Assembly: GCF_014202475.1 (NCBI RefSeq)
Contig: NZ_JACHGV010000005.1
Location: forward strand, 124,001-188,000
Source of the DNA: Streptomyces paradoxus
GTDB lineage: Bacteria > Actinomycetota > Actinomycetes > Streptomycetales > Streptomycetaceae
Direction: 5' to 3'
DNA length: 64,000 nucleotides
Each line of letters starts with the position of its first letter. Position 1 is the first letter of the stretch. The notes beneath the pieces were generated by a model. The model saw only the letters and a program-made list of their open reading frames with translations. It had not been told where the DNA came from and did no database searches. The position numbers and the translations under genes are program-made. Below, piece by piece: positions 1 to 64,000 of the stretch.

Positions 1-2
1 AC

Positions 3-1121
3 GAACCGGCGTACGGCGAACCCGCCTACGAGGACGACGATTTCGAGGAGTCCGCCCCCGGCGCGGACGGCACCGGGCGCCGGGCCAAGCGGCACGGCGA
101 CGACCCGGCCCGGCACGCCTACTACCCGGGCCGCCGGATGAACCTCGCCGTCGTCCTGCTGCCGCTGCGTGTCTTCCTCGGCTTCATCTCCATCTACGCC
201 GGCATGGGCAAGCTGTGCGACCCCGTCTACTTCGAAGGCGGCAAGCGTGGCTCCATGGTCAAGTGGCTCAACACGCTGCACCCGTGGGAAGTCGCCGAGC
301 CGCTGCGCCAGTTCGCCCTGGAGCACCCGGTCGGCGCCGGCCTGGTCATCGCCTTCGCCCAGGTCATCGTCGGTGTCCTGACGGTGCTGGGCTGCTGGCA
401 GCGCGTCGCCGCCTGCCTGGGCGCCCTGCTGTCGGCCGCGCTGCTGGTCACCGTCAGCTGGAAGAGCGTCCCCGCCTACGAGACGCCCGACATCATCTAT
501 CTCGCCGCCTGGTCGCCGCTGATCATCGCCGGCGCCCCCGTCTACTCCGTCGACGGCCGTCTGGCCGGCAGTGCCTGGCGCCGTCTCGGCCCCCGCGCCG
601 ACATCTGGGACCTGCGCCGCTACGTGCTGCGCCGCGGCGCCCTCGTCACCGCCATCGCCACCGGCGTCACCCTGCTCGTCGGCTCGCTGCTCGGCGGTGC
701 CGTCCGCGACGCCGACCGGGTCGTCGTCCCGGGGCCCGGCGAGGCCCCGCGCAACGAGCTGCCCGGCTCCCCGCTGCCGGGTGAGCCCGGCAAGCGCAAG
801 GAGAAGCGGACCCCGTCGGCCTCCTCCTCACCCACCCAGGGCGCCACGGCCGGTTCCGCGAGCCCGAGCGCGGGCACCACGACCCGGCCGGACGCCACCC
901 GCGACACCGGCACCGTCACCGGCGGCTCGCCCAGCCAGACCCAGGGCACCGTCGGCCAGGCCCCGCCTCAGCAGTCCTCCCCGGCCGACCAGGCCCCGAG
1001 CACCACGACCGGCCCCACCTCCGGTGGCGGCACGGCAACGGGCGGCACGGGCTCGACCGGCGGCACGGGCGGCGGCTCCTCCACGGGCCGCCCGGGCTTG
1101 GTGGGCGGCCTGCTGGGCTGA
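3..1121 (+). CDS. DoxX-family membrane protein with Ser/Pro/Gly-rich tail (5' truncated by window edge)
   Basis: The reading frame is open from the left edge. The first in-window ATG is at 138, but an acidic, Tyr/Glu-rich stretch is encoded in frame before it, so the true start probably lies outside the window. From 138 the protein has a DoxX-like hydrophobic core with about four membrane segments (roughly residues 5-20, 65-85, 90-110 and 120-140), a further hydrophobic helix near 175-190, then about 130 residues rich in Ser, Thr, Gly and Pro that are probably extracytoplasmic. DoxX proteins are small membrane proteins sometimes linked to redox or oxidative-stress complexes. The substrate is unknown. 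A strong terminator follows at once. Confidence 0.8.
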   Translation, partial: EPAYGEPAYEDDDFEESAPGADGTGRRAKRHGDDPARHAYYPGRRMNLAVVLLPLRVFLGFISIYAGMGKLCDPVYFEGGKRGSMVKWLNTLHPWEVAEPLRQFALEHPVGAGLVIAFAQVIVGVLTVLGCWQRVAACLGALLSAALLVTVSWKSVPAYETPDIIYLAAWSPLIIAGAPVYSVDGRLAGSAWRRLGPRADIWDLRRYVLRRGALVTAIATGVTLLVGSLLGGAVRDADRVVVPGPGEAPRNELPGSPLPGEPGKRKEKRTPSASSSPTQGATAGSASPSAGTTTRPDATRDTGTVTGGSPSQTQGTVGQAPPQQSSPADQAPSTTTGPTSGGGTATGGTGSTGGTGGGSSTGRPGLVGGLLG

Positions 1122-1140
1122 CCCCCGACCAGCACGACAG

Positions 1141-1172
1141 AAGGCCCCGCACCGTCAGGTGCGGGGCCTTTT
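1141..1172. terminator. Rho-independent terminator, bidirectional
   Basis: A perfect 13-bp inverted repeat (arms 1141-1153 and 1158-1170) with a 4-nt loop and short T runs at both sides lies between the convergent DoxX gene and nucleotidyltransferase gene. Confidence 0.85.
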
Positions 1173-1197
1173 CACGCGTAGAGGCCAGATGTCCCTC

Positions 1198-1227
1198 GGG
1201 GGCGCGGGGAACTGCGCGAGCAGCCAC
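1198..1227 (+). repeat. Copy of a Streptomyces dispersed intergenic repeat
   Basis: The stretch carries the motif GGGGGCGCGGGGAACTGCGC. The same core, usually inverted, recurs at about 21151-21202, 28794-28842 and, in variant form, 23844-23923. This type of short GC-rich element is widely scattered between Streptomyces genes. Confidence 0.7.
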
Positions 1228-1263
1228 GGCGGGCCCGCGGCCGAAGCACACCGCACGCCGCGG

Positions 1264-2001
1264 TCAACGCCCCAACGCCGCCAGTTCCTTCGCCGCCTCC
1301 GTCAGGTCCTTCGCCGTGTCGATGGCCCGCCAGTACGACCCCTGGGGGATCGTGAACCCGGCGAGGCGCCGCTCACGGGCCAGATGAGGAAACGTGGTCC
1401 GCTCATGGTCCCCCCGGTGCGGCAGCAGCCCGGCGAACTCGGGGGAGAAGACGTACACGCCGGCGTTGATCTCGAAGGTCGACGGGGGCGCCTCGATGAA
1501 GTCGGTGATCCGCCCGAACCCGTCGGTCTGCACCGCCCCCCACGGCAGCCTCGGCCGCGCCAGCGCCAGCGTCGCGACGGCATCGCGCTCGGCGTGGAAG
1601 TCGGCCATGTCCCGCAGCGAGAACCGGGTCCAGATGTCGCCGTTCGTCGCGTACCAGGGCTGGTCGGGGTGGGGGAGATGCGCCGCGGCGTACTTGAGGC
1701 CGCCGCCGCGCCCGAGCGGCTCCGACTCGACGACCGTCGTGACGGAGACGGGCAGCTCGGCCGTCTCCAGCCACTTCTGCAGGACCTCGGCGAGATGGCC
1801 GCAGGAGACGACGACGTCCGTCACACCCTCGTCGGCGAGCCAGGACAGCTGATGGCCGATGATCGGCGTCCCCGTCCCGGGGATCTCGACCATCGGCTTG
1901 GGCCGGTCGTCGGTGTACGGACGCAGCCGGGAGCCCTGGCCACCGGCCAGAACGACGGCTTGAACGGGGCGGGACGCGGCGCTCGGATCGCTCATGGACA
2001 C
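1264..2001 (-). CDS. Sugar-phosphate nucleotidyltransferase family protein
   Basis: The 245-residue protein begins, after a short leader, with the nucleotide-binding signature VVLAGGQGSRLRPYTDDRPK and then the substrate-side KPMVEI motif, typical of NTP:sugar-1-phosphate transferases (RmlA/ManC-like). A GDIWT stretch in mid-protein fits the metal-binding Asp region. Length suits a single catalytic domain without the left-handed beta-helix of GlmU. It probably activates a hexose-1-phosphate for cell-surface glycan or glycoconjugate synthesis; the exact sugar cannot be told. It starts at ATG 2001 with little visible Shine-Dalgarno. It converges on the DoxX gene and shares the terminator between them. 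Confidence 0.85.
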   Translation of the reverse strand: MSMSDPSAASRPVQAVVLAGGQGSRLRPYTDDRPKPMVEIPGTGTPIIGHQLSWLADEGVTDVVVSCGHLAEVLQKWLETAELPVSVTTVVESEPLGRGGGLKYAAAHLPHPDQPWYATNGDIWTRFSLRDMADFHAERDAVATLALARPRLPWGAVQTDGFGRITDFIEAPPSTFEINAGVYVFSPEFAGLLPHRGDHERTTFPHLARERRLAGFTIPQGSYWRAIDTAKDLTEAAKELAALGR

Positions 2002-2094
2002 GAACTGTACGTGGCGTCCCGCCCGGGACAGCGGCCGGCGAGCGTTCGGGCGCCGGCCGTCAGGGACTTCCCACCCGGTGGCAGGGCTGTGCGC

Positions 2095-2544
2095 TCAGCT
2101 GTGCGCGGCGGCGACGCCGGTGGCGAAGGCGGTGTCGCACACCGGGCGCGCGTAGGACTGGGCGCGGGTCGGGCCGTAGACCCGGACGGCTGCCTGGCCG
2201 AGGGCGCGGGCGATGGACGCGCAGTGCTTCGCCAGCGACGGGCGGCCGTTGACGGCCTGCTGGAGGTGGGTGAGGGCGACGCCCGGGTCCTCCTCCTGCA
2301 GTTCGGTCAGGAGCCTGTCGCGCAGGATGTCCTGGGGTGCGCGCTTGGCGGCCCGTGGGGTGCCCACAGAGGTGTCCGCGGCGGTGAGCACCGGGTCGGT
2401 GGAGTTCCCCGACCAGTTGACTCGGGTGACCGCGAGGGTCCCGGAGAGCACCAGGACGACGGGCAGGACGAAAGCGAGGGTGCGGCCGATCCGGCGGACG
2501 GGGCCCTGGCCGCGTCGCGTCTGTTGGTTCATGGAGTGCTTCAC
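2095..2544 (-). CDS. Small single-pass membrane or secreted protein of unknown function
   Basis: The 149-residue protein has a basic N-terminus (QQTRRGQGPVRRIGR), one hydrophobic segment at about residues 23-42, and an exported domain with two Cys near residues 108 and 135 that could form a disulfide. ATG at 2532 is an alternative start four codons in. I do not recognise a named family. It looks like a Streptomyces-conserved anchored protein lying between the nucleotidyltransferase and msiK genes. Confidence 0.65.
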   Translation of the reverse strand: MKHSMNQQTRRGQGPVRRIGRTLAFVLPVVLVLSGTLAVTRVNWSGNSTDPVLTAADTSVGTPRAAKRAPQDILRDRLLTELQEEDPGVALTHLQQAVNGRPSLAKHCASIARALGQAAVRVYGPTRAQSYARPVCDTAFATGVAAAHS

Positions 2545-2686
2545 GCGTGTGAGGGTAGCGCCCGGTAATGGTTTGTAGACATTTAGTCACCGGTTCGGGG
2601 GATGAGAGAGTGCCACTTTCTGGGTAAGGCGTTGACGCACAGAGCTCGAAACGTCCGGTCTGCCGGGGTATTTGTCGACAACGAGA

Positions 2687-2716
2687 AGGGCCCCGCAGCA
2701 CGCTGCGGGGCCCTCT
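2687..2716. terminator. Terminator hairpin downstream of msiK
   Basis: Perfect 13-bp arms (2687-2699 and 2702-2714) of mixed G/C and A/T with flanking T residues on the minus strand. It sits 47 bp beyond the msiK stop codon. Confidence 0.8.
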
Positions 2717-2762
2717 TCGTCAACCTGGGTGATTCACCCGGGGTTGTGCGTTTCCTGGTTGA

Positions 2763-3851
<1,089 letters not shown>

Positions 3852-3929
3852 GGTGAATGAACCCCTTCTACCGGCAGGAACGTGCCGGACGATCCGAGTA
3901 GGAAGGCGGTGCCACGACGGTCTTCCGTT

Positions 3930-3944
3930 GTGGTGTAGTCCACG
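3930..3944. promoter_or_regulatory. Candidate DasR-responsive element (dre) upstream of msiK
   Basis: GTGGTGTAGTCCACG matches the dre core TGGTCTAGACCA at 10 of 12 positions and is itself nearly palindromic. DasR is the GntR-family repressor of aminosugar uptake genes. Position about 80 bp before the msiK ATG would suit operator control. Confidence 0.5.
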
Positions 3945-4076
3945 CGAGTGAACTGGCTCAGGACGGTACCTGGCGTTCACACGTCTGTCAGTAGTTCCGG
4001 GCCTGTGAACTTCGCGGAAATTTTCGAAGCGGCACGCTACGGCCGACCGGACCTGTTCACCGCTGTCCGAGCCTGC

Positions 4077-5045
4077 TCACGGCTGTCCGTACCGGTCGGC
4101 CAGCGCCGCCACCTCCCGGGCCACGGCCTGCCGGAGCCCGGGAGGGCCGAGCACCTCCGCCTCCGCGCCGAGCCGGAGCAGGTCTCCCACGGCGACCGCC
4201 TCCGACTCCACGGTCAGCTCCACCTCCACCCAGCCGTCCCCGTCGGGCGGCCCCGCGCTGCCCAGGGCCCGTACGCCCGCCGCGCCGAACTGCATCGGCA
4301 GCAGCCGCCGCGCGCGGGGTGAGACGCGCAGCCGGGCGGTGCCCTGGTGCAGGGCGGCCTCCAGTCGCCGGGAGGACTCGGCCCAGTAGGCGGCCAGGTC
4401 GAACCCGGCGGGGCGCTCGAAGACCTCCCCCGTGTCCTCGACGGACAGCACGCGCGACACCCGGTAGGTCCGTACGGCCTCCTCGGCGAGCGCGATCAGG
4501 TACCAGATGCCGCCCTTCAGGACGAGGCCAAGCGGCCGCACCTCCCGGTGCACCTCGCCGCGCCAGCGCCGGTAGTGCAGCCGCAGTGCCCGCCGTTCCC
4601 ACACGGCCGCCGCCACGGCCTCCAGACACGGCACGGGGTCGGCCTCCCGGAACCAGGCGGGCGCGTCCAGGTGGAACCGCTCCTGGACCCGCCGGGCCTG
4701 CGAGGACAACCCGGCGGGCAGGGCCGCCTGGACCTTCAGCTGGGCGCTGGCCAGGACCGCCCCCAGCCCCAGGTCCCGGGCGGGCCCGGGCATCCCGGCG
4801 AGGAACAGCGAACCGGCCTCGGCGTCGGTCAGGCCGGTGAGCCGCGTCCGGTACCCGTCGACCAGCCGGTAGCCGCCCTCGGGCCCCCGGTCGGCACACA
4901 CCGGCACACCGGCCGCCCCGAGCGCCTCGACGTCCCGGTAGACCGTCCGCACCGACACCTCCAGCTCGGCGGCGAGCTCGGGTGCGGTCATCCGCCCGCG
5001 GTTCTGGAGCAGCAGGAGCAGGGAGAGGAGCCGGTCGGCGCGCAT
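4077..5045 (-). CDS. WYL-domain transcriptional regulator with DeoR-type HTH
   Basis: The 322-residue protein begins with a helix-turn-helix (residues about 1-60, ending VSVRTVYRDVEAL) followed by a WYL ligand-sensing domain (ALRLHYRRWRGEV near residue 150) and a C-terminal WCX-like part. Such YafY-type regulators usually control themselves and a divergent gene. The ATG at 5045 was chosen because the HTH starts there; a longer frame upstream overlaps the operator. A perfect 14-bp-arm palindrome lies 23-55 bp upstream, between this gene and the divergent DUF3224 gene, which is the likely target. Confidence 0.88.
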   Translation of the reverse strand: MRADRLLSLLLLLQNRGRMTAPELAAELEVSVRTVYRDVEALGAAGVPVCADRGPEGGYRLVDGYRTRLTGLTDAEAGSLFLAGMPGPARDLGLGAVLASAQLKVQAALPAGLSSQARRVQERFHLDAPAWFREADPVPCLEAVAAAVWERRALRLHYRRWRGEVHREVRPLGLVLKGGIWYLIALAEEAVRTYRVSRVLSVEDTGEVFERPAGFDLAAYWAESSRRLEAALHQGTARLRVSPRARRLLPMQFGAAGVRALGSAGPPDGDGWVEVELTVESEAVAVGDLLRLGAEAEVLGPPGLRQAVAREVAALADRYGQP

Positions 5046-5067
5046 GGGGCCATTGTCGGGCGTCCGT

Positions 5068-5100
5068 CGCCGTACCTGACAGGAGATGTCAGGTACGGCG
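5068..5100. promoter_or_regulatory. Operator palindrome for the WYL regulator
   Basis: Arms 5068-5081 and 5087-5100 are perfect 14-bp inverted repeats around the 5-nt centre GGAGA (core CCTGACA...TGTCAGG). It lies in the divergent promoter region of the WYL and DUF3224 genes. Confidence 0.75.
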
Positions 5101-5145
5101 TCGAGGCTGGTGGAGGACATCAGCCCCGGCCGAAAGAGGACCACC

Positions 5146-5598
5146 ATGCCCGGCACCCGCACCACCACCGGTCACTTCACCTTCGCCGACTGGCAGGAAC
5201 GCGTGATCGGCCCCGGCGAGGACGCGAACCCCCGCCTCGCCCACGCCTCCGTCCGGAACACCTTCACGGGCGGCATCGAGGCGGCCGGTACGAACTGCGA
5301 GTACACGATCGTCTACGTCACCGCGAAGACCGGCTCCTTCAGCGGCATGGAACTCTTCACCGGCCGCGTCGAGGGCCGTGAGGGGAGCTTCGCGGTGGAG
5401 GAACGGGGGTTCTTCGGCGAGGACGGCACCGTGCACTGCACCTTCCAGGTGGTGCCGGGGTCGGGGAGCGGGGAGCTGACCGGCCTCACGGGAGAGGGCG
5501 ACTTCACCGCACGGCACGGTGAGCCGTCGGTGGCGTACCGCTTCGCCTACGAGGTGGCGGAGGAGTCCGCCCGGACGGAACTTCGTGGCTCGGCGTAA
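5146..5598 (+). CDS. DUF3224 domain protein (small beta-barrel family)
   Basis: The 150-residue protein shows the alternating strand pattern of DUF3224: an N-terminal GHFTFADWQE, then RNTFTGGIEAAG and VEERGFFGEDGTVHCTFQ, ending in a TGEGDF repeat. No signal peptide is visible, so it is probably cytoplasmic; the biochemical role of the family is not known. ATG at 5146 has an AGAGGA Shine-Dalgarno at 5135-5140. It is divergent from the WYL regulator and shares its operator region, so derepression by that regulator is likely. Confidence 0.8.
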   Translation: MPGTRTTTGHFTFADWQERVIGPGEDANPRLAHASVRNTFTGGIEAAGTNCEYTIVYVTAKTGSFSGMELFTGRVEGREGSFAVEERGFFGEDGTVHCTFQVVPGSGSGELTGLTGEGDFTARHGEPSVAYRFAYEVAEESARTELRGSA

Positions 5599-5655
5599 CA
5601 GGCTCTGTGTACAGTGGTGCCGCCCTCGCGCACGACAACCCGGCGCACGGCACCC

Positions 5656-5729
5656 GCCTCCTTAGCTCAGCTGGCCAGAGCAACGCACTTGTAATGCGTA
5701 GGTCGTCGGTTCGAATCCGACAGGGGGCT
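5656..5729 (+). tRNA. tRNA-Thr (anticodon TGT)
   Basis: A full cloverleaf can be folded. The acceptor stem GCCTCCT pairs with AGGGGGC (5722-5728), the D-arm contains AGCTCAGCTGG, the anticodon loop CTTGTAA is flanked by the ACGCA/TGCGT stem, and the T-arm has GGTTCGAATCC. The CCA end is not encoded. A terminator follows directly. Confidence 0.95.
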
Positions 5730-5736
5730 CCCTTGG

Positions 5737-5771
5737 AACCCCAGGTCAGATGCTGTCTGACCTGGGGTTTC
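5737..5771. terminator. Terminator after tRNA-Thr
   Basis: Perfect 14-bp arms (5737-5750 and 5756-5769) with a 5-nt loop, TTT on the plus strand and AA-rich left flank. It can also serve the convergent minus-strand gene ending at 5784. Confidence 0.85.
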
Positions 5772-5783
5772 GCATGCTCGGCC

Positions 5784-6434
5784 TCAGCCCGGGGCCGGGC
5801 CTGTGCGGCTGATGCGGATGACGTCGCCGGGCCGCAGCAGCTCGTAGCACCACTTCGCGTCCGCCGAGCGCAGGCCGATCCAGCCGTGTGTGACGTCGCG
5901 CTCGCCGGGGGCCTGCTCGTTGAAGGTCAGGGCGACGAGGTAGTTGGTCGTGCCGTCGGCGGCCCGCAGCTCGACCACCCAGCGCATGGCGACGTCGTAC
6001 TCCTCGCCCAGGCCGACGGTCGCGCCCGGCAGGCGCCGTTCGGGGTACTTGGCGACGACGGTCATCCGGCCGGTCGGCGTCGGATGCTGGGCGGTGCCGC
6101 CGGATACGGGCAACCGGCGCCCCGACAGGGTGAGTTCGTGTTGCGTGAGGTCGACCGTCGCCGTTGCCTGCCGCTGAGGTGGTGACGGCCGTGGAGGCGC
6201 GCCGGCGCTCGCGGCGGTTGGTGGTGCGGGGCGGGCGCCGTCGTGACCGGTGAACGCCACCGCCAGACCACCGGCGAGGGCCAGCGCGACGGCGGCGGCC
6301 CCGCCCGCGTAGGCCGCACGGCGCCGGCGCCCACGGCGCTCGGCCAGCCGTCTGATCTCCTGCGCCGGCACCGACGGGGCGGCACGGTGCCGGTCGGCGA
6401 CCTCGTGCAGCAGGTCGGAGAGGTCATCGGACAC
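5784..6434 (-). CDS. Membrane protein with degenerate L,D-transpeptidase (YkuD-like) ectodomain, coupled to ECF sigma
   Basis: The 216-residue protein has about 40 basic cytoplasmic residues, one membrane helix (about 40-61), a Pro-rich stalk, and an outer domain that reads like a YkuD catalytic domain: ATVDLTQHELTL, a PTPTG turn, then VTHGWIGLRSADAKWCYELL and RPGDVIRI. In active enzymes the middle motif is SHGC. Here the catalytic Cys position is Trp185 (codon 5882-5880), and the upstream conserved His region reads NYLVALTFNE, so it is probably inactive. The start is GTG 6434, chosen for the AAGGAGG just upstream; it overlaps the sigma gene stop by 11 nt. I infer an anti-sigma or sensor role, with the N-terminus binding the sigma factor. 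This is unproven. Confidence 0.7.
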   Translation of the reverse strand: MSDDLSDLLHEVADRHRAAPSVPAQEIRRLAERRGRRRRAAYAGGAAAVALALAGGLAVAFTGHDGARPAPPTAASAGAPPRPSPPQRQATATVDLTQHELTLSGRRLPVSGGTAQHPTPTGRMTVVAKYPERRLPGATVGLGEEYDVAMRWVVELRAADGTTNYLVALTFNEQAPGERDVTHGWIGLRSADAKWCYELLRPGDVIRISRTGPAPG

Positions 6435-6933
6435 GGTCGCCCTCCTTCTCACCGCTGTTCCGCCCGGGGTCGAGGTGCACGGCGAGCGCGGCCCTGCCGC
6501 GGGACAGGCGGGCCTTCACCGTTCCCACGGCCGCGCCGGTCTCGGAGGCCACCTGTTCCACGCTCATGTCACACAAATGGTGCAGAACGATCGCGGTGCG
6601 CTGTGCCTGCGGCAGCCTGCGCAGGGCCTGGACCAGCGCGGTGTGCTCCGGGCCGGGTCCCGGGACATGCTCGGGGGCCGCGTGGTGGCGCACCAGCTCC
6701 AGCCAGCGCCGGGCACGCCGCCAGCGGCTGACCGCGAGCCGTACCGCGACCGTACGCACCCACGCCTCAGGGGCCTCGTCGGCCAGCATCTCGCGCCGCC
6801 GGTCCCAGGCGCGCACGAACGCTTCCTGGACGACGTCCTGCGCCTCTGCCAGATCCCCCGTCACGGCGTAGACCCGCCCGACCAGCCGCGGGAAGGCCGA
6901 GGCGTAGAAGATGTCGAACTCCTCCTCCGTCAT
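6424..6933 (-). CDS. ECF RNA polymerase sigma factor, SigE family
   Basis: The 169-residue protein contains sigma region 2 (FYASAFPRLVGRVYAVTGD then AQDVVQEAFVRAWDRR, with EAWVRTVAVRLAVSRWRR) and region 4 (LPQAQRTAIVLHHLCDMSVE and TGAAVGTVKARLSRGR). Size and motifs fit the actinobacterial SigE family of extracytoplasmic-function sigma factors. ATG 6933 was chosen because homology starts at once (TEEEFDIFYASAF); the ribosome site is weak. The next gene, translationally coupled, encodes a membrane protein with a transpeptidase-like outer domain, so a cell-envelope signal is likely. Divergent upstream lies a secreted SH3-like gene, a plausible target. Confidence 0.9.
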   Translation of the reverse strand: MTEEEFDIFYASAFPRLVGRVYAVTGDLAEAQDVVQEAFVRAWDRRREMLADEAPEAWVRTVAVRLAVSRWRRARRWLELVRHHAAPEHVPGPGPEHTALVQALRRLPQAQRTAIVLHHLCDMSVEQVASETGAAVGTVKARLSRGRAALAVHLDPGRNSGEKEGDRVR

Positions 6934-7082
6934 GCCCCGTTGCGCCCCCGTGTGGTCCCCGCCCGGAAGTCCGGGAAAAGAAGTCCGTATCCGCTGCAAC
7001 CCGACTGCCGTGCCGTGCGTACAGGTGACGTACATGGAAGCACAGGCAGCGAGTTGCGCGTGATCGAAGGAGACGGACGACG

Positions 7083-7466
7083 ATGCAGCGTTTCACCTCA
7101 CGTTCGCGGATCAAGCTCATGACGGCGGCGGCCGCGGCGATCCTCGTCGGGGCCGGTACGGCGGCTCCGGCGGTCGCCGCGCCGGACCAGCAGGCCGAGC
7201 GGGCCGCCGCGACCGTGCGTGCCAACCAGACGGTCGTCACCTGGATCAACGGCAACGTGCGGGTCGGTCCGGCGGTGGGCTACCGGATCGCCTACACGGT
7301 CGCGGCGAACCAGAGCCTCAGCGCCGAATGCTGGCTCGTGGGCGGCCCTGTCACCGCCAACGGCATCAGCCACGACAAGTGGGTGCTGCTGTCGGACGGC
7401 AACTACATCTGGGGCGGCCTGCTCAAGGGCAACGAGGTGGGCAACGTGTCCAAGCCCTGCTTCTGA
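7083..7466 (+). CDS. Secreted SH3-like domain protein
   Basis: The 127-residue precursor has a Sec signal peptide (about residues 1-33, basic start, hydrophobic core TAAAAAILVGAG, cleavage near AVAA-PD). The mature part resembles bacterial SH3 domains: NGNVRVGPAVGYRIAYTVAAN, a central Cys, then DKWVLLSDGNYIWGGLLKGN and a terminal Cys, likely one disulfide. Such domains bind peptidoglycan or peptides. ATG 7083 has a GAAGGAG ribosome site. It is divergent from the ECF sigma operon. A strong hairpin follows. Confidence 0.8.
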   Translation: MQRFTSRSRIKLMTAAAAAILVGAGTAAPAVAAPDQQAERAAATVRANQTVVTWINGNVRVGPAVGYRIAYTVAANQSLSAECWLVGGPVTANGISHDKWVLLSDGNYIWGGLLKGNEVGNVSKPCF

Positions 7467-7476
7467 CGGACCGGCA

Positions 7477-7514
7477 CCGTGCCGCGGTACGACGAGGGGG
7501 GTACCGCGGCACGG
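7477..7514. terminator. Hairpin between SH3-like gene and phosphotransferase gene
   Basis: Perfect 14-bp arms (7477-7490 and 7501-7514) around a 10-nt loop, placed between two convergent genes. There is no strong T tract, as is common in Streptomyces. Confidence 0.7.
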
Positions 7515-7537
7515 GGCTGTTCGCTGCCCCTCCCGCG

Positions 7538-8425
7538 TCAGAGGCCGCGACCGCGCAGCCGCCGGGCGATCTCCAGCTGGGCGTCGTCGACGGGCCGGGT
7601 GTCCTCGATGTCCCACAGGGTGTTCTGGAGGAGGCGGGCGAGGGTCCAGGCGCGGGCTCGGGGGCGGTCCAGGGCGAGGATGTCGGTCATGGCGTCGAAG
7701 CGCCAGAGGATGTCGTCGGGGTCGTAGCGGTTGTCCAGGGCGGGCCACAGTTCGAAGCCGGGGTCGCCCGCGAGGGGCTTGGGGTCGATCGCGAGCCAGG
7801 GGGCGCGGTCGGAGGCGAGGACGTTCTCGTCGTGGAGGTCCCAGTGGAGGAGGCGGTCGCCCGGCTCGTCCACGACCTCGCGCAGCGCGGCCGCGCAGTC
7901 GGCGACGAGGCGGCGGGCCTCCGGGTCGGGGATGCGGGCGAGGGCCCAGGGGGTCTGGTCGAGCATGCCGCGGGCGATGTCGCCGAGGCGGCGCATGCCG
8001 GGCGGGGCCGGGAAGGACGTGAGGTGGGCCAGGAGCTCGGCGATGGTGACCACGGCCTCATGGGTGTCCGGCAGGCGGGACAGCATGCGGGTTTCGTCGA
8101 GGCGTTCCAGCAGCATGGTGCCGGTGGGTTCGTCGTGGTCGAGGAGGCGGACGGCTCCGTCGCCGTTCCAGGCGCGCAGCGCGACCGGTTCGCCCTCGCT
8201 CTCCTCGTCGAGGATCTGCAGCTTGAGGACCGCGCGGGTGCCGTCGGCGCAAAGGACCGGGAGGACCAGGGCGCAGACGCCGTGCATGGGTGGTCCGTCG
8301 GGTCCGAGGTCCCAGTGGTCGAGGAAGCGGGCCGCCTGCTCCGGCAGTCCGGCGATGAAGGCGCGGCCCGCTTCTCCGTTGAACTTCTCCTGTGATGCCG
8401 CCAGTTCCCGGGGAATGTCGATCAC
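7538..8425 (-). CDS. Aminoglycoside phosphotransferase (APH)-family protein
   Basis: The 295-residue protein has an APH/choline-kinase fold. It shows a nucleotide-binding part (RAVLKLQILDEES, with the Lys), the catalytic loop HWDLHDENVLASDRAP and the metal-binding Asp in WLAIDPKPLAGDPGFE. These residues are intact, so kinase activity is likely; the substrate (antibiotic, sugar or small metabolite) cannot be inferred. Start is tentative at GTG 8425 (then IDIPREL); GTG 8434 is an alternative and neither has a good Shine-Dalgarno. A long frame continues upstream, but that part is an out-of-frame shadow of the next gene. Confidence 0.8.
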   Translation of the reverse strand: MIDIPRELAASQEKFNGEAGRAFIAGLPEQAARFLDHWDLGPDGPPMHGVCALVLPVLCADGTRAVLKLQILDEESEGEPVALRAWNGDGAVRLLDHDEPTGTMLLERLDETRMLSRLPDTHEAVVTIAELLAHLTSFPAPPGMRRLGDIARGMLDQTPWALARIPDPEARRLVADCAAALREVVDEPGDRLLHWDLHDENVLASDRAPWLAIDPKPLAGDPGFELWPALDNRYDPDDILWRFDAMTDILALDRPRARAWTLARLLQNTLWDIEDTRPVDDAQLEIARRLRGRGL

Positions 8426-8502
8426 TCTCGGCACGGTAGTGGGGCGCGCCGGGTGGGGCATGCGATTTTGCCGGGGCGTACCAGCCTGGTCGCCGGGGCC
8501 GG

Positions 8503-9486
8503 TCAGGGCTCCAGGACCACCTTGCCGGTCGTGCCGCGGGTCTCCAGCGCCCGGTGCGCCGCCGCCGCCTCGCTCAGCGGGTAGCGCTGTACGGCCGGGG
8601 TGAGCCGGCCGGACGCGGCCTCGGCGAGGGCCCGCAGTTCCAGGGTGCGGACCGGGTCGGGTCCGCCCGCCTTCCCCAGCATCACCGGGCCGAGGACCTC
8701 CTCGGAGACACCCTCGACGAGGTAGGGCCCGCCGTTCCGGATGCCCTCGCCGGACCAGCCGAAGACGATGTGCTTGCCGCCCGGGCCGAGGAGGGCGACG
8801 GCCTCGCGGGCGACGTCGCCGCCGACGCCGTCGAAGACGACGGTCGCGGTCCGGCCGCCGAGGTGCGCGCGGACCTTCGCGGGCCAGGCGGGGTCCTTGT
8901 AGTCGACGGCGAGGTCGGCGCCGCCCGCCTGCACCCGGGCGGTCTTCTCCGGCCCGCCCGCGAGTCCCACGACGTGCGCCCCGGCGTTCTTGGCGTACTG
9001 CACGAGGAGCGTGCCGAGGCCTCCGGCGGCGGCCGGGACGATGACCACCGAGCCGGGGCCGAGCTCGGCGAACTGCAGGATCCCCATCGCCGTACGGCCC
9101 GTGCCGATCATGGCGACGGCCTCGGCGAAGTCCAGGTTCCCGGGGATCTCGTGCAGGCGCTCGACATCGGTGACGGCCAGTTCGGCGTAGCCGCCCGGGA
9201 CGAAGCCGAGGTGGGCGACGACCCGCTTGCCGCGCCACACCTCGGCCACACCCTCGCCCAGGGACTCCACGACACCGGCGACCTCGCGGCCGGGGATGGT
9301 CGGCAGCGGCGCCGGCTCGGCCGCCGGGCCGCCCGGCATGCCCTCGCGCAGGGCGGCGTCCAGGAGGTGGACGCCCGCCGCGCGTACGGCGATACGGACC
9401 TGGCCGGGGCCCGGCAGGGGGTCCTCGACCCGCTCGTAGGTGAGGTTCTCGGCCGGGCCGAAGGCGTGCAGGCGGACGGCGTGCAT
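8503..9486 (-). CDS. Zinc-independent quinone oxidoreductase-type MDR dehydrogenase
   Basis: The 327-residue protein is a medium-chain dehydrogenase/reductase with GroES-like N-terminal domain and a Rossmann domain (VIVPAAAGGLGTLLVQYAKN). The usual zinc GHE motif is replaced by PGREVAGVVESLG, as in NADPH:quinone oxidoreductases. ATG 9486 was chosen for the GAGGAG just upstream. The gene begins 44 bp after the stop of the FAD oxidoreductase gene on the same strand, so the two are probably co-transcribed. A role in quinone or enone detoxification is an inference. Confidence 0.88.
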   Translation of the reverse strand: MHAVRLHAFGPAENLTYERVEDPLPGPGQVRIAVRAAGVHLLDAALREGMPGGPAAEPAPLPTIPGREVAGVVESLGEGVAEVWRGKRVVAHLGFVPGGYAELAVTDVERLHEIPGNLDFAEAVAMIGTGRTAMGILQFAELGPGSVVIVPAAAGGLGTLLVQYAKNAGAHVVGLAGGPEKTARVQAGGADLAVDYKDPAWPAKVRAHLGGRTATVVFDGVGGDVAREAVALLGPGGKHIVFGWSGEGIRNGGPYLVEGVSEEVLGPVMLGKAGGPDPVRTLELRALAEAASGRLTPAVQRYPLSEAAAAHRALETRGTTGKVVLEP

Positions 9487-9530
9487 GGCGACTCCTCTGT
9501 AAGGGCGTTCGACGTGACCAGTCTTCAACC

Positions 9531-10691
9531 TCAAGCTCGCTTGAGGTCAACCTCGTGCCGGCCGAGGGCCAGGGAGACCGCCGTCAGGGCGCTGTTGAAG
9601 GACACCTCCGACAGCACGCCGGGGGCCGCGACCTGGTCGCCGGCGAGGTAGACCCCGTCGCCCCGGTCCACGGCCGGCCGGTCGCGCCAGCTGGTGCCGG
9701 GCGGATCGACCGCGCCCGTACGGCCGTTGGCCACCGACCCGCGCCGCCAGGTGACCCGCTCGCGCCAGCCCGGGAAACCCAGGTCGAGCAACTGCTCGGC
9801 GCGGGCGGTGCCGTCGGCCTTCGACTCGTGCGGGGCGATGGGGATCTGGCCCTGGATCAGCTGCTCACCGGCCGGGGCGAGACTGCGGTCCTGGGCGGTG
9901 AACCGCTCCAGCCAGCCGGGCGCGTCCAGGTCGGAGACCGCGAAGGCATCTCCGCGCCGAGTGCGTACGGCCAGGTCGACGAGGGCGGTACGGCCGCTCG
10001 GCCAGGTCAGGGAGTCGTCGCCGAGCAGGCGGCGGGCGGCGTCGAGGGAGGTGGCGACGACGACCGGCGTGTCGGTGGGGAGCGTGTCGACGCGGGACAG
10101 CGTCTCCATCCGGACGCCCAGGTTCCAGGCGCGGGCGGCCATCCGGTCGATGACGCTCGCCCAGCCGCCGCGCGGGTAGTGCGCCTCGGGCGGCAGCTTG
10201 GTGGCGCGGCGCAGCCGTTCCTGCACGAACGCGGCCGACAGCGACCCGGGATCGTGGTGGAACAGGGCGACCGCCGAGTAGTGCGCGGCTGCCCGGGCCC
10301 CCTCCTCGCCGGCGATGCCGGTCGCCCAGGTCAGGAAGTCGGCGTCGACGGGTGCCTGCCGGGCCGTCGGGCGCAGCAGCTTCAGCATCGGGAAGGGCGG
10401 GGTGCGGCGCAGCACGCCCTGGTGCCGCAGCCGGAGCCGGGCCGCCTCCAGGGGCGGGAGCGGGGCGAGCGGCCCGATGAGGTCGCGCTGCTTGAGCCAG
10501 GCCCAGTGCGGGCCGCCGTTGTAGAGGGCGTGCGGGCCCTCGTTGGTGCGGTACGGGCCCTCGGCGGTGCGCGCCCGGCCGCCGAGCGTGTGGTGGGCCT
10601 CGTGGATGGTGACCCTGGCGCCCGCCTCGGCAGCGGTGATGGCCGCGGTCAGTCCGGCGAAGCCGCCGCCGATGACGGTGATGCGGTGCAT
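9531..10691 (-). CDS. NAD(P)/FAD-dependent oxidoreductase (amine-oxidase/phytoene-desaturase type)
   Basis: The 386-residue protein opens with a dinucleotide-binding motif (ITVIGGGFAGLTAAITAAEAG) and the GGRARTAEG stretch that usually follows the FAD-binding Glu in this superfamily. The C-terminus has the second FAD motif (GVYLAGDQVAAPGVL). Substrate is unknown. ATG 10691 was chosen for homology and a GAGGGAGA ribosome site. It is the first gene of a likely two-gene unit with the quinone oxidoreductase, and is divergent from the pentapeptide-repeat gene. Confidence 0.88.
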   Translation of the reverse strand: MHRITVIGGGFAGLTAAITAAEAGARVTIHEAHHTLGGRARTAEGPYRTNEGPHALYNGGPHWAWLKQRDLIGPLAPLPPLEAARLRLRHQGVLRRTPPFPMLKLLRPTARQAPVDADFLTWATGIAGEEGARAAAHYSAVALFHHDPGSLSAAFVQERLRRATKLPPEAHYPRGGWASVIDRMAARAWNLGVRMETLSRVDTLPTDTPVVVATSLDAARRLLGDDSLTWPSGRTALVDLAVRTRRGDAFAVSDLDAPGWLERFTAQDRSLAPAGEQLIQGQIPIAPHESKADGTARAEQLLDLGFPGWRERVTWRRGSVANGRTGAVDPPGTSWRDRPAVDRGDGVYLAGDQVAAPGVLSEVSFNSALTAVSLALGRHEVDLKRA

Positions 10692-10820
10692 GACTGTGGA
10701 TCTCCCTCGGGTTGGGGTGGCCTTCTGGGAGTACGACCGATCGAGGGCGCCGGAATGTGACATCACCGGTGTCCGCGCAGGTCAGGGCCGGTTGTCAGCG
10801 GTGGGGTGCAGCATGGGGGC

Positions 10821-11498
10821 ATGGCGAGGAGAGCGGCGGGCGGTACGGGTGTGAAGGGCGCGCGGCGACCGGAGGTGCGGCTGCCGGTGCTGGAGCCGTA
10901 CGAGGGCGGCGGGCTGGAGCCGGACGGGGACTACGACGGGCTGGACTTCCGCGAGGCCGACCTCGCCGGGCAGGACGGCTCGGGCGCCCGTTTCATGGAC
11001 TGCGCGCTGACGGGCTGCGTGCTGGACGAGACCCGGCTGCGGCACACCCGGGTCCTGGACTCCACCCTCACCGGCGTCCGCGGCGTAGGCACCGACCTCG
11101 CCGAGGCGACCCTGCGCGACGTGGAGCTGACCGATGCCCGGCTCGGCGGACCGCAGCTGCACGGGGCGGTGCTGGAGCGGGTGCTGATCCGCGGCGGCAA
11201 GATCGACTATCTGAACCTGCGCACGGCCCGGCTCAGGGACGTCGTCTTCCAGGGCTGCGTGCTGGTCGAGCCGGACCTCGGCGGTGCGCGCCTGGAGCGC
11301 GTGGAGTTCGTGGACTGCGCGCTGAAGGGCGCCGACTTCCACGCGGCGACCCTCACGGACGTCGACCTGCGGGGCGCCGCTTCCCTGGAGATCAGCCGGG
11401 GGCTGGACCGGCTGTCGGGGGCGGTGATCAGCACCGCACAGCTGCTGGACCTCGCGCCCGTGCTGGCCGCGCAGTGGGGGATCCGCGTGGAGGACTGA
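10821..11498 (+). CDS. Pentapeptide-repeat protein
   Basis: The 225-residue protein has an Ala/Arg/Gly-rich start, then many A(D/N)LXX-like five-residue units, for example LDFREADLAGQDGSGARFMD, TDLAEATLRDVELTDARLGG and LKGADFHAATLTDVDLRGA. These should fold as a right-handed quadrilateral beta-helix. Some family members mimic DNA and protect gyrase, but most have no known role and nothing here proves that function. Start ATG 10821 is preceded by a G-rich stretch only; GTG 10806 is an alternative. It is divergent from the FAD oxidoreductase. Confidence 0.85.
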   Translation: MARRAAGGTGVKGARRPEVRLPVLEPYEGGGLEPDGDYDGLDFREADLAGQDGSGARFMDCALTGCVLDETRLRHTRVLDSTLTGVRGVGTDLAEATLRDVELTDARLGGPQLHGAVLERVLIRGGKIDYLNLRTARLRDVVFQGCVLVEPDLGGARLERVEFVDCALKGADFHAATLTDVDLRGAASLEISRGLDRLSGAVISTAQLLDLAPVLAAQWGIRVED

Positions 11499-11522
11499 CC
11501 GGGGCGGTGTTCACGGCGGCGT

Positions 11523-12023
11523 TCACGGCAGACGGGGGAAGCGGGCCTGGAGGGTCCAGATCGCCGGGTTCTCCGCGAGGTCGTCGTGCAGGTCGGTGAG
11601 GTCGGCGATCAGGTCGTGCAGGAAGTCCCGTGCCTCGCGGCGCAGTTCGCTGTGGGAGACGGTGAGTGCGGGCTCCTCCGCGCGCATCCAGTCGGCCTCG
11701 ATGTCCACCCAGCCGAAGCGGCGCTCGAACAGCATCCGGTCCGTCGACTCGGTGAAGTCGAGTTCCGCCCGCTGCGGCCGGGAGGCCCGTGAACCCGCCG
11801 GATCCCGGTCGATCCGCTCCACGATGTCGCACAGCGCCCACGCGAAGTCGAGCACCGGCACCCATCCCCAGGCTGTGGACACCTCGTGATCCGTCTTGGT
11901 GTCCGCCAGGTAGACGTCCCCGCAGAACAGGTCGTGCCGCAGCGCCCGGACGTCCGCGCGGCGGTAGTCGGTCTGCGGCGGGTCGGGGAAGCGGTTGGAG
12001 AGGGCGTAGCCGATGTCGAGCAC
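11523..12023 (-). CDS. Conserved hypothetical protein (cytoplasmic)
   Basis: The protein (166 residues from GTG 12023) has the conserved-looking core DIGYALSNRFPDPPQTDYRR, ALRHDLFCGDVYLADT and WGWVPVLDFAWALCDIVERI, followed by acidic helices. No signal peptide or membrane segment is seen. I do not recognise a named domain. The start is uncertain: GTG 12023 lies where the ordered sequence begins, while GTG 12089 would overlap the divergent peptidase gene. Codon bias is normal for the region, so it is real coding sequence. Confidence 0.6.
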   Translation of the reverse strand: MLDIGYALSNRFPDPPQTDYRRADVRALRHDLFCGDVYLADTKTDHEVSTAWGWVPVLDFAWALCDIVERIDRDPAGSRASRPQRAELDFTESTDRMLFERRFGWVDIEADWMRAEEPALTVSHSELRREARDFLHDLIADLTDLHDDLAENPAIWTLQARFPRLP

Positions 12024-12060
12024 GGAGGTGATGGTGTCACGCGCCCGTAGGATCGCGACC

Positions 12061-13521
12061 GTGGCCCGTTCCGCACGCCTTGTCCCCACCCCGTCCGCAG
12101 CGACCCGGCCCGCAGCCACTCGGCCCGCCTCCGCGCTGCCCCTCTCCGCTCTGCTCGCCTCCGCTCTCCTCCTCACCGCCTGCGGCGGCGGAGTGCACGG
12201 CACCCCGGGCGGCTCCGGCGTCCGCGACCCCTACTTCCCGAAGGCGGGCAACGGCGGCTACGACGTCTCCCACTACGGTCTGCGCCTCGCCTACGACCCC
12301 GTCGCCCACCAGCTCACCGGCACGGCCGCCCTCACCGCCCGCGCGACCAAGGACCTCTCCGCCTTCAACCTCGACCTGCTCGGCATGGAGGTCGAGAAGA
12401 TCACCGTCGACGGCGAGACGGCCCGCTGGAACCGCGCCGGGCAGGAGCTCACCGTCCGCCCGCGGGAGGATCTCGACCGGGACGAGACGTTCCGTGTGAC
12501 GGTCCGCTACGCGGGCGCACCCGAGACCGTCACGGACCCGGACGGCTCCCAGGAGGGCTGGCTGCGCACCACCGACGGGGCGCTCGCGCTGGGCGAGCCG
12601 ACCGGGTCGATGGCGTGGTTCCCCGGCAACCACCACCCCTCCGACAAGGCGGCGTACGACCTCACGGTGACCGTGCCGGAGGGGCTGCGGGCCGTGTCCA
12701 ACGGGGAGTTTCGGAGCGAGACGACCGCCCGGGGGCGTACCACGTCCACCTGGCACACGGCACGGCCGATGGCGAGCTACCTCGCGACGGTCGCGATCGG
12801 CCGCTTCGCCGTCAGCCGGTCCACGGCCGGGAACCTGCCCGTGTACACGGCCGTCGATCCGGCCGAGGCGGCGGCGAGCCGGCCCGTGCTCGGGCGGCTG
12901 CCCGAGGTGCTGCGGTGGGCCGAGCGGCGGTTCGGGCCGTACCCGTTCTCCTCCACGGGCGCGATCGTCGACAGCGCGGCGTCCGTCGGCTACGCCCTGG
13001 AGACCCAGAGCCGGCCGGTGTTCCCGGGGGCGCCCGACATCACGCTCCTCGTCCACGAGCTCGCCCACCAGTGGTACGGCGACTCGGTCTCGCCGGAGAG
13101 CTGGCGGGACATGTGGCTCAACGAGGGCTTCGCTACGTACGCGGAGTGGCTGTGGGAGGAGGACCACGGCGGTGACAGCGCGCAGGAGATGTTCGACGCG
13201 GTGTACTCCGGCGAGCACTTCGACACGGAGGAGGCGGAGGAGGAGATCTGGGAGTTCCCGCCGGCGGACCCGCCGAGCGCCGCGCGGATCTCCGACCCGC
13301 CGGTGTACTGGCGGGGGGCGATGGTGCTGCAGAAGGTGCGACAGGCGGTCGGGGACGACCGGTTCTTCTCGATCCTGAAGGGGTGGGCGGCCGAGTACCG
13401 GTACGGCAACGCCGACACCGCCGACTTCACGGCCTACGTCGAGAAGCGGGCGCCCGGGGAGGACTTGGAGGGGGTCTGGGAGGACTGGCTGTACGGGGAC
13501 GGGAAGCCGGAGCAGCCCTGA
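12061..13521 (+). CDS. M1-family zinc metallopeptidase lipoprotein
   Basis: The 486-residue precursor has a lipoprotein signal (LLASALLLTACGGG, lipobox LTAC), then an aminopeptidase-N-like N-terminal domain and the zinc site VHELAHQWYG followed by WLNEGFATYAEW, which is the HExxH-(x18)-E gluzincin pattern. The usual GxMEN exopeptidase motif appears as GYALETQ, so true aminopeptidase activity is uncertain. It would be anchored outside the membrane and act on peptides. GTG 12061 was chosen for the AGGA eight bases upstream and because the signal peptide follows. Confidence 0.9.
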   Translation: MARSARLVPTPSAATRPAATRPASALPLSALLASALLLTACGGGVHGTPGGSGVRDPYFPKAGNGGYDVSHYGLRLAYDPVAHQLTGTAALTARATKDLSAFNLDLLGMEVEKITVDGETARWNRAGQELTVRPREDLDRDETFRVTVRYAGAPETVTDPDGSQEGWLRTTDGALALGEPTGSMAWFPGNHHPSDKAAYDLTVTVPEGLRAVSNGEFRSETTARGRTTSTWHTARPMASYLATVAIGRFAVSRSTAGNLPVYTAVDPAEAAASRPVLGRLPEVLRWAERRFGPYPFSSTGAIVDSAASVGYALETQSRPVFPGAPDITLLVHELAHQWYGDSVSPESWRDMWLNEGFATYAEWLWEEDHGGDSAQEMFDAVYSGEHFDTEEAEEEIWEFPPADPPSAARISDPPVYWRGAMVLQKVRQAVGDDRFFSILKGWAAEYRYGNADTADFTAYVEKRAPGEDLEGVWEDWLYGDGKPEQP

Positions 13522-13568
13522 GCCCTCACCCAGGGACGTCCATCGGCACAGCCCGCGCCCCTGAGGCG

Positions 13569-13602
13569 AAGCCCCCCGGCCGGTCTCCGGCCCGGGGGGC
13601 TT
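13569..13602. terminator. Bidirectional terminator between M1 peptidase and terD
   Basis: Arms AAGCCCCCCGG.. and ..CCGGGGGGCTT pair with one bulged C. The hairpin lies between the convergent genes, 47 bp after the peptidase stop and 25 bp after the terD stop. A weak partial copy of the dispersed repeat (CAGCCCGCGCCCCTGAGG) abuts its left side. Confidence 0.75.
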
Positions 13603-13626
13603 CCCCGCGAAACGCTCAGGCGTCCG

Positions 13627-14202
13627 TCAGACGTTCACGCCGAAGTCCTGGGCGATGCCGACCAGGCCCGAGGCGTAGCCCTGGCCGACCGCGCGGAACT
13701 TCCACTCCGCGCCGTTGCGGTAGAGCTCGCCGAAGACCATGGCCGTCTCCGTGGCCGCGTCCTCCGACAGGTCGTAGCGGGCGATCTCCGCGCCGCCGGC
13801 CTGGTTGACGATGCGGATGTAGGCGTTGCGGACCTGGCCGAAGTTCTGGCTGCGGTTCTCGGCGTCGTAGATCGAGACCGGGAAGACGATCTTGTCGATG
13901 TCGGCCGGGAGGGCGGCGAGGTTGACGTTGATCGCCTCGTCGTCGCCGGCGCCCTCACCCGTGCGGTTGTCGCCCGTGTGGACGATGGTGTTGTCCGGCG
14001 TCTGCTTGTTGTTGAAGAACACGAAGTGGGCGTCCGAGTAGACCTTGCCCTGCGTGTTGACCGCGATCGCCGAGGCGTCGAGGTCGAAGTCCGTGCCGGT
14101 GGTGGTGCGGACGTCCCAGCCGAGGCCCACGGTGACGTCGGTCAGGCCCGGAGCCTCCTTGGTGAGCGAGACGTTGCCACCCTTGGACAGGCTTACAGCC
14201 AT
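13627..14202 (-). CDS. TerD-family calcium-binding stress protein
   Basis: The 191-residue protein has the TerD signature throughout: an opening [31 protein letters not shown] with acidic calcium ligands, then [20 protein letters not shown] and [13 protein letters not shown]. TerD proteins bind calcium and are tied to tellurite and phage resistance and to Streptomyces differentiation. Length is typical of the single-domain form. ATG 14202 is the first codon of homology, with GGGAAGGGA upstream. It stands alone, so it is not part of a complete ter operon here. Confidence 0.93.
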
Positions 14203-14362
14203 TGTTGGGAGTCCCTTCCCTCGTTTACGTGCGGCAAAGAAGCTGCGGCACCGAAGCTACAGCTACCCCCATGAACGTGGAGAGGGGTACGCGAGGTTCC
14301 AGCTCCTTTACTTTCTTTACCCGCGATTATTCGGGTGACGTGGACGGGACAGGAACGGGAAC

Positions 14363-14800
14363 ATGGACGGCATGTCCGGTCCTCATGTCATCCGCGGCTC
14401 CGTCTCCCTGCCCGAGGCCGAGCTCATGTGGCGTTTCTCGCGGTCGTCGGGGCCGGGCGGGCAGCACGTCAACACCAGCGACTCCAAGGTCGAGCTGAGC
14501 TTCGACCTGGCGAAGACCGAGGCGCTGCCCGCGGTGTGGAAGCAGCGGGCCCTGGAGCGGCTGGCCGGGCGCCTGGTCGACGGGGTCGTCACCGTACGGT
14601 CCTCCGAGCACCGCTCCCAGTGGCGCAACCGCGAGGCCGCGGCCGTACGCCTCGCCGCGCTCCTGGCCGAGGCCACCGCACCCCCGCCCCGGCCCCGCAA
14701 GCCCACCCGGATCCCCCGGGGCATCAACGAGCGGCGGCTGCGGGAGAAGAAGCAGCGCTCGGAGACGAAGCGGGGGCGCTCCGCGCGGGACTGGGGCTAG
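14363..14800 (+). CDS. arfB: Peptidyl-tRNA hydrolase ArfB (YaeJ), ribosome rescue
   Basis: The 145-residue protein carries the release-factor catalytic motif (SGPGGQHVNTSDSKVEL) without the codon-recognition domain, and a basic C-terminal tail (NERRLREKKQRSETKRGR) that would enter the empty mRNA channel. This is the pattern of ArfB, which frees ribosomes stalled on mRNAs lacking a stop codon. ATG 14363 or ATG 14372 could be used. The gene overlaps the convergent GNAT gene by 4 bp at its 3' end. Confidence 0.9.
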   Translation: MDGMSGPHVIRGSVSLPEAELMWRFSRSSGPGGQHVNTSDSKVELSFDLAKTEALPAVWKQRALERLAGRLVDGVVTVRSSEHRSQWRNREAAAVRLAALLAEATAPPPRPRKPTRIPRGINERRLREKKQRSETKRGRSARDWG

Positions 14801-15264
14801 GCCAGCTCCAGCAGTCCCACCGTCTGGCCTCCGCTGTTCTCCCCGTCCGGGCGGAAGCCGAGGCCCAGGTAGAAGCCCTCCGGGCCGTTCGGGCCCGGGT
14901 GCCAGGTCACGTAGAACTTCTCGGTGCCGCGGCGGCGCAGCTCGGCGGCGACGGACTCGACGGCGAACCGGCCGTACCCCCTGCCCTGCTCACCGGCCGC
15001 GATGTTCAGCCGCCACAGGCCCGAGCGGATCTCGCTGCCGTCCCCGTACCAGTCGATGCCGAGGCAGGCCATCAGGAAGCCGACCGGGCGGTCGCCGTCC
15101 AGGATCAGGCGGGGCCAGGCGATGCCGGGATGCACGTAGGCCTCGGCGAGGGACTTCACGACCGGGGCGACCGCGTGCTCCTGGTCGGGGCGGACGCGGA
15201 TGCCGAGGGCGGCGTCGAGATTCGCGGCGGTGATCTCTTCGAGGCGCGGGCCGGTCGTGGTCAT
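14797..15264 (-). CDS. GNAT-family N-acetyltransferase
   Basis: The 155-residue protein has the GNAT order: an N-terminal helix pair, PVGFLMACLG, then the acetyl-CoA loop AAGEQGRGYGRFAVESV (Q/RxxGxG/A variant) and the C-terminal GFYLGLGFRPDGE. The substrate is unknown. Many Streptomyces genomes carry single-domain acetyltransferases with no operon context, as here. Start is ATG 15264. It lies tail to tail with arfB (4-bp overlap) and upstream is the flavin reductase gene on the same strand, 47 bp away. Confidence 0.85.
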   Translation of the reverse strand: MTTTGPRLEEITAANLDAALGIRVRPDQEHAVAPVVKSLAEAYVHPGIAWPRLILDGDRPVGFLMACLGIDWYGDGSEIRSGLWRLNIAAGEQGRGYGRFAVESVAAELRRRGTEKFYVTWHPGPNGPEGFYLGLGFRPDGENSGGQTVGLLELA

Positions 15265-15311
15265 GCGCGCACCCTAGGCAGGCCGTCCGTGCCCGGGCCA
15301 GCGGGATTTCC

Positions 15312-15896
15312 TCAGCCCAACTGCCGGTAGCGGCCCCGGAAGTACGCGAGCGGCCCGCCCTCCGCGCTCGGCACCCGGGCCGTCAGGACGCGGCCGATGA
15401 CCAGTGTGTGGTCGCCCGCCCGGACGCGCTGCTCGGTGCGGCACTCCAGGACGGCCAGCGCGCCGCCGACCAGCGGGGCGTCGGTGTACTCGCCGCGCGT
15501 GTACGGGATGTCGGCGAACAGCAGCCGGTCGCTGACCCGGCCCTTCATCGCGAAACGGCCCGCGATGTGCCGCTGGCTCTCGGAGAGGACCGAGACCGCC
15601 CACAGCTCCTGCTCCTCCAGCAGTTCGTCCATGCGGGAGCCGTTGCGCAGGCTCACCAGCACCAGGGGCGGGTCCAGGGACACCGACATGAAGGCCGTGG
15701 CCGTCATGCCCACGTCCTCGACATCCGGCGCCGAGGGGTCGTCCGGGTCGAGCGAGGGCTCCTGCGCGGTCACCAGGACCACACCCGAGGCCAGCCGGGA
15801 CATGGCGGCGCGGAACTCGTCGTTGCTCACCCCCTCAGCATGCCCGGAGGCGGGCGACGGAATGATCGGGGACGTGACAGCGGGAGTGTTCGGCAC
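15312..15896 (-). CDS. Flavin reductase-like (FMN-binding split barrel) protein
   Basis: The 194-residue protein has the flavin reductase pattern: FRAAMSRLASGVVLVTAQEP, VGMTATAFMSVSLDPPLVLVSL, then WAVSVLSESQRHIAGRFA and DHTLVIGRVL. It probably supplies reduced flavin to a monooxygenase; no partner is next to it. A 17-residue acidic insertion (about residues 47-63) after the first strand is unusual. The start is GTG 15896 or GTG 15830; neither has a well-spaced ribosome site. Confidence 0.85.
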   Translation of the reverse strand: MPNTPAVTSPIIPSPASGHAEGVSNDEFRAAMSRLASGVVLVTAQEPSLDPDDPSAPDVEDVGMTATAFMSVSLDPPLVLVSLRNGSRMDELLEEQELWAVSVLSESQRHIAGRFAMKGRVSDRLLFADIPYTRGEYTDAPLVGGALAVLECRTEQRVRAGDHTLVIGRVLTARVPSAEGGPLAYFRGRYRQLG

Positions 15897-16232
15897 GCCG
15901 GAAACGCTAATGTCCGCCCCGCACGCCCCGCATCGGACTCCCGCCCGATCACGGTCCTAGGACTCCCGACCGACCCGGGTGGCCTCCGGGAAGAACGAAG
16001 GAAAAACATGTGCGCAACCTGACAAACTTTGCGTTCGGTAGACGCACGTGAAGAACGCAGAAACTCCACTCAATTGTTCAGGTTTGCCTGTGACTTGAGT
16101 CACAAGGGGCAGGAATTGTTGACCCTGTGTACCGAGTGAGCAGCGCGCTGTGATTCAGTGGCTGGGAAGCTGCCAGGACGATACGCCGACGAGACCCTTG
16201 AATCGCTGCGAGTACTCGGGGGGAGGGCGAGC
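15897..16232. promoter_or_regulatory. Divergent promoter region and leader of cdgB
   Basis: About 336 bp without a recognised gene. It is clearly more AT-rich than its surroundings. It holds a 7-bp-arm hairpin (16030-16036 with 16053-16059), the near palindrome TGTGACTTGAGTCACA at 16089-16104, a BldD-like box at 16120-16132, and the cdgB ribosome site GGGAGG at 16221-16226. A four-codon open frame with a good ribosome site (GAAGGA, ATG 16007) ends at 16021; its meaning is unknown. Confidence 0.55.
16120..16132. promoter_or_regulatory. Candidate BldD box upstream of cdgB
   Basis: TGACCCTGTGTAC agrees with the BldD consensus TNACNC(A/T)GNGTNA at all fixed positions but the last. BldD is known to repress cdgB in S. 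coelicolor. The box lies about 100 bp before the ATG. Confidence 0.55.
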
Positions 16233-17891
16233 ATGGAGACCGAGTCGGAGCCCTACGTCCGTCTTGCGTCCCTGCGACAACTGCACCAGGTCATGGCCGA
16301 CATGAACACGGCCCGCAGCCTGGCGGACACACTGCAGACCGTCGCGGAGGGCGTCGTGGCGGCCCTCGGGTACGAGCTGGCGTGCGTGAACCTCGTACGG
16401 CCGGACGGCGACCTCGTCGTCGCCGCCTTCGCCGGGAACCCCGCCGCCGAGGCCCTCATCACCGGCCGTGTCGGCTCGCGCGAGTCCTGGGAACGCAGGC
16501 TGAGCATGGGCGAGCACTGGGGCGACCTGGTGTTCATACCGCACACCGAGGGCTGGGTCCTCGACGACGACGACGTCCCGCAGTGGTACACCGACGGCCC
16601 CGCCCCCCGCTTCGAGGACGAGTGGCACCCGGCCGACCGCCTCTTCGCCCCCATGTACGCGCCCGCCCCGAAGGGCAGCGGTACGTGCGGCGAGCTGATC
16701 GGCGTGCTCTCCGTGGACCGGCCGCGCAACGGCCGCCGGCCCGGAGCCTGGGGCCGCGAGGCCCTCCAGATGTACGCCTTCCAGGCCGCCATCGCCATCA
16801 GCAACGCCCGGCTGCGCGCCAACATGCAGCGCGCCCTCGTCCGGCTGGAGCGCGAGCAGCAGGCGCTGCGGGCGAGCGAGGAGAGCTTCCGGCAGGCCTT
16901 CGAGTACGCGCCGTCCGGCATGGCCATCGCCGAGATGGGCGGCGACCAGCACGGCCGGATCCTGCGCACCAACGACGCGCTGTGCCGGCTGCTGGGCCGC
17001 CCCGCCTCCGCGATGCGCCGCTACTCGTTCTCCGACCTGGTCCACCCCGAGGACATAGGCACCCTGCTGCGCACCTCGGCGGAGGGCGGGCGCGCGGAGC
17101 TCCGCCTCGGCCGCCGCGACGGCACGTACGTCTGGGTCAGCCTGCGCAACAGCGTGGTCGCGGACGCCGCCGACGGGCCCCGCTTCCTCCTCACCCACGT
17201 CGAGGACATCGAGGAGCGCAAGCGCCGCGAGCTCCAGCTCGCCCACCGCGCCTCGCACGACTCGCTCACCGGCCTGCCGAACTCCGCGGAGCTGCGCTCG
17301 CGGCTGTCCTCCCGGCTCTGTCAACGCGCGTCGTCCCCGCACACCGCCGTCGAGTCCGTCGACGCGGCCTACGGCCACCCCGCCTTCGACGTGGTCGGGC
17401 CCGGCTTCGACTTCCGGCAGGGCACCGAGCCGTACGAGGCCTACGACCACCACGTGCACACCGTCGCGCCGGACGGGAACCACGACGACGGCACCAAGGG
17501 GCTCGCGGTGCTCTTCTGCGACCTCGACGGCTTCAAGTCGATCAACGACCGGTTCGGGCACAACGCGGGTGACGCGGTTCTCATCGAGGTCGCCCGGCGG
17601 CTCAGCAACGGCGTCCGCGACGGGGACACGGTCGCCCGGCTCGGGGGTGACGAATTCGTCATCCTGGCCGACGGGCTCGGCCGCGCCGACGCCCAGGACC
17701 TCGCGGTCCGGCTGCGCAACGAGATCATTCAGCCCATCCGTGCCGAGGGGCGGGCCGTCCGGGTGGGCGCCAGCTTCGGCATCGGATGGGCACACTGTGG
17801 AATGACGGCGGACGAAGTGTTGAAATCCGCTGACGAGCGGATGTACGTCGAGAAACGATCTCGTCCCAAACAACACAGACGCGCCGGGTGA
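16233..17891 (+). CDS. cdgB: Diguanylate cyclase CdgB-like (GAF-PAS-GGDEF)
   Basis: The 552-residue protein has a GAF domain (about 1-190), a PAS domain beginning RASEESFRQAFEYAPSGMAI, and a GGDEF domain with intact catalytic VARLGGDEFVIL and an inhibitory I-site RDGD five residues before it. It should make cyclic-di-GMP from GTP in the cytoplasm, the signal that lets BldD repress sporulation genes. An insertion of about 60-70 residues separates LTGLPN from LFCDLDGFKSIND. ATG 16233 was chosen for the GGGAGG seven bases upstream; GTG 16158 would add 25 residues but lacks a ribosome site. Architecture and neighbourhood match S. coelicolor CdgB. Confidence 0.9.
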   Translation: METESEPYVRLASLRQLHQVMADMNTARSLADTLQTVAEGVVAALGYELACVNLVRPDGDLVVAAFAGNPAAEALITGRVGSRESWERRLSMGEHWGDLVFIPHTEGWVLDDDDVPQWYTDGPAPRFEDEWHPADRLFAPMYAPAPKGSGTCGELIGVLSVDRPRNGRRPGAWGREALQMYAFQAAIAISNARLRANMQRALVRLEREQQALRASEESFRQAFEYAPSGMAIAEMGGDQHGRILRTNDALCRLLGRPASAMRRYSFSDLVHPEDIGTLLRTSAEGGRAELRLGRRDGTYVWVSLRNSVVADAADGPRFLLTHVEDIEERKRRELQLAHRASHDSLTGLPNSAELRSRLSSRLCQRASSPHTAVESVDAAYGHPAFDVVGPGFDFRQGTEPYEAYDHHVHTVAPDGNHDDGTKGLAVLFCDLDGFKSINDRFGHNAGDAVLIEVARRLSNGVRDGDTVARLGGDEFVILADGLGRADAQDLAVRLRNEIIQPIRAEGRAVRVGASFGIGWAHCGMTADEVLKSADERMYVEKRSRPKQHRRAG

Positions 17892-18008
17892 AGCCCAGGT
17901 CAGTGAGTTGATGCGGTCTGAGTCACCCGTTTGGGTCTCTGGGAGCGGGTAGGCTCGCTTACTCACCCGTGTACCGCATGCACCGCACCTGACTGAGGAG
18001 ACCAAGGG

Positions 18009-18941
18009 ATGACGCCCGGCAACAACGGCGCGAGCACGCCCGAGGACGACGACCCGTTCGGCTATCTCTACGCCGACGGGCAGGCCAACGGAGCCCAGCC
18101 GCCGTCCGGGGGCTACGGCTACCCGAACTCGGTCAACCGGGTGCGCGCGGTCGGCACGCGCCAGTACGGCCAGCAGCCGCAGAACACCCAGACGGCGCCG
18201 TACGGCCAGGTCCCGCAGCAGGGCACGTACAGCCAGCCGAACGCGCACTACGCCGCGCCGGAGACGCTGCCGGGCGGCGCGCAGACCGCGCAGCACGCGA
18301 CCCCGGCGGGCGGCGGCGGCCGGGGTGGCCGCGGCCCCAACACCAAGGGCCTGCTGATCGGCTCGATCGCGGTGGTCGCCGCGGTGGTGATCGGCATCGG
18401 CGTGGTCATGCTGGGCGGCGACAAGGACAAGGACGACGCGTCCGACAAGGTGGGCACGAGCCCGACCCAGTCCGAGGAGTCGAAGCCGAGCCCTTCGACC
18501 ACGAAGGCCGGGGCGGCCCAGCAGGAGCTCCCCGAGACCGACGCGAAGGCCCTGCGGCTCAGCCCCGGCATGACGACGGCGTCGGAATTCAAGGGCGCCA
18601 AGGCCGACGGCGGGGTCTATGTGACGGGCTTCAACCAGGTCGGTGCCAAGGTGACCTGGACGGTCGACGGCATCGAGAAGGCCGGCAGCTACCGCCTCTA
18701 CGTGCGCTACGGCATCCCGGGCGTGGACGCCAATGCCACGCTGGTGGTCAACGGCGACACCCAGGACCGGCCCGTCAACATGAAGAACTTCGGCGGTCTG
18801 CCCAAGGGCGACTGGGACAAGGGCTGGCAGGAGACGTGGTCCAACGTCAACCTGACCAAGGGCACCAACACGATCGAGATCGCCTGCAACGAGGGCAACC
18901 AGTGTGACGCGGTCCTCGACCAGCTCTGGCTGCAGAAGTGA
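18009..18941 (+). CDS. Membrane-anchored protein with carbohydrate-binding (CBM35-like) ectodomain
   Basis: The 310-residue protein begins with about 110 residues rich in Gln, Gly, Tyr and Pro (cytoplasmic), then one membrane helix (LLIGSIAVVAAVVIGIGVVML), an acidic Lys/Asp linker, a Ser/Pro-rich stalk and a C-terminal beta domain. The last part (YVTGFNQVGAKVTWTVDGIE, AGSYRLYVRYGIPG, TNTIEIACNEGN) resembles carbohydrate-binding modules of the CBM35/CBM6 class, with two close Cys. It probably binds a cell-wall or extracellular glycan. ATG 18009 is preceded by GAGGAG. It follows cdgB by 117 bp on the same strand. Confidence 0.78.
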   Translation: MTPGNNGASTPEDDDPFGYLYADGQANGAQPPSGGYGYPNSVNRVRAVGTRQYGQQPQNTQTAPYGQVPQQGTYSQPNAHYAAPETLPGGAQTAQHATPAGGGGRGGRGPNTKGLLIGSIAVVAAVVIGIGVVMLGGDKDKDDASDKVGTSPTQSEESKPSPSTTKAGAAQQELPETDAKALRLSPGMTTASEFKGAKADGGVYVTGFNQVGAKVTWTVDGIEKAGSYRLYVRYGIPGVDANATLVVNGDTQDRPVNMKNFGGLPKGDWDKGWQETWSNVNLTKGTNTIEIACNEGNQCDAVLDQLWLQK

Positions 18942-18950
18942 CTGCTCCGC

Positions 18951-19880
18951 TCACGCCGCGCTGACCTCCCCCGACACCGTCACCCTCGCCAGCAGCTCCT
19001 CGTACACCCCCCGGTCGAACTCCCCGGCCACCGGTGCCCGCACCGTCGCTGCCGCCAGGGCCGTTGCCCGGGCCAGGCGGTCCGGCCAGGGGAGGTGTTC
19101 CACCAGACCCGAGAGCAGGCCTGCCACTGCCGCGTCGCCCGCGCCTGTGGGGTTGCCCCGTACGGGCGTCGGTGGGGTCGCTCGCCAGCGGCCCTCTCGG
19201 GTGGCGGCGAGGAGGCCATCGGGGCCGAGGGAGGCGACCACCGCGCCCGCGCCCCGGCGGCGGGCGTCCTGGGTGGCGCGCAGCGGTTCGTGGGAGCCGG
19301 TCAGCTCCGCCAGTTCGTCGGCGTTCGGCTTGATGATGTCCGGGCGGGCCGCGACGCCCCGGCGCAGCGGCTCGCCGCTGGTGTCCAGGAGGACCGGGAT
19401 CCCGGCGGACCTGGCCGTCCGGACCAGGCCCGCGTACGCGCCCACCGGCACGCCCGGCGGCAGGCTGCCGCACAGGGCCACCGCCGACGCGGCAGCCAGC
19501 AGGTCCCCGTAGGCCTCCTGGAACGCCGACCACTCGCCGGGCGTGACCATCGGGCCCGGTTCGTTCAGCTGGGTGGTGTCGCCGGTGCGCTCGTCGACCA
19601 CGGCGACCGTGCGGCGGGTCGCGCCCGCGAGGGGGACCAGCGCGTCCACCACGCCCGGTACCGCCGCGAGCTTCTCCCGCACGACCCGGCCCGTCGCCCC
19701 GCCCGTGAACCCCGTCACCGTCACCTCGTGCCCGAGGGCCGCGAGCACCCGGGCCACGTTGACGCCCTTGCCGCCGGGGCGCTCCGTCACCTCGGAGACG
19801 CGGTGCGAGGCGTGCGGCCTGAGGGACCGTACGCGGTAGGTGATGTCGAGAGCGGTGTTCAGCGTGACCGTGAGGATCAC
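18951..19880 (-). CDS. PfkB-family hexose kinase, 1-phosphofructokinase type
   Basis: The 309-residue protein has the ribokinase-fold signatures: TLNTALDITYRV, ERPGGKGVNVARVLAALG near the N-terminus, and the C-terminal NPTGAGDAAVAG with the catalytic Asp. It is closest to the 1-phosphofructokinase/tagatose-6-phosphate kinase branch. Lying next to nagK-nagA it could act on an aminosugar-derived phosphate, but that is only context. GTG 19880 was chosen because homology begins at once (ILTVTLN) and GGGGGAGG lies upstream. The nagA terminator separates it from the nag operon. Confidence 0.85.
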   Translation of the reverse strand: MILTVTLNTALDITYRVRSLRPHASHRVSEVTERPGGKGVNVARVLAALGHEVTVTGFTGGATGRVVREKLAAVPGVVDALVPLAGATRRTVAVVDERTGDTTQLNEPGPMVTPGEWSAFQEAYGDLLAAASAVALCGSLPPGVPVGAYAGLVRTARSAGIPVLLDTSGEPLRRGVAARPDIIKPNADELAELTGSHEPLRATQDARRRGAGAVVASLGPDGLLAATREGRWRATPPTPVRGNPTGAGDAAVAGLLSGLVEHLPWPDRLARATALAAATVRAPVAGEFDRGVYEELLARVTVSGEVSAA

Positions 19881-19942
19881 CTGGGCCGACCTCCCCCGAT
19901 GTGCTTGCCGACATGAACGTGCAGGTAGCCCGATCATGCCAA

Positions 19943-19985
19943 AGAGACGGCGGCCGGCCCAGTCCTGGAGTCGGCCACCGTCTCT
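19943..19985 (-). terminator. Terminator of the nagK-nagA operon
   Basis: Arms 19943-19956 and 19972-19985 pair over 14 bp with one mismatch. On the minus strand the hairpin is followed by TTTGGC. It lies 16 bp after the nagA stop codon. Confidence 0.75.
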
Positions 19986-20000
19986 CGACTGGGGGATGGA

Positions 20001-21212
20001 TCAGCCCAGTTGGGGACCGACCACCCATTCACCCCGGCGCATCACGCCCTTCAACTCGTACGCGGAGTCCAGGATCAGCAGGTCGGCGTATTTTCCGGGC
20101 TCCAGTGAGCCGATCGTGTCGGCCATGCCGAGCAGTCGGGCCGGGGTGGCGGACAGGGCCGTCACCGCGTCCTCGACGGACAGGCCGTCGACCGTGACCG
20201 CCCGCTTGAAGGCGCGGTCCAGCGTGAGGGTCGAGCCGGCGATCGTGCCGTCCTCCACCAGCCGGGCCACGCCGTCCGCGACCTCCACCTCCAGCGGGCC
20301 CAGCCAGTAGCGTCCGTCGCCGAAACCGGCCGCGTCCATCGCGTCCGTGATGAACGCGACGCGGTCCGCGCCCGCGTGGTGGAACGCCAGTTGCAGCGCG
20401 GCGGGGTGCAGGTGTGTGCCGTCGTTGATCAGCTCGACGGTGACCCGGTCGTCCTCCAGGAGGGCGGCGATCGGGCCGGGGGAGCGGTGGCCGAGCGGCG
20501 GCATCGCGTTGAAGAGGTGCGTGGCGACGGTGGCGCCCGCGTCGATGGCCTCGACCGTCTGCTCGTACGTGGCGTCCGTGTGGCCGATCGCCGCGATCAC
20601 GCCGTGGTCGGCGAGGAGGCGTACGGAGTCCAGGCCGCCGGGGAGTTCGGTGGCCAGCGTGAGCATCCTGGCCTGGCCCCGGGCCGCGTCGATCAGCTTG
20701 CGGACGTCCGCGGGGTGGGGGTCGCGCAGGAGGGCCTCGGAGTGGGCGCCCTTGCGGCAGGGGGAGATGAACGGCCCCTCGAAGTGGACGCCGGCGATCT
20801 CGCCCTGTTCGGCGAGTTCGCTCAGCAGGCCGGCGCGCCGGGTGAGGAAGTCCATGTCGCCGGTGACGGTGGAGGCGACCAGGGTGGTCGTGCCGTGCAG
20901 GCGGTGGGTGTGGATGCCCTTGAGGATGTCGTCGACCGAGCCGGAGGTGAAGGAGGCTCCGCCGCCGCCGTGGTTGTGCAGGTCGACGAAGCCGGGGATC
21001 ACGTAGTGGTCTGTTACGTCGATGACCTGGGCGTTTTCGGGGACGGTGGGGGCGATGCGGGTGCCGTGGACGGCCAGGCGGCCGTTTTTGACGGTGCCGG
21101 TGGGGAGTACCACTGTCGCGCCGGTGAGGACCGTGGGGGTTCCCGATGTTGCGGGGTGCGGGTGATTCGTGGCTGGTAGCGCAGTTCCCCGCGCCCCTGG
21201 GGCATCGGTCAT
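20001..21212 (-). CDS. nagA: N-acetylglucosamine-6-phosphate deacetylase NagA
   Basis: The 403-residue protein is an amidohydrolase with HxH-type metal site (VIPGFVDLHNHGGGG), the glutamate motif GVHFEGPFISP, HTDAT, HLFNAMPPLGHR and the catalytic Asp in FITDAMDAAG. It converts GlcNAc-6-P to glucosamine-6-P and acetate. ATG 21212 overlaps the nagK stop (TGATG, 1-nt overlap), showing coupling. The first about 25 residues (TDAPGARGTALPATNHPHPA) are encoded by a copy of the genome-wide dispersed repeat, so the N-terminus is recent and probably floppy; ordered homology starts at TVLTGATVVLPTG. Confidence 0.93.
   Translation of the reverse strand: MTDAPGARGTALPATNHPHPATSGTPTVLTGATVVLPTGTVKNGRLAVHGTRIAPTVPENAQVIDVTDHYVIPGFVDLHNHGGGGASFTSGSVDDILKGIHTHRLHGTTTLVASTVTGDMDFLTRRAGLLSELAEQGEIAGVHFEGPFISPCRKGAHSEALLRDPHPADVRKLIDAARGQARMLTLATELPGGLDSVRLLADHGVIAAIGHTDATYEQTVEAIDAGATVATHLFNAMPPLGHRSPGPIAALLEDDRVTVELINDGTHLHPAALQLAFHHAGADRVAFITDAMDAAGFGDGRYWLGPLEVEVADGVARLVEDGTIAGSTLTLDRAFKRAVTVDGLSVEDAVTALSATPARLLGMADTIGSLEPGKYADLLILDSAYELKGVMRRGEWVVGPQLG
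21151..21202 (-). repeat. Dispersed repeat copy inside the 5' end of nagA
   Basis: On the minus strand it reads GGGGCGCGGGGAACTGCGCT and continues into the CACCCGCACCCCGC end of the element. It shares this arrangement with the copies near 23844 and 28794. Here the element is translated in frame. Confidence 0.75.
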
Positions 21213-22153
21213 CAGGGCGTTACCTCCATGCGGTCGGTCGATGCCAGAAGATCCCAGGCCAGTAGACCCGCCCCGAGACAACCTGCACTGTCACCGAGCG
21301 CCGCCGGTACGAGTGTCGGCTGTTTCTGGAAGGTGATGCGGCGGCCGATGGCCTCACGCAGGGGTGCGAACAACGTCTCTCCCGCCTCCGCCAGCCCGCC
21401 GCCGATGATCAGAGTGCGGGGGTCCAGCAACGTCAGGGCCGTGACCAGGCCGTCGGCCAGAGCGTCCACCGCCTGCTGCCAGACCGCCCCCGCCTTCGGG
21501 TCGCCGGAGTCCACCGCTTTCGCGCAGTCCGCCGCGTCCGCGTCCGGGTCGCCGGAGGCCGTGGCCCAGGCCTCGCTGACGGCCGCCGCCGAGGCGAAGC
21601 GCTCCAGGCAGCCGCGCTGTCCGCACGGGCAGGGGGATCCGCCGGGGCGTACGACGATGTGGCCGATCTCGCCCGCGAAGCCGTGCGCGCCCGCCTCGAC
21701 CCGGCCGTCGACGCCGATGGCACCCGCGATGCCGGTGCCCAGGGCCACGAACAGGAACCGGTCCGCGCCCCGGCCCGCACCGACCCGGCCCTCGGCGAGG
21801 CCGCCGGTGCGCACGTCGTGGCCGAGGGCGACCGGGACGCCCAGCCGCTGCGTCAGCAGGTCGCGCAGGGGGACGTCACGCCAGCCGAGGTTCGCCGCGT
21901 ATACGGCGACGCCCTGTGCCTCGTCGACGATGCCGGGGACGGCCACGCCGGCGGCGGACGCGGGCTGGCCGAAGTGCTCGGCGCCGTAGGCGTGCAGCTC
22001 GGCGGCGAAGCCGAGGATGCCCGCGACGACGGCGTCCGGCCCCTGGGCGCGTCCGGTGGCCCGGCGGGCCCGGTGCAGCACCTCGCCCCCCGGTCCGGCC
22101 AGGGCGGCCTTCATTCCGGTGCCGCCCACGTCGAGGGCGATGACATGTCTCAC
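21212..22153 (-). CDS. nagK: ROK-family N-acetylglucosamine kinase NagK
   Basis: The 313-residue protein has the ATP-binding start (VIALDVGGTGMKAALAGPGG), ROK signature with GEIGHIVV, and the zinc motif CPCGQRGCLERFAS typical of ROK sugar kinases. Phosphorylation of GlcNAc is inferred from its coupling to nagA and from the known S. coelicolor nagKA operon. It has no HTH, so it is a kinase and not a ROK repressor. ATG 22153 is the family start. DasR-like sites lie 28-62 bp upstream. Confidence 0.9.
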   Translation of the reverse strand: MRHVIALDVGGTGMKAALAGPGGEVLHRARRATGRAQGPDAVVAGILGFAAELHAYGAEHFGQPASAAGVAVPGIVDEAQGVAVYAANLGWRDVPLRDLLTQRLGVPVALGHDVRTGGLAEGRVGAGRGADRFLFVALGTGIAGAIGVDGRVEAGAHGFAGEIGHIVVRPGGSPCPCGQRGCLERFASAAAVSEAWATASGDPDADAADCAKAVDSGDPKAGAVWQQAVDALADGLVTALTLLDPRTLIIGGGLAEAGETLFAPLREAIGRRITFQKQPTLVPAALGDSAGCLGAGLLAWDLLASTDRMEVTP

Positions 22154-22180
22154 GGAACCAGTGTGACCCGGGGACCCACA

Positions 22181-22196
22181 AGAGGTCTAGTCCACT
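22181..22196. promoter_or_regulatory. DasR-responsive element (dre), site 1
   Basis: AGAGGTCTAGTCCACT matches the dre core TGGTCTAGACCA at 10 of 12 positions. It lies 28 bp before the nagK start. Confidence 0.7.
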
Positions 22197-22199
22197 CGC

Positions 22200-22215
22200 G
22201 TGGTGTAGACCTTAT
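22200..22215. promoter_or_regulatory. DasR-responsive element (dre), site 2
   Basis: GTGGTGTAGACCTTAT matches the dre core at 10 of 12 positions. It lies 56 bp before the binding-protein gene and 4 bp from site 1. Confidence 0.65.
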
Positions 22216-22270
22216 TCCGGATATCGAAAAGTTTCAGAGGCGGCGACGCCAGGGTTGGGGAAGAACAGCG

Positions 22271-23539
22271 GTGCAGCGGCGGCGAATGGCAGGGACGATC
22301 GCGGCGGTGTCCGCACTGGGCATGACGGCGGTTCTCGGCGGCTGCGGCGTCACGGGCGGCTCGGGGGACGTGACGCTCAAACTGGTCGCCGCCGACTACG
22401 GCGACAGCGCGGCCAACAGCTCGAAGAAGTACTGGGACAAGCTCGCCGACGAGTACGAGGCCGATCACCCCGGCGTCACGATCGACGTCAGCGTCTACTC
22501 CTGGAACGACGTCGACCGCAAGGTCAGGGAGATGGTCGCCGCCGGTGACCCGCCGGACATGGCCCAGATCGGCGCCTACGCCGACTACGCGGCCAAGAAC
22601 CAGCTCTACAAGGCCGACGACCTGCTCTCCATACCCGTGCAGGCCGACTTCGTCGGGCAGCTGGCCTCCGCGGGCCAGGTGAAGGGCGTGCAGTACGGGA
22701 TGCCGTTCGCCGCCTCCACCCGCGTCCTCTTCTACAACAAGACCCTCTTCGCCAAGGCCGGCATCACCCCGCCCGAGTCCTGGGACGACCTGGCCGAGGA
22801 CGCCGAGGCGCTCAAGGCCGAGGGTGTGAAGTACCCGTACGCGCTGCCGCTCGGCCCGGAGGAGGCGCAGGCCGAGACCATGCAGTGGATGCTCAGCGGC
22901 GGGGGCGGCTACACCGACAGCGTCGACAGCTACGGCATCGACTCCCCGGAGAACATCGACACCTTCTCCTGGCTGAAGAACGACCTGGTCGGCAAGGACC
23001 TGACCGGGCCGGTCGCGCCGGGCGAGCTGAACCGGGCCGCGGCGTTCGCCGCGTTCGCCAAGGGCCAGGTCGGCATGCTCAACGGCCACCCCTCGCTGAT
23101 GAAGATCGCCGAGAGCAAGGGCGTGAAGTACGGCATGGTGCCCATGCCGGGCAAGGGGGGCCCGAGCAAGTCGACGCTCGGTGTGGCCGACTGGATGACG
23201 GCCTTCCGCGAGAACGGCCACCGCGACCAGATCGGCGACTTCCTCGACTTCGTCTACAGCGAGAAGAACGTGCTGGCCTTCTCCCGTGAGTACGACCTGC
23301 TGCCGGTCACCTCCTCCGCGTCCACCACCATGGCCGCCTCCGAGGAGGACCGGCACCTCAGGCCGTTCCTGGAGGAGCTGCTGGCCTCCGAGCTCTACCC
23401 GGTCGGCAAGACCTCCTGGGCCGATGTCAGCGCCCTGGTCAAGCAGCAGATCGGCAAGGCCGTCGCGCCCGGCGGCAGCCCCTCGGGCGTCCTCGGCCAC
23501 CTCCAGGCGGCGGCGGGCCGGGCGGAGAGCGCGGAGTAG
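22271..23539 (+). CDS. Orphan ABC sugar-binding lipoprotein
   Basis: The 422-residue precursor has a lipoprotein signal (AAVSALGMTAVLGGCGV, lipobox LGGC) and a family-1 solute-binding fold: LKLVAADYGDSAAN, EADHPGVTIDVSVYSWND, the LFYNKTLFAKAGITPPESWD motif and the GKGQ-type segment FAKGQVGMLNGHPSLMKI. It would capture a sugar outside the membrane. No permease genes adjoin it, so it must share permeases elsewhere and probably the MsiK ATPase. The divergent nagK-nagA operon and two dre-like sites point to an aminosugar ligand. GTG 22271 is used with GGGGAAGA upstream; ATG 22286 is possible. Confidence 0.88.
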   Translation: MQRRRMAGTIAAVSALGMTAVLGGCGVTGGSGDVTLKLVAADYGDSAANSSKKYWDKLADEYEADHPGVTIDVSVYSWNDVDRKVREMVAAGDPPDMAQIGAYADYAAKNQLYKADDLLSIPVQADFVGQLASAGQVKGVQYGMPFAASTRVLFYNKTLFAKAGITPPESWDDLAEDAEALKAEGVKYPYALPLGPEEAQAETMQWMLSGGGGYTDSVDSYGIDSPENIDTFSWLKNDLVGKDLTGPVAPGELNRAAAFAAFAKGQVGMLNGHPSLMKIAESKGVKYGMVPMPGKGGPSKSTLGVADWMTAFRENGHRDQIGDFLDFVYSEKNVLAFSREYDLLPVTSSASTTMAASEEDRHLRPFLEELLASELYPVGKTSWADVSALVKQQIGKAVAPGGSPSGVLGHLQAAAGRAESAE

Positions 23540-23574
23540 CTCCGCTGTCGGTGGCAGGGGTTACGGTGCCGGGC

Positions 23575-23820
23575 ATGGACGAGGACACGGGTGAGCAGGG
23601 GCTGGGGCGCCGGGAGCGGGACATCCTCGCGCTCGAACGCCGGGGCTTCTCCGGCCCGGGCGTGAAGGAACGGGCCATACGCGAGGAGCTGGGGCTCGCC
23701 CCTGTGCGGTACTACCAGCTTCTCAATGCCCTGCTGGATGACGCTCGGGCGTTGGAGCATGATCCGGTGACGGTGAACCGGCTGCGGCGTGTCCGGGAGA
23801 CGCGTCGGTCGGAGCGCTGA
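23575..23820 (+). CDS. DUF3263 protein (small putative DNA-binding)
   Basis: The 81-residue protein contains LGRRERDILALERRGF, KERAIREELGLAPVRYYQLL and NALLDDARALEHDPVTVNRL, a compact helical domain resembling an HTH that occurs widely in actinobacteria as DUF3263. Function is unknown, although the helical pattern suggests nucleic-acid binding. ATG 23575 was chosen because the acidic N-terminus of the family starts here. It follows the binding-protein gene by 35 bp on the same strand and may be co-transcribed. Confidence 0.78.
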   Translation: MDEDTGEQGLGRRERDILALERRGFSGPGVKERAIREELGLAPVRYYQLLNALLDDARALEHDPVTVNRLRRVRETRRSER

Positions 23821-23843
23821 GGACCGTAGGGCTTTCTGCCGTG

Positions 23844-23923
23844 GCGGGGTGCGGGTGCGTTGTGGTTGATCGCGCCCCGCGGCGGAGCCGCATATCGATG
23901 CTGCCCCGCGCCCCTATGGGGCG
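23844..23923 (-). repeat. Dispersed repeat, long variant with internal hairpin
   Basis: It shares GCGGGGTGCGGGTG and CCCCGCGCCCCT ends with the other copies, but the centre is replaced by CGCGGCGGAGCCGCATATCG, which forms its own small stem (GCGGC/GCCGC). It fills the gap between the convergent DUF3263 and otsB genes. Confidence 0.7.
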
Positions 23924-23929
23924 CGACCC

Positions 23930-24757
23930 TCAGCCGATCAGATTCGCCAGCGAGGCCAGGAGCTCTACGACGCCCTCCGGGCCGTCCACCACCACGTCCG
24001 CCCGTTCGCTGAGCTCGGTCACCTCGTCGCTGCCGCTGCACACCAGCAGGCCCGGGGTGCCGGATGTGCGGAGGGTGTCGACGGCGGAGTAGGCGGGCAG
24101 GTCGCCCAGGTCGTCGCCGCCGTAGAGGACGGATCCGGCGCCGATCTCCCGGGCGAAGCCGGTCAGGGCGACGCCCTTGTCCATGCCCGGCGGGCGCAGT
24201 TCGAGGACCATGCGGCCGGGCTCCACGATCAGGCCGTGCCGGGTCGCCAGGCCGGTGAGCGGCTCGCGCAGGGCCTCGAAGGCGGCCTGCGGGTCGGCGG
24301 CCCGGCGGGTGTGCACGGCCACCGCCCGGCCCTTGTCCTCGACCCAGGTCCCGCTCCCTTCGAGCAGCCCGGGCAGCTCGGCACGGACGGCGTCGACGCC
24401 GGGGTGCGGGTCGGGGGCGGTGACCTTGCCGCTGCGGGCGTCCCACCGCTCGGCGCCGTAGTGCCCGAGGACGACCAGGTGCTCAAGACCGGGCACGTCC
24501 GCGAAGCCGCCGTTGCGCACGGCGACCTCGGCCGGCCGGCCGGTGATCACCGCGACGGCGGCGACCTTCGGGGCGAGCGCCACCAGCGCGCCCAGCGCCT
24601 CCGGATGGGCCCGGGCCAGCTCCGGATCGGCGACGATCGGCGCGAGCGTCCCGTCGAAGTCCAGCGCGACCAGCGCCTTGCCGGGGTCGGCGAGCAGGGC
24701 GGCGAGCCCGTCCTCGCCGGCCTTCGTGACAGGCGCGGGCAGCCCGTTCGCGTTCAT
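23930..24757 (-). CDS. otsB: Trehalose-6-phosphate phosphatase
   Basis: The 275-residue protein is a HAD phosphatase with motif I LVALDFDGTLAPIVADPE (DxDGT), motif II VAVITGRP, and the C-terminal SVLYGGDDLGDLPAYS with the metal-binding Asp pair. This is the OtsB pattern, releasing trehalose from trehalose-6-phosphate. ATG 24757 lies 6 bp after the otsA stop, so the two are translated from one message. Trehalose serves as compatible solute and spore reserve in Streptomyces. Confidence 0.92.
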   Translation of the reverse strand: MNANGLPAPVTKAGEDGLAALLADPGKALVALDFDGTLAPIVADPELARAHPEALGALVALAPKVAAVAVITGRPAEVAVRNGGFADVPGLEHLVVLGHYGAERWDARSGKVTAPDPHPGVDAVRAELPGLLEGSGTWVEDKGRAVAVHTRRAADPQAAFEALREPLTGLATRHGLIVEPGRMVLELRPPGMDKGVALTGFAREIGAGSVLYGGDDLGDLPAYSAVDTLRTSGTPGLLVCSGSDEVTELSERADVVVDGPEGVVELLASLANLIG

Positions 24758-24763
24758 CGCCGC

Positions 24764-26152
24764 TCAGCCCCTCAGCGCGTCGAGCTGGTCCACGAACCAC
24801 TGGGCCGGCGGCAGTGCCGTCGCCGCCGCTGCCAGGCGCTTGCTGCGCTCGGCCCGTTCCTCCGGGCGCATCGACAGCGCCTCGTGCAGGGCCGTCGCCG
24901 TGCCCGTCACGTCGTAGGGGTTCACCGTGATCGCGTCCTCGCCCAGCTCCTCGTGCGCCCCGGCCTCCCGCGACAGGACCAGCGCGCAGCCCGCGTCGGA
25001 GACGACCGGGACCTCCTTGGCGACGAGGTTCATGCCGTCCCGGATGGGGTTGACGAGGGCCACGTCCGCCAGCCGGTACGCGGCCAGGGAACGGGCGAAG
25101 TCGTCCTTGACGTGCAGCACGACCGGCGTCCAGCCCGGCGTGCCGTACTCGGCGTTGATCTCGTCGGCGACGCGCTGCACCTCGGCCGTGTAGTCCCGGT
25201 ACACCGCGAGGTCCTGCCGCGAGGGGTAGGCGAACGCCACGTGCACCACCCGCTCGCGCCACTCGTCGTGGGTCTCCAGCAGGCGGCGGTAGGCCAGCAG
25301 GCCGCGCACGATGTTCTTGGACAGCTCGGTGCGGTCGACCCGGACGATGGTGCGGCGGCCCTCGCCGATCTCCTGCCGCAGCGCGGCCATCCGCTCCTCG
25401 ACGTCCGGCTCGTGCGCCCGCTTGCGCAGGAAGTCCGCGTCGGCGCCCAGCCCGTGCACCCCGACCCGCGTGCCCCCGAGCCCTCCGGCGAACCGCTCGG
25501 CGCACTCGGTGAACGCCTGCGCCCAGCGCTCGGTGAGGAAACCCAGCCGGTCAGCGCCGAGCATGCCGCGCAGCACCTGCCCGGCCACGTCGTCCGGCAG
25601 CATGCGGAAGTACTCGGGCGGCGCCCACGGCGTGTGCGAGAAGTGCCCGATGCGCAGGTCGGGCCGCAGCTCGCGGAGCATGCCCGGCACCAGCGTCAGG
25701 TGGTAGTCCTGCACCACCACCGCCGCACCCTGCGCCGCCTCCTCGGCCAGCGCCTCGGCGAACGCCCGGTTGTACGCCTCGTAGGACGCCCACTGCCGGC
25801 GGAACTCCGCGTCGAAGACCGGCTCCAGGGGTGTCTGGTAGAGCATGTGGTGCACGAACCACAGGACCGAGTTGGCGATGCCGTTGTACGCGTCGGCGTG
25901 CATGCCGGCCGGGATGTCCAGCATCCGCACGCCGTCTTCACCGGCCCCGCGCCGGACCGCCTCCCGGTCGCCGTCGGACAGCGCCGAGCACACCCACAGC
26001 GCGTCCGCGTCCGAGCCGATCGCGGAGAGGCCGGAGACCAGCCCGCCGCCGCCCCGTTTGGCGTCCAGCGAACCGTCCTCACTCACCGTGTAGGAGACCG
26101 GGCCCCGGTTGGAGGCCACCAGCACCCGTGCAGCACCGTACGTTGAAGCCAT
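24764..26152 (-). CDS. otsA: Trehalose-6-phosphate synthase (GT20)
   Basis: The 462-residue protein has the GT20 landmarks: VLVASNRGPVSYT near the N-terminus, WFVHHMLYQTPLEP, QDYHLTLVPGMLRELRPDL, IGHFSHTPWAPPEYFRMLP, the sugar-donor motif VALVNPIRDGMNLVAKEVPV and the C-terminal ALVLSREAGAHEELGEDAI. It makes trehalose-6-phosphate from a nucleotide-glucose and glucose-6-P. ATG 26152 was chosen for the TTGAGG upstream; ATG 26161 would add three residues. It precedes otsB by 6 bp and follows gpgS by 73 bp, all on one strand. Confidence 0.92.
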   Translation of the reverse strand: MASTYGAARVLVASNRGPVSYTVSEDGSLDAKRGGGGLVSGLSAIGSDADALWVCSALSDGDREAVRRGAGEDGVRMLDIPAGMHADAYNGIANSVLWFVHHMLYQTPLEPVFDAEFRRQWASYEAYNRAFAEALAEEAAQGAAVVVQDYHLTLVPGMLRELRPDLRIGHFSHTPWAPPEYFRMLPDDVAGQVLRGMLGADRLGFLTERWAQAFTECAERFAGGLGGTRVGVHGLGADADFLRKRAHEPDVEERMAALRQEIGEGRRTIVRVDRTELSKNIVRGLLAYRRLLETHDEWRERVVHVAFAYPSRQDLAVYRDYTAEVQRVADEINAEYGTPGWTPVVLHVKDDFARSLAAYRLADVALVNPIRDGMNLVAKEVPVVSDAGCALVLSREAGAHEELGEDAITVNPYDVTGTATALHEALSMRPEERAERSKRLAAAATALPPAQWFVDQLDALRG

Positions 26153-26225
26153 AAGCCTCAACCTAGCCCGGCCCGTAAACGCTCAAACGTACGGATCTGC
26201 CGTGCCCGGCCGAAAACGGCCCCGG

Positions 26226-27170
26226 TCAGGCCGCTTTCCGCGCCTGGTACTCGGCGATCTCCACCATCGGCGGACGCTCCTCGGTGTCCACGGAGTACGT
26301 GCGCGGCTCGAAGCCGTCCTCCCCCCGCTCGAACTGGGTCAGGGACGGCCGGACCAGATGCCCTCGCGCCAGCCGCAGCTGGGCCGTGCGGTAGATCGCG
26401 GCGGCCATCCGGCCGAGCGCCTGCCCGTCCTGGTGCCGGTGCTTGCGCACCCCGACGTCCACCTGGGCGAGGGCGCCCAGGCCCGACAGGTGCAGGGCGT
26501 CGACCAGCATCCCCAGCTCCACGCCGTAGCCGACGGGGAACGGCAGCTGCTCCAGCAGCGAGCGGCGGGCCGCGTACTCGCCGCCGAGCGGCTGAACGAA
26601 GCCGGCCAGCTGCGGCCAGTGCATGTTGAGCAGCGGCCTGGCCATCAGCTCGGTGACCCGGCCGCCCTGCCCGGCGGCACCGGAGAGCGGCCGGTCGTAC
26701 ATGGCCTTCACCAGGTCCACGTCCGGCTCCGTGAGCAGCGGGCCCACGATCCCGGAGACGAAGTCGGACGAGAAGTCCCTCAGGTCCGCGTCGACGAAGC
26801 AGACGATGTCCCCGTGGGTGGCGAGCAGCGAGCGCCACAGCACCTCGCCCTTGCCGGGCACGGCGGGCAGGCGCGGGAGTATGCCGTCCCGGTGCACCAC
26901 CCGGGCGCCCGCGGCGGCGGCCACCTCGGAGGTGCGGTCGGTCGAGCCGGAGTCCACGACGACCAGCTCGTCGACGAGCGGGACCTGCCGCATCAGGTCG
27001 TGGCGGATGACGGCGACGATGTCGCCGACGGTCGCCTCCTCGTTGAGGGCGGGCAGCACGACGCTGACCGTCTGGCCCGTGCGCTGCTTGGCGGCCAGGA
27101 TCTGGTGGAGCGGGCGATCGTTCGCGGACCAGGAACGGGTGCTCAGCCAGCGCTCGACTTCTTCCAGCAC
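26226..27170 (-). CDS. gpgS: Glucosyl-3-phosphoglycerate synthase (GT81)
   Basis: The 314-residue GT-A protein has VSVVLPALNEEATVGDIVAV, DELVVVDSGSTDRTSEVAA, GKGEVLWRSLLATHGDIVCF, the DxD metal site VDADLRDF and the acceptor-loop QPLGGEYAARR with GYGVELGMLVD. This pattern is GpgS of the GT81 family, which makes glucosyl-3-phosphoglycerate, precursor of glucosylglycerate and, in mycobacteria, methylglucose polysaccharides. It is first in a likely gpgS-otsA-otsB unit, suggesting a compatible-solute operon. No phosphatase GpgP is next to it. Confidence 0.88.
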   Translation of the reverse strand: MLEEVERWLSTRSWSANDRPLHQILAAKQRTGQTVSVVLPALNEEATVGDIVAVIRHDLMRQVPLVDELVVVDSGSTDRTSEVAAAAGARVVHRDGILPRLPAVPGKGEVLWRSLLATHGDIVCFVDADLRDFSSDFVSGIVGPLLTEPDVDLVKAMYDRPLSGAAGQGGRVTELMARPLLNMHWPQLAGFVQPLGGEYAARRSLLEQLPFPVGYGVELGMLVDALHLSGLGALAQVDVGVRKHRHQDGQALGRMAAAIYRTAQLRLARGHLVRPSLTQFERGEDGFEPRTYSVDTEERPPMVEIAEYQARKAA

Positions 27171-27327
27171 CGTGGCGGCTCCTCTGCGTTCTCCAGGCGG
27201 GACAGACTGTGATCCATCTCGCGGTTCGGACGACTATCTCAACTGTCCTGGTCGTCGGTTACAGTCTTGAACAAGGCGGATGACCATCGCATGTCCGGGG
27301 TCACCCGCCGCCCACAACCACATACAG
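27171..27327. promoter_or_regulatory. Divergent intergenic region between gpgS and thrC
   Basis: This 157-bp stretch must hold the promoters of gpgS (left) and thrC (right). It contains ACAGTCTTGAAC at about 27261-27272, but I cannot assign a -35/-10 pair with confidence. Confidence 0.4.
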
Positions 27328-27480
27328 CTCATCCAGAGGGGCAGAGGGAAACGGCCCGATGAAGCCCCGGCAACCCTCCAGTCGGTACTCGTAGGTCACT
27401 GTCGACCACATGCGCGAGGCTCCCGGCTCGGGAAGGTGCCAAATCCGTCTCACGGCGAGATGCGTCGTGAGGAAGATGAG
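27328..27480 (+). ncRNA. SAM-I (S-box) riboswitch in the thrC leader
   Basis: The leader matches the S-box core. The P1 strand CTCATC (27328-27333) pairs with GATGAG (27475-27480). Next come AGAGGGGCAGAGGG, the highly conserved CGGCCCGATGAAGCCCCGGC AACC block (27352-27374), and the right-hand GGAAGGTGCCAAATCC (27431-27446). These are the residues that bind S-adenosylmethionine in the family. The ATG of thrC follows 20 nt after P1 with AAAGGG between. No terminator hairpin with T run is visible, so control of translation is more likely than attenuation. Confidence 0.88.
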
Positions 27481-27500
27481 GAGAAAGGGCCTCGCCTCAC

Positions 27501-28787
27501 ATGGCTGTGCAGACTGTTGCAAGCACCACTGACTCCACCGTAGACCTCGGTCCCGCCGCAGCGCTGAGCTGCCGCGAGTGCGGTCACCGCGTGCCCCTCG
27601 GACCGGTCTTCGCGTGCGAGGAGTGTTTCGGCCCGCTGGAGATCGCCTACGACTTCTCGGCCTACGACACCGAGGAGCTCCGCAAGCGGATCGAAGCGGG
27701 CCCCGCGAACATCTGGCGCTACGCCCCGCTGCTGCCCGTCCCGGCCGACGTGGCGGACAAGCCGAACATCAACCCCGGCTGGACCAAGCTCGTCAAGGCC
27801 GACAACCTGGCCCGCGAGCTGGGTGTCGACGCCGGCAAGCTGTTCGTCAAGGACGACTCCGGCAACCCGACGCACTCCTTCAAGGACCGTGTCGTCGCCC
27901 AGGCCCTGGAGGCCGCCCGCGCCTTCGGCTTCACCACGCTCTCCTGCTCCTCCACCGGAAACCTCGCCGGTGCGGTGGGTGCCGCCGCGGCCCGCGCCGG
28001 CTTCCGCTCCTGCGTGTTCATCCCGCACGACCTGGAGCAGGGCAAGGTCGTCATGGCCGCGGTATACGGCGGCGAGCTCGTCGGCATCGAGGGCAACTAC
28101 GACGACGTGAACCGCTTCTGCTCCGAGCTGATCGGCGACCCGGCCGGTGAGGGCTGGGGCTTCGTCAACGTCAACCTGCGGCCGTACTACGCGGAGGGTT
28201 CCAAGACCCTCGCGTACGAGATCTGCGAGCAGCTTGGCTGGCAGCTGCCGGACCAGCTGGTCGTCCCGATCGCCTCCGGCTCGCAGCTCACGAAGATCGA
28301 CAAGGGTCTGCAGGAGCTGATCAAGCTCGGGCTGGTCGAGGACAAGCCGTACAAGATCTTCGGTGCGCAGGCCGAGGGCTGCTCGCCGGTGTCGACGGCG
28401 TACAAGGCCGGCCACGACGTGGTCCGGCCGCAGAAGCCGGACACCATCGCCAAGTCCCTCGCCATCGGCAACCCGGCGGACGGCCCCTACGTGCTGGACA
28501 TCGCGCGGCGGACCGGCGGTGCGGTGGAGGACGTGAACGACGAGCAGATCGTCGACGCGATCAAGGTTCTCGCGCGGACCGAGGGGATCTTTGCGGAGAC
28601 CGCCGGTGGTGTGACGGTGGGTGTGACGCGCAAGTTGATCGAGAACGGGGTGCTCGACCCGTCGTTGACGACCGTGGTGCTGAACACGGGGGACGGGCTG
28701 AAGACGCTGGATGCGGTGGCCGGGACCGGGCTGACCGCGACGATTCGTCCCAACCTCGATTCGTTCCGTGAGGCTGGGCTCGTCTGA
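27501..28787 (+). CDS. thrC: Threonine synthase
   Basis: The 428-residue PLP enzyme has a short N-terminal Cys motif (LSCRECGHRVPLGPVFACEECF), the PLP-binding Lys in THSFKDRVV (Lys128), and the glycine loops CSSTGNLAGAVG and SGSQLTKID. It converts O-phosphohomoserine to threonine, the last step of the pathway. The ATG at 27501 has AAAGGG upstream and follows a SAM-I riboswitch, an unusual regulator for this gene. Downstream on the same strand is a CysO-like sulfur-carrier gene, 85 bp away and separated by a dispersed repeat. Confidence 0.94.
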   Translation: MAVQTVASTTDSTVDLGPAAALSCRECGHRVPLGPVFACEECFGPLEIAYDFSAYDTEELRKRIEAGPANIWRYAPLLPVPADVADKPNINPGWTKLVKADNLARELGVDAGKLFVKDDSGNPTHSFKDRVVAQALEAARAFGFTTLSCSSTGNLAGAVGAAAARAGFRSCVFIPHDLEQGKVVMAAVYGGELVGIEGNYDDVNRFCSELIGDPAGEGWGFVNVNLRPYYAEGSKTLAYEICEQLGWQLPDQLVVPIASGSQLTKIDKGLQELIKLGLVEDKPYKIFGAQAEGCSPVSTAYKAGHDVVRPQKPDTIAKSLAIGNPADGPYVLDIARRTGGAVEDVNDEQIVDAIKVLARTEGIFAETAGGVTVGVTRKLIENGVLDPSLTTVVLNTGDGLKTLDAVAGTGLTATIRPNLDSFREAGLV

Positions 28788-28793
28788 TCGTTG

Positions 28794-28842
28794 TCGGCTG
28801 CGGGCCTGTGGGGGCTGGTCGCGCAGTTCCCCGCGCCCCTAG
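28794..28842 (-). repeat. Dispersed repeat copy between thrC and the sulfur-carrier gene
   Basis: It contains GGTCGCGCAGTTCCCCGCGC and the CCCCT end, the same core as the copies at 1198 (inverted) and 21151. Confidence 0.75.
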
Positions 28843-28872
28843 GTATCTCGCCCAACCGGAGGTTTTGAAGTC

Positions 28873-29148
28873 ATGAGCGTCACCGTTCGGATCCCCACCA
28901 TCCTGCGTACCTACACCGGCGGGCAGGCCGAGGTCGCCGCCGAGGGCGCGAACCTCGGTGAGGTCATCGCCGATCTGGAGAAGAACCACACCGGGATCGC
29001 CGCCCGGGTGCTCGACGACCAGGGCAAGCTGCGCCGGTTCGTCAACGTGTACGTGAACGACGACGACGTGCGGTTCGAGCAGGGGCTGGAGACGGCGACG
29101 CCGGACGGTGCCGGTGTGTCGATCATTCCCGCCGTCGCCGGTGGCTGA
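28873..29148 (+). CDS. MoaD/ThiS-family sulfur carrier, CysO-like
   Basis: The 91-residue protein has a beta-grasp pattern (VTVRIPTILRTYTGGQAEV, NLGEVIADLEKNHTG, RRFVNVYVNDDDVRF) and ends in Gly-Gly (IIPAVAGG), the tail that is adenylated and thiocarboxylated in sulfur carriers. It resembles mycobacterial CysO, which feeds O-phosphoserine-dependent cysteine synthesis. The CysM and Mec partners seen beside it in mycobacteria are absent here. ATG 28873 is preceded by GGAGG at 28858-28862. It lies downstream of thrC, which also uses a phosphorylated amino acid. Confidence 0.85.
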   Translation: MSVTVRIPTILRTYTGGQAEVAAEGANLGEVIADLEKNHTGIAARVLDDQGKLRRFVNVYVNDDDVRFEQGLETATPDGAGVSIIPAVAGG

Positions 29149-29594
29149 ACCGGTCGCCCGGCCCGATTGTTACCTTCGGTAACGACGATTACCGAGAGTT
29201 CATCGAATTGCCCCCTCCGTGAGAGAAGCGGAGGGGGCAATTCTGCGTGGTTGAGCGGGGTACAGTTGGGGAACGCGATACCGATCCCCTGATCGGAACC
29301 CTGAATTCCTGCCGCGAGTCCGACAAGATGTAGCCAAAGTGTGCACGTCTTTCGCGGCTTTTGTTCCTTTTGTGTGGCCCGACTTGCCCTGAATTCGGGC
29401 GAATTCTCCCCACATTCCGGACCCTGCGCGTCCAGAATTCTCGTCCGATTGACCTGTTGCAGACGGCAGTTGGACAGATACATTCAGCCGCGGTCGACGC
29501 GTTCCGGCGCACGCCCCCAACCGTGGGGGGTGAGGTCTGACCCGGGTCCGCGAAGTGTGGATCTGTGCAAGGGCCAGTAATAGGGGAGTTAGGC
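29149..29594. other. 446-bp intergenic stretch: terminator plus long AT-richer leader of the cold-shock gene
   Basis: No gene is visible. Near the left end are a short hairpin GTTACCTTCGGTAAC (29168-29182) and a strong terminator (29205-29243). From about 29320 the GC content falls well below the surroundings. This part probably carries the promoter and a structured 5' untranslated leader, as is usual for cold-shock genes. I could not assign a convincing -35/-10 pair. Confidence 0.55.
29205..29243. terminator. Terminator after the sulfur-carrier gene
   Basis: Perfect 15-bp arms (29205-29219 and 29229-29243) with a 9-nt loop and TTC at the 3' side. Confidence 0.88.
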
Positions 29595-29798
29595 ATGGCT
29601 CAGGGCACCGTCAAGTGGTTCAACGCGGAGAAGGGGTACGGCTTCATCGCGGTCGACGGTGGTGCGGATGTTTTCGTCCACTACAGCGCGATTCAGATGG
29701 ACGGCTACCGCACCCTTGAAGAGGGCCAGCGGGTCGAGTTCGAGATCTCGCAGGGCCAGAAGGGACCGCAGGCCGACATGGTTCGCGTCTCTGCCTGA
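29595..29798 (+). CDS. Cold-shock protein, CspA family
   Basis: The 67-residue single-domain protein has the nucleic-acid-binding motifs [20 protein letters not shown] (RNP1) and [10 protein letters not shown] (RNP2), as in Streptomyces ScoF-type proteins. It binds single-stranded RNA/DNA as a chaperone. ATG 29595 has AGGGGAG at 29583-29589; a longer frame from 29565 has no homology at its start. A long AT-richer leader precedes it and a terminator follows. A second, longer cold-shock protein is at 60173. Confidence 0.95.
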
Positions 29799-29838
29799 AC
29801 GCGCACCACGACCAACGCTCAAGCGACCGGTCTTCTCA

Positions 29839-29873
29839 GAAGGGCCCGTACCCCCCGGGGTGCGGGCCCTTCC
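29839..29873. terminator. Terminator after the cold-shock gene
   Basis: GAAGGGCCCGTACCCC pairs with GGGGTGCGGGCCCTTC (one G-U) around a 2-nt centre. It lies 41 bp past the stop. Confidence 0.8.
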
Positions 29874-29875
29874 GC

Positions 29876-29935
29876 GTGTTCGAAGGGTCCGCCGGCCGGT
29901 GTTCGAAGGGCCCGCCGGCCGGTGTTCGCGGGCGG
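29876..29935. repeat. Short tandem repeat, 23-bp unit, about 2.5 copies
   Basis: The 23-bp unit that starts GTGTTCGAAGGG and ends CCGGCCG occupies 29876-29898 and 29899-29921 with one difference, then a partial third copy. Each unit contains the palindrome TTCGAA. It separates the cold-shock terminator from the groEL promoter. Confidence 0.7.
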
Positions 29936-29965
29936 CTGACGCCCCCGCCCGATCCCCGGGAGGCG

Positions 29966-29992
29966 CTTGCACTCGCAGGGGTCGAGTGCTAA
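29966..29992. promoter_or_regulatory. CIRCE operator 1 (HrcA site)
   Basis: CTTGCACTC-N9-GAGTGCTAA matches CIRCE (TTAGCACTC-N9-GAGTGCTAA) at 16 of 18 arm positions. Confidence 0.85.
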
Positions 29993-29995
29993 TCA
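29967..29995 (+). promoter_or_regulatory. Candidate groEL promoter
   Basis: A -35 TTGCAC (29967-29972) and a -10 TAATCA (29990-29995) are separated by 17 nt and lie within CIRCE 1, so HrcA binding would block polymerase. Confidence 0.6.
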
Positions 29996-30000
29996 TTGCG

Positions 30001-30027
30001 TTAGCACTCTGAAGGTGAGAGTGACAA
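30001..30027. promoter_or_regulatory. CIRCE operator 2 (HrcA site)
   Basis: TTAGCACTC-N9-GAGTGACAA matches CIRCE at 16 of 18 arm positions. It starts 8 bp after CIRCE 1. Confidence 0.85.
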
Positions 30028-30123
30028 CGTAAGGACCGGGTCGGTGAGGCCCGCAGGCCAGGTGGGAAGGAACCACAAGGCTGGCGAGCCGTCCGTCGCG
30101 GGCGCGGGCGCGGTCCGAAGTAA

Positions 30124-31776
<1,653 letters not shown>

Positions 31777-31801
31777 TCGACCCGGTCGATCAACGTCCTT
31801 T

Positions 31802-31845
31802 CCGAGGGCGGCACTTCCTGTTCCGGCAGGGGGTGCCGCCCTCGG
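31802..31845 (+). terminator. groEL terminator
   Basis: Perfect 13-bp outer arms (31802-31814 and 31833-31845) enclose a smaller inner stem. Confidence 0.8.
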
Positions 31846-31962
31846 GCGTGTCCGGGTGCGTTGCGGGGTGAGTGCGGAGCGCGTGTCCGGGATCACAGCG
31901 GGGGTGGGATGGCCCTGACGGGACCGGATGGTTGAAGGTTAGGTCGTCCCATGCGTATGCAC

Positions 31963-31976
31963 ATACCCCCCGGTAT
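31963..31976. promoter_or_regulatory. Candidate CsoR-family-like operator
   Basis: ATACCCCCCGGTAT has 5-bp arms around a C tract, the general look of CsoR/CstR-type operators. It lies 18 bp before the oxidoreductase start. The match is short. Confidence 0.3.
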
Positions 31977-31994
31977 CCGAAAGTGAGCCCCCAC

Positions 31995-33125
31995 GTGACT
32001 GTCGCCGCCTCCGCCTCCCGCGCCGCCGAAATCCTGTCCCGGCCCGTATCGCTGGGCGGCCTGACCGTTCCGAACCGGATCGCGATGGCGCCGATGACCC
32101 GCATGTTCTCCCCGGGCGGCGTGCCCGGCGAGGACGTCGTGTCGTACTACGCGCGCCGCGCCGCCGCCGGAGTCGGCCTGATCGTCACCGAGGGCACCTA
32201 CGTCGGCCACGAGTCGGCCGGGCAGAGCGACCGCGTGCCGCGGTTCCACGGCGAGGAGCAGCTCGCGGGCTGGGCGAAGGTCGCCGAGGCGGTGCACGCC
32301 GCGGGCGGCACCATCGTGCCGCAGCTCTGGCACATCGGCATGGTCCGCAACCAGGGCGAGCCGCCCGTCGCCGATGCCCCGGCCGTCGGCCCCTCCGGGC
32401 TGCGCCTCGGCGCGACCGAGCCCACCGGCAAGGCCATGACCCAGGCCGACATCGACGCCGTCATCGGCGCGTTCGCCGAGGCCGCTGCCGCCGCCGAGCG
32501 CATCGGCTTCGACGGCGTGGAGCTCCACGGCGCCCACGGCTACCTGCTCGACCAGTTCCTGTGGGAGGGCACCAACCGCCGCACCGACGCCTACGGCGGC
32601 GACCGGGTCGCCCGCGCCAAGCTCTCGGAGGAGATCGTCGCGGCCGTCCGCGAGACCGTCTCCGCCGACTTCCCCATCATCTTCCGCTACTCCCAGTGGA
32701 AGCAGGAGGCCTACCGCGCCCGCCTCGCCGAGACCCCGGAGGAGCTGGAGTCCATCCTGACGCCGCTCGCCGCCGCCGGAGTCGACGCCTTCCACGCCTC
32801 CACCCGCCGCTACTGGGTCCCCGAGTTCGAGGACTCCGACCTCAACCTGGCCGGCTGGACCAAGAAGCTCACCGGCAAGCCCGCCATCACCGTCGGCTCG
32901 GTCGGTCTGGACGGTGGCGACTTCCTCAAGTCCTTCCAGGGCGAGGGCGCCGAGGTCGGCGACCTCGACAACCTCCTCGACCGCTTCGAGCGCGACGAGT
33001 TCGACATGGTCGCCGTCGGCCGCGCCCTGCTCCAGGACCCGCAGTGGGCCCGCAAGGTCCTCGACGGGCGCTTCGACGAGCTGGCCCCCTACGACGCTGC
33101 GGCGGCGCTGAAGACGCTCAGCTGA
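31995..33125 (+). CDS. NADH:flavin oxidoreductase, Old Yellow Enzyme family
   Basis: The 376-residue protein has the OYE TIM-barrel landmarks: LGGLTVPNRIAMAPMTRMFS, GLIVTEGTYVGHESA, VPQLWHIGMVR, VELHGAHGYLLDQFLWEGTN RRTD with the catalytic His/Asn pair, and the phosphate loop FDMVAVGRALLQDPQW. It reduces activated double bonds using FMN and NAD(P)H; the natural substrate is unknown. GTG 31995 is used because homologues begin near TVAASASRA; GTG 31983 is an alternative, and no clear ribosome site is seen. It stands alone after groEL. Confidence 0.88.
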   Translation: MTVAASASRAAEILSRPVSLGGLTVPNRIAMAPMTRMFSPGGVPGEDVVSYYARRAAAGVGLIVTEGTYVGHESAGQSDRVPRFHGEEQLAGWAKVAEAVHAAGGTIVPQLWHIGMVRNQGEPPVADAPAVGPSGLRLGATEPTGKAMTQADIDAVIGAFAEAAAAAERIGFDGVELHGAHGYLLDQFLWEGTNRRTDAYGGDRVARAKLSEEIVAAVRETVSADFPIIFRYSQWKQEAYRARLAETPEELESILTPLAAAGVDAFHASTRRYWVPEFEDSDLNLAGWTKKLTGKPAITVGSVGLDGGDFLKSFQGEGAEVGDLDNLLDRFERDEFDMVAVGRALLQDPQWARKVLDGRFDELAPYDAAAALKTLS

Positions 33126-33212
33126 ACCGGCACCTGTGACTCTGGATCTCCTTGCGTCAGTCAAGGACACTGGCTGAACGCTTGTTCACCGGCACCTTGT
33201 GAGGAGATCCAG

Positions 33213-34769
33213 ATGGCCACGACCGAGTCCCACCCGCCGACGGGCGGTCTTTCCGAGGAGCCCGCACCGGTGGTCCGTACGACCGCCGGTGCGGTGCGCG
33301 GCCGGAGGGAAGAGGGACTCGCGGTCTTCCGCGGCATCCCGTTCGCCGCACCCCCGGTGGGCGAGGCCCGCTTCATGGCCCCCCGCCCCGCCCTCCCTTG
33401 GGACGGCATACGCGACGCGCACGCCTTCGGCCCGCCGCCCCCGCAGGACCTCGGCAACCTGGGCGGCCCGGGCCTGCTCGACGTGCCCGAGGGCGACGAG
33501 TGGCTCACGGTCAACGTCTGGACGCCCGAACCCGACCCGGCGGCCCGCCTGCCGGTGATGGTGTGGATCTACGGCGGCGCCTACAAGCTGGGCCACTCCG
33601 GCAGCCCCGGCTACGACGCCCGGCGCATCGCCACCGAGGGCGACGTGGTGGTCGTCTCCCTCAACTACCGCCTGGGCATGGAGGGTTTCGCGTTCATCGA
33701 GGGCGCTCCCGCCAACCGCGGACTGCTCGACCAGGTGGCCGCGCTGGAGTGGGTGCGGGACAACATCGAGTCCTTCGGCGGGGACCCCGGCCAGGTCACG
33801 GTCTTCGGGGAGTCCGCGGGCGCGGGTTCGATCGCCTCGCTGCTCGCCATGCCGAACGCGGCCGGTCTGTTCCGGCGGGCGATCGCGCAGAGCGTGCCGG
33901 GGACGTTCTTCTCCGACGCCCTGGCCCGGGACATCGGCACCGCCCTCGCCGCCGAGCTGGGCCTGCGCCCCACGGTGGCCGACCTCTCGACGATCGCGCC
34001 GCACCGACTGACCTCGGCGGGCGAGACCCTCAGCGCCAAGATGCTCCAGCGCGTCGACCGCTGGGGCCAGGCGGCGCCCACGGTCACGCCCTTCTCCCCG
34101 GTGGTCGACGGGGAGGTCCTGCCGTCCATGCCGTGGCAGGCCCTGCGGTCCGGATCGGCGAAGAACGTCGACCTCCTCGTCGGCCACAACCGCGACGAGT
34201 ACCGCCTGTTCATCGCCATGGCGGGCCAACTGGGGCGGATCACCGAGGAGAGGGCGGCCTCGGCCCTCCGCCTGTTCGCCCCCGGTCCCGACGGCGAGCA
34301 GGCCTACCGCACGGCCTTCCCCGACGCCTCCCCGAGCGAGCTCCACGAACGCGTCCAGACGGACTGGCTGTTCAACATGCCGACCCTGCACCTGGCCGAG
34401 GCCCAGCGCGCGGGCGGCGGACGCGCGCACGTCTACGAACTGACCTGGCCGGCCCCGGGCAACGGCGGCGCACTCGGTGCCTGCCACGGTCTGGACATCC
34501 CGCTGCTGTTCGGCACGTACAGCGCGGACCTGGGGCTGCTGCTGTTCGCGGGCGTGGAGCCGTCCGCCGAGGCGCTGTCGCTGGCGTCCCGCTTCCGCGC
34601 GTCCTGGACGGCGTTCGCGAGGACGGGCGACCCGGGCTGGCCGGCCTACGACGACGAGCAGCGGCTGGTGCAGGTGCTGGACGCGGAGCCGGTCGTCACG
34701 GCGTACCCGGAGGAGCGGTCGCGGCGGCTGTGGGAGGGGTACGAGTTCCTGCCCCTGCCGCTGCTGTAG
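33213..34769 (+). CDS. Type-B carboxylesterase
   Basis: The 518-residue alpha/beta-hydrolase has the oxyanion region VMVWIYGGAYKLG, the nucleophile elbow VTVFGESAGAGSIASL (Ser), and the catalytic His in GACHGLDIPLLFGTY. This is the para-nitrobenzyl-esterase/carboxylesterase B family. No signal peptide is present, so it is cytoplasmic. ATG 33213 follows GAGGAG with good spacing. It lies 87 bp after the OYE gene on the same strand and may share its transcript, but the substrate is unknown. Confidence 0.9.
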   Translation: MATTESHPPTGGLSEEPAPVVRTTAGAVRGRREEGLAVFRGIPFAAPPVGEARFMAPRPALPWDGIRDAHAFGPPPPQDLGNLGGPGLLDVPEGDEWLTVNVWTPEPDPAARLPVMVWIYGGAYKLGHSGSPGYDARRIATEGDVVVVSLNYRLGMEGFAFIEGAPANRGLLDQVAALEWVRDNIESFGGDPGQVTVFGESAGAGSIASLLAMPNAAGLFRRAIAQSVPGTFFSDALARDIGTALAAELGLRPTVADLSTIAPHRLTSAGETLSAKMLQRVDRWGQAAPTVTPFSPVVDGEVLPSMPWQALRSGSAKNVDLLVGHNRDEYRLFIAMAGQLGRITEERAASALRLFAPGPDGEQAYRTAFPDASPSELHERVQTDWLFNMPTLHLAEAQRAGGGRAHVYELTWPAPGNGGALGACHGLDIPLLFGTYSADLGLLLFAGVEPSAEALSLASRFRASWTAFARTGDPGWPAYDDEQRLVQVLDAEPVVTAYPEERSRRLWEGYEFLPLPLL

Positions 34770-34773
34770 GGGT

Positions 34774-35343
34774 CTAGAGGTTGCCCATCGGCTCGATGTC
34801 GATCCGCACGGGCGTCCCCCACACCCGCAGCACCTCGTAATCGGTGAACTCGTGCACCAGCCGGTACGCCATGGCGGCCCGGGGTGCCTTGCGCTGGGCG
34901 TTGATGAACAGCTCCGCCTCGCGCCGGTCCCGGCGCGGGGTGCCGCACAGCTGCCACGTCTGGCCGTTCCACAGCTCCGCCAGCCAGCGCTGCTGGGGCT
35001 GGGGGCGGTCGCCGCGCACGCCGTAGCGGGACGGTGCGGGTTGGATGGGCTGGTGCTGGGGGGCGGGCCCGTTGAACTCGTTTCGGCGGGCGGCCCGGCG
35101 CCGCGTCTCGCACAGCAGGCACAGGTCGGGGGCTGCCTCGTCGACCGGGCCGTTCGGGTGCTCGGGGCAGCGGGTGGTGGGCGCGGCGTTCGCGACGCTC
35201 TCCTCCAGCAGGTCCAGCGCGCGCTTCAGATCGGCCTTGACCTCGTGCAGCTTGGCGTCCGGGGTGTCGGCCGTGAGGGCCTCCCCGTGCTCGCCGAGGA
35301 GTCGGAGGGCGCGGCCTAGGGCGGTGAGCTGGGCGTGGTTCAT
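34774..35343 (-). CDS. Hypothetical zinc-ribbon protein
   Basis: The 189-residue protein has an N-terminal helical part (LTALGRALRLLGEHGEALTA), a Cys4-like ribbon (CPEHPNGPVDEAAPDLCLLC), a Gln/Pro linker and a basic C-terminal domain ending MAYRLVHEFTDYEVLRVWGT. No named family is recognised. ATG 35343 is chosen; ATG 35352 would add three residues. It starts 14 bp after the Uma2 gene stop on the same strand. The cluster has the mixed, hypothetical look of accessory DNA. Confidence 0.65.
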   Translation of the reverse strand: MNHAQLTALGRALRLLGEHGEALTADTPDAKLHEVKADLKRALDLLEESVANAAPTTRCPEHPNGPVDEAAPDLCLLCETRRRAARRNEFNGPAPQHQPIQPAPSRYGVRGDRPQPQQRWLAELWNGQTWQLCGTPRRDRREAELFINAQRKAPRAAMAYRLVHEFTDYEVLRVWGTPVRIDIEPMGNL

Positions 35344-35357
35344 GGTGCCCATTGTCC

Positions 35358-36038
35358 TCAGTCCGCGTAGTCCTTGAGTTTCTCGGTGTCGAGCGTGATG
35401 TTCACGGGGGCGGGGAGCTCGACGGTGGCGCCCCAGGGGTGTCGGGAGATCTGCTGGTAGCGGCCGTCTTTCGGTTCGCTGTGGACGGTGAGTGTGTTGT
35501 TGTCGCGGTCGATGAGCAGGTAGACGGGGATGTCGGCCGCTGCGTAGCCGACGGGCTTGTCGATGCGGTCGCGTTGATCGGTGTCGCGGTCGTGGGAGGT
35601 GATCTCCACGGTCATCAGGGCACCGTCGGGGTCGGACCACTCGCCGTCGCCCCGAAAATGATCCACTGGCACGAGCGTTCCGTCCGTGCGAGCGCGACCC
35701 TTGCGGTAGGCCTCTGCCTTGACGCCGGACTCGGGAACGAGGTCCAGGTCAGGCCGGTGCTGCATGCACTGGCGCAGCAGCCACATGAAGATCGAGCGGT
35801 GGTTGCCGTCCGGCACAGCTTTGACCTCTACCTTTCCATCGATGTACTCAAGCCGCACCGTCTCGGGCGCTACCGCGGCAAGCTCTTCGAACTCGTCCAC
35901 GTCGAGCGGGCCGTGCCGGATGCACAGTCGCCCGCCCAGGAACTCCAGCCTGTTCCGGATCTCCCTCGGAGCCCTGCTCACGAGTTCGTCGAAGTCCTCG
36001 ACATTCATCTGCGGGCGGTCGGTCGTGTCTCGGGTCAT
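35358..36038 (-). CDS. Uma2-family (DUF820) putative endonuclease with duplicated N-terminus
   Basis: The 226-residue protein contains the Uma2 PD-(D/E)xK-like core: RLEYIDGKVEVKAVPDGNH, HFRGDGEWSDPDGALMTVEI and VGYAAADIPVYLLIDRD, then a strand-rich end. The N-terminal Uma2 segment occurs twice: residues about 11-38 (NVEDFDELVSRAPREI) and 45-71 (DVDEFEELAAVAPETV). Uma2 proteins are abundant in actinobacteria and cyanobacteria; a nuclease role is predicted from fold only. ATG 36038 has a strong AAGGAGG. It is probably co-transcribed with the genes at 34774 and 36098. Confidence 0.8.
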   Translation of the reverse strand: MTRDTTDRPQMNVEDFDELVSRAPREIRNRLEFLGGRLCIRHGPLDVDEFEELAAVAPETVRLEYIDGKVEVKAVPDGNHRSIFMWLLRQCMQHRPDLDLVPESGVKAEAYRKGRARTDGTLVPVDHFRGDGEWSDPDGALMTVEITSHDRDTDQRDRIDKPVGYAAADIPVYLLIDRDNNTLTVHSEPKDGRYQQISRHPWGATVELPAPVNITLDTEKLKDYAD

Positions 36039-36097
36039 GGCTTTGCCTCCTTCCCTCCATCGTGCCCCGGGCTGGTGGCGCCGGACCGTAGGAGCCG

Positions 36098-36949
36098 TCA
36101 TGTGTGTGCCCTCTCTTGTCGTTGTCGGGACATCGCAACGCGGATCTGGGCCGCGTGGTCGTGGACCGTGGGGGCGGACAGGGGTGCGGGGGGTTGTGCG
36201 GGGGTGTGTTCGCCCCGGCAGGCGCTGCAACGCCCCCCTGGCAGGGTTTCCGGTCGCCCCGGGGCGCCGCAGTTTGCGCACTCCAGGACCCGTAGGGGTG
36301 GGCGTGGAGCGGGTGGGGGTGGGAGTTTGCTGGTCAGGCGGTTGCGGACCAGTGCGGCGGCGTGGTGGACGGGCGTCGGCAGGCCGGCGGTGAGCGCACG
36401 CAGTACGTCGTCTTCCGAGGCGCCCCGCGCGAACCAGTCCGTCACGAGGGGAGCCAGGGCCGCGCAGTCTGCCTCGGAGAGGGACAGCACGGGCATGGTG
36501 CGGCCGAGGGCTGCCAGGAGGATGTGGGCCCGGGAGCGGGTGGGGCGTGCTGCCTGCCGCGGTACGTCGCCGCGGGTGAAGGCGGCCCACCAGTCGTCAT
36601 CCTGGGCGGTGCGGGACCACCACGATCGGGTGATCCAGCGGGAGCTGCCGTCGTCGGCCGTGATGCACTCCCGGCCTCGCCGCAGGTGCCCTGCCCCTTG
36701 GAGGTGGTTGAGGGCCGTGCCGAGGGCGCACTGTCCGTACGGGAGCTGTTTGGCCAGCGTCTTTACGGAGATGTCGGCGCCGTCGGGGAGGCGGTCGAGG
36801 TAGGTGGCGATGGAGGCTTCGCGCGGTGAGAGGTGTGCGAAGTCGTGGTTGGTGCGGGGGAGTTGGTCTGGGGCGCTGCGTTTGCCGTAGCCCGGGCCCG
36901 CCATGGGGTGCGCGGACGGGGAGGCAGCACTAGAGTTGGCTTCAGCCAT
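36098..36949 (-). CDS. Winged-helix and zinc-ribbon hypothetical protein
   Basis: The 283-residue protein has a winged-helix-like part (HLSPREASIATYLDRLPDGA, ISVKTLAKQLPYGQCALGTA, GAGHLRRGRECI) and a C-terminal Cys4 ribbon (CANCGAPGRPETLPGGRCSA C). It resembles replication or transcription accessory proteins of Streptomyces elements, but no specific function can be given. Start is ATG 36949; ATG 36904 is an alternative. It is the first gene of the minus-strand group running to 34774. Confidence 0.68.
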   Translation of the reverse strand: MAEANSSAASPSAHPMAGPGYGKRSAPDQLPRTNHDFAHLSPREASIATYLDRLPDGADISVKTLAKQLPYGQCALGTALNHLQGAGHLRRGRECITADDGSSRWITRSWWSRTAQDDDWWAAFTRGDVPRQAARPTRSRAHILLAALGRTMPVLSLSEADCAALAPLVTDWFARGASEDDVLRALTAGLPTPVHHAAALVRNRLTSKLPPPPAPRPPLRVLECANCGAPGRPETLPGGRCSACRGEHTPAQPPAPLSAPTVHDHAAQIRVAMSRQRQERAHT

Positions 36950-36979
36950 GGGATCGACTGCTTTCGATCTCGATGGTTA

Positions 36980-37015
36980 AGCCCCCGCAGGTGTTGGTAG
37001 CACCGGGCGGGGGCT
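36980..37015. terminator. Terminator-like hairpin between DUF397 gene and winged-helix gene
   Basis: Arms 36980-36988 and 37007-37015 pair perfectly, with an inner GGTG/CACC stem. On the minus strand it lies downstream of the DUF397 gene and upstream of the winged-helix gene. Confidence 0.6.
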
Positions 37016-37157
37016 GTTGCTTTGTGCAGGGAACGTTAGAGGTACGTGACTGTCCGTGGCAAGCCGGACGCGTCGCGTCAACTCTCGGGGTGGGAGGGTG
37101 GGTTGAGGCCCTCCACCCATTCCTTGAAAAGAGGGCTCGAAGCCCGGGTCCCGAAGC

Positions 37158-37349
37158 TCAGGCCGTCTCGTCCTTGAGGTTCTCGACGAACGCGGACCAG
37201 GCGGTGGCCCGGAACACGAGCTTCGGGCCTTCGGGGTTCTTGGAGTCGCGAACGGGGATGAGGGTGCGGTGGCCGTCGGCTATCTCCAGGCAGTCGCCGC
37301 CGCTGCCGCCGCTGTAGCTGGACTTGTACCACTCAGGCGTGTTCCTCAT
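37158..37349 (-). CDS. DUF397 protein (BldB-like small regulator)
   Basis: The 63-residue protein has the DUF397 pattern: WYKSSYSGGSGGDCLEIADG, IPVRDSKNPEGP and FRATAWSAFVENLK. BldB of S. coelicolor belongs to this family, which acts together with WhiJ-like XRE regulators. ATG 37349 lies inside the last codons of the upstream regulator gene (17-bp overlap), so the two are translated in a coupled manner. Confidence 0.9.
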   Translation of the reverse strand: MRNTPEWYKSSYSGGSGGDCLEIADGHRTLIPVRDSKNPEGPKLVFRATAWSAFVENLKDETA

Positions 37350-38172
37350 GGCCGCAATCCTGCGCGATGTCTTCGATGAGAGCCAGGGATCCGTCCGGGG
37401 GGAGGGCGCAGGCGGTGAGGAGCTGGAAGGTACGCCGCTGGTGGTGGACGGTTGCCGGGTCATCCTCCAGTCGTCCCGTGCCGACTCCCTCGAAGTAGAG
37501 CAACGGAGGCGCGTCCTCGAAATCCATCAGCTTCATGGAGCCCTCCATCGACGCGTGGGCTCCCGCGCCGAACGGCAGCACCTGCACGATGATCCGGTTC
37601 CTGCGGATCAGGGCCGTGACATGGCGTAGCGCTCCTGCCATGACCTCTCGCCCACCGGTCTCCCTCCGTAGTGCAGCCTCGTCAATCACCATCCACAACA
37701 ACGGGCTTGTTGGATCGTCGAGGATGCGAGCCCTGTCCATCCGTGCAGTCACCAACTCCTCGATCACCGCCTCCGGTGCTGTGGGCCGGTACGCGCGGAA
37801 CACGGCCCGTGCGTACGCGGGGGTTTGCAGCAGCCCGGGAATGAGGAGCGGCGCGAACTGCCGGATCTCAGTAGCCGCAGCCTCCGCCTCCGCCGCCTCC
37901 GCAAAGTGGTCCGGATACTTCGACTTCGCCGCCGCCGCACAGTTCCGCTGGAAGAAATCCTCCGTCCCCAGCACCTCGTCCAGCAGCCGCGCATACTCCC
38001 GCTGCAACCTCCGCGTCCCCGCCTCCAGTTGCCCGATGAACGACCCGCTCACGAACAGCCGCTGCCCCAGTTCCTCCTGGCTCAGGCCGGCCTTCTCGCG
38101 GGCGTGGCGGAGTTCGGCGCCCAGGAGGGCCCGTGGGGAGGAGGACGGGTCGAGGTCCCTGGATCCGGGCAT
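37333..38172 (-). CDS. XRE-family regulator with DUF5753 (WhiJ-like)
   Basis: The 279-residue protein has an N-terminal HTH (LGAELRHAREKAGLSQEELG QRLFVSGSFIGQLEAG) and a long DUF5753 sensor part (FAPLLIPGLLQTPAYARAVF, RMDRARIL, VQVLPFGAGAHASMEGS). This is the WhiJ-type architecture, paired with a downstream DUF397 gene. These pairs tune development and antibiotic production in Streptomyces; ligand and targets are unknown. ATG 38172 was chosen for the GGGAG upstream. An inverted repeat in the divergent region to the next gene may be its operator. Confidence 0.9.
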   Translation of the reverse strand: MPGSRDLDPSSSPRALLGAELRHAREKAGLSQEELGQRLFVSGSFIGQLEAGTRRLQREYARLLDEVLGTEDFFQRNCAAAAKSKYPDHFAEAAEAEAAATEIRQFAPLLIPGLLQTPAYARAVFRAYRPTAPEAVIEELVTARMDRARILDDPTSPLLWMVIDEAALRRETGGREVMAGALRHVTALIRRNRIIVQVLPFGAGAHASMEGSMKLMDFEDAPPLLYFEGVGTGRLEDDPATVHHQRRTFQLLTACALPPDGSLALIEDIAQDCGHEEHA

Positions 38173-38240
38173 GGGCGACTCCCTGTCGTACACATCGGGT
38201 TGTTGGACCGCCGTATCTGGCCAGGTTAGGGATGCCTCGG

Positions 38241-38274
38241 CCACGCTGTGTGGTGAATCACAAACTCAGCGTGG
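38241..38274. promoter_or_regulatory. Inverted repeat, possible operator of the WhiJ-like regulator
   Basis: CCACGCTG (38241-38248) and CAGCGTGG (38267-38274) are perfect 8-bp arms. Between them lies the weaker palindrome TGTGGTGAATCACA. It is in the divergent promoter region, 13 bp before the small gene at 38287. Confidence 0.5.
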
Positions 38275-38286
38275 AGGTAGGACAGG

Positions 38287-38532
38287 ATGCGCTCGACCGA
38301 AGAGATCGTGAAGTCGCTGCGGGACGCCCTCGCGGGAGTCGGTGTCGTACTGCCGTCCCTGCGCGTGGACCCGGTCACGGCCGCGCGTGACGAGCCGTTC
38401 GCCCTGGTCGATCTGGGGCGGTGCAACGTACGGACGGCCGAGCAACTCACCGACGTACTGCGGTCGTTGCCCGTGCGGGAGGCCCTGCGGGCTCGCGTTC
38501 GGCAAGTCAACCGGGAGCCCAAGTCACGGTGA
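38287..38532 (+). CDS. Small conserved-type hypothetical protein
   Basis: The 81-residue protein (EEIVKSLRDALAGVGVVLPS, FALVDLGRCNVRTAEQLTDV, ALRARVRQVNREPK) is acidic at the front and basic at the end, without signal or membrane segments. It is divergent from the WhiJ-like regulator, where Streptomyces often keeps a third small gene. ATG 38287 has GGAGGTAGGACAGG upstream. No domain is recognised. Confidence 0.6.
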   Translation: MRSTEEIVKSLRDALAGVGVVLPSLRVDPVTAARDEPFALVDLGRCNVRTAEQLTDVLRSLPVREALRARVRQVNREPKSR

Positions 38533-38667
38533 AGTAATTGCCAACGGCGGATGTACAACCATTCGCCCTCCACCACCGTCGAACAGGCGTATCGCGCATA
38601 CGCCGGCGTTCGCCCCACCGCACGCCACTCCGGAAATCACATCCTTTCCCCAGAGGAATCCTGTCTT

Positions 38668-40698
38668 ATGACGTTCCGTTGGCTGTGCGGTGTCCTGCGT
38701 GTGCGCGGGAAGACCGACCTTCTTCTCGTGTTCCTGTTCGCCGCCGGATTCGCCGCACTGCCCGTCTTCGCACTGCTCCCCTCGCTGTGGGGGTTCGCCG
38801 CCGCCTCGGCCGTGACCTACGCCGTGGACGAGGTGCTGCACTCGCGCGCTCCCGCCTTCGTGCGGCGGCTGGCAGCGTTGCAGCTGACCCGGACGATGCG
38901 GTTCGCCGTGCGGACGGTGATGCTGCTGGCGCTGGCCGACCGGATGGACGCGCCGGGCGCGGTGCTGGTGGCCGCACTGGCCGTCTTCAGCGCTCACTTC
39001 AGCCTGGTGATCCTGTACACGGCGGTGCACCACGCCATCCGGCGGCGCCGCACGCTGCCGGTCGTGGTGCGCAACCTCGACATGAGCGGGGCGGGCATCC
39101 CGCAGTCGCCGCCCGCGCTCCTCTACCGGCGCTTCCTGCGCAAGCTGCTGCACCTCGACCTGCCGGCCCATGCCGGGCTCCTCGCCGCGCTCGCGGCCGG
39201 GGCGTGGCAGCCCGCGGGCGTCGGATTCGCCCTCACCGCCGGGCTGGCGGCCGCGGCCGTGGCGGCGCTGCTGGGGCAGCTGCGCCGGGCCCGGCGGATG
39301 CCGCCGGACGACGAGGTGATCGCCGAGCTCAACCGGCAACTCGCCGGATACCGGCCGGAGGTGGCGCTGTACTTCAGCTTCGCGGCCGTGTCGCGGGACT
39401 TCATGTACCAGGTCAACATGTGGATCGAGACGCTGGAGCAGCTCGACCGGCGGCCGCTGATCATCCTGAGGGAGCGGGCGTCGTTCCGCTACCTCGGCCG
39501 TACGTCGATCCCGGTCGTGTGCGTGCCGAAGGCCGACGACGTGGCGCAGCTGGAGCTGCCCCAGCTGCGGGTCGTCCTCTACCCGGGCAACGCGGGCAAG
39601 AACGTGCACATGCTGCGCGTCGCCGAGGCCAAGCACGTGTTCATCGGGCACGGCGACAGCGACAAGCTCGCCAGCAGCAACCGGGTGAGCAAGGTGTACG
39701 ACGAGATCTGGGTGGCCGGGCGGGCCGGGCGCGACCGCTACCAGCGGGTGCGGCACGCGATCAGCGACTCGGCGATCGTCGAGGTGGGCCGCCCGCAGCT
39801 GTCGTCGATCCGGCTGCACGCCGACCATGTGCCGGGGCCGGTGCCGACCGTGCTGTACGCGCCGACCTGGGAGGGCTGGAGCGACGACGACTGCCACACG
39901 TCGCTGATCCCGATGGGCGTGCCGCTGGTCGAGAGGCTGCTCGCCGAGAACGTCCGCGTCCTCTACAAGCCGCACCCCCTCACCGGCAAGCGCTCCCGGG
40001 TGGCGGCCGAGGCGGACCGGGCCGTCCGGGAGCTGCTGCGCGCCGACAACGAGCGGCGGGACGCCCAGGAGGCCGAGGCCGCGATCGCCGCCGCCCGGCC
40101 ACGGCTCGCCGAGATCCAGGCCCGGCTCGGCGAACTGTCCGGGCGGCTCACCGGCGACGACGCTCAGCAGGTGCGCGATGCGCGCCTCCCCGCCGGGGAC
40201 GGGGAGGCGGAGTGGCACGAGCTGCGGGCCGAGTGGCACCGGCTCTTCTGGCAGAGCCGGGGGCCGGTCCGGCACCAGGTGATCCTCAAGCAACTGCCCA
40301 CGCTGTACGAGTGCTTCGACCAGGCCGACATGCTCATCAGCGATGTCTCGTCGGTCGTCGCGGACTTCGTGGCGAGCCTCAAGCCGTACGTCCTGACCAA
40401 CGCGAACGACCTGCCCGACGAGGAGTTCCGGGCGGCGTACACCACCGCCGGGGGCGCCTACCTGCTCGACCGGGCCTGCATCCGCCTGCCGGAGATCCTC
40501 CGGTCGGTCCGCGAGCCGGCGCACGACCCGATGGCACCCGAGCGCCGGGTCCTCAAGGAGTACGTCCTCGGCCCGGACCGCCCCACGTCGATGGAGCGCT
40601 TCAACACGGCGGTCAGCGCCCTGGCCGAGAAGGCGACGGCGGAACAGGCCGAGCGGCTGGGGGAGGGGGAGGAACAGCGGGTGGTCGTGGGGGCGTGA
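38668..40698 (+). CDS. CDP-glycerol glycerophosphotransferase-family protein (teichoic-acid type)
   Basis: The 676-residue protein has four or so N-terminal membrane segments (about residues 15-200) and a GT-B catalytic part typical of TagB/TagF proteins: AKHVFIGHGDSDKLASSN, VLYAPTWEGWSDD, VLYKPHPLTGKR and the donor motif LISDVSSVVADFVAS. It probably transfers polyol-phosphate units to a wall polymer at the membrane. A charged, Ala/Glu-rich helical insert (about residues 445-500) looks like a coiled coil and is unusual. ATG 38668 follows AGGA. Confidence 0.85.
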   Translation: MTFRWLCGVLRVRGKTDLLLVFLFAAGFAALPVFALLPSLWGFAAASAVTYAVDEVLHSRAPAFVRRLAALQLTRTMRFAVRTVMLLALADRMDAPGAVLVAALAVFSAHFSLVILYTAVHHAIRRRRTLPVVVRNLDMSGAGIPQSPPALLYRRFLRKLLHLDLPAHAGLLAALAAGAWQPAGVGFALTAGLAAAAVAALLGQLRRARRMPPDDEVIAELNRQLAGYRPEVALYFSFAAVSRDFMYQVNMWIETLEQLDRRPLIILRERASFRYLGRTSIPVVCVPKADDVAQLELPQLRVVLYPGNAGKNVHMLRVAEAKHVFIGHGDSDKLASSNRVSKVYDEIWVAGRAGRDRYQRVRHAISDSAIVEVGRPQLSSIRLHADHVPGPVPTVLYAPTWEGWSDDDCHTSLIPMGVPLVERLLAENVRVLYKPHPLTGKRSRVAAEADRAVRELLRADNERRDAQEAEAAIAAARPRLAEIQARLGELSGRLTGDDAQQVRDARLPAGDGEAEWHELRAEWHRLFWQSRGPVRHQVILKQLPTLYECFDQADMLISDVSSVVADFVASLKPYVLTNANDLPDEEFRAAYTTAGGAYLLDRACIRLPEILRSVREPAHDPMAPERRVLKEYVLGPDRPTSMERFNTAVSALAEKATAEQAERLGEGEEQRVVVGA

Positions 40699-40702
40699 CG
40701 GT

Positions 40703-41635
40703 TCAGCCGGCCGCCGCCAGGGCCGCGCGCAGGTGGCCGTCGGACTCTTCCAGCAGCCTGGCCGCCGTCGGTCCATCGACGTCGGCCAGGAGGGCGAGGA
40801 TCGCGTTCTTGACCTCGCCGTCCGTGGCGGTCAGGGCCCGCTCGATGTCCTCCTCGGCGGCTCCGGTGGCGAGGGCGACGATGCGGTGGGAGCGGGCCCG
40901 GAGCTTGTCGTTCGACGCGCGGACGTCGACCATCAGGTTCCCGTAGGTCTTGCCCAGCCGGATCATCGTGATCGTCGAGAGCATGTTGAGGACGAGCTTC
41001 TGCGCCGTGCCGGCCTTCAGGCGGGTGGAGCCGGTGAGCAGTTCGGGACCCACGACGATCTCGATGCCGTGGTCGGCGGCGGCCGCGAGCGGGCTGCCGG
41101 AGTTGCAGGCGAGGCCGATGGTGAGGGAGCGGCAGGCGCGGGCGTGTTCGACCGCGCCGATGGCGTACGGGGTGCGGCCGGAGGCGGAGACGCCGACCAC
41201 GGTGTCGTCGGGGGTCAGGTCGAGGGCCTTCAGGTCCGCCTCGGCCAGGTCCCGGGAGTCCTCCGCGCCCTCCACCGAGGTGACCACGGCATCCCGGCCG
41301 CCCGCGATCAGGCCGACGACCCGGGAGGGGTCGGTGTTGAACGTGGGCGGGCACTCGGAGGCGTCCAGGACGCCCATCCGGCCCGCCGTGCCCGCGCCCG
41401 CATAGACCAGGCGGCCGCCCCGGGCCATCCGCTCGGCGACGGCGTCGATCGCGGCGGCGATCTGCGGCAGCCGGGCCGCTACCGCCCCGGCCACGGTTGC
41501 GTCCTCGCCGTTCATCAACCGGGCGATGTCGAGGGTGGGCAGCCGGTCGATGTCCGCGAGTTCCGGCCGGAAGGCCTCGGTGGTCAGGGACTCCAACTCG
41601 GTCCTGAGATCACGGGGGCTGGAGGTGGAGGTCAT
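40703..41635 (-). CDS. murQ: N-acetylmuramic acid 6-phosphate etherase MurQ
   Basis: The 310-residue SIS-domain protein has GRLVYAGAGTAGRMGVLDAS ECPPTFNTDP, the GAEDS segment, VGVSASGRTPYAIGAVEHAR and GSTRLKAGTAQKLVLNMLS, all MurQ hallmarks. It removes D-lactate from MurNAc-6-P to give GlcNAc-6-P in peptidoglycan recycling, linking to NagA in this window. ATG 41635 has GGAAAGAG upstream. It lies 46 bp downstream of the RpiR-type regulator and is probably controlled by it. It converges with the glycerophosphotransferase gene. Confidence 0.95.
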   Translation of the reverse strand: MTSTSSPRDLRTELESLTTEAFRPELADIDRLPTLDIARLMNGEDATVAGAVAARLPQIAAAIDAVAERMARGGRLVYAGAGTAGRMGVLDASECPPTFNTDPSRVVGLIAGGRDAVVTSVEGAEDSRDLAEADLKALDLTPDDTVVGVSASGRTPYAIGAVEHARACRSLTIGLACNSGSPLAAAADHGIEIVVGPELLTGSTRLKAGTAQKLVLNMLSTITMIRLGKTYGNLMVDVRASNDKLRARSHRIVALATGAAEEDIERALTATDGEVKNAILALLADVDGPTAARLLEESDGHLRAALAAAG

Positions 41636-41681
41636 GGACGGCTCTTTCCGTGTCTTTCCGGTGCTGGGCGGGGCGGCGGCC

Positions 41682-42617
41682 TCAGGAACGATGCCGGTGG
41701 GCCAGCGCCTCGTACGACGCCGACAGCGCCGGCGCCGCCGTCTCGTACGTCCGCTGCGCCACCCCCACGAACAGGCAGTCCACCACGAGGAGCTGGCCGG
41801 TCCGGGACGACATCGCCGCCGGACGCAGCTCGCTCTCGCGTGCGGTGGACGTGGTGAGGACATGATCGGCGTACTGCGTGACCGGGCCGTCCGGGCGGCC
41901 GGTGATCGCCACCGTCGTCGCACCGCACTCGAAGGCGACCCGCAGCGGCTCGATGACGTCCCCCGTCGACCCGGAGTGCGTGACGGCGACCGCGACATCG
42001 CCCGCGCGCAGTTGGACGGCGTTGGTGACGGCGAGGTGCGGGTCGCTGTGGGCGTGGGCCAGGAGCCCTATGCGCAGCAGCTTCTGCGTGAGGTCCTGGG
42101 CGACCAGGCCGGAGGCCCCGACGCCGTACACGTCGGTGCGGCGGGCCGTGGTCAGCGCGGTGACGGCCGCGCCCAGTTGGACGGTGTCGAGACCGGCGGC
42201 GGTGTCGGCGAGGGTCTGCTGCTCGTCGTAGGCGAGCTTGGCGACCACGTCGGCGATCGGGTCGTCGACGGCGATGTCCGTCGTGATGGCCGGGGCGCGG
42301 CCCGACTGCTGCTGCGCGGCGAGGCCGGCGAGCGCCAGCCGCAGGTCCCGGTAACCCGGATAGCCCAGCAGGCGGGCGGTGCGTACGACGGTGGCCTCGC
42401 TGGTGCCGGTGAGTTCGGCGAGGCCGGTGACCGTGAGGGCCGCGCAGCCGGCCGGGTCGCCCGCGACGGCCTCGGCGACGCGCTGCATGGAGCGCGTCAT
42501 CGACGGGCCCAGCGTGCGGACCTTGGCCGCGAGGGCGGCGGGGGCGGGCGGGGCGCCGCTCACCCCGGAGGAGCCGCTCCGATCGCGGGCGAAAATTTCC
42601 TTCACGTCTCGGGTCAC
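41682..42617 (-). CDS. RpiR/MurR-family transcriptional regulator
   Basis: The 311-residue protein has an N-terminal HTH (TVTGLAELTGTSEATVVRTA RLLG) and a C-terminal SIS sugar-phosphate domain (DVYGVGASGLVAQDLTQKLL, VAVTHSGSTGDVIEPL). It likely senses MurNAc-6-P or a related phosphate and controls murQ downstream. GTG 42617 is chosen; GTG 42605 is possible. No ribosome site precedes it, so the message may be leaderless. A palindromic GAAAGATATTTTC lies just before the start codon. Confidence 0.9.
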   Translation of the reverse strand: MTRDVKEIFARDRSGSSGVSGAPPAPAALAAKVRTLGPSMTRSMQRVAEAVAGDPAGCAALTVTGLAELTGTSEATVVRTARLLGYPGYRDLRLALAGLAAQQQSGRAPAITTDIAVDDPIADVVAKLAYDEQQTLADTAAGLDTVQLGAAVTALTTARRTDVYGVGASGLVAQDLTQKLLRIGLLAHAHSDPHLAVTNAVQLRAGDVAVAVTHSGSTGDVIEPLRVAFECGATTVAITGRPDGPVTQYADHVLTTSTARESELRPAAMSSRTGQLLVVDCLFVGVAQRTYETAAPALSASYEALAHRHRS

Positions 42618-42619
42618 GA

Positions 42620-42636
42620 TTGAAAGATATTTTCGG
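42620..42636. promoter_or_regulatory. Candidate operator of the RpiR-type regulator
   Basis: TTGAAAGATATTTTCGG holds GAAA and TTTC half sites around an AT-rich centre in otherwise GC-rich DNA. It lies between the regulator start and the divergent gene at 42673. Confidence 0.5.
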
Positions 42637-42672
42637 GGCGGCGACGGGGTCAAGAGTGCGCACAATGGGTGC

Positions 42673-43056
42673 ATGGATCCCATCAGCCCCCTGGAGCAGG
42701 CGCTGCACGCCGCGCGCGCCCTCGTGCTGGCCGACCTCGTCGCGGGACGCGTCGCCGAGGCGGATGTCGTGTCCCTGGTCGAGGAGTCCGTCAAGCAGCG
42801 GCGATGGTGGGTCGAGCAGTGGCCCGAGGGAGCCCGGTACGTGGCCGGTCTGGTCGCGCAGGACGTCCAGGACGCCCTGCTGGAGCGGTACGGCCGCTGG
42901 CCGCTGTGCCCGGTGTGCGGCGCCGGTGAGCCGCACGCCCTCGACGTGGAACCGGAGTTGGGGCCCGACCCGCACTGGGTGTGCAGCGAGGCGGGCGTGA
43001 AGGTCGCGGCGGTGGGATCGCTGGGCGAGGCCACCGGCGGGCCGGCGTCCTCGTGA
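42673..43056 (+). CDS. Hypothetical protein with CxxC zinc-binding motif
   Basis: The 127-residue protein has a helical N-terminal half (LEQALHAARALVLADLVAGR, SVKQRRWWVEQWPEGARYVA) and a C-terminal CPVCGAG...WVCSEAG ribbon with three Cys. No named family is recognised. ATG 42673 begins the ordered sequence. It is followed 7 bp later by the DUF4031 gene on the same strand, so the two are one unit. Confidence 0.72.
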   Translation: MDPISPLEQALHAARALVLADLVAGRVAEADVVSLVEESVKQRRWWVEQWPEGARYVAGLVAQDVQDALLERYGRWPLCPVCGAGEPHALDVEPELGPDPHWVCSEAGVKVAAVGSLGEATGGPASS

Positions 43057-43063
43057 GGCCTTC

Positions 43064-43351
43064 GTGACGATCTACATCGACCCGCCGACCTGGCCCGGCC
43101 ACGGCCGCATGTGGTCCCACCTCGTCAGCGACGTCTCCTACGACGAGCTCCACACCTTCGCCGCGCGCCTCGGCGTCCCCCGCCGGGCCTTCGAGCGCGA
43201 CCACTACGACATCCCCGGCGAGCGGTACGCCGACGCGGTGCGGGCCGGGGCGGTGGAGGTCGGCAGCCGCGAGGTGGTGCGGCTGCTGCACGCGGCTGGG
43301 CTGCGGCGGCCCAAGGGGCGCTATCCCTCCCGGGACTCGCGCAGCTCGTAG
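43064..43351 (+). CDS. DUF4031 protein
   Basis: The 95-residue protein has the DUF4031 signature: an opening TIYIDPPTWPGHGRMWSHLV SD, ELHTFAARLGVPRRAFERDH and DIPGERY. The family is small and uncharacterised; conserved Asp, His and Trp residues suggest an enzyme or metal site. GTG 43064 has a GAGG eight bases upstream. It follows the hypothetical zinc-motif gene by 7 bp, and its 3' end overlaps the convergent gene by 31 bp. Confidence 0.85.
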   Translation: MTIYIDPPTWPGHGRMWSHLVSDVSYDELHTFAARLGVPRRAFERDHYDIPGERYADAVRAGAVEVGSREVVRLLHAAGLRRPKGRYPSRDSRSS

Positions 43352-44403
43352 GCCAGGTGCTCGGGGTCCTCGGCGGGCACCTGGGTGAATCCGGCCCGTG
43401 CGAGCACCTTCTGCGACGGCAGGTTGCCCCGCTCGACCACCGCGACCACGGTCCGCGCCTCGTCCCGGTCCAGCGCCCACGCCGACAGCGTGCGCAGCGC
43501 CTCGGTGGCGTAGCCGTGGCCGCGGGCGCCCTCGACCAGGTCGTAGCCGATCTCGACCCGCCCTGCCTCGTCCGGGACGCCGTGGAAGCCCATGGCGCCG
43601 AGCGCGCGGCCGTCCTCGCGCCGGACGAGCACGTACATGCCCCACTCCGGGCGGTGGACCCCGTCCTCGTACTGCTTGTGGACCAGCCCGGCGCCGACCC
43701 GGGTGCCCTCGACCGGGCCGCCCTCGATCCACTCGAAGCCGCCGTCGCCGACCGTGGACAGGTCGGTGGCCGCCGCGGGGGTGACGCCCTCCAGGGTGAG
43801 CCGCTCGGTGCCGATCACCAGGTTGTTGTTCCAGCGCCACTCGGTCACCGGGGCGCGGCCGGGCAGGTCCCCGCGGCCGGTGGCCCACAGCAGCGTCGGC
43901 CATGGGGTGGGGCCGGGCTGGACGTGCGGGAAGAGCCGGGTGAGCACGAAGTCGCACAGCTCGGGCGCCGGTTCGTACGACAGGCCCAGCCCCTCGGAGA
44001 TGTCGTGCGTGTGCAGCAGCACCTCGATCACACCCATCGCGGCGAACCCCTCACGGTTCGCGCTGCGGAACGGGTACGGGTGGAAGGCCCGCACGTCCCG
44101 CGGGGTGGTGCGGACCGCGGCGGCGAGCAGGGCACCCATCGCGCCGATCACCCGCACCACGCCCGCGTTGTCGGTCCCCTCCTCCAGAGCGATGTCGAAC
44201 GGCGAGTACCCGTCCTGCTCCCGCCCCGCGAGCTGCCCCGCGTACGCGATGAGATCGTCGGCGATGTGCACGGCCGTCTCCCGGCAGCTCCACTCCAGCC
44301 GCCCGGCCCGCACCCCTTCCCAGTCCCGCTCGGTGACCGCCCCCAGCAGGCTCACGCACTCGGCGACGGCCTGCTCCACCTGTTCCGCTCCCGTTGTCCA
44401 CAT
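43321..44403 (-). CDS. Two-domain protein: mycothiol-dependent maleylpyruvate isomerase-like plus GNAT acetyltransferase
   Basis: The 360-residue protein joins two families. Residues 1 to about 190 resemble the DinB/MDMPI fold (AVAECVSLLGAVTERDWEGV, SCRETAVHIADDLIAYAGQL, IEVLLHTHDISEGLGLSYEP) with metal-ligand-type His residues. Residues about 215-355 are a GNAT domain (GYDLVEGARGHGYATEALRTL and the NLPSQKVLARAGF end). It may acetylate a substrate linked to thiol chemistry, but this is inference. ATG 44403 begins homology. It overlaps the convergent DUF4031 gene by 31 bp. Confidence 0.8.
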   Translation of the reverse strand: MWTTGAEQVEQAVAECVSLLGAVTERDWEGVRAGRLEWSCRETAVHIADDLIAYAGQLAGREQDGYSPFDIALEEGTDNAGVVRVIGAMGALLAAAVRTTPRDVRAFHPYPFRSANREGFAAMGVIEVLLHTHDISEGLGLSYEPAPELCDFVLTRLFPHVQPGPTPWPTLLWATGRGDLPGRAPVTEWRWNNNLVIGTERLTLEGVTPAAATDLSTVGDGGFEWIEGGPVEGTRVGAGLVHKQYEDGVHRPEWGMYVLVRREDGRALGAMGFHGVPDEAGRVEIGYDLVEGARGHGYATEALRTLSAWALDRDEARTVVAVVERGNLPSQKVLARAGFTQVPAEDPEHLAYELRESREG

Positions 44404-44413
44404 GGCGGGCAGG

Positions 44414-45076
44414 CTACGAGGAGTTCCGGGGTGGGAGCGACAGCATTTCCAGCTCGGCGGTGAGGTTGTAGCGGGCCGTGGCCTCCCACTTGGCGGTGCC
44501 GTGCGGTGTCCTGAACAGGCGGGGGAGGTCGAGGAGTTGGCGCAGGATCGCGGCGCGGCCCTCGCGGAAGGCGTCGCTGGGGACGAAGTGGTACTCCTCG
44601 CGGACGGCCGCGGTGTAGGCGGCGTACGCCGACGGGGGCGAGGCGAGGATCGCGAGGTCCGCGTCGCACAGGACCTGGCCGTCGGGGTCGTCGTCGTCGG
44701 GGTCGTGGGTGACGGTGAGGCGGACCAGGCGGGCCACCTCGGCGGTCTTGGCGTCGGGCACGCCGGCTTCGGCGAGGGCGCGTTCGGCGAGGCGGGCCGA
44801 GCGCTCCTCGTTCTCGGAGCGGTCGGGCAGGTAGACCGCGTCGTGGAACCAGGCGGCCAGCCGGACCACGTCCGGGTCGTGCGCGTACCGCTCCAGTTCG
44901 TCGACGCGGTCGAGGACCGCCGTCAGGTGCCCGACCGTGTGGTAGCGGCGCTGGGGCTCCTGCCAGCGGGTGAGCAGGGCATCGGCGTACGGCGCCGGGT
45001 CAGGGCCGCCGGCCGGGCCCCGGGCCGCTTCCAGGGTGCGGGCGAAGCGGGTGCGCAGGGAGTCGAGATCGGCCAT
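44414..45076 (-). CDS. HD-domain metal-dependent phosphohydrolase family protein
   Basis: The 220-residue protein has an HD-type metal site: YHTVGHLTAVLDRVDELERY, then AAWFHDAVYLPDRSENEERS (HD) and LVRLTVTHDPDDDD, with a distal Asp in VLCDADLAILA. It is of the predicted metal-dependent HD superfamily class found alone in many bacteria. Substrate is unknown. ATG 45076 follows GGGAGA. It stops 10 bp before the two-domain gene on the same strand and both may be co-transcribed. Confidence 0.83.
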   Translation of the reverse strand: MADLDSLRTRFARTLEAARGPAGGPDPAPYADALLTRWQEPQRRYHTVGHLTAVLDRVDELERYAHDPDVVRLAAWFHDAVYLPDRSENEERSARLAERALAEAGVPDAKTAEVARLVRLTVTHDPDDDDPDGQVLCDADLAILASPPSAYAAYTAAVREEYHFVPSDAFREGRAAILRQLLDLPRLFRTPHGTAKWEATARYNLTAELEMLSLPPRNSS

Positions 45077-45123
45077 GGGGGCATTCTCCCGCCGAGCGGG
45101 GTCGGGCACCTAGCGTGGGGGTC

Positions 45124-45804
45124 ATGACGACACCTGCTGATGTTCCAGACGTACGGGACCCCGAGCAGCCCGGGCGGCTGCTGACGATCGAGCGTGACGC
45201 GCTGATCCCGCTGCTGCGGGACCGGGCCGGGGAGGACTTCGCGCTGCCTGTCGCCGCGTGTCCGGGCTGGACGGTGCGGGACGTGCTGGCGCACTGCTCG
45301 GCCGCGCTGACCCGGGTGGCGGAGGGCCGGTTCGAGGAGGGCGTGTTCTCGCCCGAGGCCAACGACCGGGACATCGCGGACCGGGCCGGCTGGAGCGACG
45401 CGCGGGTCGTCGACGAGCTGGAGCGGGGGATGGGCGCGGCCGGGCCCGCGATCGCCCGGGCCGGCGGCAGGCTGGACGGCCTCGCCCTCGGGGAGTGGGT
45501 GCACGCCGGGGACGTCCGCGAGGCCCTCGGCGAGCCGGGGGCGTACGGCGGGGCCGGGCTGCCGGACGCGCTCGCGCTGCTCGCCCGGATCACCCGCGAG
45601 CGGGGACACGTGCCGCTGCACGCCGACCTCGACGACCTGGACGAGCCGCTGCGGCTCGGGGAGAGCGGCGGGGAGCGGCCCCCCGGCCGTTTCATCGGGG
45701 ACGGGTCCACGCTCGTACGGCTGTACACGGGACGGCCGGTCGACGGGGTGCCGGCGTTCGAGCTGGCCGGGGTGGAAGTGAAGGAGCTGAACATCTACGG
45801 CTGA
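45124..45804 (+). CDS. Maleylpyruvate isomerase-family (mycothiol-type, DinB-like) protein
   Basis: The 226-residue protein has the TIGR03083-type start (LLTIERDALIPLLRDRAGED, VAACPGWTVRDVLAHCSAAL) and GEWVHAGDVREALGEPG with the metal-ligand His. Members use mycothiol in small-molecule isomerisation or transfer. ATG 45124 is preceded by a weak G-rich site. It is divergent from the HD gene across only 47 bp. Confidence 0.8.
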   Translation: MTTPADVPDVRDPEQPGRLLTIERDALIPLLRDRAGEDFALPVAACPGWTVRDVLAHCSAALTRVAEGRFEEGVFSPEANDRDIADRAGWSDARVVDELERGMGAAGPAIARAGGRLDGLALGEWVHAGDVREALGEPGAYGGAGLPDALALLARITRERGHVPLHADLDDLDEPLRLGESGGERPPGRFIGDGSTLVRLYTGRPVDGVPAFELAGVEVKELNIYG

Positions 45805-45857
45805 GGCGCCGTCCCGGGGGCTTCGGATCGCGCGGGAGTGGGCAGCGTAGTCTTTGA

Positions 45858-45872
45858 TTGGACTAGACCTGT
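45858..45872. promoter_or_regulatory. Candidate DasR-responsive element upstream of cutC
   Basis: TTGGACTAGACCTGT matches the dre core TGGTCTAGACCA at 10 of 12 positions and lies 37 bp before the cutC ATG. Confidence 0.5.
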
Positions 45873-45908
45873 CGCCGAACGCCGACGCCCATCCGACGAA
45901 GGGGCCCC

Positions 45909-46601
45909 ATGAGCAAGCGTGCAGTCCTGGAGGTGATCGCCCTCGGCGTCGAGGACGCGGTCGCCGCCCAGGCGGGAGGCGCGGACCGCCTTGAACTGGT
46001 CACCGACATGGCGGCCGACGGGCTCACGCCGTCGGCCGCCACCGTCGCCGGGATCCGCCGGGCGGTCGACATCTCCCTGCGGGTGATGATCCGTCTGGCG
46101 GACGGGTTCGCTGCGGGGGATGTCGACCGGCTCGCCGATACGGCTGCGGAGCTGCGGGAGGCCGGGGCGTCGGAGTTCGTGCTGGGCTTCCTCGATGGAG
46201 GGGGTGCGGTCGACCTGGCGGCCGTGAAGCGGGTGGTGGCGGTGCTGGACGGATGCCCCTGGACGTTCCACCGGGCCATCGACCGGGCCGCCGACCGGGC
46301 CGCCCTGCGCAAGCAGTTGGACGGGATGCCGGGGCTGGACACGTATCTGACGGCCGGGTCGGCGGACGGGGTCGACGGCGGGCTGGCCGTGCTGATCGCG
46401 GAGGCCGGGCGGGCCGGGGAGCCGGGCTACGGGCAGCAGTTGCTGGTGGGCGGCGGGCTGCGGCTCGATCATGTGCCGATGCTGCTGAAGGCCGGGGTCG
46501 ACGGCTTCCACATCGGCGGGGCGGCCCGGCCGGAGGGCTGGGAGGCGCCGGTGTCGGCGGAAGCCGTCGCACGGTGGCGGGCCGCCCTGGACGCCGTCTG
46601 A
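45909..46601 (+). CDS. cutC: CutC-family protein
   Basis: The 230-residue TIM-barrel protein has the CutC signature: LEVIALGVEDAVAAQAGGAD RLELVTDMAADGLTPS, VMIRLADGF, FVLGFLDGGGAVDL, TFHRAIDR and GGGLRLDHVPMLLKAGVDGF. The family was named for copper handling, but its enzyme role is unsettled. ATG 45909 follows AAGGGG. A DasR-like site in its promoter suggests a link to aminosugar control. Confidence 0.9.
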   Translation: MSKRAVLEVIALGVEDAVAAQAGGADRLELVTDMAADGLTPSAATVAGIRRAVDISLRVMIRLADGFAAGDVDRLADTAAELREAGASEFVLGFLDGGGAVDLAAVKRVVAVLDGCPWTFHRAIDRAADRAALRKQLDGMPGLDTYLTAGSADGVDGGLAVLIAEAGRAGEPGYGQQLLVGGGLRLDHVPMLLKAGVDGFHIGGAARPEGWEAPVSAEAVARWRAALDAV

Positions 46602-46737
46602 ACGCCCTGGGCCTCCCCCCTGGGTGACGGTGACCCGCGTGCGGTGATGTCCGCAACACCGAGTCGTACACCCCGCCTCCGCTGGGGTCGCCTCTGCACG
46701 GGGAAGCAGGGGATGTGCCCGTGCGTTGTGCCGTTGC

Positions 46738-48276
46738 ATGAGCCTGCGCTTCTCACTGATGGGTCCGGTACGAGCCTGGCGCGACGAGGAGGAGATCGAA
46801 CTGGGGCCGCGCCAGCAGCGGGCGGTGCTGGCGGCGTTGCTGCTGAACAACGGCATCCGGCTGAGCAACGACCAGTTGATCGGCATGGTCTGGGACGACC
46901 CGACGCCGAGCGCGGTGATGGCGTTGCGGACGTACGTGTACAAGATCCGCAAGCTCCTTCCGGAGCTGAACCTGAAGTCCAGGGACGGGGGGTACACCGT
47001 CCGCGCGGAGATCGTCCAAGACTGCCGCGGCGAGCCCTTGGAAGGCCTCCGGAGTGCCTACTTCGACGCGCAGCGGGTGCGGCTCGGCGACTACCGGCTC
47101 AAGGCGCGGGAGGACTGCCTCGAACGCGAACTCGACGTGCTGGAGCTGCAGAAGCACGTCGCCGCCTTCCCGCTCAGGGAACGACCGCGCGCCCTGCTGA
47201 TGCGCGCGCTCTACCTGGAGGGCAGGCAGGGCGAAGCACTTGACCATTTCCACCGGGCGCGCGCACTCCTCGGCGAGGAACTCGGCCTCGAACCAGGGCC
47301 GGAGCTGCGCAAGGTCCACGCACAGATCCTCAAGGGCGACCTCACCCTGCCGCGCAGACCGGAGCAACTGCTGCCGGATCTACTCGACTTCACCGGCCGT
47401 GCCGAGGAGATCGCGCAGGCTCTCCGGGCGTTGCCGGGCACCGTGGGCATCACCGGGATGCGGGGCAGCGGCAAGACCGCGCTGGCCACCCGGATCGGCC
47501 ATCTCGTCAGAGGCCGCTTCCCCGACGGGCAGATCTTCGTCAGGGGCGGGGACGTCGCCGACGAGCTGTTGCGCGCGGTCGGCGTGGAGAACCCCGTGGG
47601 CGACAAAGCCGCACTGTGGCGGGAGAAGGCACGCCACAAGCGTTTCCTGGTCGTGGTCGACGACGTGCAGGACGCGGCGGCCGTACGCGATCTCGCCACG
47701 CCCGGCTCGGCGATGATTCTCACGAGTGTCCGCCGGTTGCACGAGCTGCCGGGGGTGACCTGGCTGAAGATCGCCGGGCTGGCCGAGCGGGAGGCACGGG
47801 ATTTCTTCCGCAAGGTCCTCGGCCCGGTGCGCGCGGACGCGGAACCCGGGCAGGCCGAGGCGCTGCTGGAACGCCTCTCGCGACTGCCGGGCCCGATCAG
47901 GGTGATGGGCGGCAAGCTCAGCTCGCGTCCTCACTGGACGATCGGGATGGTTCTGCTGCAAATGGAGCGGGAGAGCAGGCTCGACGGCGTGATCCCCTCC
48001 GACTGCGCTGCGATGTTCGCCCCGTTGATCGAGGCCGAGGAGCAGCTGAGCGATCCGGAACGGCACATGCTCATGTGCTTCGCGCGCCAGGACGCCGAGG
48101 TGATCGACAGCCACCATGCGGCGGAGATGTCCGGGGCCGACCCCGGCGAGATCGAGATGGTGCTGGAGTCGCTCACGGGCGTGCACCTGATCGAGCCGCT
48201 CGTACTCGGCCGCTACCGGCTGCCGCACTTCGTGCGCCTCTACTTCGCCCGGCGCACAGCGGCCCTGACCACCTGA
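46738..48276 (+). CDS. SARP-type regulator with NB-ARC ATPase domain (AfsR-like, no TPR)
   Basis: The 512-residue protein has an OmpR-type winged helix (SLRFSLMGPVRAWRDEEEIE LGPRQQRAVLAALLLN, SAVMALRTYVYKIRKLLP), a bacterial transcriptional-activator domain (RALLMRALYLEGRQGEALDH FHRARALLGEELGLEPGPEL) and an NB-ARC-like domain with Walker A GMRGSGKTALATRIG and a VVVDDVQD Walker B. The usual C-terminal TPR repeats are absent. SARPs activate antibiotic clusters, but no such cluster adjoins. ATG 46738 has no ribosome site. An SDR gene follows and is the only visible target. Confidence 0.87.
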   Translation: MSLRFSLMGPVRAWRDEEEIELGPRQQRAVLAALLLNNGIRLSNDQLIGMVWDDPTPSAVMALRTYVYKIRKLLPELNLKSRDGGYTVRAEIVQDCRGEPLEGLRSAYFDAQRVRLGDYRLKAREDCLERELDVLELQKHVAAFPLRERPRALLMRALYLEGRQGEALDHFHRARALLGEELGLEPGPELRKVHAQILKGDLTLPRRPEQLLPDLLDFTGRAEEIAQALRALPGTVGITGMRGSGKTALATRIGHLVRGRFPDGQIFVRGGDVADELLRAVGVENPVGDKAALWREKARHKRFLVVVDDVQDAAAVRDLATPGSAMILTSVRRLHELPGVTWLKIAGLAEREARDFFRKVLGPVRADAEPGQAEALLERLSRLPGPIRVMGGKLSSRPHWTIGMVLLQMERESRLDGVIPSDCAAMFAPLIEAEEQLSDPERHMLMCFARQDAEVIDSHHAAEMSGADPGEIEMVLESLTGVHLIEPLVLGRYRLPHFVRLYFARRTAALTT

Positions 48277-48360
48277 TTCATTTCGATGCCTGCGCGACCT
48301 GACCAGGCCGTATATGCCGAAATTATGCTCCGACGATCTGGCACCGCCACGTTTGCAGAC

Positions 48361-49101
48361 ATGTCAACCAACGAACTGCAGGACAAGAAGGCACTCGTCA
48401 CCGGCGCCACGTCGGGTATCGGCCGCGCGGTCGCGGTCAAGCTCGCGGAGGCGGGTGCCACCGTCTACGTGACGGGGCGCAGGGCCGAGCTCGGCAAGGA
48501 GACCGTCGAGCTGATCGAGCAGGCGGGCGGGACGGGCCACTTCGTCGTCGCGGACGTCGCGAACATCGACGACGTCCGCAAGCTCGCCGAGGAGGTCGGC
48601 GAGGTGGACATCCTGGTGAACAACGCGGGCATCTTCCCGTTCTCGTCGACCCCTGAGCAGTCACTCGACAGCTACGAGCAGGTGTTCGACATCAACGTTC
48701 GTGCGTCCTACTTCCTGACGGCCGCCCTCGCGCCGGCCATGGTGGCCAGGAAGAAGGGTGCGATCGTCAACGTGTCGTCGGTCGCCGCGCAGATCGGCAC
48801 CCCGGTCGGCTCCGTCTACAACGCCTCCAAGGCCGCGATGGACGCGCTGACCCGGTCGTGGGCCGTCGAGTTCGGCGCGGCGGGCGTTCGCGTCAACTCC
48901 GTGGCGCCCGGCCCGATCCGGACCGACATGGCCGTCGAGACGGTGGGCGAGATGTTCGAGGCGTTCAGCCGGAGCACACCGCTCACCCGCGCCGGCGAGC
49001 CCGAGGAGATCGCCGAGGCCGTGGTGTTCCTGGCCTCCGACAAGGCCAGCTACATCACCGGCGCGGTGCTCACCGCCGACGGCGGCTTGGTCGCGACCTG
49101 A
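48361..49101 (+). CDS. Short-chain dehydrogenase/reductase
   Basis: The 246-residue protein is a classical SDR: ALVTGATSGIGRAVAVKLAE (TGxxxGIG), VDILVNNAGIFPF, the catalytic Ser in IVNVSSVAAQ, YNASKAAMDALTRSW (YxxxK) and PGPIRTDMA. The cofactor-binding loop TGRR suggests NADP(H). Substrate is unknown. ATG 48361 is used because homology begins soon after; there is no clear ribosome site. It lies 84 bp after the SARP gene, likely under its control. A bidirectional terminator follows. Confidence 0.9.
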   Translation: MSTNELQDKKALVTGATSGIGRAVAVKLAEAGATVYVTGRRAELGKETVELIEQAGGTGHFVVADVANIDDVRKLAEEVGEVDILVNNAGIFPFSSTPEQSLDSYEQVFDINVRASYFLTAALAPAMVARKKGAIVNVSSVAAQIGTPVGSVYNASKAAMDALTRSWAVEFGAAGVRVNSVAPGPIRTDMAVETVGEMFEAFSRSTPLTRAGEPEEIAEAVVFLASDKASYITGAVLTADGGLVAT

Positions 49102-49137
49102 GCGCAGGAGCGACTGCCGGGCGCTGACGGGCGACCC

Positions 49138-49164
49138 ACGGGCATCACCGCCGGTGATGCCCGT
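49138..49164. terminator. Bidirectional terminator between SDR and HelD-like genes
   Basis: Perfect 12-bp arms (49138-49149 and 49153-49164) with a 3-nt loop, between convergent genes. Confidence 0.8.
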
Positions 49165-49181
49165 TGCGCAGGTCCGGCGCG

Positions 49182-51236
49182 TCAGCGAAGGGTGGTCGAG
49201 GCCAACTGCGGCGGCAGCCCGGCCGCGTGCGTGACGATCAGGCCCGACACCGCTCGCGTCAGCGCCACATACAGACGTCGGAGCCCTGTCCGTTCGTCCG
49301 GTTCGCCGTCGACCACCGCCCGGGGCTCGTCCAGGACGACGTAGTCGTACTCCAGGCCCTTCGCCAGCGACGCCGGGACCAGGGTCAGGCGGGTGTCCTG
49401 GGTGGTTTCCTCGCCGGGGCCGAGGTACGGGATGCCGGCCTCCGTCAGGGCTTCGGCCAGTTCGGGCACGCGGGCGTCCGCCGCGATCAGGCCCGTCGAA
49501 CCCTCGTGGCGCAGCGACTCGCGGCACGCCTCGACCACGTCCTTGGGGCCGGAGACCGGCCGGACCTCGAAGTGGCCTGGGTTCTCGCGGATCGACACGA
49601 CCGGGGTGAGGCCCGGGGCGATGTGCGGGAGCAGCCGGGAGGCGTAGGTGATGACGTCCGTCGGGACGCGGAAACCGGCCGTCAGCTCCTCCACCAGGGC
49701 GTCCTGCTTGCCGAGGTGGGTCAGCGCCTCCTGCCAGCTCCGGGTCGCCCAGGGCGTGGTGCCCTGCGCCAGGTCGCCGAGGACGGTCGCGCTGCCGGTG
49801 GTGCAGCGGCGGCCGACCGCCCGGTACTGCATGGGGGAGAGGTCCTGCGCCTCGTCGAGGACGACGTGCCCGAGGGAGTGCGTGCGCTGGATCAGGTCGG
49901 TGGCCTCGTCGATCAGGACGGCGTCCGCGGGTGACCACCTGGCCGACTTCACGCTGCGCGCCGGCTTCGCCCAGAGGATCGCCTTCTGCTCCTCCTCGTC
50001 GAGGATCCCGTCGGCGTGGACGGCGAGGAACTCCGCGTCCGACAGCAGCCGCAGCACCAGCCTGGCCGGGTCGACGGCCGGCCAGACCGCCTTGACCGCC
50101 GCCCTGACCGCGCTGTTGCGGGCCACCGCGTCCTGCACCCGGTCGTCCGGGGCCTCACCCGACCGTTCCATCTGCACCAGCACGGCGTGCGCGATGCGCT
50201 GCGGCAGGGCCTCGCGGGCGGCGCCGTAGCGGATGTCGCGGTCGAGCAACTCGCGGACGATGTCCTCCAGTTCGTACGCCGGGACCCGCCAGCGGCGGGA
50301 GCCGCGCACGACCACGACCGGCTCGGTGGGCATCGTGACGTGCGCGTACAGGGCCCGCCTCAGCACCTGCGCCAGCCGGGCGTCGCCCTTGACGACGGCG
50401 GCCGCCGCGTCGTCCGTGCCCTTGATGTCGACGTGGGCGACGAGGTCGTCGACGGTGGCCTGCTGGACGGCCAGCTCGCCCAGCGCGGGCAGGACCTGCT
50501 CGATGTAGTGCAGGAAGGACCGGTTCGGACCGATGACCAGCGTGCCGGTACGGGCGAGCCGCTCGCGGTGGGCGTAGAGGAGGTAGGCGACCCGGTGCAG
50601 GCCGACGGCGGTCTTCCCGGTGCCCGGGCCGCCCTGCACGCACACCGTGCCGGAGAGGCCGGACCGGACGATCTCGTCCTGCTCCGGCTGGATCGTCGCG
50701 ACGATGTCCCGCATCGGGCCGACACGCGGCCGCTCGATCTCCTGCTGGAGCAGCTTGCTGGTCCGGGCGGCCTCGGCCGGGTCCGACAGGTGCTCGTCCT
50801 CGTACGCCGTGAGGTCGCCGCCCGTGTAGCCGAAGCGGCGGCGCAGCGCGATGTCCATCGGGTCCTTCTTGGAGGCCCGGTAGAACGGCTGCGAGACCGG
50901 CGCGCGCCAGTCGATGACCATGGGGTCGCCGTCGTGGTCGTGCACGTGCCGTCGCCCGATGTAGAAGCGCTCCCCTTCCGCGCCTTCCGCCTCCTGGGCG
51001 CCGGGGGCGTGCAGGTAGTCGAGCCGGCCGAAGAACAGCGGGGTGCCGCTGAGGTCGGCGAGCGCCTTGATGCGCTCCTCGATCTGGTGGGCCAGCGCCT
51101 CGGCGTTGACCCAGTTCGCGGTGACGTCGCTGATGTCGAGGGCCTCGACGCCCTCGCGCATGGCACGCAGGGCGGAACGGGACGCGGAGAGGTGGGAGCG
51201 CTCACGCGCGAGCGGGTCGTCGACGGGCGTGGACAA
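49182..51236 (-). CDS. HelD/HelR-like RNA polymerase recycling ATPase (UvrD superfamily)
   Basis: The 684-residue protein has the HelD N-terminal region (helical start, LFFGRLDYLH, FYIGRRHVHDHDGDPMVIDW RAPVSQPFYRAS), Walker A VQGGPGTGKTAVGLHRVAYL, Walker B HVVLDEAQDLSPMQYRAV and C-terminal YDYVVLDEPR with LYVALTRAVSGLIV. HelD proteins pull stalled RNA polymerase off DNA and, in Streptomyces, HelR can protect against rifamycins. The start is TTG 51236, supported by a strong GGAGG upstream. I did not see a rifamycin-associated element before it. Confidence 0.87.
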   Translation of the reverse strand: MSTPVDDPLARERSHLSASRSALRAMREGVEALDISDVTANWVNAEALAHQIEERIKALADLSGTPLFFGRLDYLHAPGAQEAEGAEGERFYIGRRHVHDHDGDPMVIDWRAPVSQPFYRASKKDPMDIALRRRFGYTGGDLTAYEDEHLSDPAEAARTSKLLQQEIERPRVGPMRDIVATIQPEQDEIVRSGLSGTVCVQGGPGTGKTAVGLHRVAYLLYAHRERLARTGTLVIGPNRSFLHYIEQVLPALGELAVQQATVDDLVAHVDIKGTDDAAAAVVKGDARLAQVLRRALYAHVTMPTEPVVVVRGSRRWRVPAYELEDIVRELLDRDIRYGAAREALPQRIAHAVLVQMERSGEAPDDRVQDAVARNSAVRAAVKAVWPAVDPARLVLRLLSDAEFLAVHADGILDEEEQKAILWAKPARSVKSARWSPADAVLIDEATDLIQRTHSLGHVVLDEAQDLSPMQYRAVGRRCTTGSATVLGDLAQGTTPWATRSWQEALTHLGKQDALVEELTAGFRVPTDVITYASRLLPHIAPGLTPVVSIRENPGHFEVRPVSGPKDVVEACRESLRHEGSTGLIAADARVPELAEALTEAGIPYLGPGEETTQDTRLTLVPASLAKGLEYDYVVLDEPRAVVDGEPDERTGLRRLYVALTRAVSGLIVTHAAGLPPQLASTTLR

Positions 51237-51372
51237 GGGGGTGCCTCCGGAGGGACCTGCTGAAGAGTGGGCGGTGAGATACCGGCCGGTTTCCGTCCGG
51301 TCGGCGGCACTCCGTGGCGGAGGCGGGCAAGAGCGGAGATCTTAGAGGAGCGGGAGCGGTGACCGCGAACGG

Positions 51373-51478
51373 TTTTCCCGTCCCCTCTTTCCCGTCCCCC
51401 GGGTCTCCTCTTTCCCGTCCCCCGGATCCCCTCTTCCCGTCCCCCGGGTCCCCTCTTTCCCGTCCCCTAGGGGACGGG
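51373..51478. repeat. C/T-rich tandem repeat ending in a perfect palindrome
   Basis: A unit of 22-23 bp (TCTTTCCCGTCCCCCGGG then TCCCC) occurs at 51386-51408, 51409-51431 and 51432-51453, flanked by partial copies at 51373-51385 and 51454-51467. The last partial copy continues into AGGGGACGGG, giving the perfect 20-bp palindrome 51459-51478. It lies between the divergent HelD-like gene and the small gene at 51587. Confidence 0.85.
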
Positions 51479-51586
51479 ACCCTCCTCCCGGAAGGAGGGG
51501 GTCACCCCAGGGGCGTACGCGGACCGCCGCAAGGTTCGGTCCCGAGACCGACGCGGGCTTTACGGACGAAAACGCACCATGGAGAC

Positions 51587-51775
51587 ATGAGCGCAGCAAC
51601 CATCTCCCCCGCCCCGGCACCGGGCCGCCCGCCCGGCGCCACCGCCGTGGCAGGCAGCCACCGCCACCGTCTTGGCGATGCCCTGCGCGCCGTCAAGGTC
51701 TTCGCGGGCGCAGCCTTCGACGTGGTCGTCCTCGGTCAGTACGGAGAGGAAGTAGGCGTGGTCCGCCGCAAGTGA
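51587..51775 (+). CDS. Small hypothetical protein
   Basis: The 62-residue protein has an Ala/Pro-rich start and a more ordered end (HRLGDALRAVKVFAGAAFDV VVLGQYGEEVGVVRRK) that looks conserved. No signal peptide or known domain is seen. ATG 51587 has a weak GGAG. It is convergent with xpb, 19 bp away, and downstream of the tandem-repeat stretch. Confidence 0.6.
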   Translation: MSAATISPAPAPGRPPGATAVAGSHRHRLGDALRAVKVFAGAAFDVVVLGQYGEEVGVVRRK

Positions 51776-51794
51776 GCGGTCCGGCCCGGCCCCG

Positions 51795-53438
51795 TCAGCT
51801 CTCCGCCAGCAGCTCGTCCGCGTCCATGATCCGGTACGCGTAGCCCTGCTCCGCCAGGAAGCGCTGGCGGTGGGCGGCGAAGTCCTGGTCGATGGTGTCC
51901 CGGGCGACCACCGAGTAGAAGTGCGCCTGGTGGCCGTCGGACTTGGGGCGCAGCACCCGGCCGAGGCGCTGGGCCTCCTCCTGCCGGGAGCCGAAGGTGC
52001 CCGAGACCTGGATGGCGACCGTCGCCTCCGGCAGGTCGATCGAGAAGTTCGCGACCTTGGACACGACGAGCACGCTGATCTCACCCTCGCGGAAGGCGTC
52101 GAAGAGCTTCTCCCGCTGCGCGTTCGACGTCTCGCCCTTGATCACGGGCGCCCCGAGGTGCTCACCCAGCTCGTCCAGCTGGTCGATGTACTGGCCGATG
52201 ACGAGGATCTGCTGCCCGGCGAACCGCCGCACGATCGCCTCGGTCACCTTCCGCTTCGTCGCGGTCGTCGCGCAGAAGCGGTACTTCTCCTCCGTCTCGG
52301 CCGTGGCGTACGCCAGCCGCTCGGAGTCCGTCAGATTGACCCGGACCTCCACGCAGTCGGCGGGCGCGATGTAGCCCTGCGCCTCGATCTCCTTCCACGG
52401 CGCGTCGAACCGCTTGGGACCGATCAGGGAGAACACGTCCGACTCCCGGCCGTCCTCACGGACCAGGGTGGCGGTCAGGCCGAGCCGCCGGCGCGCCTGG
52501 AGGTCGGCGGTGAACTTGAAGACCGGCGCGGGCAGCAGGTGCACCTCGTCGTAGACGATCAGCCCCCAGTCCCGCGAGTCGAACAGCTCCAGGTGCGGGT
52601 AGACGCCCTTCCGCCGGGTCGTCAGCACCTGGTAGGTGGCGATGGTGACCGGGCGGATCTCCTTGCGGGTGCCGCTGTACTCGCCGATCTCGTCCTCGGT
52701 GAGCGAGGTCCGCTTCACCAGCTCGTGCTTCCACTGCCGGGCGGAGACCGTGTTCGTGACGAGGATGAGGGTGGTCGACTTCGCCTGCGCCATCGACCCG
52801 GCCCCGACCAGCGTCTTCCCCGCGCCGCAGGGCAGGACGACGACGCCCGAACCGCCGTGCCAGAAGTTCTCCACGGCCTGCTTCTGGTACGGCCGGAGCG
52901 CCCAGCCGTCCTCGGCCAGCTCGATCTCGTGCGCCTCGCCGTCGACGTACCCGGCGAGGTCCTCGGCCGGCCAGCCCAGCTTCAGCAGCGTCTGCTTGAT
53001 CTGCCCGCGCTCGGAGGGGTGCACGGCGACCGTGTCCGGGTCGATGCGGGCGCCGACCAGCGGCGTGATCCGCTTCGACCGCAGGATCTCCTCCAGCACC
53101 GGGCGGTCGGTGGTGGTCAGGACCAGCCCGTGCGCCGGGTGCTTGGACAGGGTGAGACGGCCGTAGCGGTCCATCGTCTCGGCGATGTCCACGAGCAGCG
53201 CGTGCGGCACCGGGTAGCGGCTGTACTGCACGAGCGCGTCCACGACCTGCTCGGCGTCATGCCCCGCCGCGCGGGCGTTCCACAGGCCCAGCGGCGTCAC
53301 ACGGTAGGTGTGGATGTGCTCCGGCGCCCGCTCCAGTTCCGCGAACGGGGCGATAGCCCGGCGGCAGTCGTCGGCCTGCTCGTGGTCGACTTCCAGGAGC
53401 AGGGTCTTGTCGGACTGGACGATCAGCGGACCATTCAC
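51795..53438 (-). CDS. XPB-type DNA repair helicase (SF2)
   Basis: The 547-residue protein has an N-terminal damage-recognition-like domain and the helicase core: LRPYQKQAVENFWHGGSG, Walker A VVVLPCGAGKTLVGAG, DEVH box GLIVYDEVHLLPAP, LGLTATLVREDG, and motif VI EEAQRLGRVLRPKSDG. Bacterial XPB homologues are 3'-5' helicases related to eukaryotic TFIIH XPB. GTG 53438 was chosen because homology (NGPLIVQSDKTLLLEVD) starts there after AAAGGG. In mycobacteria its gene neighbours a Helicase_C_3 gene; here that partner is at 55416, about 2 kb away. Confidence 0.93.
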   Translation of the reverse strand: MNGPLIVQSDKTLLLEVDHEQADDCRRAIAPFAELERAPEHIHTYRVTPLGLWNARAAGHDAEQVVDALVQYSRYPVPHALLVDIAETMDRYGRLTLSKHPAHGLVLTTTDRPVLEEILRSKRITPLVGARIDPDTVAVHPSERGQIKQTLLKLGWPAEDLAGYVDGEAHEIELAEDGWALRPYQKQAVENFWHGGSGVVVLPCGAGKTLVGAGSMAQAKSTTLILVTNTVSARQWKHELVKRTSLTEDEIGEYSGTRKEIRPVTIATYQVLTTRRKGVYPHLELFDSRDWGLIVYDEVHLLPAPVFKFTADLQARRRLGLTATLVREDGRESDVFSLIGPKRFDAPWKEIEAQGYIAPADCVEVRVNLTDSERLAYATAETEEKYRFCATTATKRKVTEAIVRRFAGQQILVIGQYIDQLDELGEHLGAPVIKGETSNAQREKLFDAFREGEISVLVVSKVANFSIDLPEATVAIQVSGTFGSRQEEAQRLGRVLRPKSDGHQAHFYSVVARDTIDQDFAAHRQRFLAEQGYAYRIMDADELLAES

Positions 53439-53619
53439 GCGCGGCACCCTTTCTGTGGCCGGAGGGCTCGGACGGCTCGACAGCGCGAAGCCTCGGCCAA
53501 ACGTCCAGTGTGCCTGATCGGCCGCGTCGGGTGGTGTGATCTGCGCGTCCAGTCCTACTGAATGCCTATTCATCCCAACGTGTGGTGTGAATTCAGTTTT
53601 TCCATCGCGGCCCCGAAGA

Positions 53620-54849
53620 ATGGCGAAGGTGCAGAACCCGACGACCACCACGCTCGGATACGCCCTGTTCGCCACCCGCTGGCTCCAGGCCCCGCTGTAC
53701 TTCGGGCTGGTAGCCGCCCAGGGCGTCTACGTCTACAAGTTCTTCAAGGAGCTCTGGACCTTAATCCTGATGTGCTTGGGCGGGCACGCCACCGAGACGT
53801 ACGTCATGCTCGCGGTGCTCAAGCTCGTCGACGTCGTCATGATCGCCAACCTGCTGATCATGGTGATCGTCGGCGGCTACGAGACGTTCGTCTCGCGCAT
53901 CGGCCTCCAGGGCCACCGTGACCAGCCCGAATGGCTCTCGCACGTCAACTCCAACGTGCTGAAGGTCAAGCTCGCCACGGCGATCGTGGGCATCTCCTCC
54001 GTGCACCTGCTCCAGATGTTCGTGGACGTCCACCACACCTCCCGGCACGCCCTGCTGTGGGGGACGGTGATCCACATGGCGTTCATCGCCTCGGCCGCGA
54101 TCCTCGCCTACATGTCGGGGCCGATGGTCGCCCACACGGACCGCGGACACGCCGACCGCGCGCCGGTCCCGCCCGCGCAGGCCGGCGACCACGGAAGCCG
54201 GCAACAGACGGAACCGGAATCCGAGAGGCCCCCTGCCGCCGTCATCCCCCCGCGGTCCGACCCCGACGCCGACACCGAGGCACGGATCCGGGCCGCCGGG
54301 TTCCCGGCGCGCAAGGTGCTGGAGGACTTCGACCAGCAGCATCCCCGGGGCTTCGACCGGGAGGCTCTGGCGCGGCTCGGCAAGGCGGACTTCGTCGACG
54401 CCCGGCGCAACGTGGTCTTCGTCGGGCCGCCCGGCACCGGCAAGACCCACCTGGCCGTCGCCCTCGGTGTGCGGGCCTGCCAGGCCGGGCACCGGGTGCT
54501 GTTCGCGACCGCCGCCGAGTGGGCCGCCCGGCTCTCCGACGCCCGGGCCGCCGGCCGGCTCGACGCGGAGCTGACCGCTCTCGACGATCACCCCCTCCTG
54601 ATCGTCGACGAGGTCGGCTACACACCCTTCGACGCGGCGACCGCGGGCCTGTTCTTCCGGCTCGTCGCGCACCGGTACGAGCGGGCCTCACTGATCCTGA
54701 CCAGCGACCGCCCGCTCGGCCGCTGGGACGAGGTCTTCGGCCCGTCCGCCCCGGCGATGACGGACCGCCTCGCCCATCACGCCGAGATCGTGCGGCTGGA
54801 CGGCGACAGCTACCGGACGCGCCGCGCTACTTCGGCGTGGGCAGACTGA
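53620..54849 (+). CDS. Fusion: YqhA (UPF0114) membrane domain plus IstB-like AAA+ ATPase
   Basis: The 409-residue protein joins two unrelated families in one continuous frame. Residues 1 to about 173 are a YqhA/UPF0114 membrane protein (TRWLQAPLYFGLVAAQGVYV, LKLVDVVMIANLLIMVIVGG YETFVSRIGLQ, RPEWLSHVN-like QPEWLSHVNSNVLKVKLAT) with about four membrane helices. A Pro-rich linker follows. Residues about 223-395 are an IS21-type IstB ATPase core (RIRAAGFPARKVLEDFD, Walker A GPPGTGKT at 269-276, Walker B LLIVDEVG at 326-333, ASLILTSDRPLGRWDEVFG). The IstB N-terminal helical part is missing. No IstA lies nearby. ATG 53620 begins the YqhA homology. Function is unknown; it would be a membrane-tethered AAA+ protein. 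Confidence 0.85.
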   Translation: MAKVQNPTTTTLGYALFATRWLQAPLYFGLVAAQGVYVYKFFKELWTLILMCLGGHATETYVMLAVLKLVDVVMIANLLIMVIVGGYETFVSRIGLQGHRDQPEWLSHVNSNVLKVKLATAIVGISSVHLLQMFVDVHHTSRHALLWGTVIHMAFIASAAILAYMSGPMVAHTDRGHADRAPVPPAQAGDHGSRQQTEPESERPPAAVIPPRSDPDADTEARIRAAGFPARKVLEDFDQQHPRGFDREALARLGKADFVDARRNVVFVGPPGTGKTHLAVALGVRACQAGHRVLFATAAEWAARLSDARAAGRLDAELTALDDHPLLIVDEVGYTPFDAATAGLFFRLVAHRYERASLILTSDRPLGRWDEVFGPSAPAMTDRLAHHAEIVRLDGDSYRTRRATSAWAD

Positions 54850-55015
54850 CGTTCTGCACCAGCGGGCCTTCGATGGAGATCCCCTCGGTGACCAGCGGCT
54901 CCACCGCGGTGACCGGCAGGGGCAGCGGCAGCGCGGAGGCCGCGGCGGCGGAGGGCGCGAGGACCCCCACGAGCACGACGGCACAGACAGCGACGGCGGG
55001 CAGGTTCTCACGCAT
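54827..55015 (-). CDS. Small secreted peptide precursor A
   Basis: The 62-residue product has a signal peptide (about 1-25, LPAVAVCAVVLVGVLAPSAA) and a short mature part ending GISIEGPLVQNVSLPTPK. No family is recognised. ATG 55015 is used. Its 3' end overlaps the convergent fusion gene by 23 bp. A second tiny secreted gene with a similar ending lies 99 bp upstream on the same strand. Confidence 0.55.
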   Translation of the reverse strand: MRENLPAVAVCAVVLVGVLAPSAAAASALPLPLPVTAVEPLVTEGISIEGPLVQNVSLPTPK

Positions 55016-55067
55016 GAGGACGACCGGGCCTTTCACGGGCTGAGGGACGGGGGACACCGCACCGCGA

Positions 55068-55092
55068 GCCGGTCCGGGGCGCCTGGACCGGC
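55068..55092. other. Hairpin between the two small peptide genes
   Basis: GCCGGTCC (55068-55075) pairs with GGACCGGC (55085-55092). It could terminate or stabilise the upstream peptide transcript. Confidence 0.45.
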
Positions 55093-55114
55093 CCGACGGG
55101 TGCGCGGGAGCGGA

Positions 55115-55246
55115 TCAGATCTGCGGTGTCTCCAGGACGAGGCCGGCGACATCGATGCCCACCGCGGAGGCCGGGGTGACGAGCCCCCCGAACGTCATCA
55201 GGGCGACGGTGGCGAGGACGGCGGCGACTCGGCGGATAACGCGCAT
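55115..55246 (-). CDS. Small secreted peptide precursor B
   Basis: The 43-residue product is almost all signal peptide (RVIRRVAAVLATVALMTFGG, cleavage near ASA) and leaves about 15 mature residues, VGIDVAGLVLETPQI. The pattern G-I-x-(I/V)-x-G-L-V before a Pro near the end resembles precursor A. ATG 55246 has AGGAAG upstream. Because it is so short, coding status rests on the signal peptide, the ribosome site and likeness to A. Confidence 0.5.
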   Translation of the reverse strand: MRVIRRVAAVLATVALMTFGGLVTPASAVGIDVAGLVLETPQI

Positions 55247-55415
55247 GCGGAGGACTTCCTTTCGGCGGAGCTCACAGGACACCCGGTGGCTGCCCCCGCG
55301 CACACGGCGTGATGCGGCACGCCCGGGAAGGTCGCCCGCGCGTGGGACACCCCCGGCGTGGCGTGTATGAACGCCCGCCTGCACCCGAACGGGTGATACG
55401 GGCCGCGAGCGGCCG

Positions 55416-57953
55416 TCAGCCCGCGTCGTCGGCGAGCTCCGCGACCCCGGTGATCCGGTGCAGCGGATACGTACGGACCTCGTCCGCTGTGTGGTCGAAC
55501 GCCGTGACGAAGCCGCCCTCGACGCGGACCGGGGCGATGACCCGCTGGCTGGCGGCGCCCTCGGCGTTGACGTAGCCGATCCACAGGGCCTCGCCGGTGA
55601 GGACGGCGGCCTGCATGGTGGCGAGGGTCTCGGCCGCACCGGTGCGGGGCAGTTCGCCCTGGGCCGCCGGAGCCGCGCCGGGCTTGCGCGGGGCGGTGGA
55701 GGCGAGGTCGCCGGCCCGGATGGCGCGCAGCGCGGCCGCGAGGAGGGTGCCGTCGGGGACCGGCGGGCCGTCCGGGACCGGCTCGGGCGCGGTGCGGGGC
55801 GGGGTGCGGTGGGCCAGGGCGCGGGTGATCAGCACATCGCCCTCGGCGGACTCGGCGGCCGGCGCGAACCCCATGGCCCGCAGGCCCTCCAGCAGCCCGG
55901 CCGGGTCGGCCTGCGCGGCCAGCACGGTCGGCGCGAGCCGCCGCAGCCCGAGCCCGGCGGCCCGCTTGTCGGCGAGGATCTCGCTGAGCACCGCGTCGTC
56001 GTCGCAGCGCACGTACGCCGAGGCCGCGCCGACCCGCAGATGGCCGTGCCGCCGGGCCACGTCGTCGATCAGGTACGCCAGCGGCTGCGGCACCGGCGTG
56101 CGGGAGTGCGCGGCGAGGAAGGCGTGCAGGTCGGAGGCGGCCTGCCCGGCGTCCAGCGCCCGCCGCACCGAGCCGGGCGTGAACCGGTAGACGGTCGCCC
56201 CGCCCTTGGACTCGACGTCCGCCAGCACACCCAGCATGTCCGCGAGCGGCCGCCGCAGGGGCCCGGGCGCCACGGCCGTCAGGTCGGCCTGGAGCAGCAC
56301 GTGGTCCAGCGGCTCGGGCAGCAGCGGCGCCAGCAGCCGGGCCGCGGCGGCGGAGGCGACGGCCTGCTCGGCGGGGGAGAGGGGAGCGAGCGGTGCGGTG
56401 CGGTGGTGGTGGACGGGCAGCTTGTCCCCCGGCCCCGACGGTTCCGCCTCCGGGCCCGGCGCGGGAGCCGCGGGCGCGCCCAGCAGCGCCCGGCCCTGGG
56501 CCGACAGCGCGCCCCGGCCCGTGACGCCCAGCAGTTCCGCCTCGGACAGGGCCCACTCGGCGAGCCGGCCGCGCAGGTCGTCCTCCCGCCGGTCGCCGCG
56601 CAGCGGCCGCTCCCAGCGCAGCCGGGCCAGCACCGACCCGGCGGCCGGGGCGGCGCCCTCCGGCAGCCCGGCCAGCAGCGCCAGCACCCGGTGCCGCACC
56701 TCGGGCGCCGCCGAGCGGTCCAGGCCCGGCCCGAGCGCCGACAGCGTACGGTCCTTGGCGTCCCGCCCGCCCACGAGACCGGCCGTGCGGGTCGCCGCCA
56801 GCCAGGCCGTGACCAGCCGCGACCAGCGCTCGGCGGGCGGCTGCTCCAGCCACTCGTCGTACGCCGGGGTCGCCGCGTACCGCTCGTCGGCCTCGCCGTC
56901 CGAGGCGATCAGGCCCGCCGCGTACGCAAGCTCCACCCAGAACGCGGCGGCCGGCTCGGGCACGTCGAGGGCGACCGCGGTCCGCTTCAGGTCCCGCACG
57001 CTCAGCCCGCCGGCCCGCAGCACCGCCGGCCCGCCCTCGTCCCAGTCCTTCAGCAACTCCTCGACGGTCGCGAGCGCGGTGTACGCCTGTCCGGCCGCGG
57101 CGCTGTCCACAACCTGTGGACGGTGAACGGCCGCCGCCTCCACGACCGGCGGCACCGGCTCGGGCGTCCGGTGCGCCAGGCCGCGCCGCAGGTGCAGGGC
57201 GACCTCGCGCGGCAGGACGACCGTCCCGGGCGCCGTCGGAAGCAGCAGCCCGCGGTCCAGCAGCCAGCGCAGCCGGGGCGCCGGATCGGCGGTGACCTGC
57301 CCGTACGGCGGCCCCCACACCAGGCGTTCCAGCACGTCCAGGGAGTCGGCCGGGGCGTCGGCGAGCAGCGCGGCCATCCGGGCCCGGTCCGTGAACAGCC
57401 CGGCCAGGGCGGTCACCGCGGAGACCGAGTCGTGCGTCGAGGCCAGCCCGGCGGCCGTGACGATCTCCTGGATCCGCCCCGGCGACATCCCGGCGGTGGC
57501 CTCCTGGACCGTCGGACCGAGCCCCGTCGGCGAGGGGTGCTGCGGGGAGGGGGCCAGCAGCTCACGCGCCGTGCGGACCAGCCGCAGCCGGTCGTCGGCG
57601 CCCCAGACCAGGGCCTGCTCGCGCAGCAGGTCGACGGCGTGCGGCAGGGCCGCGACGACGGCCGGGTCGGGGGCGTCCCCGGCCATGAGCCCGAGCAGTT
57701 CGCCGTACGTCGCCGGGTCCGCCGCCACGGCCAGCGCCTCCGCCGTCTGCAGCGCGAACCGGTCCAGCCGCTCCAGGGCCCGCACGACCGAGGCTCGGGT
57801 GCCGGCGCGGGTCGCGAGCTGGGTGAGGTCGGTGGGGACGGGCGTGATGAGATCCGGGCGGCTGCGCAGGAGCGCGCCCAGCGCGGCGTCGCCCCGCGCG
57901 CGGAGCGCTTCCGCGAGGGAGCGGGGGGCCGGGGGCCTGTCCTCGGTGCTCAT
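55416..57953 (-). CDS. Helicase_C_3 and WYL-like protein, XPB partner type
   Basis: The 845-residue protein begins with helical repeats (SLAEALRARGDAALGALLRS RPDL, RALERLDRFALQTAEAL), contains a Helicase_C_3 domain at about 600-710 (YRFTPGSVRRALDAGQAASD LHAFLAAHS, VRCDDDAVLSEILADKRAA) and ends with a WYL-like module (EALWIGYVNAEGAASQRVIA PVRVEGGFVTAFD). It lacks a helicase ATPase core. In mycobacteria the orthologue lies next to xpb (Rv0862c beside Rv0861c), suggesting joint function in DNA repair. ATG 57953 begins homology. The two-kb stretch to xpb holds the YqhA-IstB fusion and small peptide genes. Confidence 0.85.
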   Translation of the reverse strand: MSTEDRPPAPRSLAEALRARGDAALGALLRSRPDLITPVPTDLTQLATRAGTRASVVRALERLDRFALQTAEALAVAADPATYGELLGLMAGDAPDPAVVAALPHAVDLLREQALVWGADDRLRLVRTARELLAPSPQHPSPTGLGPTVQEATAGMSPGRIQEIVTAAGLASTHDSVSAVTALAGLFTDRARMAALLADAPADSLDVLERLVWGPPYGQVTADPAPRLRWLLDRGLLLPTAPGTVVLPREVALHLRRGLAHRTPEPVPPVVEAAAVHRPQVVDSAAAGQAYTALATVEELLKDWDEGGPAVLRAGGLSVRDLKRTAVALDVPEPAAAFWVELAYAAGLIASDGEADERYAATPAYDEWLEQPPAERWSRLVTAWLAATRTAGLVGGRDAKDRTLSALGPGLDRSAAPEVRHRVLALLAGLPEGAAPAAGSVLARLRWERPLRGDRREDDLRGRLAEWALSEAELLGVTGRGALSAQGRALLGAPAAPAPGPEAEPSGPGDKLPVHHHRTAPLAPLSPAEQAVASAAAARLLAPLLPEPLDHVLLQADLTAVAPGPLRRPLADMLGVLADVESKGGATVYRFTPGSVRRALDAGQAASDLHAFLAAHSRTPVPQPLAYLIDDVARRHGHLRVGAASAYVRCDDDAVLSEILADKRAAGLGLRRLAPTVLAAQADPAGLLEGLRAMGFAPAAESAEGDVLITRALAHRTPPRTAPEPVPDGPPVPDGTLLAAALRAIRAGDLASTAPRKPGAAPAAQGELPRTGAAETLATMQAAVLTGEALWIGYVNAEGAASQRVIAPVRVEGGFVTAFDHTADEVRTYPLHRITGVAELADDAG

Positions 57954-58108
57954 CCGGTCCACGGTAGCGGGTCGCCCCCGGCGGCCGGGCCGACTGTGAG
58001 CGGCCTCGCCTCCCCCGGACGCGGGACGGGCTTTTGGCCGCTCTGCCGGTCCTCGCGGTACCGTCGTCCGACGGCGTCACGCAACGCACCCGCCCCGGAG
58101 GGGACTTC

Positions 58109-59095
58109 GTGGGGATTGAGAGCGACCAGGTCGTTTACGAGTATCTGAGCCGCGTCGGCGACGTGGCCCAGCAGCGGCAGTTGTCGTCGGCCACCCGTAT
58201 GCGACTGGTCGCGGACCTGCGCAACGAGATCGACAAGCGCCGTGCGAAGGCCACCGTCGACTCGCCCGCCGCCGTCCGCCGCATCCTGTCCCGGCTGGGC
58301 AGCCCCGACGATGTCGTGACCGCCGCGGCGGGCGGCACGGGCGGTGAGCCGTACGGTGCCGCTCCCGCCGCCGTCCCGGTGCAGCGCGAGGCCGCGCCGC
58401 AGGAGCGGGCGAAGGGCGCCGTGCGGCGCGTCGTGCCGCGTCCCCGCCCGGCGCGGCCCGCCGAGCCCCAGCCCGCGCCGTCCGACGGCCCGGCCCCGCC
58501 GCACCTGGCCGCCGGGCACGAACTGGGCGACAGTGCGGTCCAGCCGGACTGGTGGCGGGTGGACAGCAGTCCCTTCGGCGTGGGCGACGAGGTGCCGGGC
58601 TTCGTGGGTGGCGTGGAGCTGCCGGACCTGCTGAAGCCGCCGGCGCCGCGGAAGCCGGAGAAGGAGAAGCCGGACGCCGAGGAAGCGGAGCCGGTCGTCG
58701 AGGCGGCGGAGGTGGCCGAGGCGGGGAGCCGCCGCCGTCTGCCGCGCCTGCCCTCCGGGAGCTGGAGCAACCCGCTCCTCCTGGCCGCCGCCGCACTCCT
58801 GGTCGCCGGTGCCGTGCTCGGCAACTGGTTCGTCCTCCTGCTCGGCTGGCTCATCGCCTACGCCTCACGCCGCCTGTCCCAGACCGAGACGAAGTGGGCG
58901 GTGGTGATCCTGCCCGGCCTCTCCGTGGCGGGGGGCCTGGTGTGGCTGTGGGGCCGGATGAACGGCCGCTGGGGCGAACCGATCGCCGAGGGCCACATGA
59001 ACGCCGCGGTGGCCGAGACCTGGCCGTGGGTGGTGCGGGGAGCGGCGGTGGCGTCGGCCCTGTTCCTGGTGTGGCGCTCGCAGCGCACGCGCTAG
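58109..59095 (+). CDS. Membrane protein with N-terminal HAAS-like domain
   Basis: The 328-residue protein has a helical start (VVYEYLSRVGDVAQQRQLSS ATRMRLVADLRNEIDKRRAK, then RRILSRLGSPDDVV) like the HAAS/DUF1700 domains that pair with PadR-type regulation, a Pro/Glu-rich cytoplasmic middle, and about four membrane helices at the end (LLLAAAALLVAGAVLGNWFV, WAVVILPGLSVAGGLVWLWG). GTG 58109 has an excellent GGAGGGGA ribosome site. Function is unknown. Confidence 0.8.
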   Translation: MGIESDQVVYEYLSRVGDVAQQRQLSSATRMRLVADLRNEIDKRRAKATVDSPAAVRRILSRLGSPDDVVTAAAGGTGGEPYGAAPAAVPVQREAAPQERAKGAVRRVVPRPRPARPAEPQPAPSDGPAPPHLAAGHELGDSAVQPDWWRVDSSPFGVGDEVPGFVGGVELPDLLKPPAPRKPEKEKPDAEEAEPVVEAAEVAEAGSRRRLPRLPSGSWSNPLLLAAAALLVAGAVLGNWFVLLLGWLIAYASRRLSQTETKWAVVILPGLSVAGGLVWLWGRMNGRWGEPIAEGHMNAAVAETWPWVVRGAAVASALFLVWRSQRTR

Positions 59096-59139
59096 GGCCG
59101 CCACAGCCGGACGCCTGTCGTTCACACCCTCTGGGCACA

Positions 59140-59781
59140 ATGGCCCATATGGCCTTCAAGACCCCGCCCGCACTCACCGTCGGCTTCGACCTCGACATGA
59201 CCCTCATCGACTCCCGTCCCGGCATCCGGGCCTGCTACCAGGCACTGTCGGAGCGGACGGGGACGTACATCGACGCCGACCTGGCGGTCACGCGGCTCGG
59301 GCCGCCGCTGGCGGAGGAGCTGATCAACTGGTTCCCGGCCGAGGAGGTCGCGGCCGTCGCGGACCTGTACCGGGAGATGTACCCGACGATCGCCATCGCC
59401 GCGACCCCGGCGCTGACCGGCGCCCGGGAGGCCATCGCGGCCGTACGGGAGGCCGGCGGACGCGCGATAGTCGTCACCGCCAAGTACGAGCCCAACGCCA
59501 AACTGCACCTCGCCCACCTCCGCATCGAGCCCGACGCCGTCATCGGCGACCTGTGGGCCGAGCAGAAGGCGGAGGCGCTGCGCGAACACGACGCGGGGGT
59601 CTACGTCGGCGACCACGTCGGGGACGTGCGCGGCGCCCGGGCCGCCGGGGCGCTCTCGGTCGGGGTGGCGACCGGCCCCTGCCCTCCGGAAGAACTGCGC
59701 GCGGCGGGCGCGGACGTGGTCCTCACCGACCTGACCGAATTCCCGCGGTGGCTTTCGGACTACCGTCCCGCGCGCGCCTGA
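59140..59781 (+). CDS. HAD-superfamily phosphatase
   Basis: The 213-residue protein has HAD motif I TVGFDLDMTLIDSRPGI (DxDxT with Met), a helical cap, motif II IVVTAKYE (Thr) and the C-terminal VYVGDHVGDVRGARAAGALS V with acidic residues. It is close to phosphoglycolate-phosphatase-like HADs. Substrate is unknown. ATG 59140 or ATG 59149 can start it. It follows the membrane-protein gene by 44 bp and overlaps the convergent gene at 59760. Confidence 0.85.
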   Translation: MAHMAFKTPPALTVGFDLDMTLIDSRPGIRACYQALSERTGTYIDADLAVTRLGPPLAEELINWFPAEEVAAVADLYREMYPTIAIAATPALTGAREAIAAVREAGGRAIVVTAKYEPNAKLHLAHLRIEPDAVIGDLWAEQKAEALREHDAGVYVGDHVGDVRGARAAGALSVGVATGPCPPEELRAAGADVVLTDLTEFPRWLSDYRPARA

Positions 59782-60008
59782 CGCCGGCCCGCCGCGACGG
59801 AACGCAGCACTCCCGCTCCGGCCATCAGGAATCCGACCGCCATGAGCATGCTCAATCCGAACATGTACGTCGGAAAGGGAGTCGTCCCGAGGAACAACGG
59901 GGCGACCGTGACCAGTGTGGCCACAGCGCCGATGAAGAAGACGACGGCTCCGGCACGGACGAGGCGGTCACCGGGAGCGGCGGAATTCGTTTGGGTTTTG
60001 TCACGCAC
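59760..60008 (-). CDS. Small two-helix membrane protein
   Basis: The 82-residue protein has two membrane segments (AGAVVFFIGAVATLVTVAPL FLG and YMFGLSMLMAVGFLMAGAGV) and a basic tail, a common actinobacterial small membrane protein shape. GTG 60008 is chosen. Its 3' end overlaps the HAD gene by 22 bp. No function can be given. Confidence 0.7.
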   Translation of the reverse strand: MRDKTQTNSAAPGDRLVRAGAVVFFIGAVATLVTVAPLFLGTTPFPTYMFGLSMLMAVGFLMAGAGVLRSVAAGRRQARAGR

Positions 60009-60172
60009 CCGACCAGGGTAGTTCCCAGCGCGAAGGAACAACCGGGTGACGTCTTGTCACCGGCTGCAAGAGCATTAGCCTGGGTACCGGCGGGTCCGTA
60101 CGACCCGCCCGAGTGCTATCAAGAGCCGTTTCCAGAAGCAGTTTTCCGACGAGTACGAGGACGAGGACAGAC

Positions 60173-60556
60173 GTGCCTACCGGCAAGGTCAAGTGGTTCA
60201 ACAGCGAGAAGGGCTTCGGCTTTCTCTCCCGCGACGACGGCGGTGACGTCTTCGTCCATTCCTCCGTCCTCCCCGCCGGAGTCGACACGCTCAAGCCCGG
60301 TCAGCGCGTGGAGTTCGGCGTGGTCGCCGGACAGCGCGGCGACCAGGCGCTGTCCCTGGCGATCCTGGACCCGACCCCGTCCGTCGCCGCCGCGACCCGC
60401 AAGAAGCCCGACGAGCTGGCCTCGATCGTCCAGGACCTGACGACGCTCCTGGAGAACATCACGCCGATGCTGGAGCGGGGCCGCTACCCCGAGAAGACGG
60501 CCGGCAAGAAGATCGCCGGCCTGCTGCGCGCGGTCGCCGACCAGCTGGACGTCTGA
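60173..60556 (+). CDS. Cold-shock domain protein with C-terminal extension
   Basis: The 127-residue protein has a cold-shock domain ([44 protein letters not shown]) and a C-terminal helical extension ([35 protein letters not shown]) that the CspA-size protein at 29595 lacks. It probably binds RNA, and the tail may contact other proteins. GTG 60173 is preceded by GAGGA. It converges on mqnD, 4 bp away. Confidence 0.92.
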
Positions 60557-60560
60557 GGCC

Positions 60561-61418
60561 TCAGGGAAAACGCAGTGCGTCCGGGCCGAGGGGCGGTACG
60601 AGCCCTTCGGCCGCCGCGCGGGTGAGCAGCCCGCGCACGGCCGCGTAGCCGTCCTCGCCGAGGCCGGCGGTGAACTCGTTGACGTACAGCCCGATGTGCT
60701 GATCGGCGACGGCCGGATCCATCTCCTGGGCGTGTTCCATGACGTACGGCCGGGACACCTCGGGATCGTCCCAGGCGGCGCGCACGGACGTGCGGATGGA
60801 GTCGGCGAGCAGCCGCAGCTTCTGCTCGCCCAGCGACCGCTTGGCGATGATCGCGCCCAGCGGGATCGGCAGTCCGGTGGTGTTCTCCCAGTGCTCGCCC
60901 ATGTCGGCGAGCTTGTGCAGCCCGTAGTTCCGGTACGTGAAGCGCGCCTCGTGGATCACGAGGCCGGCGTCGACCTTGCCGTCCCGCACGGCCGGCATGA
61001 TCTCGTGGAACGGCATGACGACGACCTCGCCCACCCCGTCGGCCACGGTGTCCGCGGCCCACAGCCGGAACAGCAGGTAGGCCGTCGACTTCTCGCTCGG
61101 CACGGCGACGGTCCGGCCGGTGAGTCCCCCAAGCTCCCGGCCCGCCTCCCGCGTCAGGACCAGCGGCCCGCAGCCCCGCCCCAGCGCGCCCCCGCAGGGC
61201 AGCAGGGCGTAGTCGTCGAGGACGTAGGGCAGCACGGCGTACGACACCTTCAGCACGTCGAACTCGCCGCGCTCGGCCATGCCGTTGGTGACGTCGATGT
61301 CGGCGAAGGTCACGTCGAGGGCGGGGGCACCCGGCACGCGGTCATGGGCCAGGGCGTCGAAGACGAAGGTGTCGTTCGGGCAGGGCGAGTACGCGATCTG
61401 CAGCTGCTCAACTGTCAT
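60561..61418 (-). CDS. mqnD: 1,4-dihydroxy-6-naphthoate synthase MqnD (futalosine pathway)
   Basis: The 285-residue protein has the periplasmic-binding-like MqnD fold: LQIAYSPCPNDTFVFDALAH, DVLKVSYAVLPYVLDDYALL PCGGALGRGCGP, STAYLLFRLW and DAGLVIHEARFTY. It converts cyclic dehypoxanthinyl futalosine to 1,4-dihydroxy-6-naphthoate on the way to menaquinone. ATG 61418 overlaps the end of mqnB by 11 nt, showing coupling. The order matches the S. coelicolor SCO4326-4327 pair. Confidence 0.94.
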   Translation of the reverse strand: MTVEQLQIAYSPCPNDTFVFDALAHDRVPGAPALDVTFADIDVTNGMAERGEFDVLKVSYAVLPYVLDDYALLPCGGALGRGCGPLVLTREAGRELGGLTGRTVAVPSEKSTAYLLFRLWAADTVADGVGEVVVMPFHEIMPAVRDGKVDAGLVIHEARFTYRNYGLHKLADMGEHWENTTGLPIPLGAIIAKRSLGEQKLRLLADSIRTSVRAAWDDPEVSRPYVMEHAQEMDPAVADQHIGLYVNEFTAGLGEDGYAAVRGLLTRAAAEGLVPPLGPDALRFP

Positions 61419-62091
61419 GCCGGTTCCAACCCTCCAGTACGGCGGTGAGCTTCCCGAACCCCTCGGTCAAGGCTGCCAGAGCGTCCGGGATGCGCCAGGC
61501 GGCGCGGTCCCTCGGCCCGACGGGATTGGAGATCGCCCGGATCTCCAGCACGGGCACCCCCTGCGCGGCGGCGGCCTCGGCGACGCCGAAACCCTCCATG
61601 GCCTCGGCGAGGGCGGTGGGGTGCCGCTCCCGCAGGGCGGCGGCCCGGGCAGCCGTCCCGGTGACCGTCGACACCGTGAGCACGGCCCCGGTCCGGGCCC
61701 CGGCGGCCTCCGCGACCCGCCGTACGAGATCCGCGGGCGGCTGGTGCCTGACGGTGCCGAAGCCGAGCTCGGTGACCGGCACGAAGCCGTCCTCGGTCTC
61801 GGCCCCCAGATCGGCCGCGACGATTCCGTCGGCGACGACCAGCGACCCCAGTGGCGCCCCGGGCTGGAACCCGCCCCCGATCCCGGCGGACACGACGAGG
61901 CGGTAGGGCTCGCCCCGCAGGGCGGCGGCGGTGAGGGCGGACGCGGTCCCGGCGGCCGCGAGAGCGGGCCCGACACCGACGGCGATCACCTCGATGCCGC
62001 TGTCACCGGGGCAAGCCCTGGCCACCGCGTCCCGCTCCACGGGAACGGCGGTGGCTACGAGGACCCGGCCGAGCCCAGCGGCAGCGATCAG
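61408..62091 (-). CDS. mqnB: Futalosine hydrolase MqnB
   Basis: The 227-residue protein has a nucleoside-phosphorylase-like fold: VLVATAVPVERDAVARA, VVSAGIGGGFQPGAPLGSLV VADGIVAADLG, and AEAMEGFGVAEAAAAQGVPV LEIRAISNPVG with the catalytic Glu/Asp region. It removes hypoxanthine from futalosine. No ATG, GTG or TTG lies before the first strand. The best start is CTG 62091, which overlaps the upstream TGA (CTGA) and follows AAGGA, so coupled initiation at a rare codon is likely. The start remains uncertain. Confidence 0.88.
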   Translation of the reverse strand: MIAAAGLGRVLVATAVPVERDAVARACPGDSGIEVIAVGVGPALAAAGTASALTAAALRGEPYRLVVSAGIGGGFQPGAPLGSLVVADGIVAADLGAETEDGFVPVTELGFGTVRHQPPADLVRRVAEAAGARTGAVLTVSTVTGTAARAAALRERHPTALAEAMEGFGVAEAAAAQGVPVLEIRAISNPVGPRDRAAWRIPDALAALTEGFGKLTAVLEGWNRHDS

Positions 62092-62561
62092 GCGTCCTTC
62101 TTGAGCTTGAAGTTCCAGAGGCCGGACGCGTCCTTCTCGCCCTCCTTGATGGAGACCAGCGTCGAGTTGCCCTGCGCGCCGTACTGGGCGTTGAAGAACA
62201 CGCTGCCCGGGATCGTGCGGTACGTCTTCGTGCTGGAGTCGGTCAGCGGCTGACCGTTCATCAGGATCGTCCAGCCCTTGTCGGCGATCTCGGGGTCGAC
62301 ACCGAAGCGCACCGTCTCGTCGGGGTCGACGGAGATGCTCTTGATGCCCTTGTCCTTCAGGCACCCCGCGAGATCGGACTGCTTCAGGGCGTCGCCCTCG
62401 CCACCGCAGGTGGCCTCGGAGTTCACCGAGTCGCTGCCCACGGTGACCGTGGCCATCGGAGTCGGCTTGTCACAGGCCGACAGGACGAGCAGTCCGGCGG
62501 ATACGACGCCGGCGACGGCGACGGCGCGGCGGCGTCGCACAACGGATTGCAACGTGTTCAT
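62088..62561 (-). CDS. DUF2771 lipoprotein
   Basis: The 157-residue precursor has a lipoprotein signal (AVAGVVSAGLLVLSACDKPT, lipobox LSAC), then a DUF2771-like domain with one Cys pair (TCGGEGDALKQSDLAGCLKD) and SVFFNAQYGAQGNSTLVSI near the end. Function is unknown. ATG 62561 is the family start. Its stop overlaps the likely CTG start of mqnB, so it heads the lipoprotein-mqnB-mqnD operon. Confidence 0.85.
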   Translation of the reverse strand: MNTLQSVVRRRRAVAVAGVVSAGLLVLSACDKPTPMATVTVGSDSVNSEATCGGEGDALKQSDLAGCLKDKGIKSISVDPDETVRFGVDPEIADKGWTILMNGQPLTDSSTKTYRTIPGSVFFNAQYGAQGNSTLVSIKEGEKDASGLWNFKLKKDA

Positions 62562-62648
62562 GGGCGAAGGCTATCGGGCCCTCGGGTCGCACCGCCCACG
62601 CGGGGTACGGCTCCCTGGCAGATCCATCAGAAGGGCCCCCACCCGGCC

Positions 62649-64000
62649 CTACGCCACGCGCGCCCGGCCCGTGCCCCCGCGCCGGGCCGAATCCAGCAGC
62701 CCCCGTACGGTCGTCAGCCACCCGGTGCCGACGATGGCGGCGCCCACCGCCAGCCCGGCCGTGCCGTTGAGCGGCATCACGATGCCGACCGCCCCGCCCA
62801 GCACCCAGGACATCTGCAGCAGGGTCTCGGAGCGCGCGAAGGCCGACGTCCGGACCAGTTCCGGCACGTCCCGCTGGATCAGCGCGTCCAGGGAGAGCTT
62901 GGCCAGGGCCTGGGCGAACCCGGCGACGGCGGCCAGCGCGGCCACCAGGGCCGCGCTGAAGAACACCGCGGCCGTGATCGCCGCACCCGCCACGCAGGCC
63001 ACGACCGTCACGATGATGATCTCCGGTGCCCGGGAGCGCAGCCACGCCCCGACGGCCGTGCCGAGCGCGTTGCCCACACCCGCCGAGACGGCCACTATCC
63101 CCAGCGACACCGCGGCGCTCTGGCCGGAGACCGGGTGCTCGCGCAGCAGGAACGCCAGGAAGAAGATCAGGAACCCGGTCAGGCAGCGGATGGCGGCGTT
63201 GGCGGCCAGCGCGTGGGTGACGGCCGGACCGACCGTGCGCAGCCCGGGGCGCTTGACCGGCTGCCGGTGCGGCCCGTGCAGGTGCTGCTCGTCCGCCGCC
63301 AGCAGGGCGCGGTCCTCGCCCTTGGCGGAGTCCACCTTCGGCGGCAGCGTGAACGACAGGATCGTCCCCGCCACGAAGAGCACGAAGGCGCCGAAAAGGG
63401 GCCAGCGCGGACCGATCTGCTGGAGCCCGGCGCCGATGGGCGCGGCGATGCCGGTGGCGAGGAGACCGCCGAGGGTGACGCGCGAGTTGGCCTTCACCAG
63501 GGAGAAGCGCGGAGGCAGCAGCCGGGGCACGACCGCGCTTCTGACCACGCCGTACGCCTTCGACGAGACGAGGACGCCGAGCGCGGCCGGGTACAGCTCC
63601 AGGCCGCCGCTGACGACCGCGCCGGACAGGACGATCGCGAGCAGCGCCCGGGCCAGCATCGCGCCGGCCATCGCGGCGCGGCGGCCGTGCGGGATGCGGT
63701 CGAGGAGCGGGCCGATGACGGGCGCGAGGAGGGTGAAGGGCGCCATGGTGATGGCGAGGTACAGGGCGACGCGGCCGCGGGCCTCGTCGGTGGGCACCGA
63801 GAAGAAGACCGTGGAGGCGAGGGCGACGGTGATCATGACGTCGCCGGCGCCGTTCACGCCGTGCAGTTCGATCAGCTTGCCGAGGCCGGACTCGCCGGCG
63901 CCGTGCGCGTGGGTCGCCTTGCGGATGCCGCGGGCGGTGCCGGTCACGGGGAAGTGCAGGGCACGGCCGACCGCACGGAGGGAGCCGCCCAGACGGCCCG
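62649..64000 (-). CDS. MFS transporter (5' truncated by window edge)
   Basis: The protein has about 12 membrane helices and major-facilitator features (LIELHGVNGAGDVMITVALA STVFF, GPLLDRIPHGRRAAMAGAML ARALLA, a central His-rich loop, and LRSRAPEIIIVTVVACVAGA). An in-window GTG at 63947 gives 432 residues, but the frame stays open to the edge and encodes GRLGGSLRAVGRALHFP before it, so the true start is probably outside the window. Substrate is unknown; a drug or metabolite exporter is possible. Confidence 0.85.
   Translation of the reverse strand, partial: GRLGGSLRAVGRALHFPVTGTARGIRKATHAHGAGESGLGKLIELHGVNGAGDVMITVALASTVFFSVPTDEARGRVALYLAITMAPFTLLAPVIGPLLDRIPHGRRAAMAGAMLARALLAIVLSGAVVSGGLELYPAALGVLVSSKAYGVVRSAVVPRLLPPRFSLVKANSRVTLGGLLATGIAAPIGAGLQQIGPRWPLFGAFVLFVAGTILSFTLPPKVDSAKGEDRALLAADEQHLHGPHRQPVKRPGLRTVGPAVTHALAANAAIRCLTGFLIFFLAFLLREHPVSGQSAAVSLGIVAVSAGVGNALGTAVGAWLRSRAPEIIIVTVVACVAGAAITAAVFFSAALVAALAAVAGFAQALAKLSLDALIQRDVPELVRTSAFARSETLLQMSWVLGGAVGIVMPLNGTAGLAVGAAIVGTGWLTTVRGLLDSARRGGTGRARVA

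Follow-up and report, generated by a model that had tools for sequence, protein, structure and literature searches.

Can the helper ATPase of a transposon become a working part of a membrane protein? The question is raised by one gene of Streptomyces paradoxus, located in a 64,000-nucleotide stretch of contig NZ_JACHGV010000005.1 (the window), in which a YqhA (UPF0114) domain is followed in the same frame by a Pro-rich linker and by the AAA+ core of an IstB protein. The transposon helper ATPases IstB, MuB and TnsC are DNA-bound regulators of transposases, and an initial annotation had offered two readings of the gene: an IS21 remnant that landed in a yqhA gene and was kept, or a domesticated AAA+ protein tethered to the membrane. 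The comparisons reported here suggest, with a probability of about 0.9, that the gene is a kept fusion of the YqhA and IstB AAA+ domains with a single origin. What is new is the architecture; both halves belong to known families. No published account of a YqhA-IstB fusion was found in the open-access literature.

Results

One open reading frame

The gene and its three parts are placed as follows.

53632..54849, + strand, the fusion gene, 405 aa from a probable GTG start (open-frame check and start comparison)
53659..54117, + strand, UPF0114/TIGR00645 (YqhA) domain, residues 14-166 in ATG numbering (Pfam, NCBIfam)
54118..54270, + strand, Pro-rich variable linker, residues 167-217, of low model confidence
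54277..54828, + strand, IstB-type AAA+ core, residues 220-403 (Pfam, NCBIfam and fold match)

No stop interrupts the + strand frame 53620-54849 between its ATG and its end, and the single frame claimed for the gene therefore holds; its start is probably displaced. The ATG at 53620 stands four codons upstream of a GTG at 53632 and is missing in some close relatives, and because L037 and L038, which have no ATG, show a GTG matching 53632 and no other in-frame start, the true start is probably this GTG rather than the ATG and the protein probably counts 405 aa. The third-position G+C of the frame (0.97 in the YqhA part, 0.87 in the linker and 0.94 in the ATPase part) is such as is expected of coding DNA in Streptomyces.

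The frame is equally intact in relatives. A scan of named genomes gave 303 relatives, and the best 80, all Streptomyces, carry the two halves fused in one frame (80/80), a set picked by score and hence biased towards full length. None of these 80 best-scoring relatives has its halves parted by a stop or frameshift, the defect on which the initial annotation would have fallen. A sequencing error or frameshift is thus ruled out within the limits of that bias, and chance or misassembly is ruled out by the in-frame fusion in these 80 loci and in 53 of 392 surveyed genomes. The fusion is one open frame in 52 of the 53; the apparent frame change in the remaining one, G325, is in fact a masked stretch within the linker.

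The YqhA half

The Pfam UPF0114 profile is covered end to end (positions 1-117 of 117) by residues 16-134, with an E of 1.4e-35 and 122.5 bits for a cut-off of 23.1, and the NCBIfam model TIGR00645 gives 173.9 bits for a cut-off of 144.4. The domain, to whose family E. coli yqhA belongs, is therefore complete and not "nearly complete" as first described. Its mean pairwise identity among 81 sequences reaches 92.9%. Three peaks of hydropathy lie within it.

53815..53871, + strand, hydrophobic segment of mean hydropathy 2.56, predicted helix 55-89
53956..54012, + strand, hydrophobic segment of mean hydropathy 1.63, predicted helix 107-132
54049..54105, + strand, hydrophobic segment of mean hydropathy 1.94, predicted helix 137-161

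Four long helices were predicted at low confidence in two AlphaFold runs, the first of them falling below the hydropathy threshold used. Because confidence in the predicted fold is low (mean pLDDT 59.6 when the domain is modelled alone), the topology and oligomer state of the domain are guesses; none of the 60 of 91 PDB sequence matches listed covers this part. No established function for UPF0114 was found in the open-access literature. The literature offers only hints: yqhA carries a mutation in an E. coli strain evolved to tolerance and its over-expression leads to H2O2 resistance (PMC10991953, PMC8228696), and UPF0114 bears a chloride-channel annotation that is unproved (PMC3246468).

The IstB-type core

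The Pfam model IstB_IS21 matches residues 220-403 (profile positions 50-235 of 238, E 7.3e-57) and the NCBIfam model IS21_help_AAA gives 215.7 bits for a cut-off of 200. The AAA+ part is predicted by AlphaFold with a pLDDT near 90, and its fold matches are led by 8q3w and 5bq5, the best being 8q3w_A (E 5.4e-17). The residues of its ATPase site were compared in 81 fusions and 20 IstBs, a set from which L001, L137 and L148 were left out and in which IS5376 was included.

54424..54447, + strand, Walker A GPPGTGKT, with K275 in 81 of 81 aligned sequences
54607..54612, + strand, Walker B D330-E331 (LLIVDE), with the Asp in 81/81 and the Glu in 80/81
54706..54708, + strand, sensor I position D363, Asp in 72, Asn in 7 and another residue in 2 of 81 fusions
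54766..54768, + strand, R383, kept in 81/81
54814..54816, + strand, R399, the sensor II arginine, kept in 81/81 and matched by hand to Arg237 of IS5376 IstB

The Walker A and B motifs had been called intact, and both are present with their residues kept in 80 to 81 of the 81 fusions; the Walker A motif itself takes a GAPG or GGPG form in 36 of them, and its Lys column is still complete. The switch Tyr is kept in 80/81, and R383 is presumably the arginine finger or subunit-contact arginine. The sensor I position is Asn in 20/20 standalone IstBs and mostly Asp in the fusions. The Walker B Glu is replaced by Ala in one of the 81 fusions and in the fusion of G044 (locus L176), whose Walker B reads DALGY, so that the catalytic Glu is gone, and whose nearest row in the tree is L115. 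The roles of the Walker B Glu, switch Tyr, sensor I and sensor II are taken from E167, Tyr170, Asn199 and Arg237 of IstB as described in PMC11208146, the positions, such as E331 with E167, being matched by hand through the PDB sequence alignment.

The dimerisation region at the N-terminus of IstB, the loss of which had been noticed at the outset, is indeed absent: the match begins only at profile position 50 and at residue 60 of the PDB chain, and UPF0114 and the linker occupy its place. According to PMC11208146, the N-terminal part of IstB forms dimers, raises the affinity for DNA and blocks contiguous ATPase oligomers, and the docking site of IstA lies between it and the AAA+ domain.

The charge of the core has changed as well, as judged from the same 81 fusions and 20 IstBs. 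Its net charge is +1.75 in the IstBs versus -1.32 in the fusions. The span 295-325, which presumably holds the DNA-binding initiator-specific motif, carries +1.45 in the IstBs versus -1.7 in the fusions; within it, positions 320 and 323 are basic in 18/20 and 20/20 IstBs but in only 16% and 4% of the fusions, and positions 304 and 313 stay basic in 100% and 98% of the fusions. The basic positions 285, 304, 313, 364 and 368 are retained or more frequent in the fusions, and the stretch 364-402 carries +0.28 in them versus -0.4 in the IstBs. IstB itself binds DNA, bends it and activates IstA, and these charges give at most a hint as to such activities in the fusion.

These charges bear on an alternative in which the protein would tether DNA to the membrane, its AAA+ face binding duplex DNA (chromosome, plasmid or incoming) and holding it nearby. 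The retained basic positions and the charge of 364-402 would suit such a tether, as would the behaviour of the isolated AAA+ module of IstB, which, according to PMC11208146, binds DNA at ~1.5 uM, the full protein doing so at 40 nM. However, the region contributing to this 30-fold gain in affinity is the one that has been lost, and with positions 320 and 323 no longer basic and both the 295-325 span and the whole core turned negative, we regard a DNA tether as unlikely.

Linker and selection

Over residues 170-216, the linker counts between 30 and 125 aa in relatives, and its dN/dS is ~1.08 (residues 172-217; 2445/3240 pairs). Since it is variable in length and fast-evolving, the linker would be a flexible tether and not a rigid lever. 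A long, variable linker of low model confidence might also suggest that the frame yields two proteins, an internal start or a cleavage in the linker freeing a soluble ATPase. We regard this as very doubtful. Only 21/81 sequences have a ribosome-site-like motif at an internal start, and the place of that start varies among those shown.

Median pairwise dN/dS values, obtained by the Nei-Gojobori method, which ignores codon bias so that only their ranking is usable, are 0.095 for YqhA and 0.348 for the ATPase among the 81 sequences, to be set beside yardsticks of 0.067 for XPB, 0.194 for the downstream gene and 0.23 for IS21 IstB cores (long matches at 55 of 80 loci for XPB and at 44 of 80 for the downstream gene; 14 IstBs; 41 loci in the shared set). 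The ATPase value, which the initial annotation had asked for, is thus below 1. The ATPase appears constrained, though less than the yardsticks and YqhA, and because its dN/dS exceeds theirs it may be partly relaxed.

Is the ATPase then a decaying passenger, a tail tolerated behind a YqhA domain which alone matters? Its dN/dS, above that of YqhA and of the three yardsticks, could be so read, together with the two Walker B Glu to Ala replacements (one of 81, and G044) and with standalone YqhAs that manage without an ATPase. However, the dN/dS remains well below 1, the Walker and sensor II residues are conserved in 80 to 81 of 81 sequences, and 80/80 loci are free of stops and frameshifts, albeit in a set biased to full length; we consider mere decay improbable.

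Distribution of the fusion

The search for the same fusion in other Streptomyces, suggested at the outset, was fruitful: it is found in 53 of 392 genomes (~14%), with a single match in 37 and two matches in one place in 16, a hand count which may be a lower bound since few candidates were scored per genome. The 392 genomes were an even draw across Streptomyces. Species that carry the gene include S. coeruleorubidus and S. iakyrus. Both matches report an identical frame length in 15 of the 16 two-match genomes, the remaining one being G325, and in three further genomes (G032, G081, G139) the locus is interrupted by contig ends. The fusion is no local accident and is widespread in the genus, though in a minority of species; as only about 14% of the sampled genomes have it, the gene is dispensable for Streptomyces.

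The UPF0114 model alone matches 33 of 199 Streptomyces genomes, in frames of at least 411 aa for 30 of them, at contig ends for two and in a divergent standalone protein for the last (G012). With 30 of 33 matches in fusion-sized frames, UPF0114 is mostly seen as a fusion in Streptomyces, and the halves are not always separate genes: standalone yqhA exists but is rarer in this 199-genome sample. Among the 392 genomes, a standalone YqhA with no fusion is carried by G241, G300 and G012. Four Streptomyces genomes, one of them with the fusion as well, and two from a different family within the order carry standalone YqhAs of 71-80% identity, each with a short tail; unlike the fusion, the standalone actinobacterial yqhA genes that were read have a tail without ATPase.

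Two genomes show departures of their own. In G217 (L126, 6034-6600) only the ATPase half is present, near xpb, from which it is separated by ~5.9 kb of other DNA; it groups with the fused ATPases in the tree and has the look of a fusion that was naturally disrupted. In G367 (L121, 6723-7430) a second, standalone YqhA lies beside the fusion and reads GGETF where the fused relatives have GGYETF; lacking residues conserved in these, it may be decaying.

No fusion was found outside Streptomyces among 40 matching genomes, of which seven loci were read and the others judged by frame length. Only three of these genomes, G589, G558 and G536, from other families, had long enough frames, and they were rejected as fusions, being standalone YqhAs preceded by an open stretch that arose by chance. 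Among 50,697 phage records 63 match and none covers 80% of the query in one place; no place covering 80% of the query occurs among the matches listed for 72,556 plasmid records.

Neighbourhood

Two genes flank the fusion in the window.

51795..53438, - strand, DNA repair helicase XPB, the divergent neighbour (NF045503, 869 bits, cut-off 610)
55416..57962, - strand, an 848-aa gene, the neighbour on the other side, near xpb in some fusion-free genomes

The 848-aa protein, which has no NCBIfam match at E 1e-10, is presumably helicase-associated. At least one of the two neighbours is present at 58 of the 80 best-scoring loci, and both at 55. The other 22 loci have different neighbours, with at least five contexts common to two or more loci: OsmC and MarR type families (eight loci), dehydrogenases (L095, L112), an MMPL gene (L107, L108) and others, the families having been read in one locus of each context. 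Ten neighbours were identified from six of these 22 loci, of which nine belong to metabolism, regulation or transport and one encodes a domain of unknown function.

The corresponding site was sought in genomes without the fusion, 18 of which were searched for xpb and 16 fetched. In these 16, the stretch at this site contains neither half. Both xpb and the 848-aa gene lie within the stretch read in 14. The gap between them is 86-135 bases in G255, G040 and G208, which represents an empty site, whilst in the other 11 it ranges from 179 to 4255 bases; as it differs so widely without the fusion, the interval is variable in itself. In the ATPase tree, the 58 loci at the xpb site form with the window and L069 a group of 60 (99/96), the other 21 lying outside. 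Since the tree thus mirrors the neighbour contexts, the gene appears to travel as a unit. The dS matrices of the ATPase and the downstream gene agree over 41 loci (Mantel r 0.65, for a null maximum of 0.24 in 500), which fits joint inheritance; a joint transfer of linked genes would agree too.

Patchy presence and neighbours that change in one part of the tree are also what one would look for in an anti-phage or stress alarm, in which the ATPase would be the sensor and the membrane domain the effector, ATPase assembly triggering a change in the membrane; the faster evolution of the ATPase relative to the membrane part would be sensor-like. Against this, one chromosomal locus holds 58 of the 80 best-scoring loci, YqhA is found also alone, and no defence gene is present among the ten neighbours identified at other loci, described above, or the two window neighbours, the latter as judged by NCBIfam. 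The only strong PADLOC match on the fusion is to the DrmD model PDLC02630 (E 1.2e-42) and covers the IstB core alone, eight other matches having an E of 0.0002 or more; PDLC02630 may wrongly flag IS21 helpers as defence genes. An alarm function is, in our opinion, quite unlikely.

Other features of these regions were noticed. A 20-base element, GGCCAAACNTCCAGTGTGCC, at 53495-53514 upstream of xpb, occurs with 0 mismatches in 69 of 179 loci fetched (some of which overlap), including the fusion-free L158, L161 and L162, and might serve xpb as a promoter or operator. A frame on the - strand (55115-55246), located between the 848-aa gene and the fusion, encodes a 43-aa secreted-like peptide, with matches in part of the relatives. 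Elsewhere, two genomes of the same order (L119, L120) have a standalone yqhA directly 3' of, and co-oriented with, a gene of the LtrA family, and in two genomes of another family (L156, L157) it adjoins a TerC gene on the opposite strand, LtrA and TerC both being membrane proteins. No constant partner of standalone yqhA was found among ten loci examined.

Origin from an IS21 helper

The absence of IstA nearby, already noticed, extends beyond the window: tblastn with five IstA proteins, all of which pass the IS21 transposase cut-off, found no hit either there or at any of the 80 named loci. The nearest IstBs read (L131-L145) are 59-65% identical over the core, and two plasmid copies 65.8%; the usual N-terminal region is present in 14 of the 15 loci L131-L145, L137 being without it, and IS21 transposases were confirmed next to five of them.

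A single branch separates the fused sequences from the IstBs in the ATPase trees. For 81 fused sequences against 15 IstBs, a tree from which 7 of 22 IstB loci and six plasmid IstBs are absent, this branch has a support of 99/91 and is recovered in 98% of 200 bootstrap trees. With 26 IstBs, a set including six actinobacterial plasmid IstBs and IS5376 and excluding L001, L137 and L148, it has 100/99 and 100% of bootstrap trees, and with 89 fused rows against the same 26, eight rows being added of which one is the ATPase-only copy of G217, 99/91 and 100% of 200 bootstrap trees. G094, G187 and G044, which diverge most among the fusions read, fall inside the fused-ATPase group. One fusion event is the simplest reading of these trees, and the simplest course would be the joining of a yqhA tail to an istB core, the fusion picking up IstB at the AExRIRAA.FP stretch that begins the AAA+ part. 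The YqhA tree does not set the fused rows apart by one branch: four standalone Streptomyces YqhAs lie among them with weak support, and the ATPase half may later have been lost. With the small variation and long outgroup branches of this tree, the standalone genes may be either ancestral or products of loss.

A gene derived from the actinobacterial IS21 IstB group, with R383 kept, could conceivably act on its source, sequestering or poisoning the IstA or IstB of a resident IS21. However, a close IstB is present in 6 of 53 fusion genomes versus 18 of 339 others (Fisher p 0.12), a trend opposite to the one such a control would give; here a close IstB means 58% identity or more, and the 24 genomes were counted by hand with four candidates scored per genome, so that copies may be missed. 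The N-terminal domain that flanks the IstA docking site, as located in PMC11208146, is moreover missing from the fusion, and control of IS21 is very improbable.

Discussion

The two readings first offered, a yqhA gene that retained an IS21 remnant and a domesticated AAA+ protein, are both supported and become stages of one story, in view of the one-sided ATPase branch and the conserved site. Domestication is further consistent with a dN/dS below 1 in both domains and with the loss of the IstB N-terminal region. Membrane location, ATPase activity and mechanism are what we infer from the observed architecture and its conservation.

In the model we propose, the YqhA part would be a membrane domain of four helices whose two ends both face the inside, and the ATPase would be cytosolic: the number of helices being even, the tail would lie on the side of the N-terminus, presumably the cytosol. 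YqhA would take over the subunit-gathering role of the lost IstB region. Upon ATP binding, the AAA+ domains would assemble side by side beneath the membrane, under a YqhA oligomer, and, freed from the inverted dimers of IstB, they could stack as TnsC and MuB do. ATP hydrolysis would dismantle this assembly, and the cycle would switch or remodel the YqhA domain or a membrane partner. Taken as a whole chain, this model of a domesticated AAA+ protein, tethered to the membrane and acting through its ATP-dependent assembly on YqhA or on a partner in the membrane, is a possibility to which we give somewhat less than even odds. The more specific proposal, that a transposon ATPase became an ATP-powered membrane regulator in which YqhA replaces the dimerisation domain and the AAA+ assembly gates or remodels a membrane complex, is more tentative and somewhat less likely.

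The fusion can be situated among known systems. The IS21 helper IstB (IS5376; 8q3w, 8q4d, 5bq5) is the best match of its ATPase in both sequence and fold and shares with it the AAA+ core, the Walker A and B motifs, the switch Tyr and sensor II. The fusion differs from it by YqhA in place of the N-terminal dimerisation region, by the lack of any IstA found, by a sensor I that is mostly Asp and by the loss of two basic positions. The AAA+ loaders of the DnaC/DnaI/DnaA family have a related fold and give weaker matches; they are replication proteins without a YqhA domain. In membrane-anchored AAA+ proteins of the FtsH type a membrane segment is joined to a cytosolic AAA+ domain, but the resemblance is in layout only: FtsH is a distant fold match and, unlike the fusion, has a protease domain and belongs to a different AAA+ branch.

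In conclusion, our observations would point to a new fate for transposon genes, in which a helper ATPase is recruited into a membrane protein, its ATPase site being kept and its dimerisation and transposase-docking region lost. The natural fusion suggests that this membrane protein works with a nucleotide-driven partner in the species that carry it, and it offers a handle on UPF0114. If the more specific proposal is true, it would add a new class to the membrane AAA+ machines, and the UPF0114 family would gain a testable energy-coupled role.
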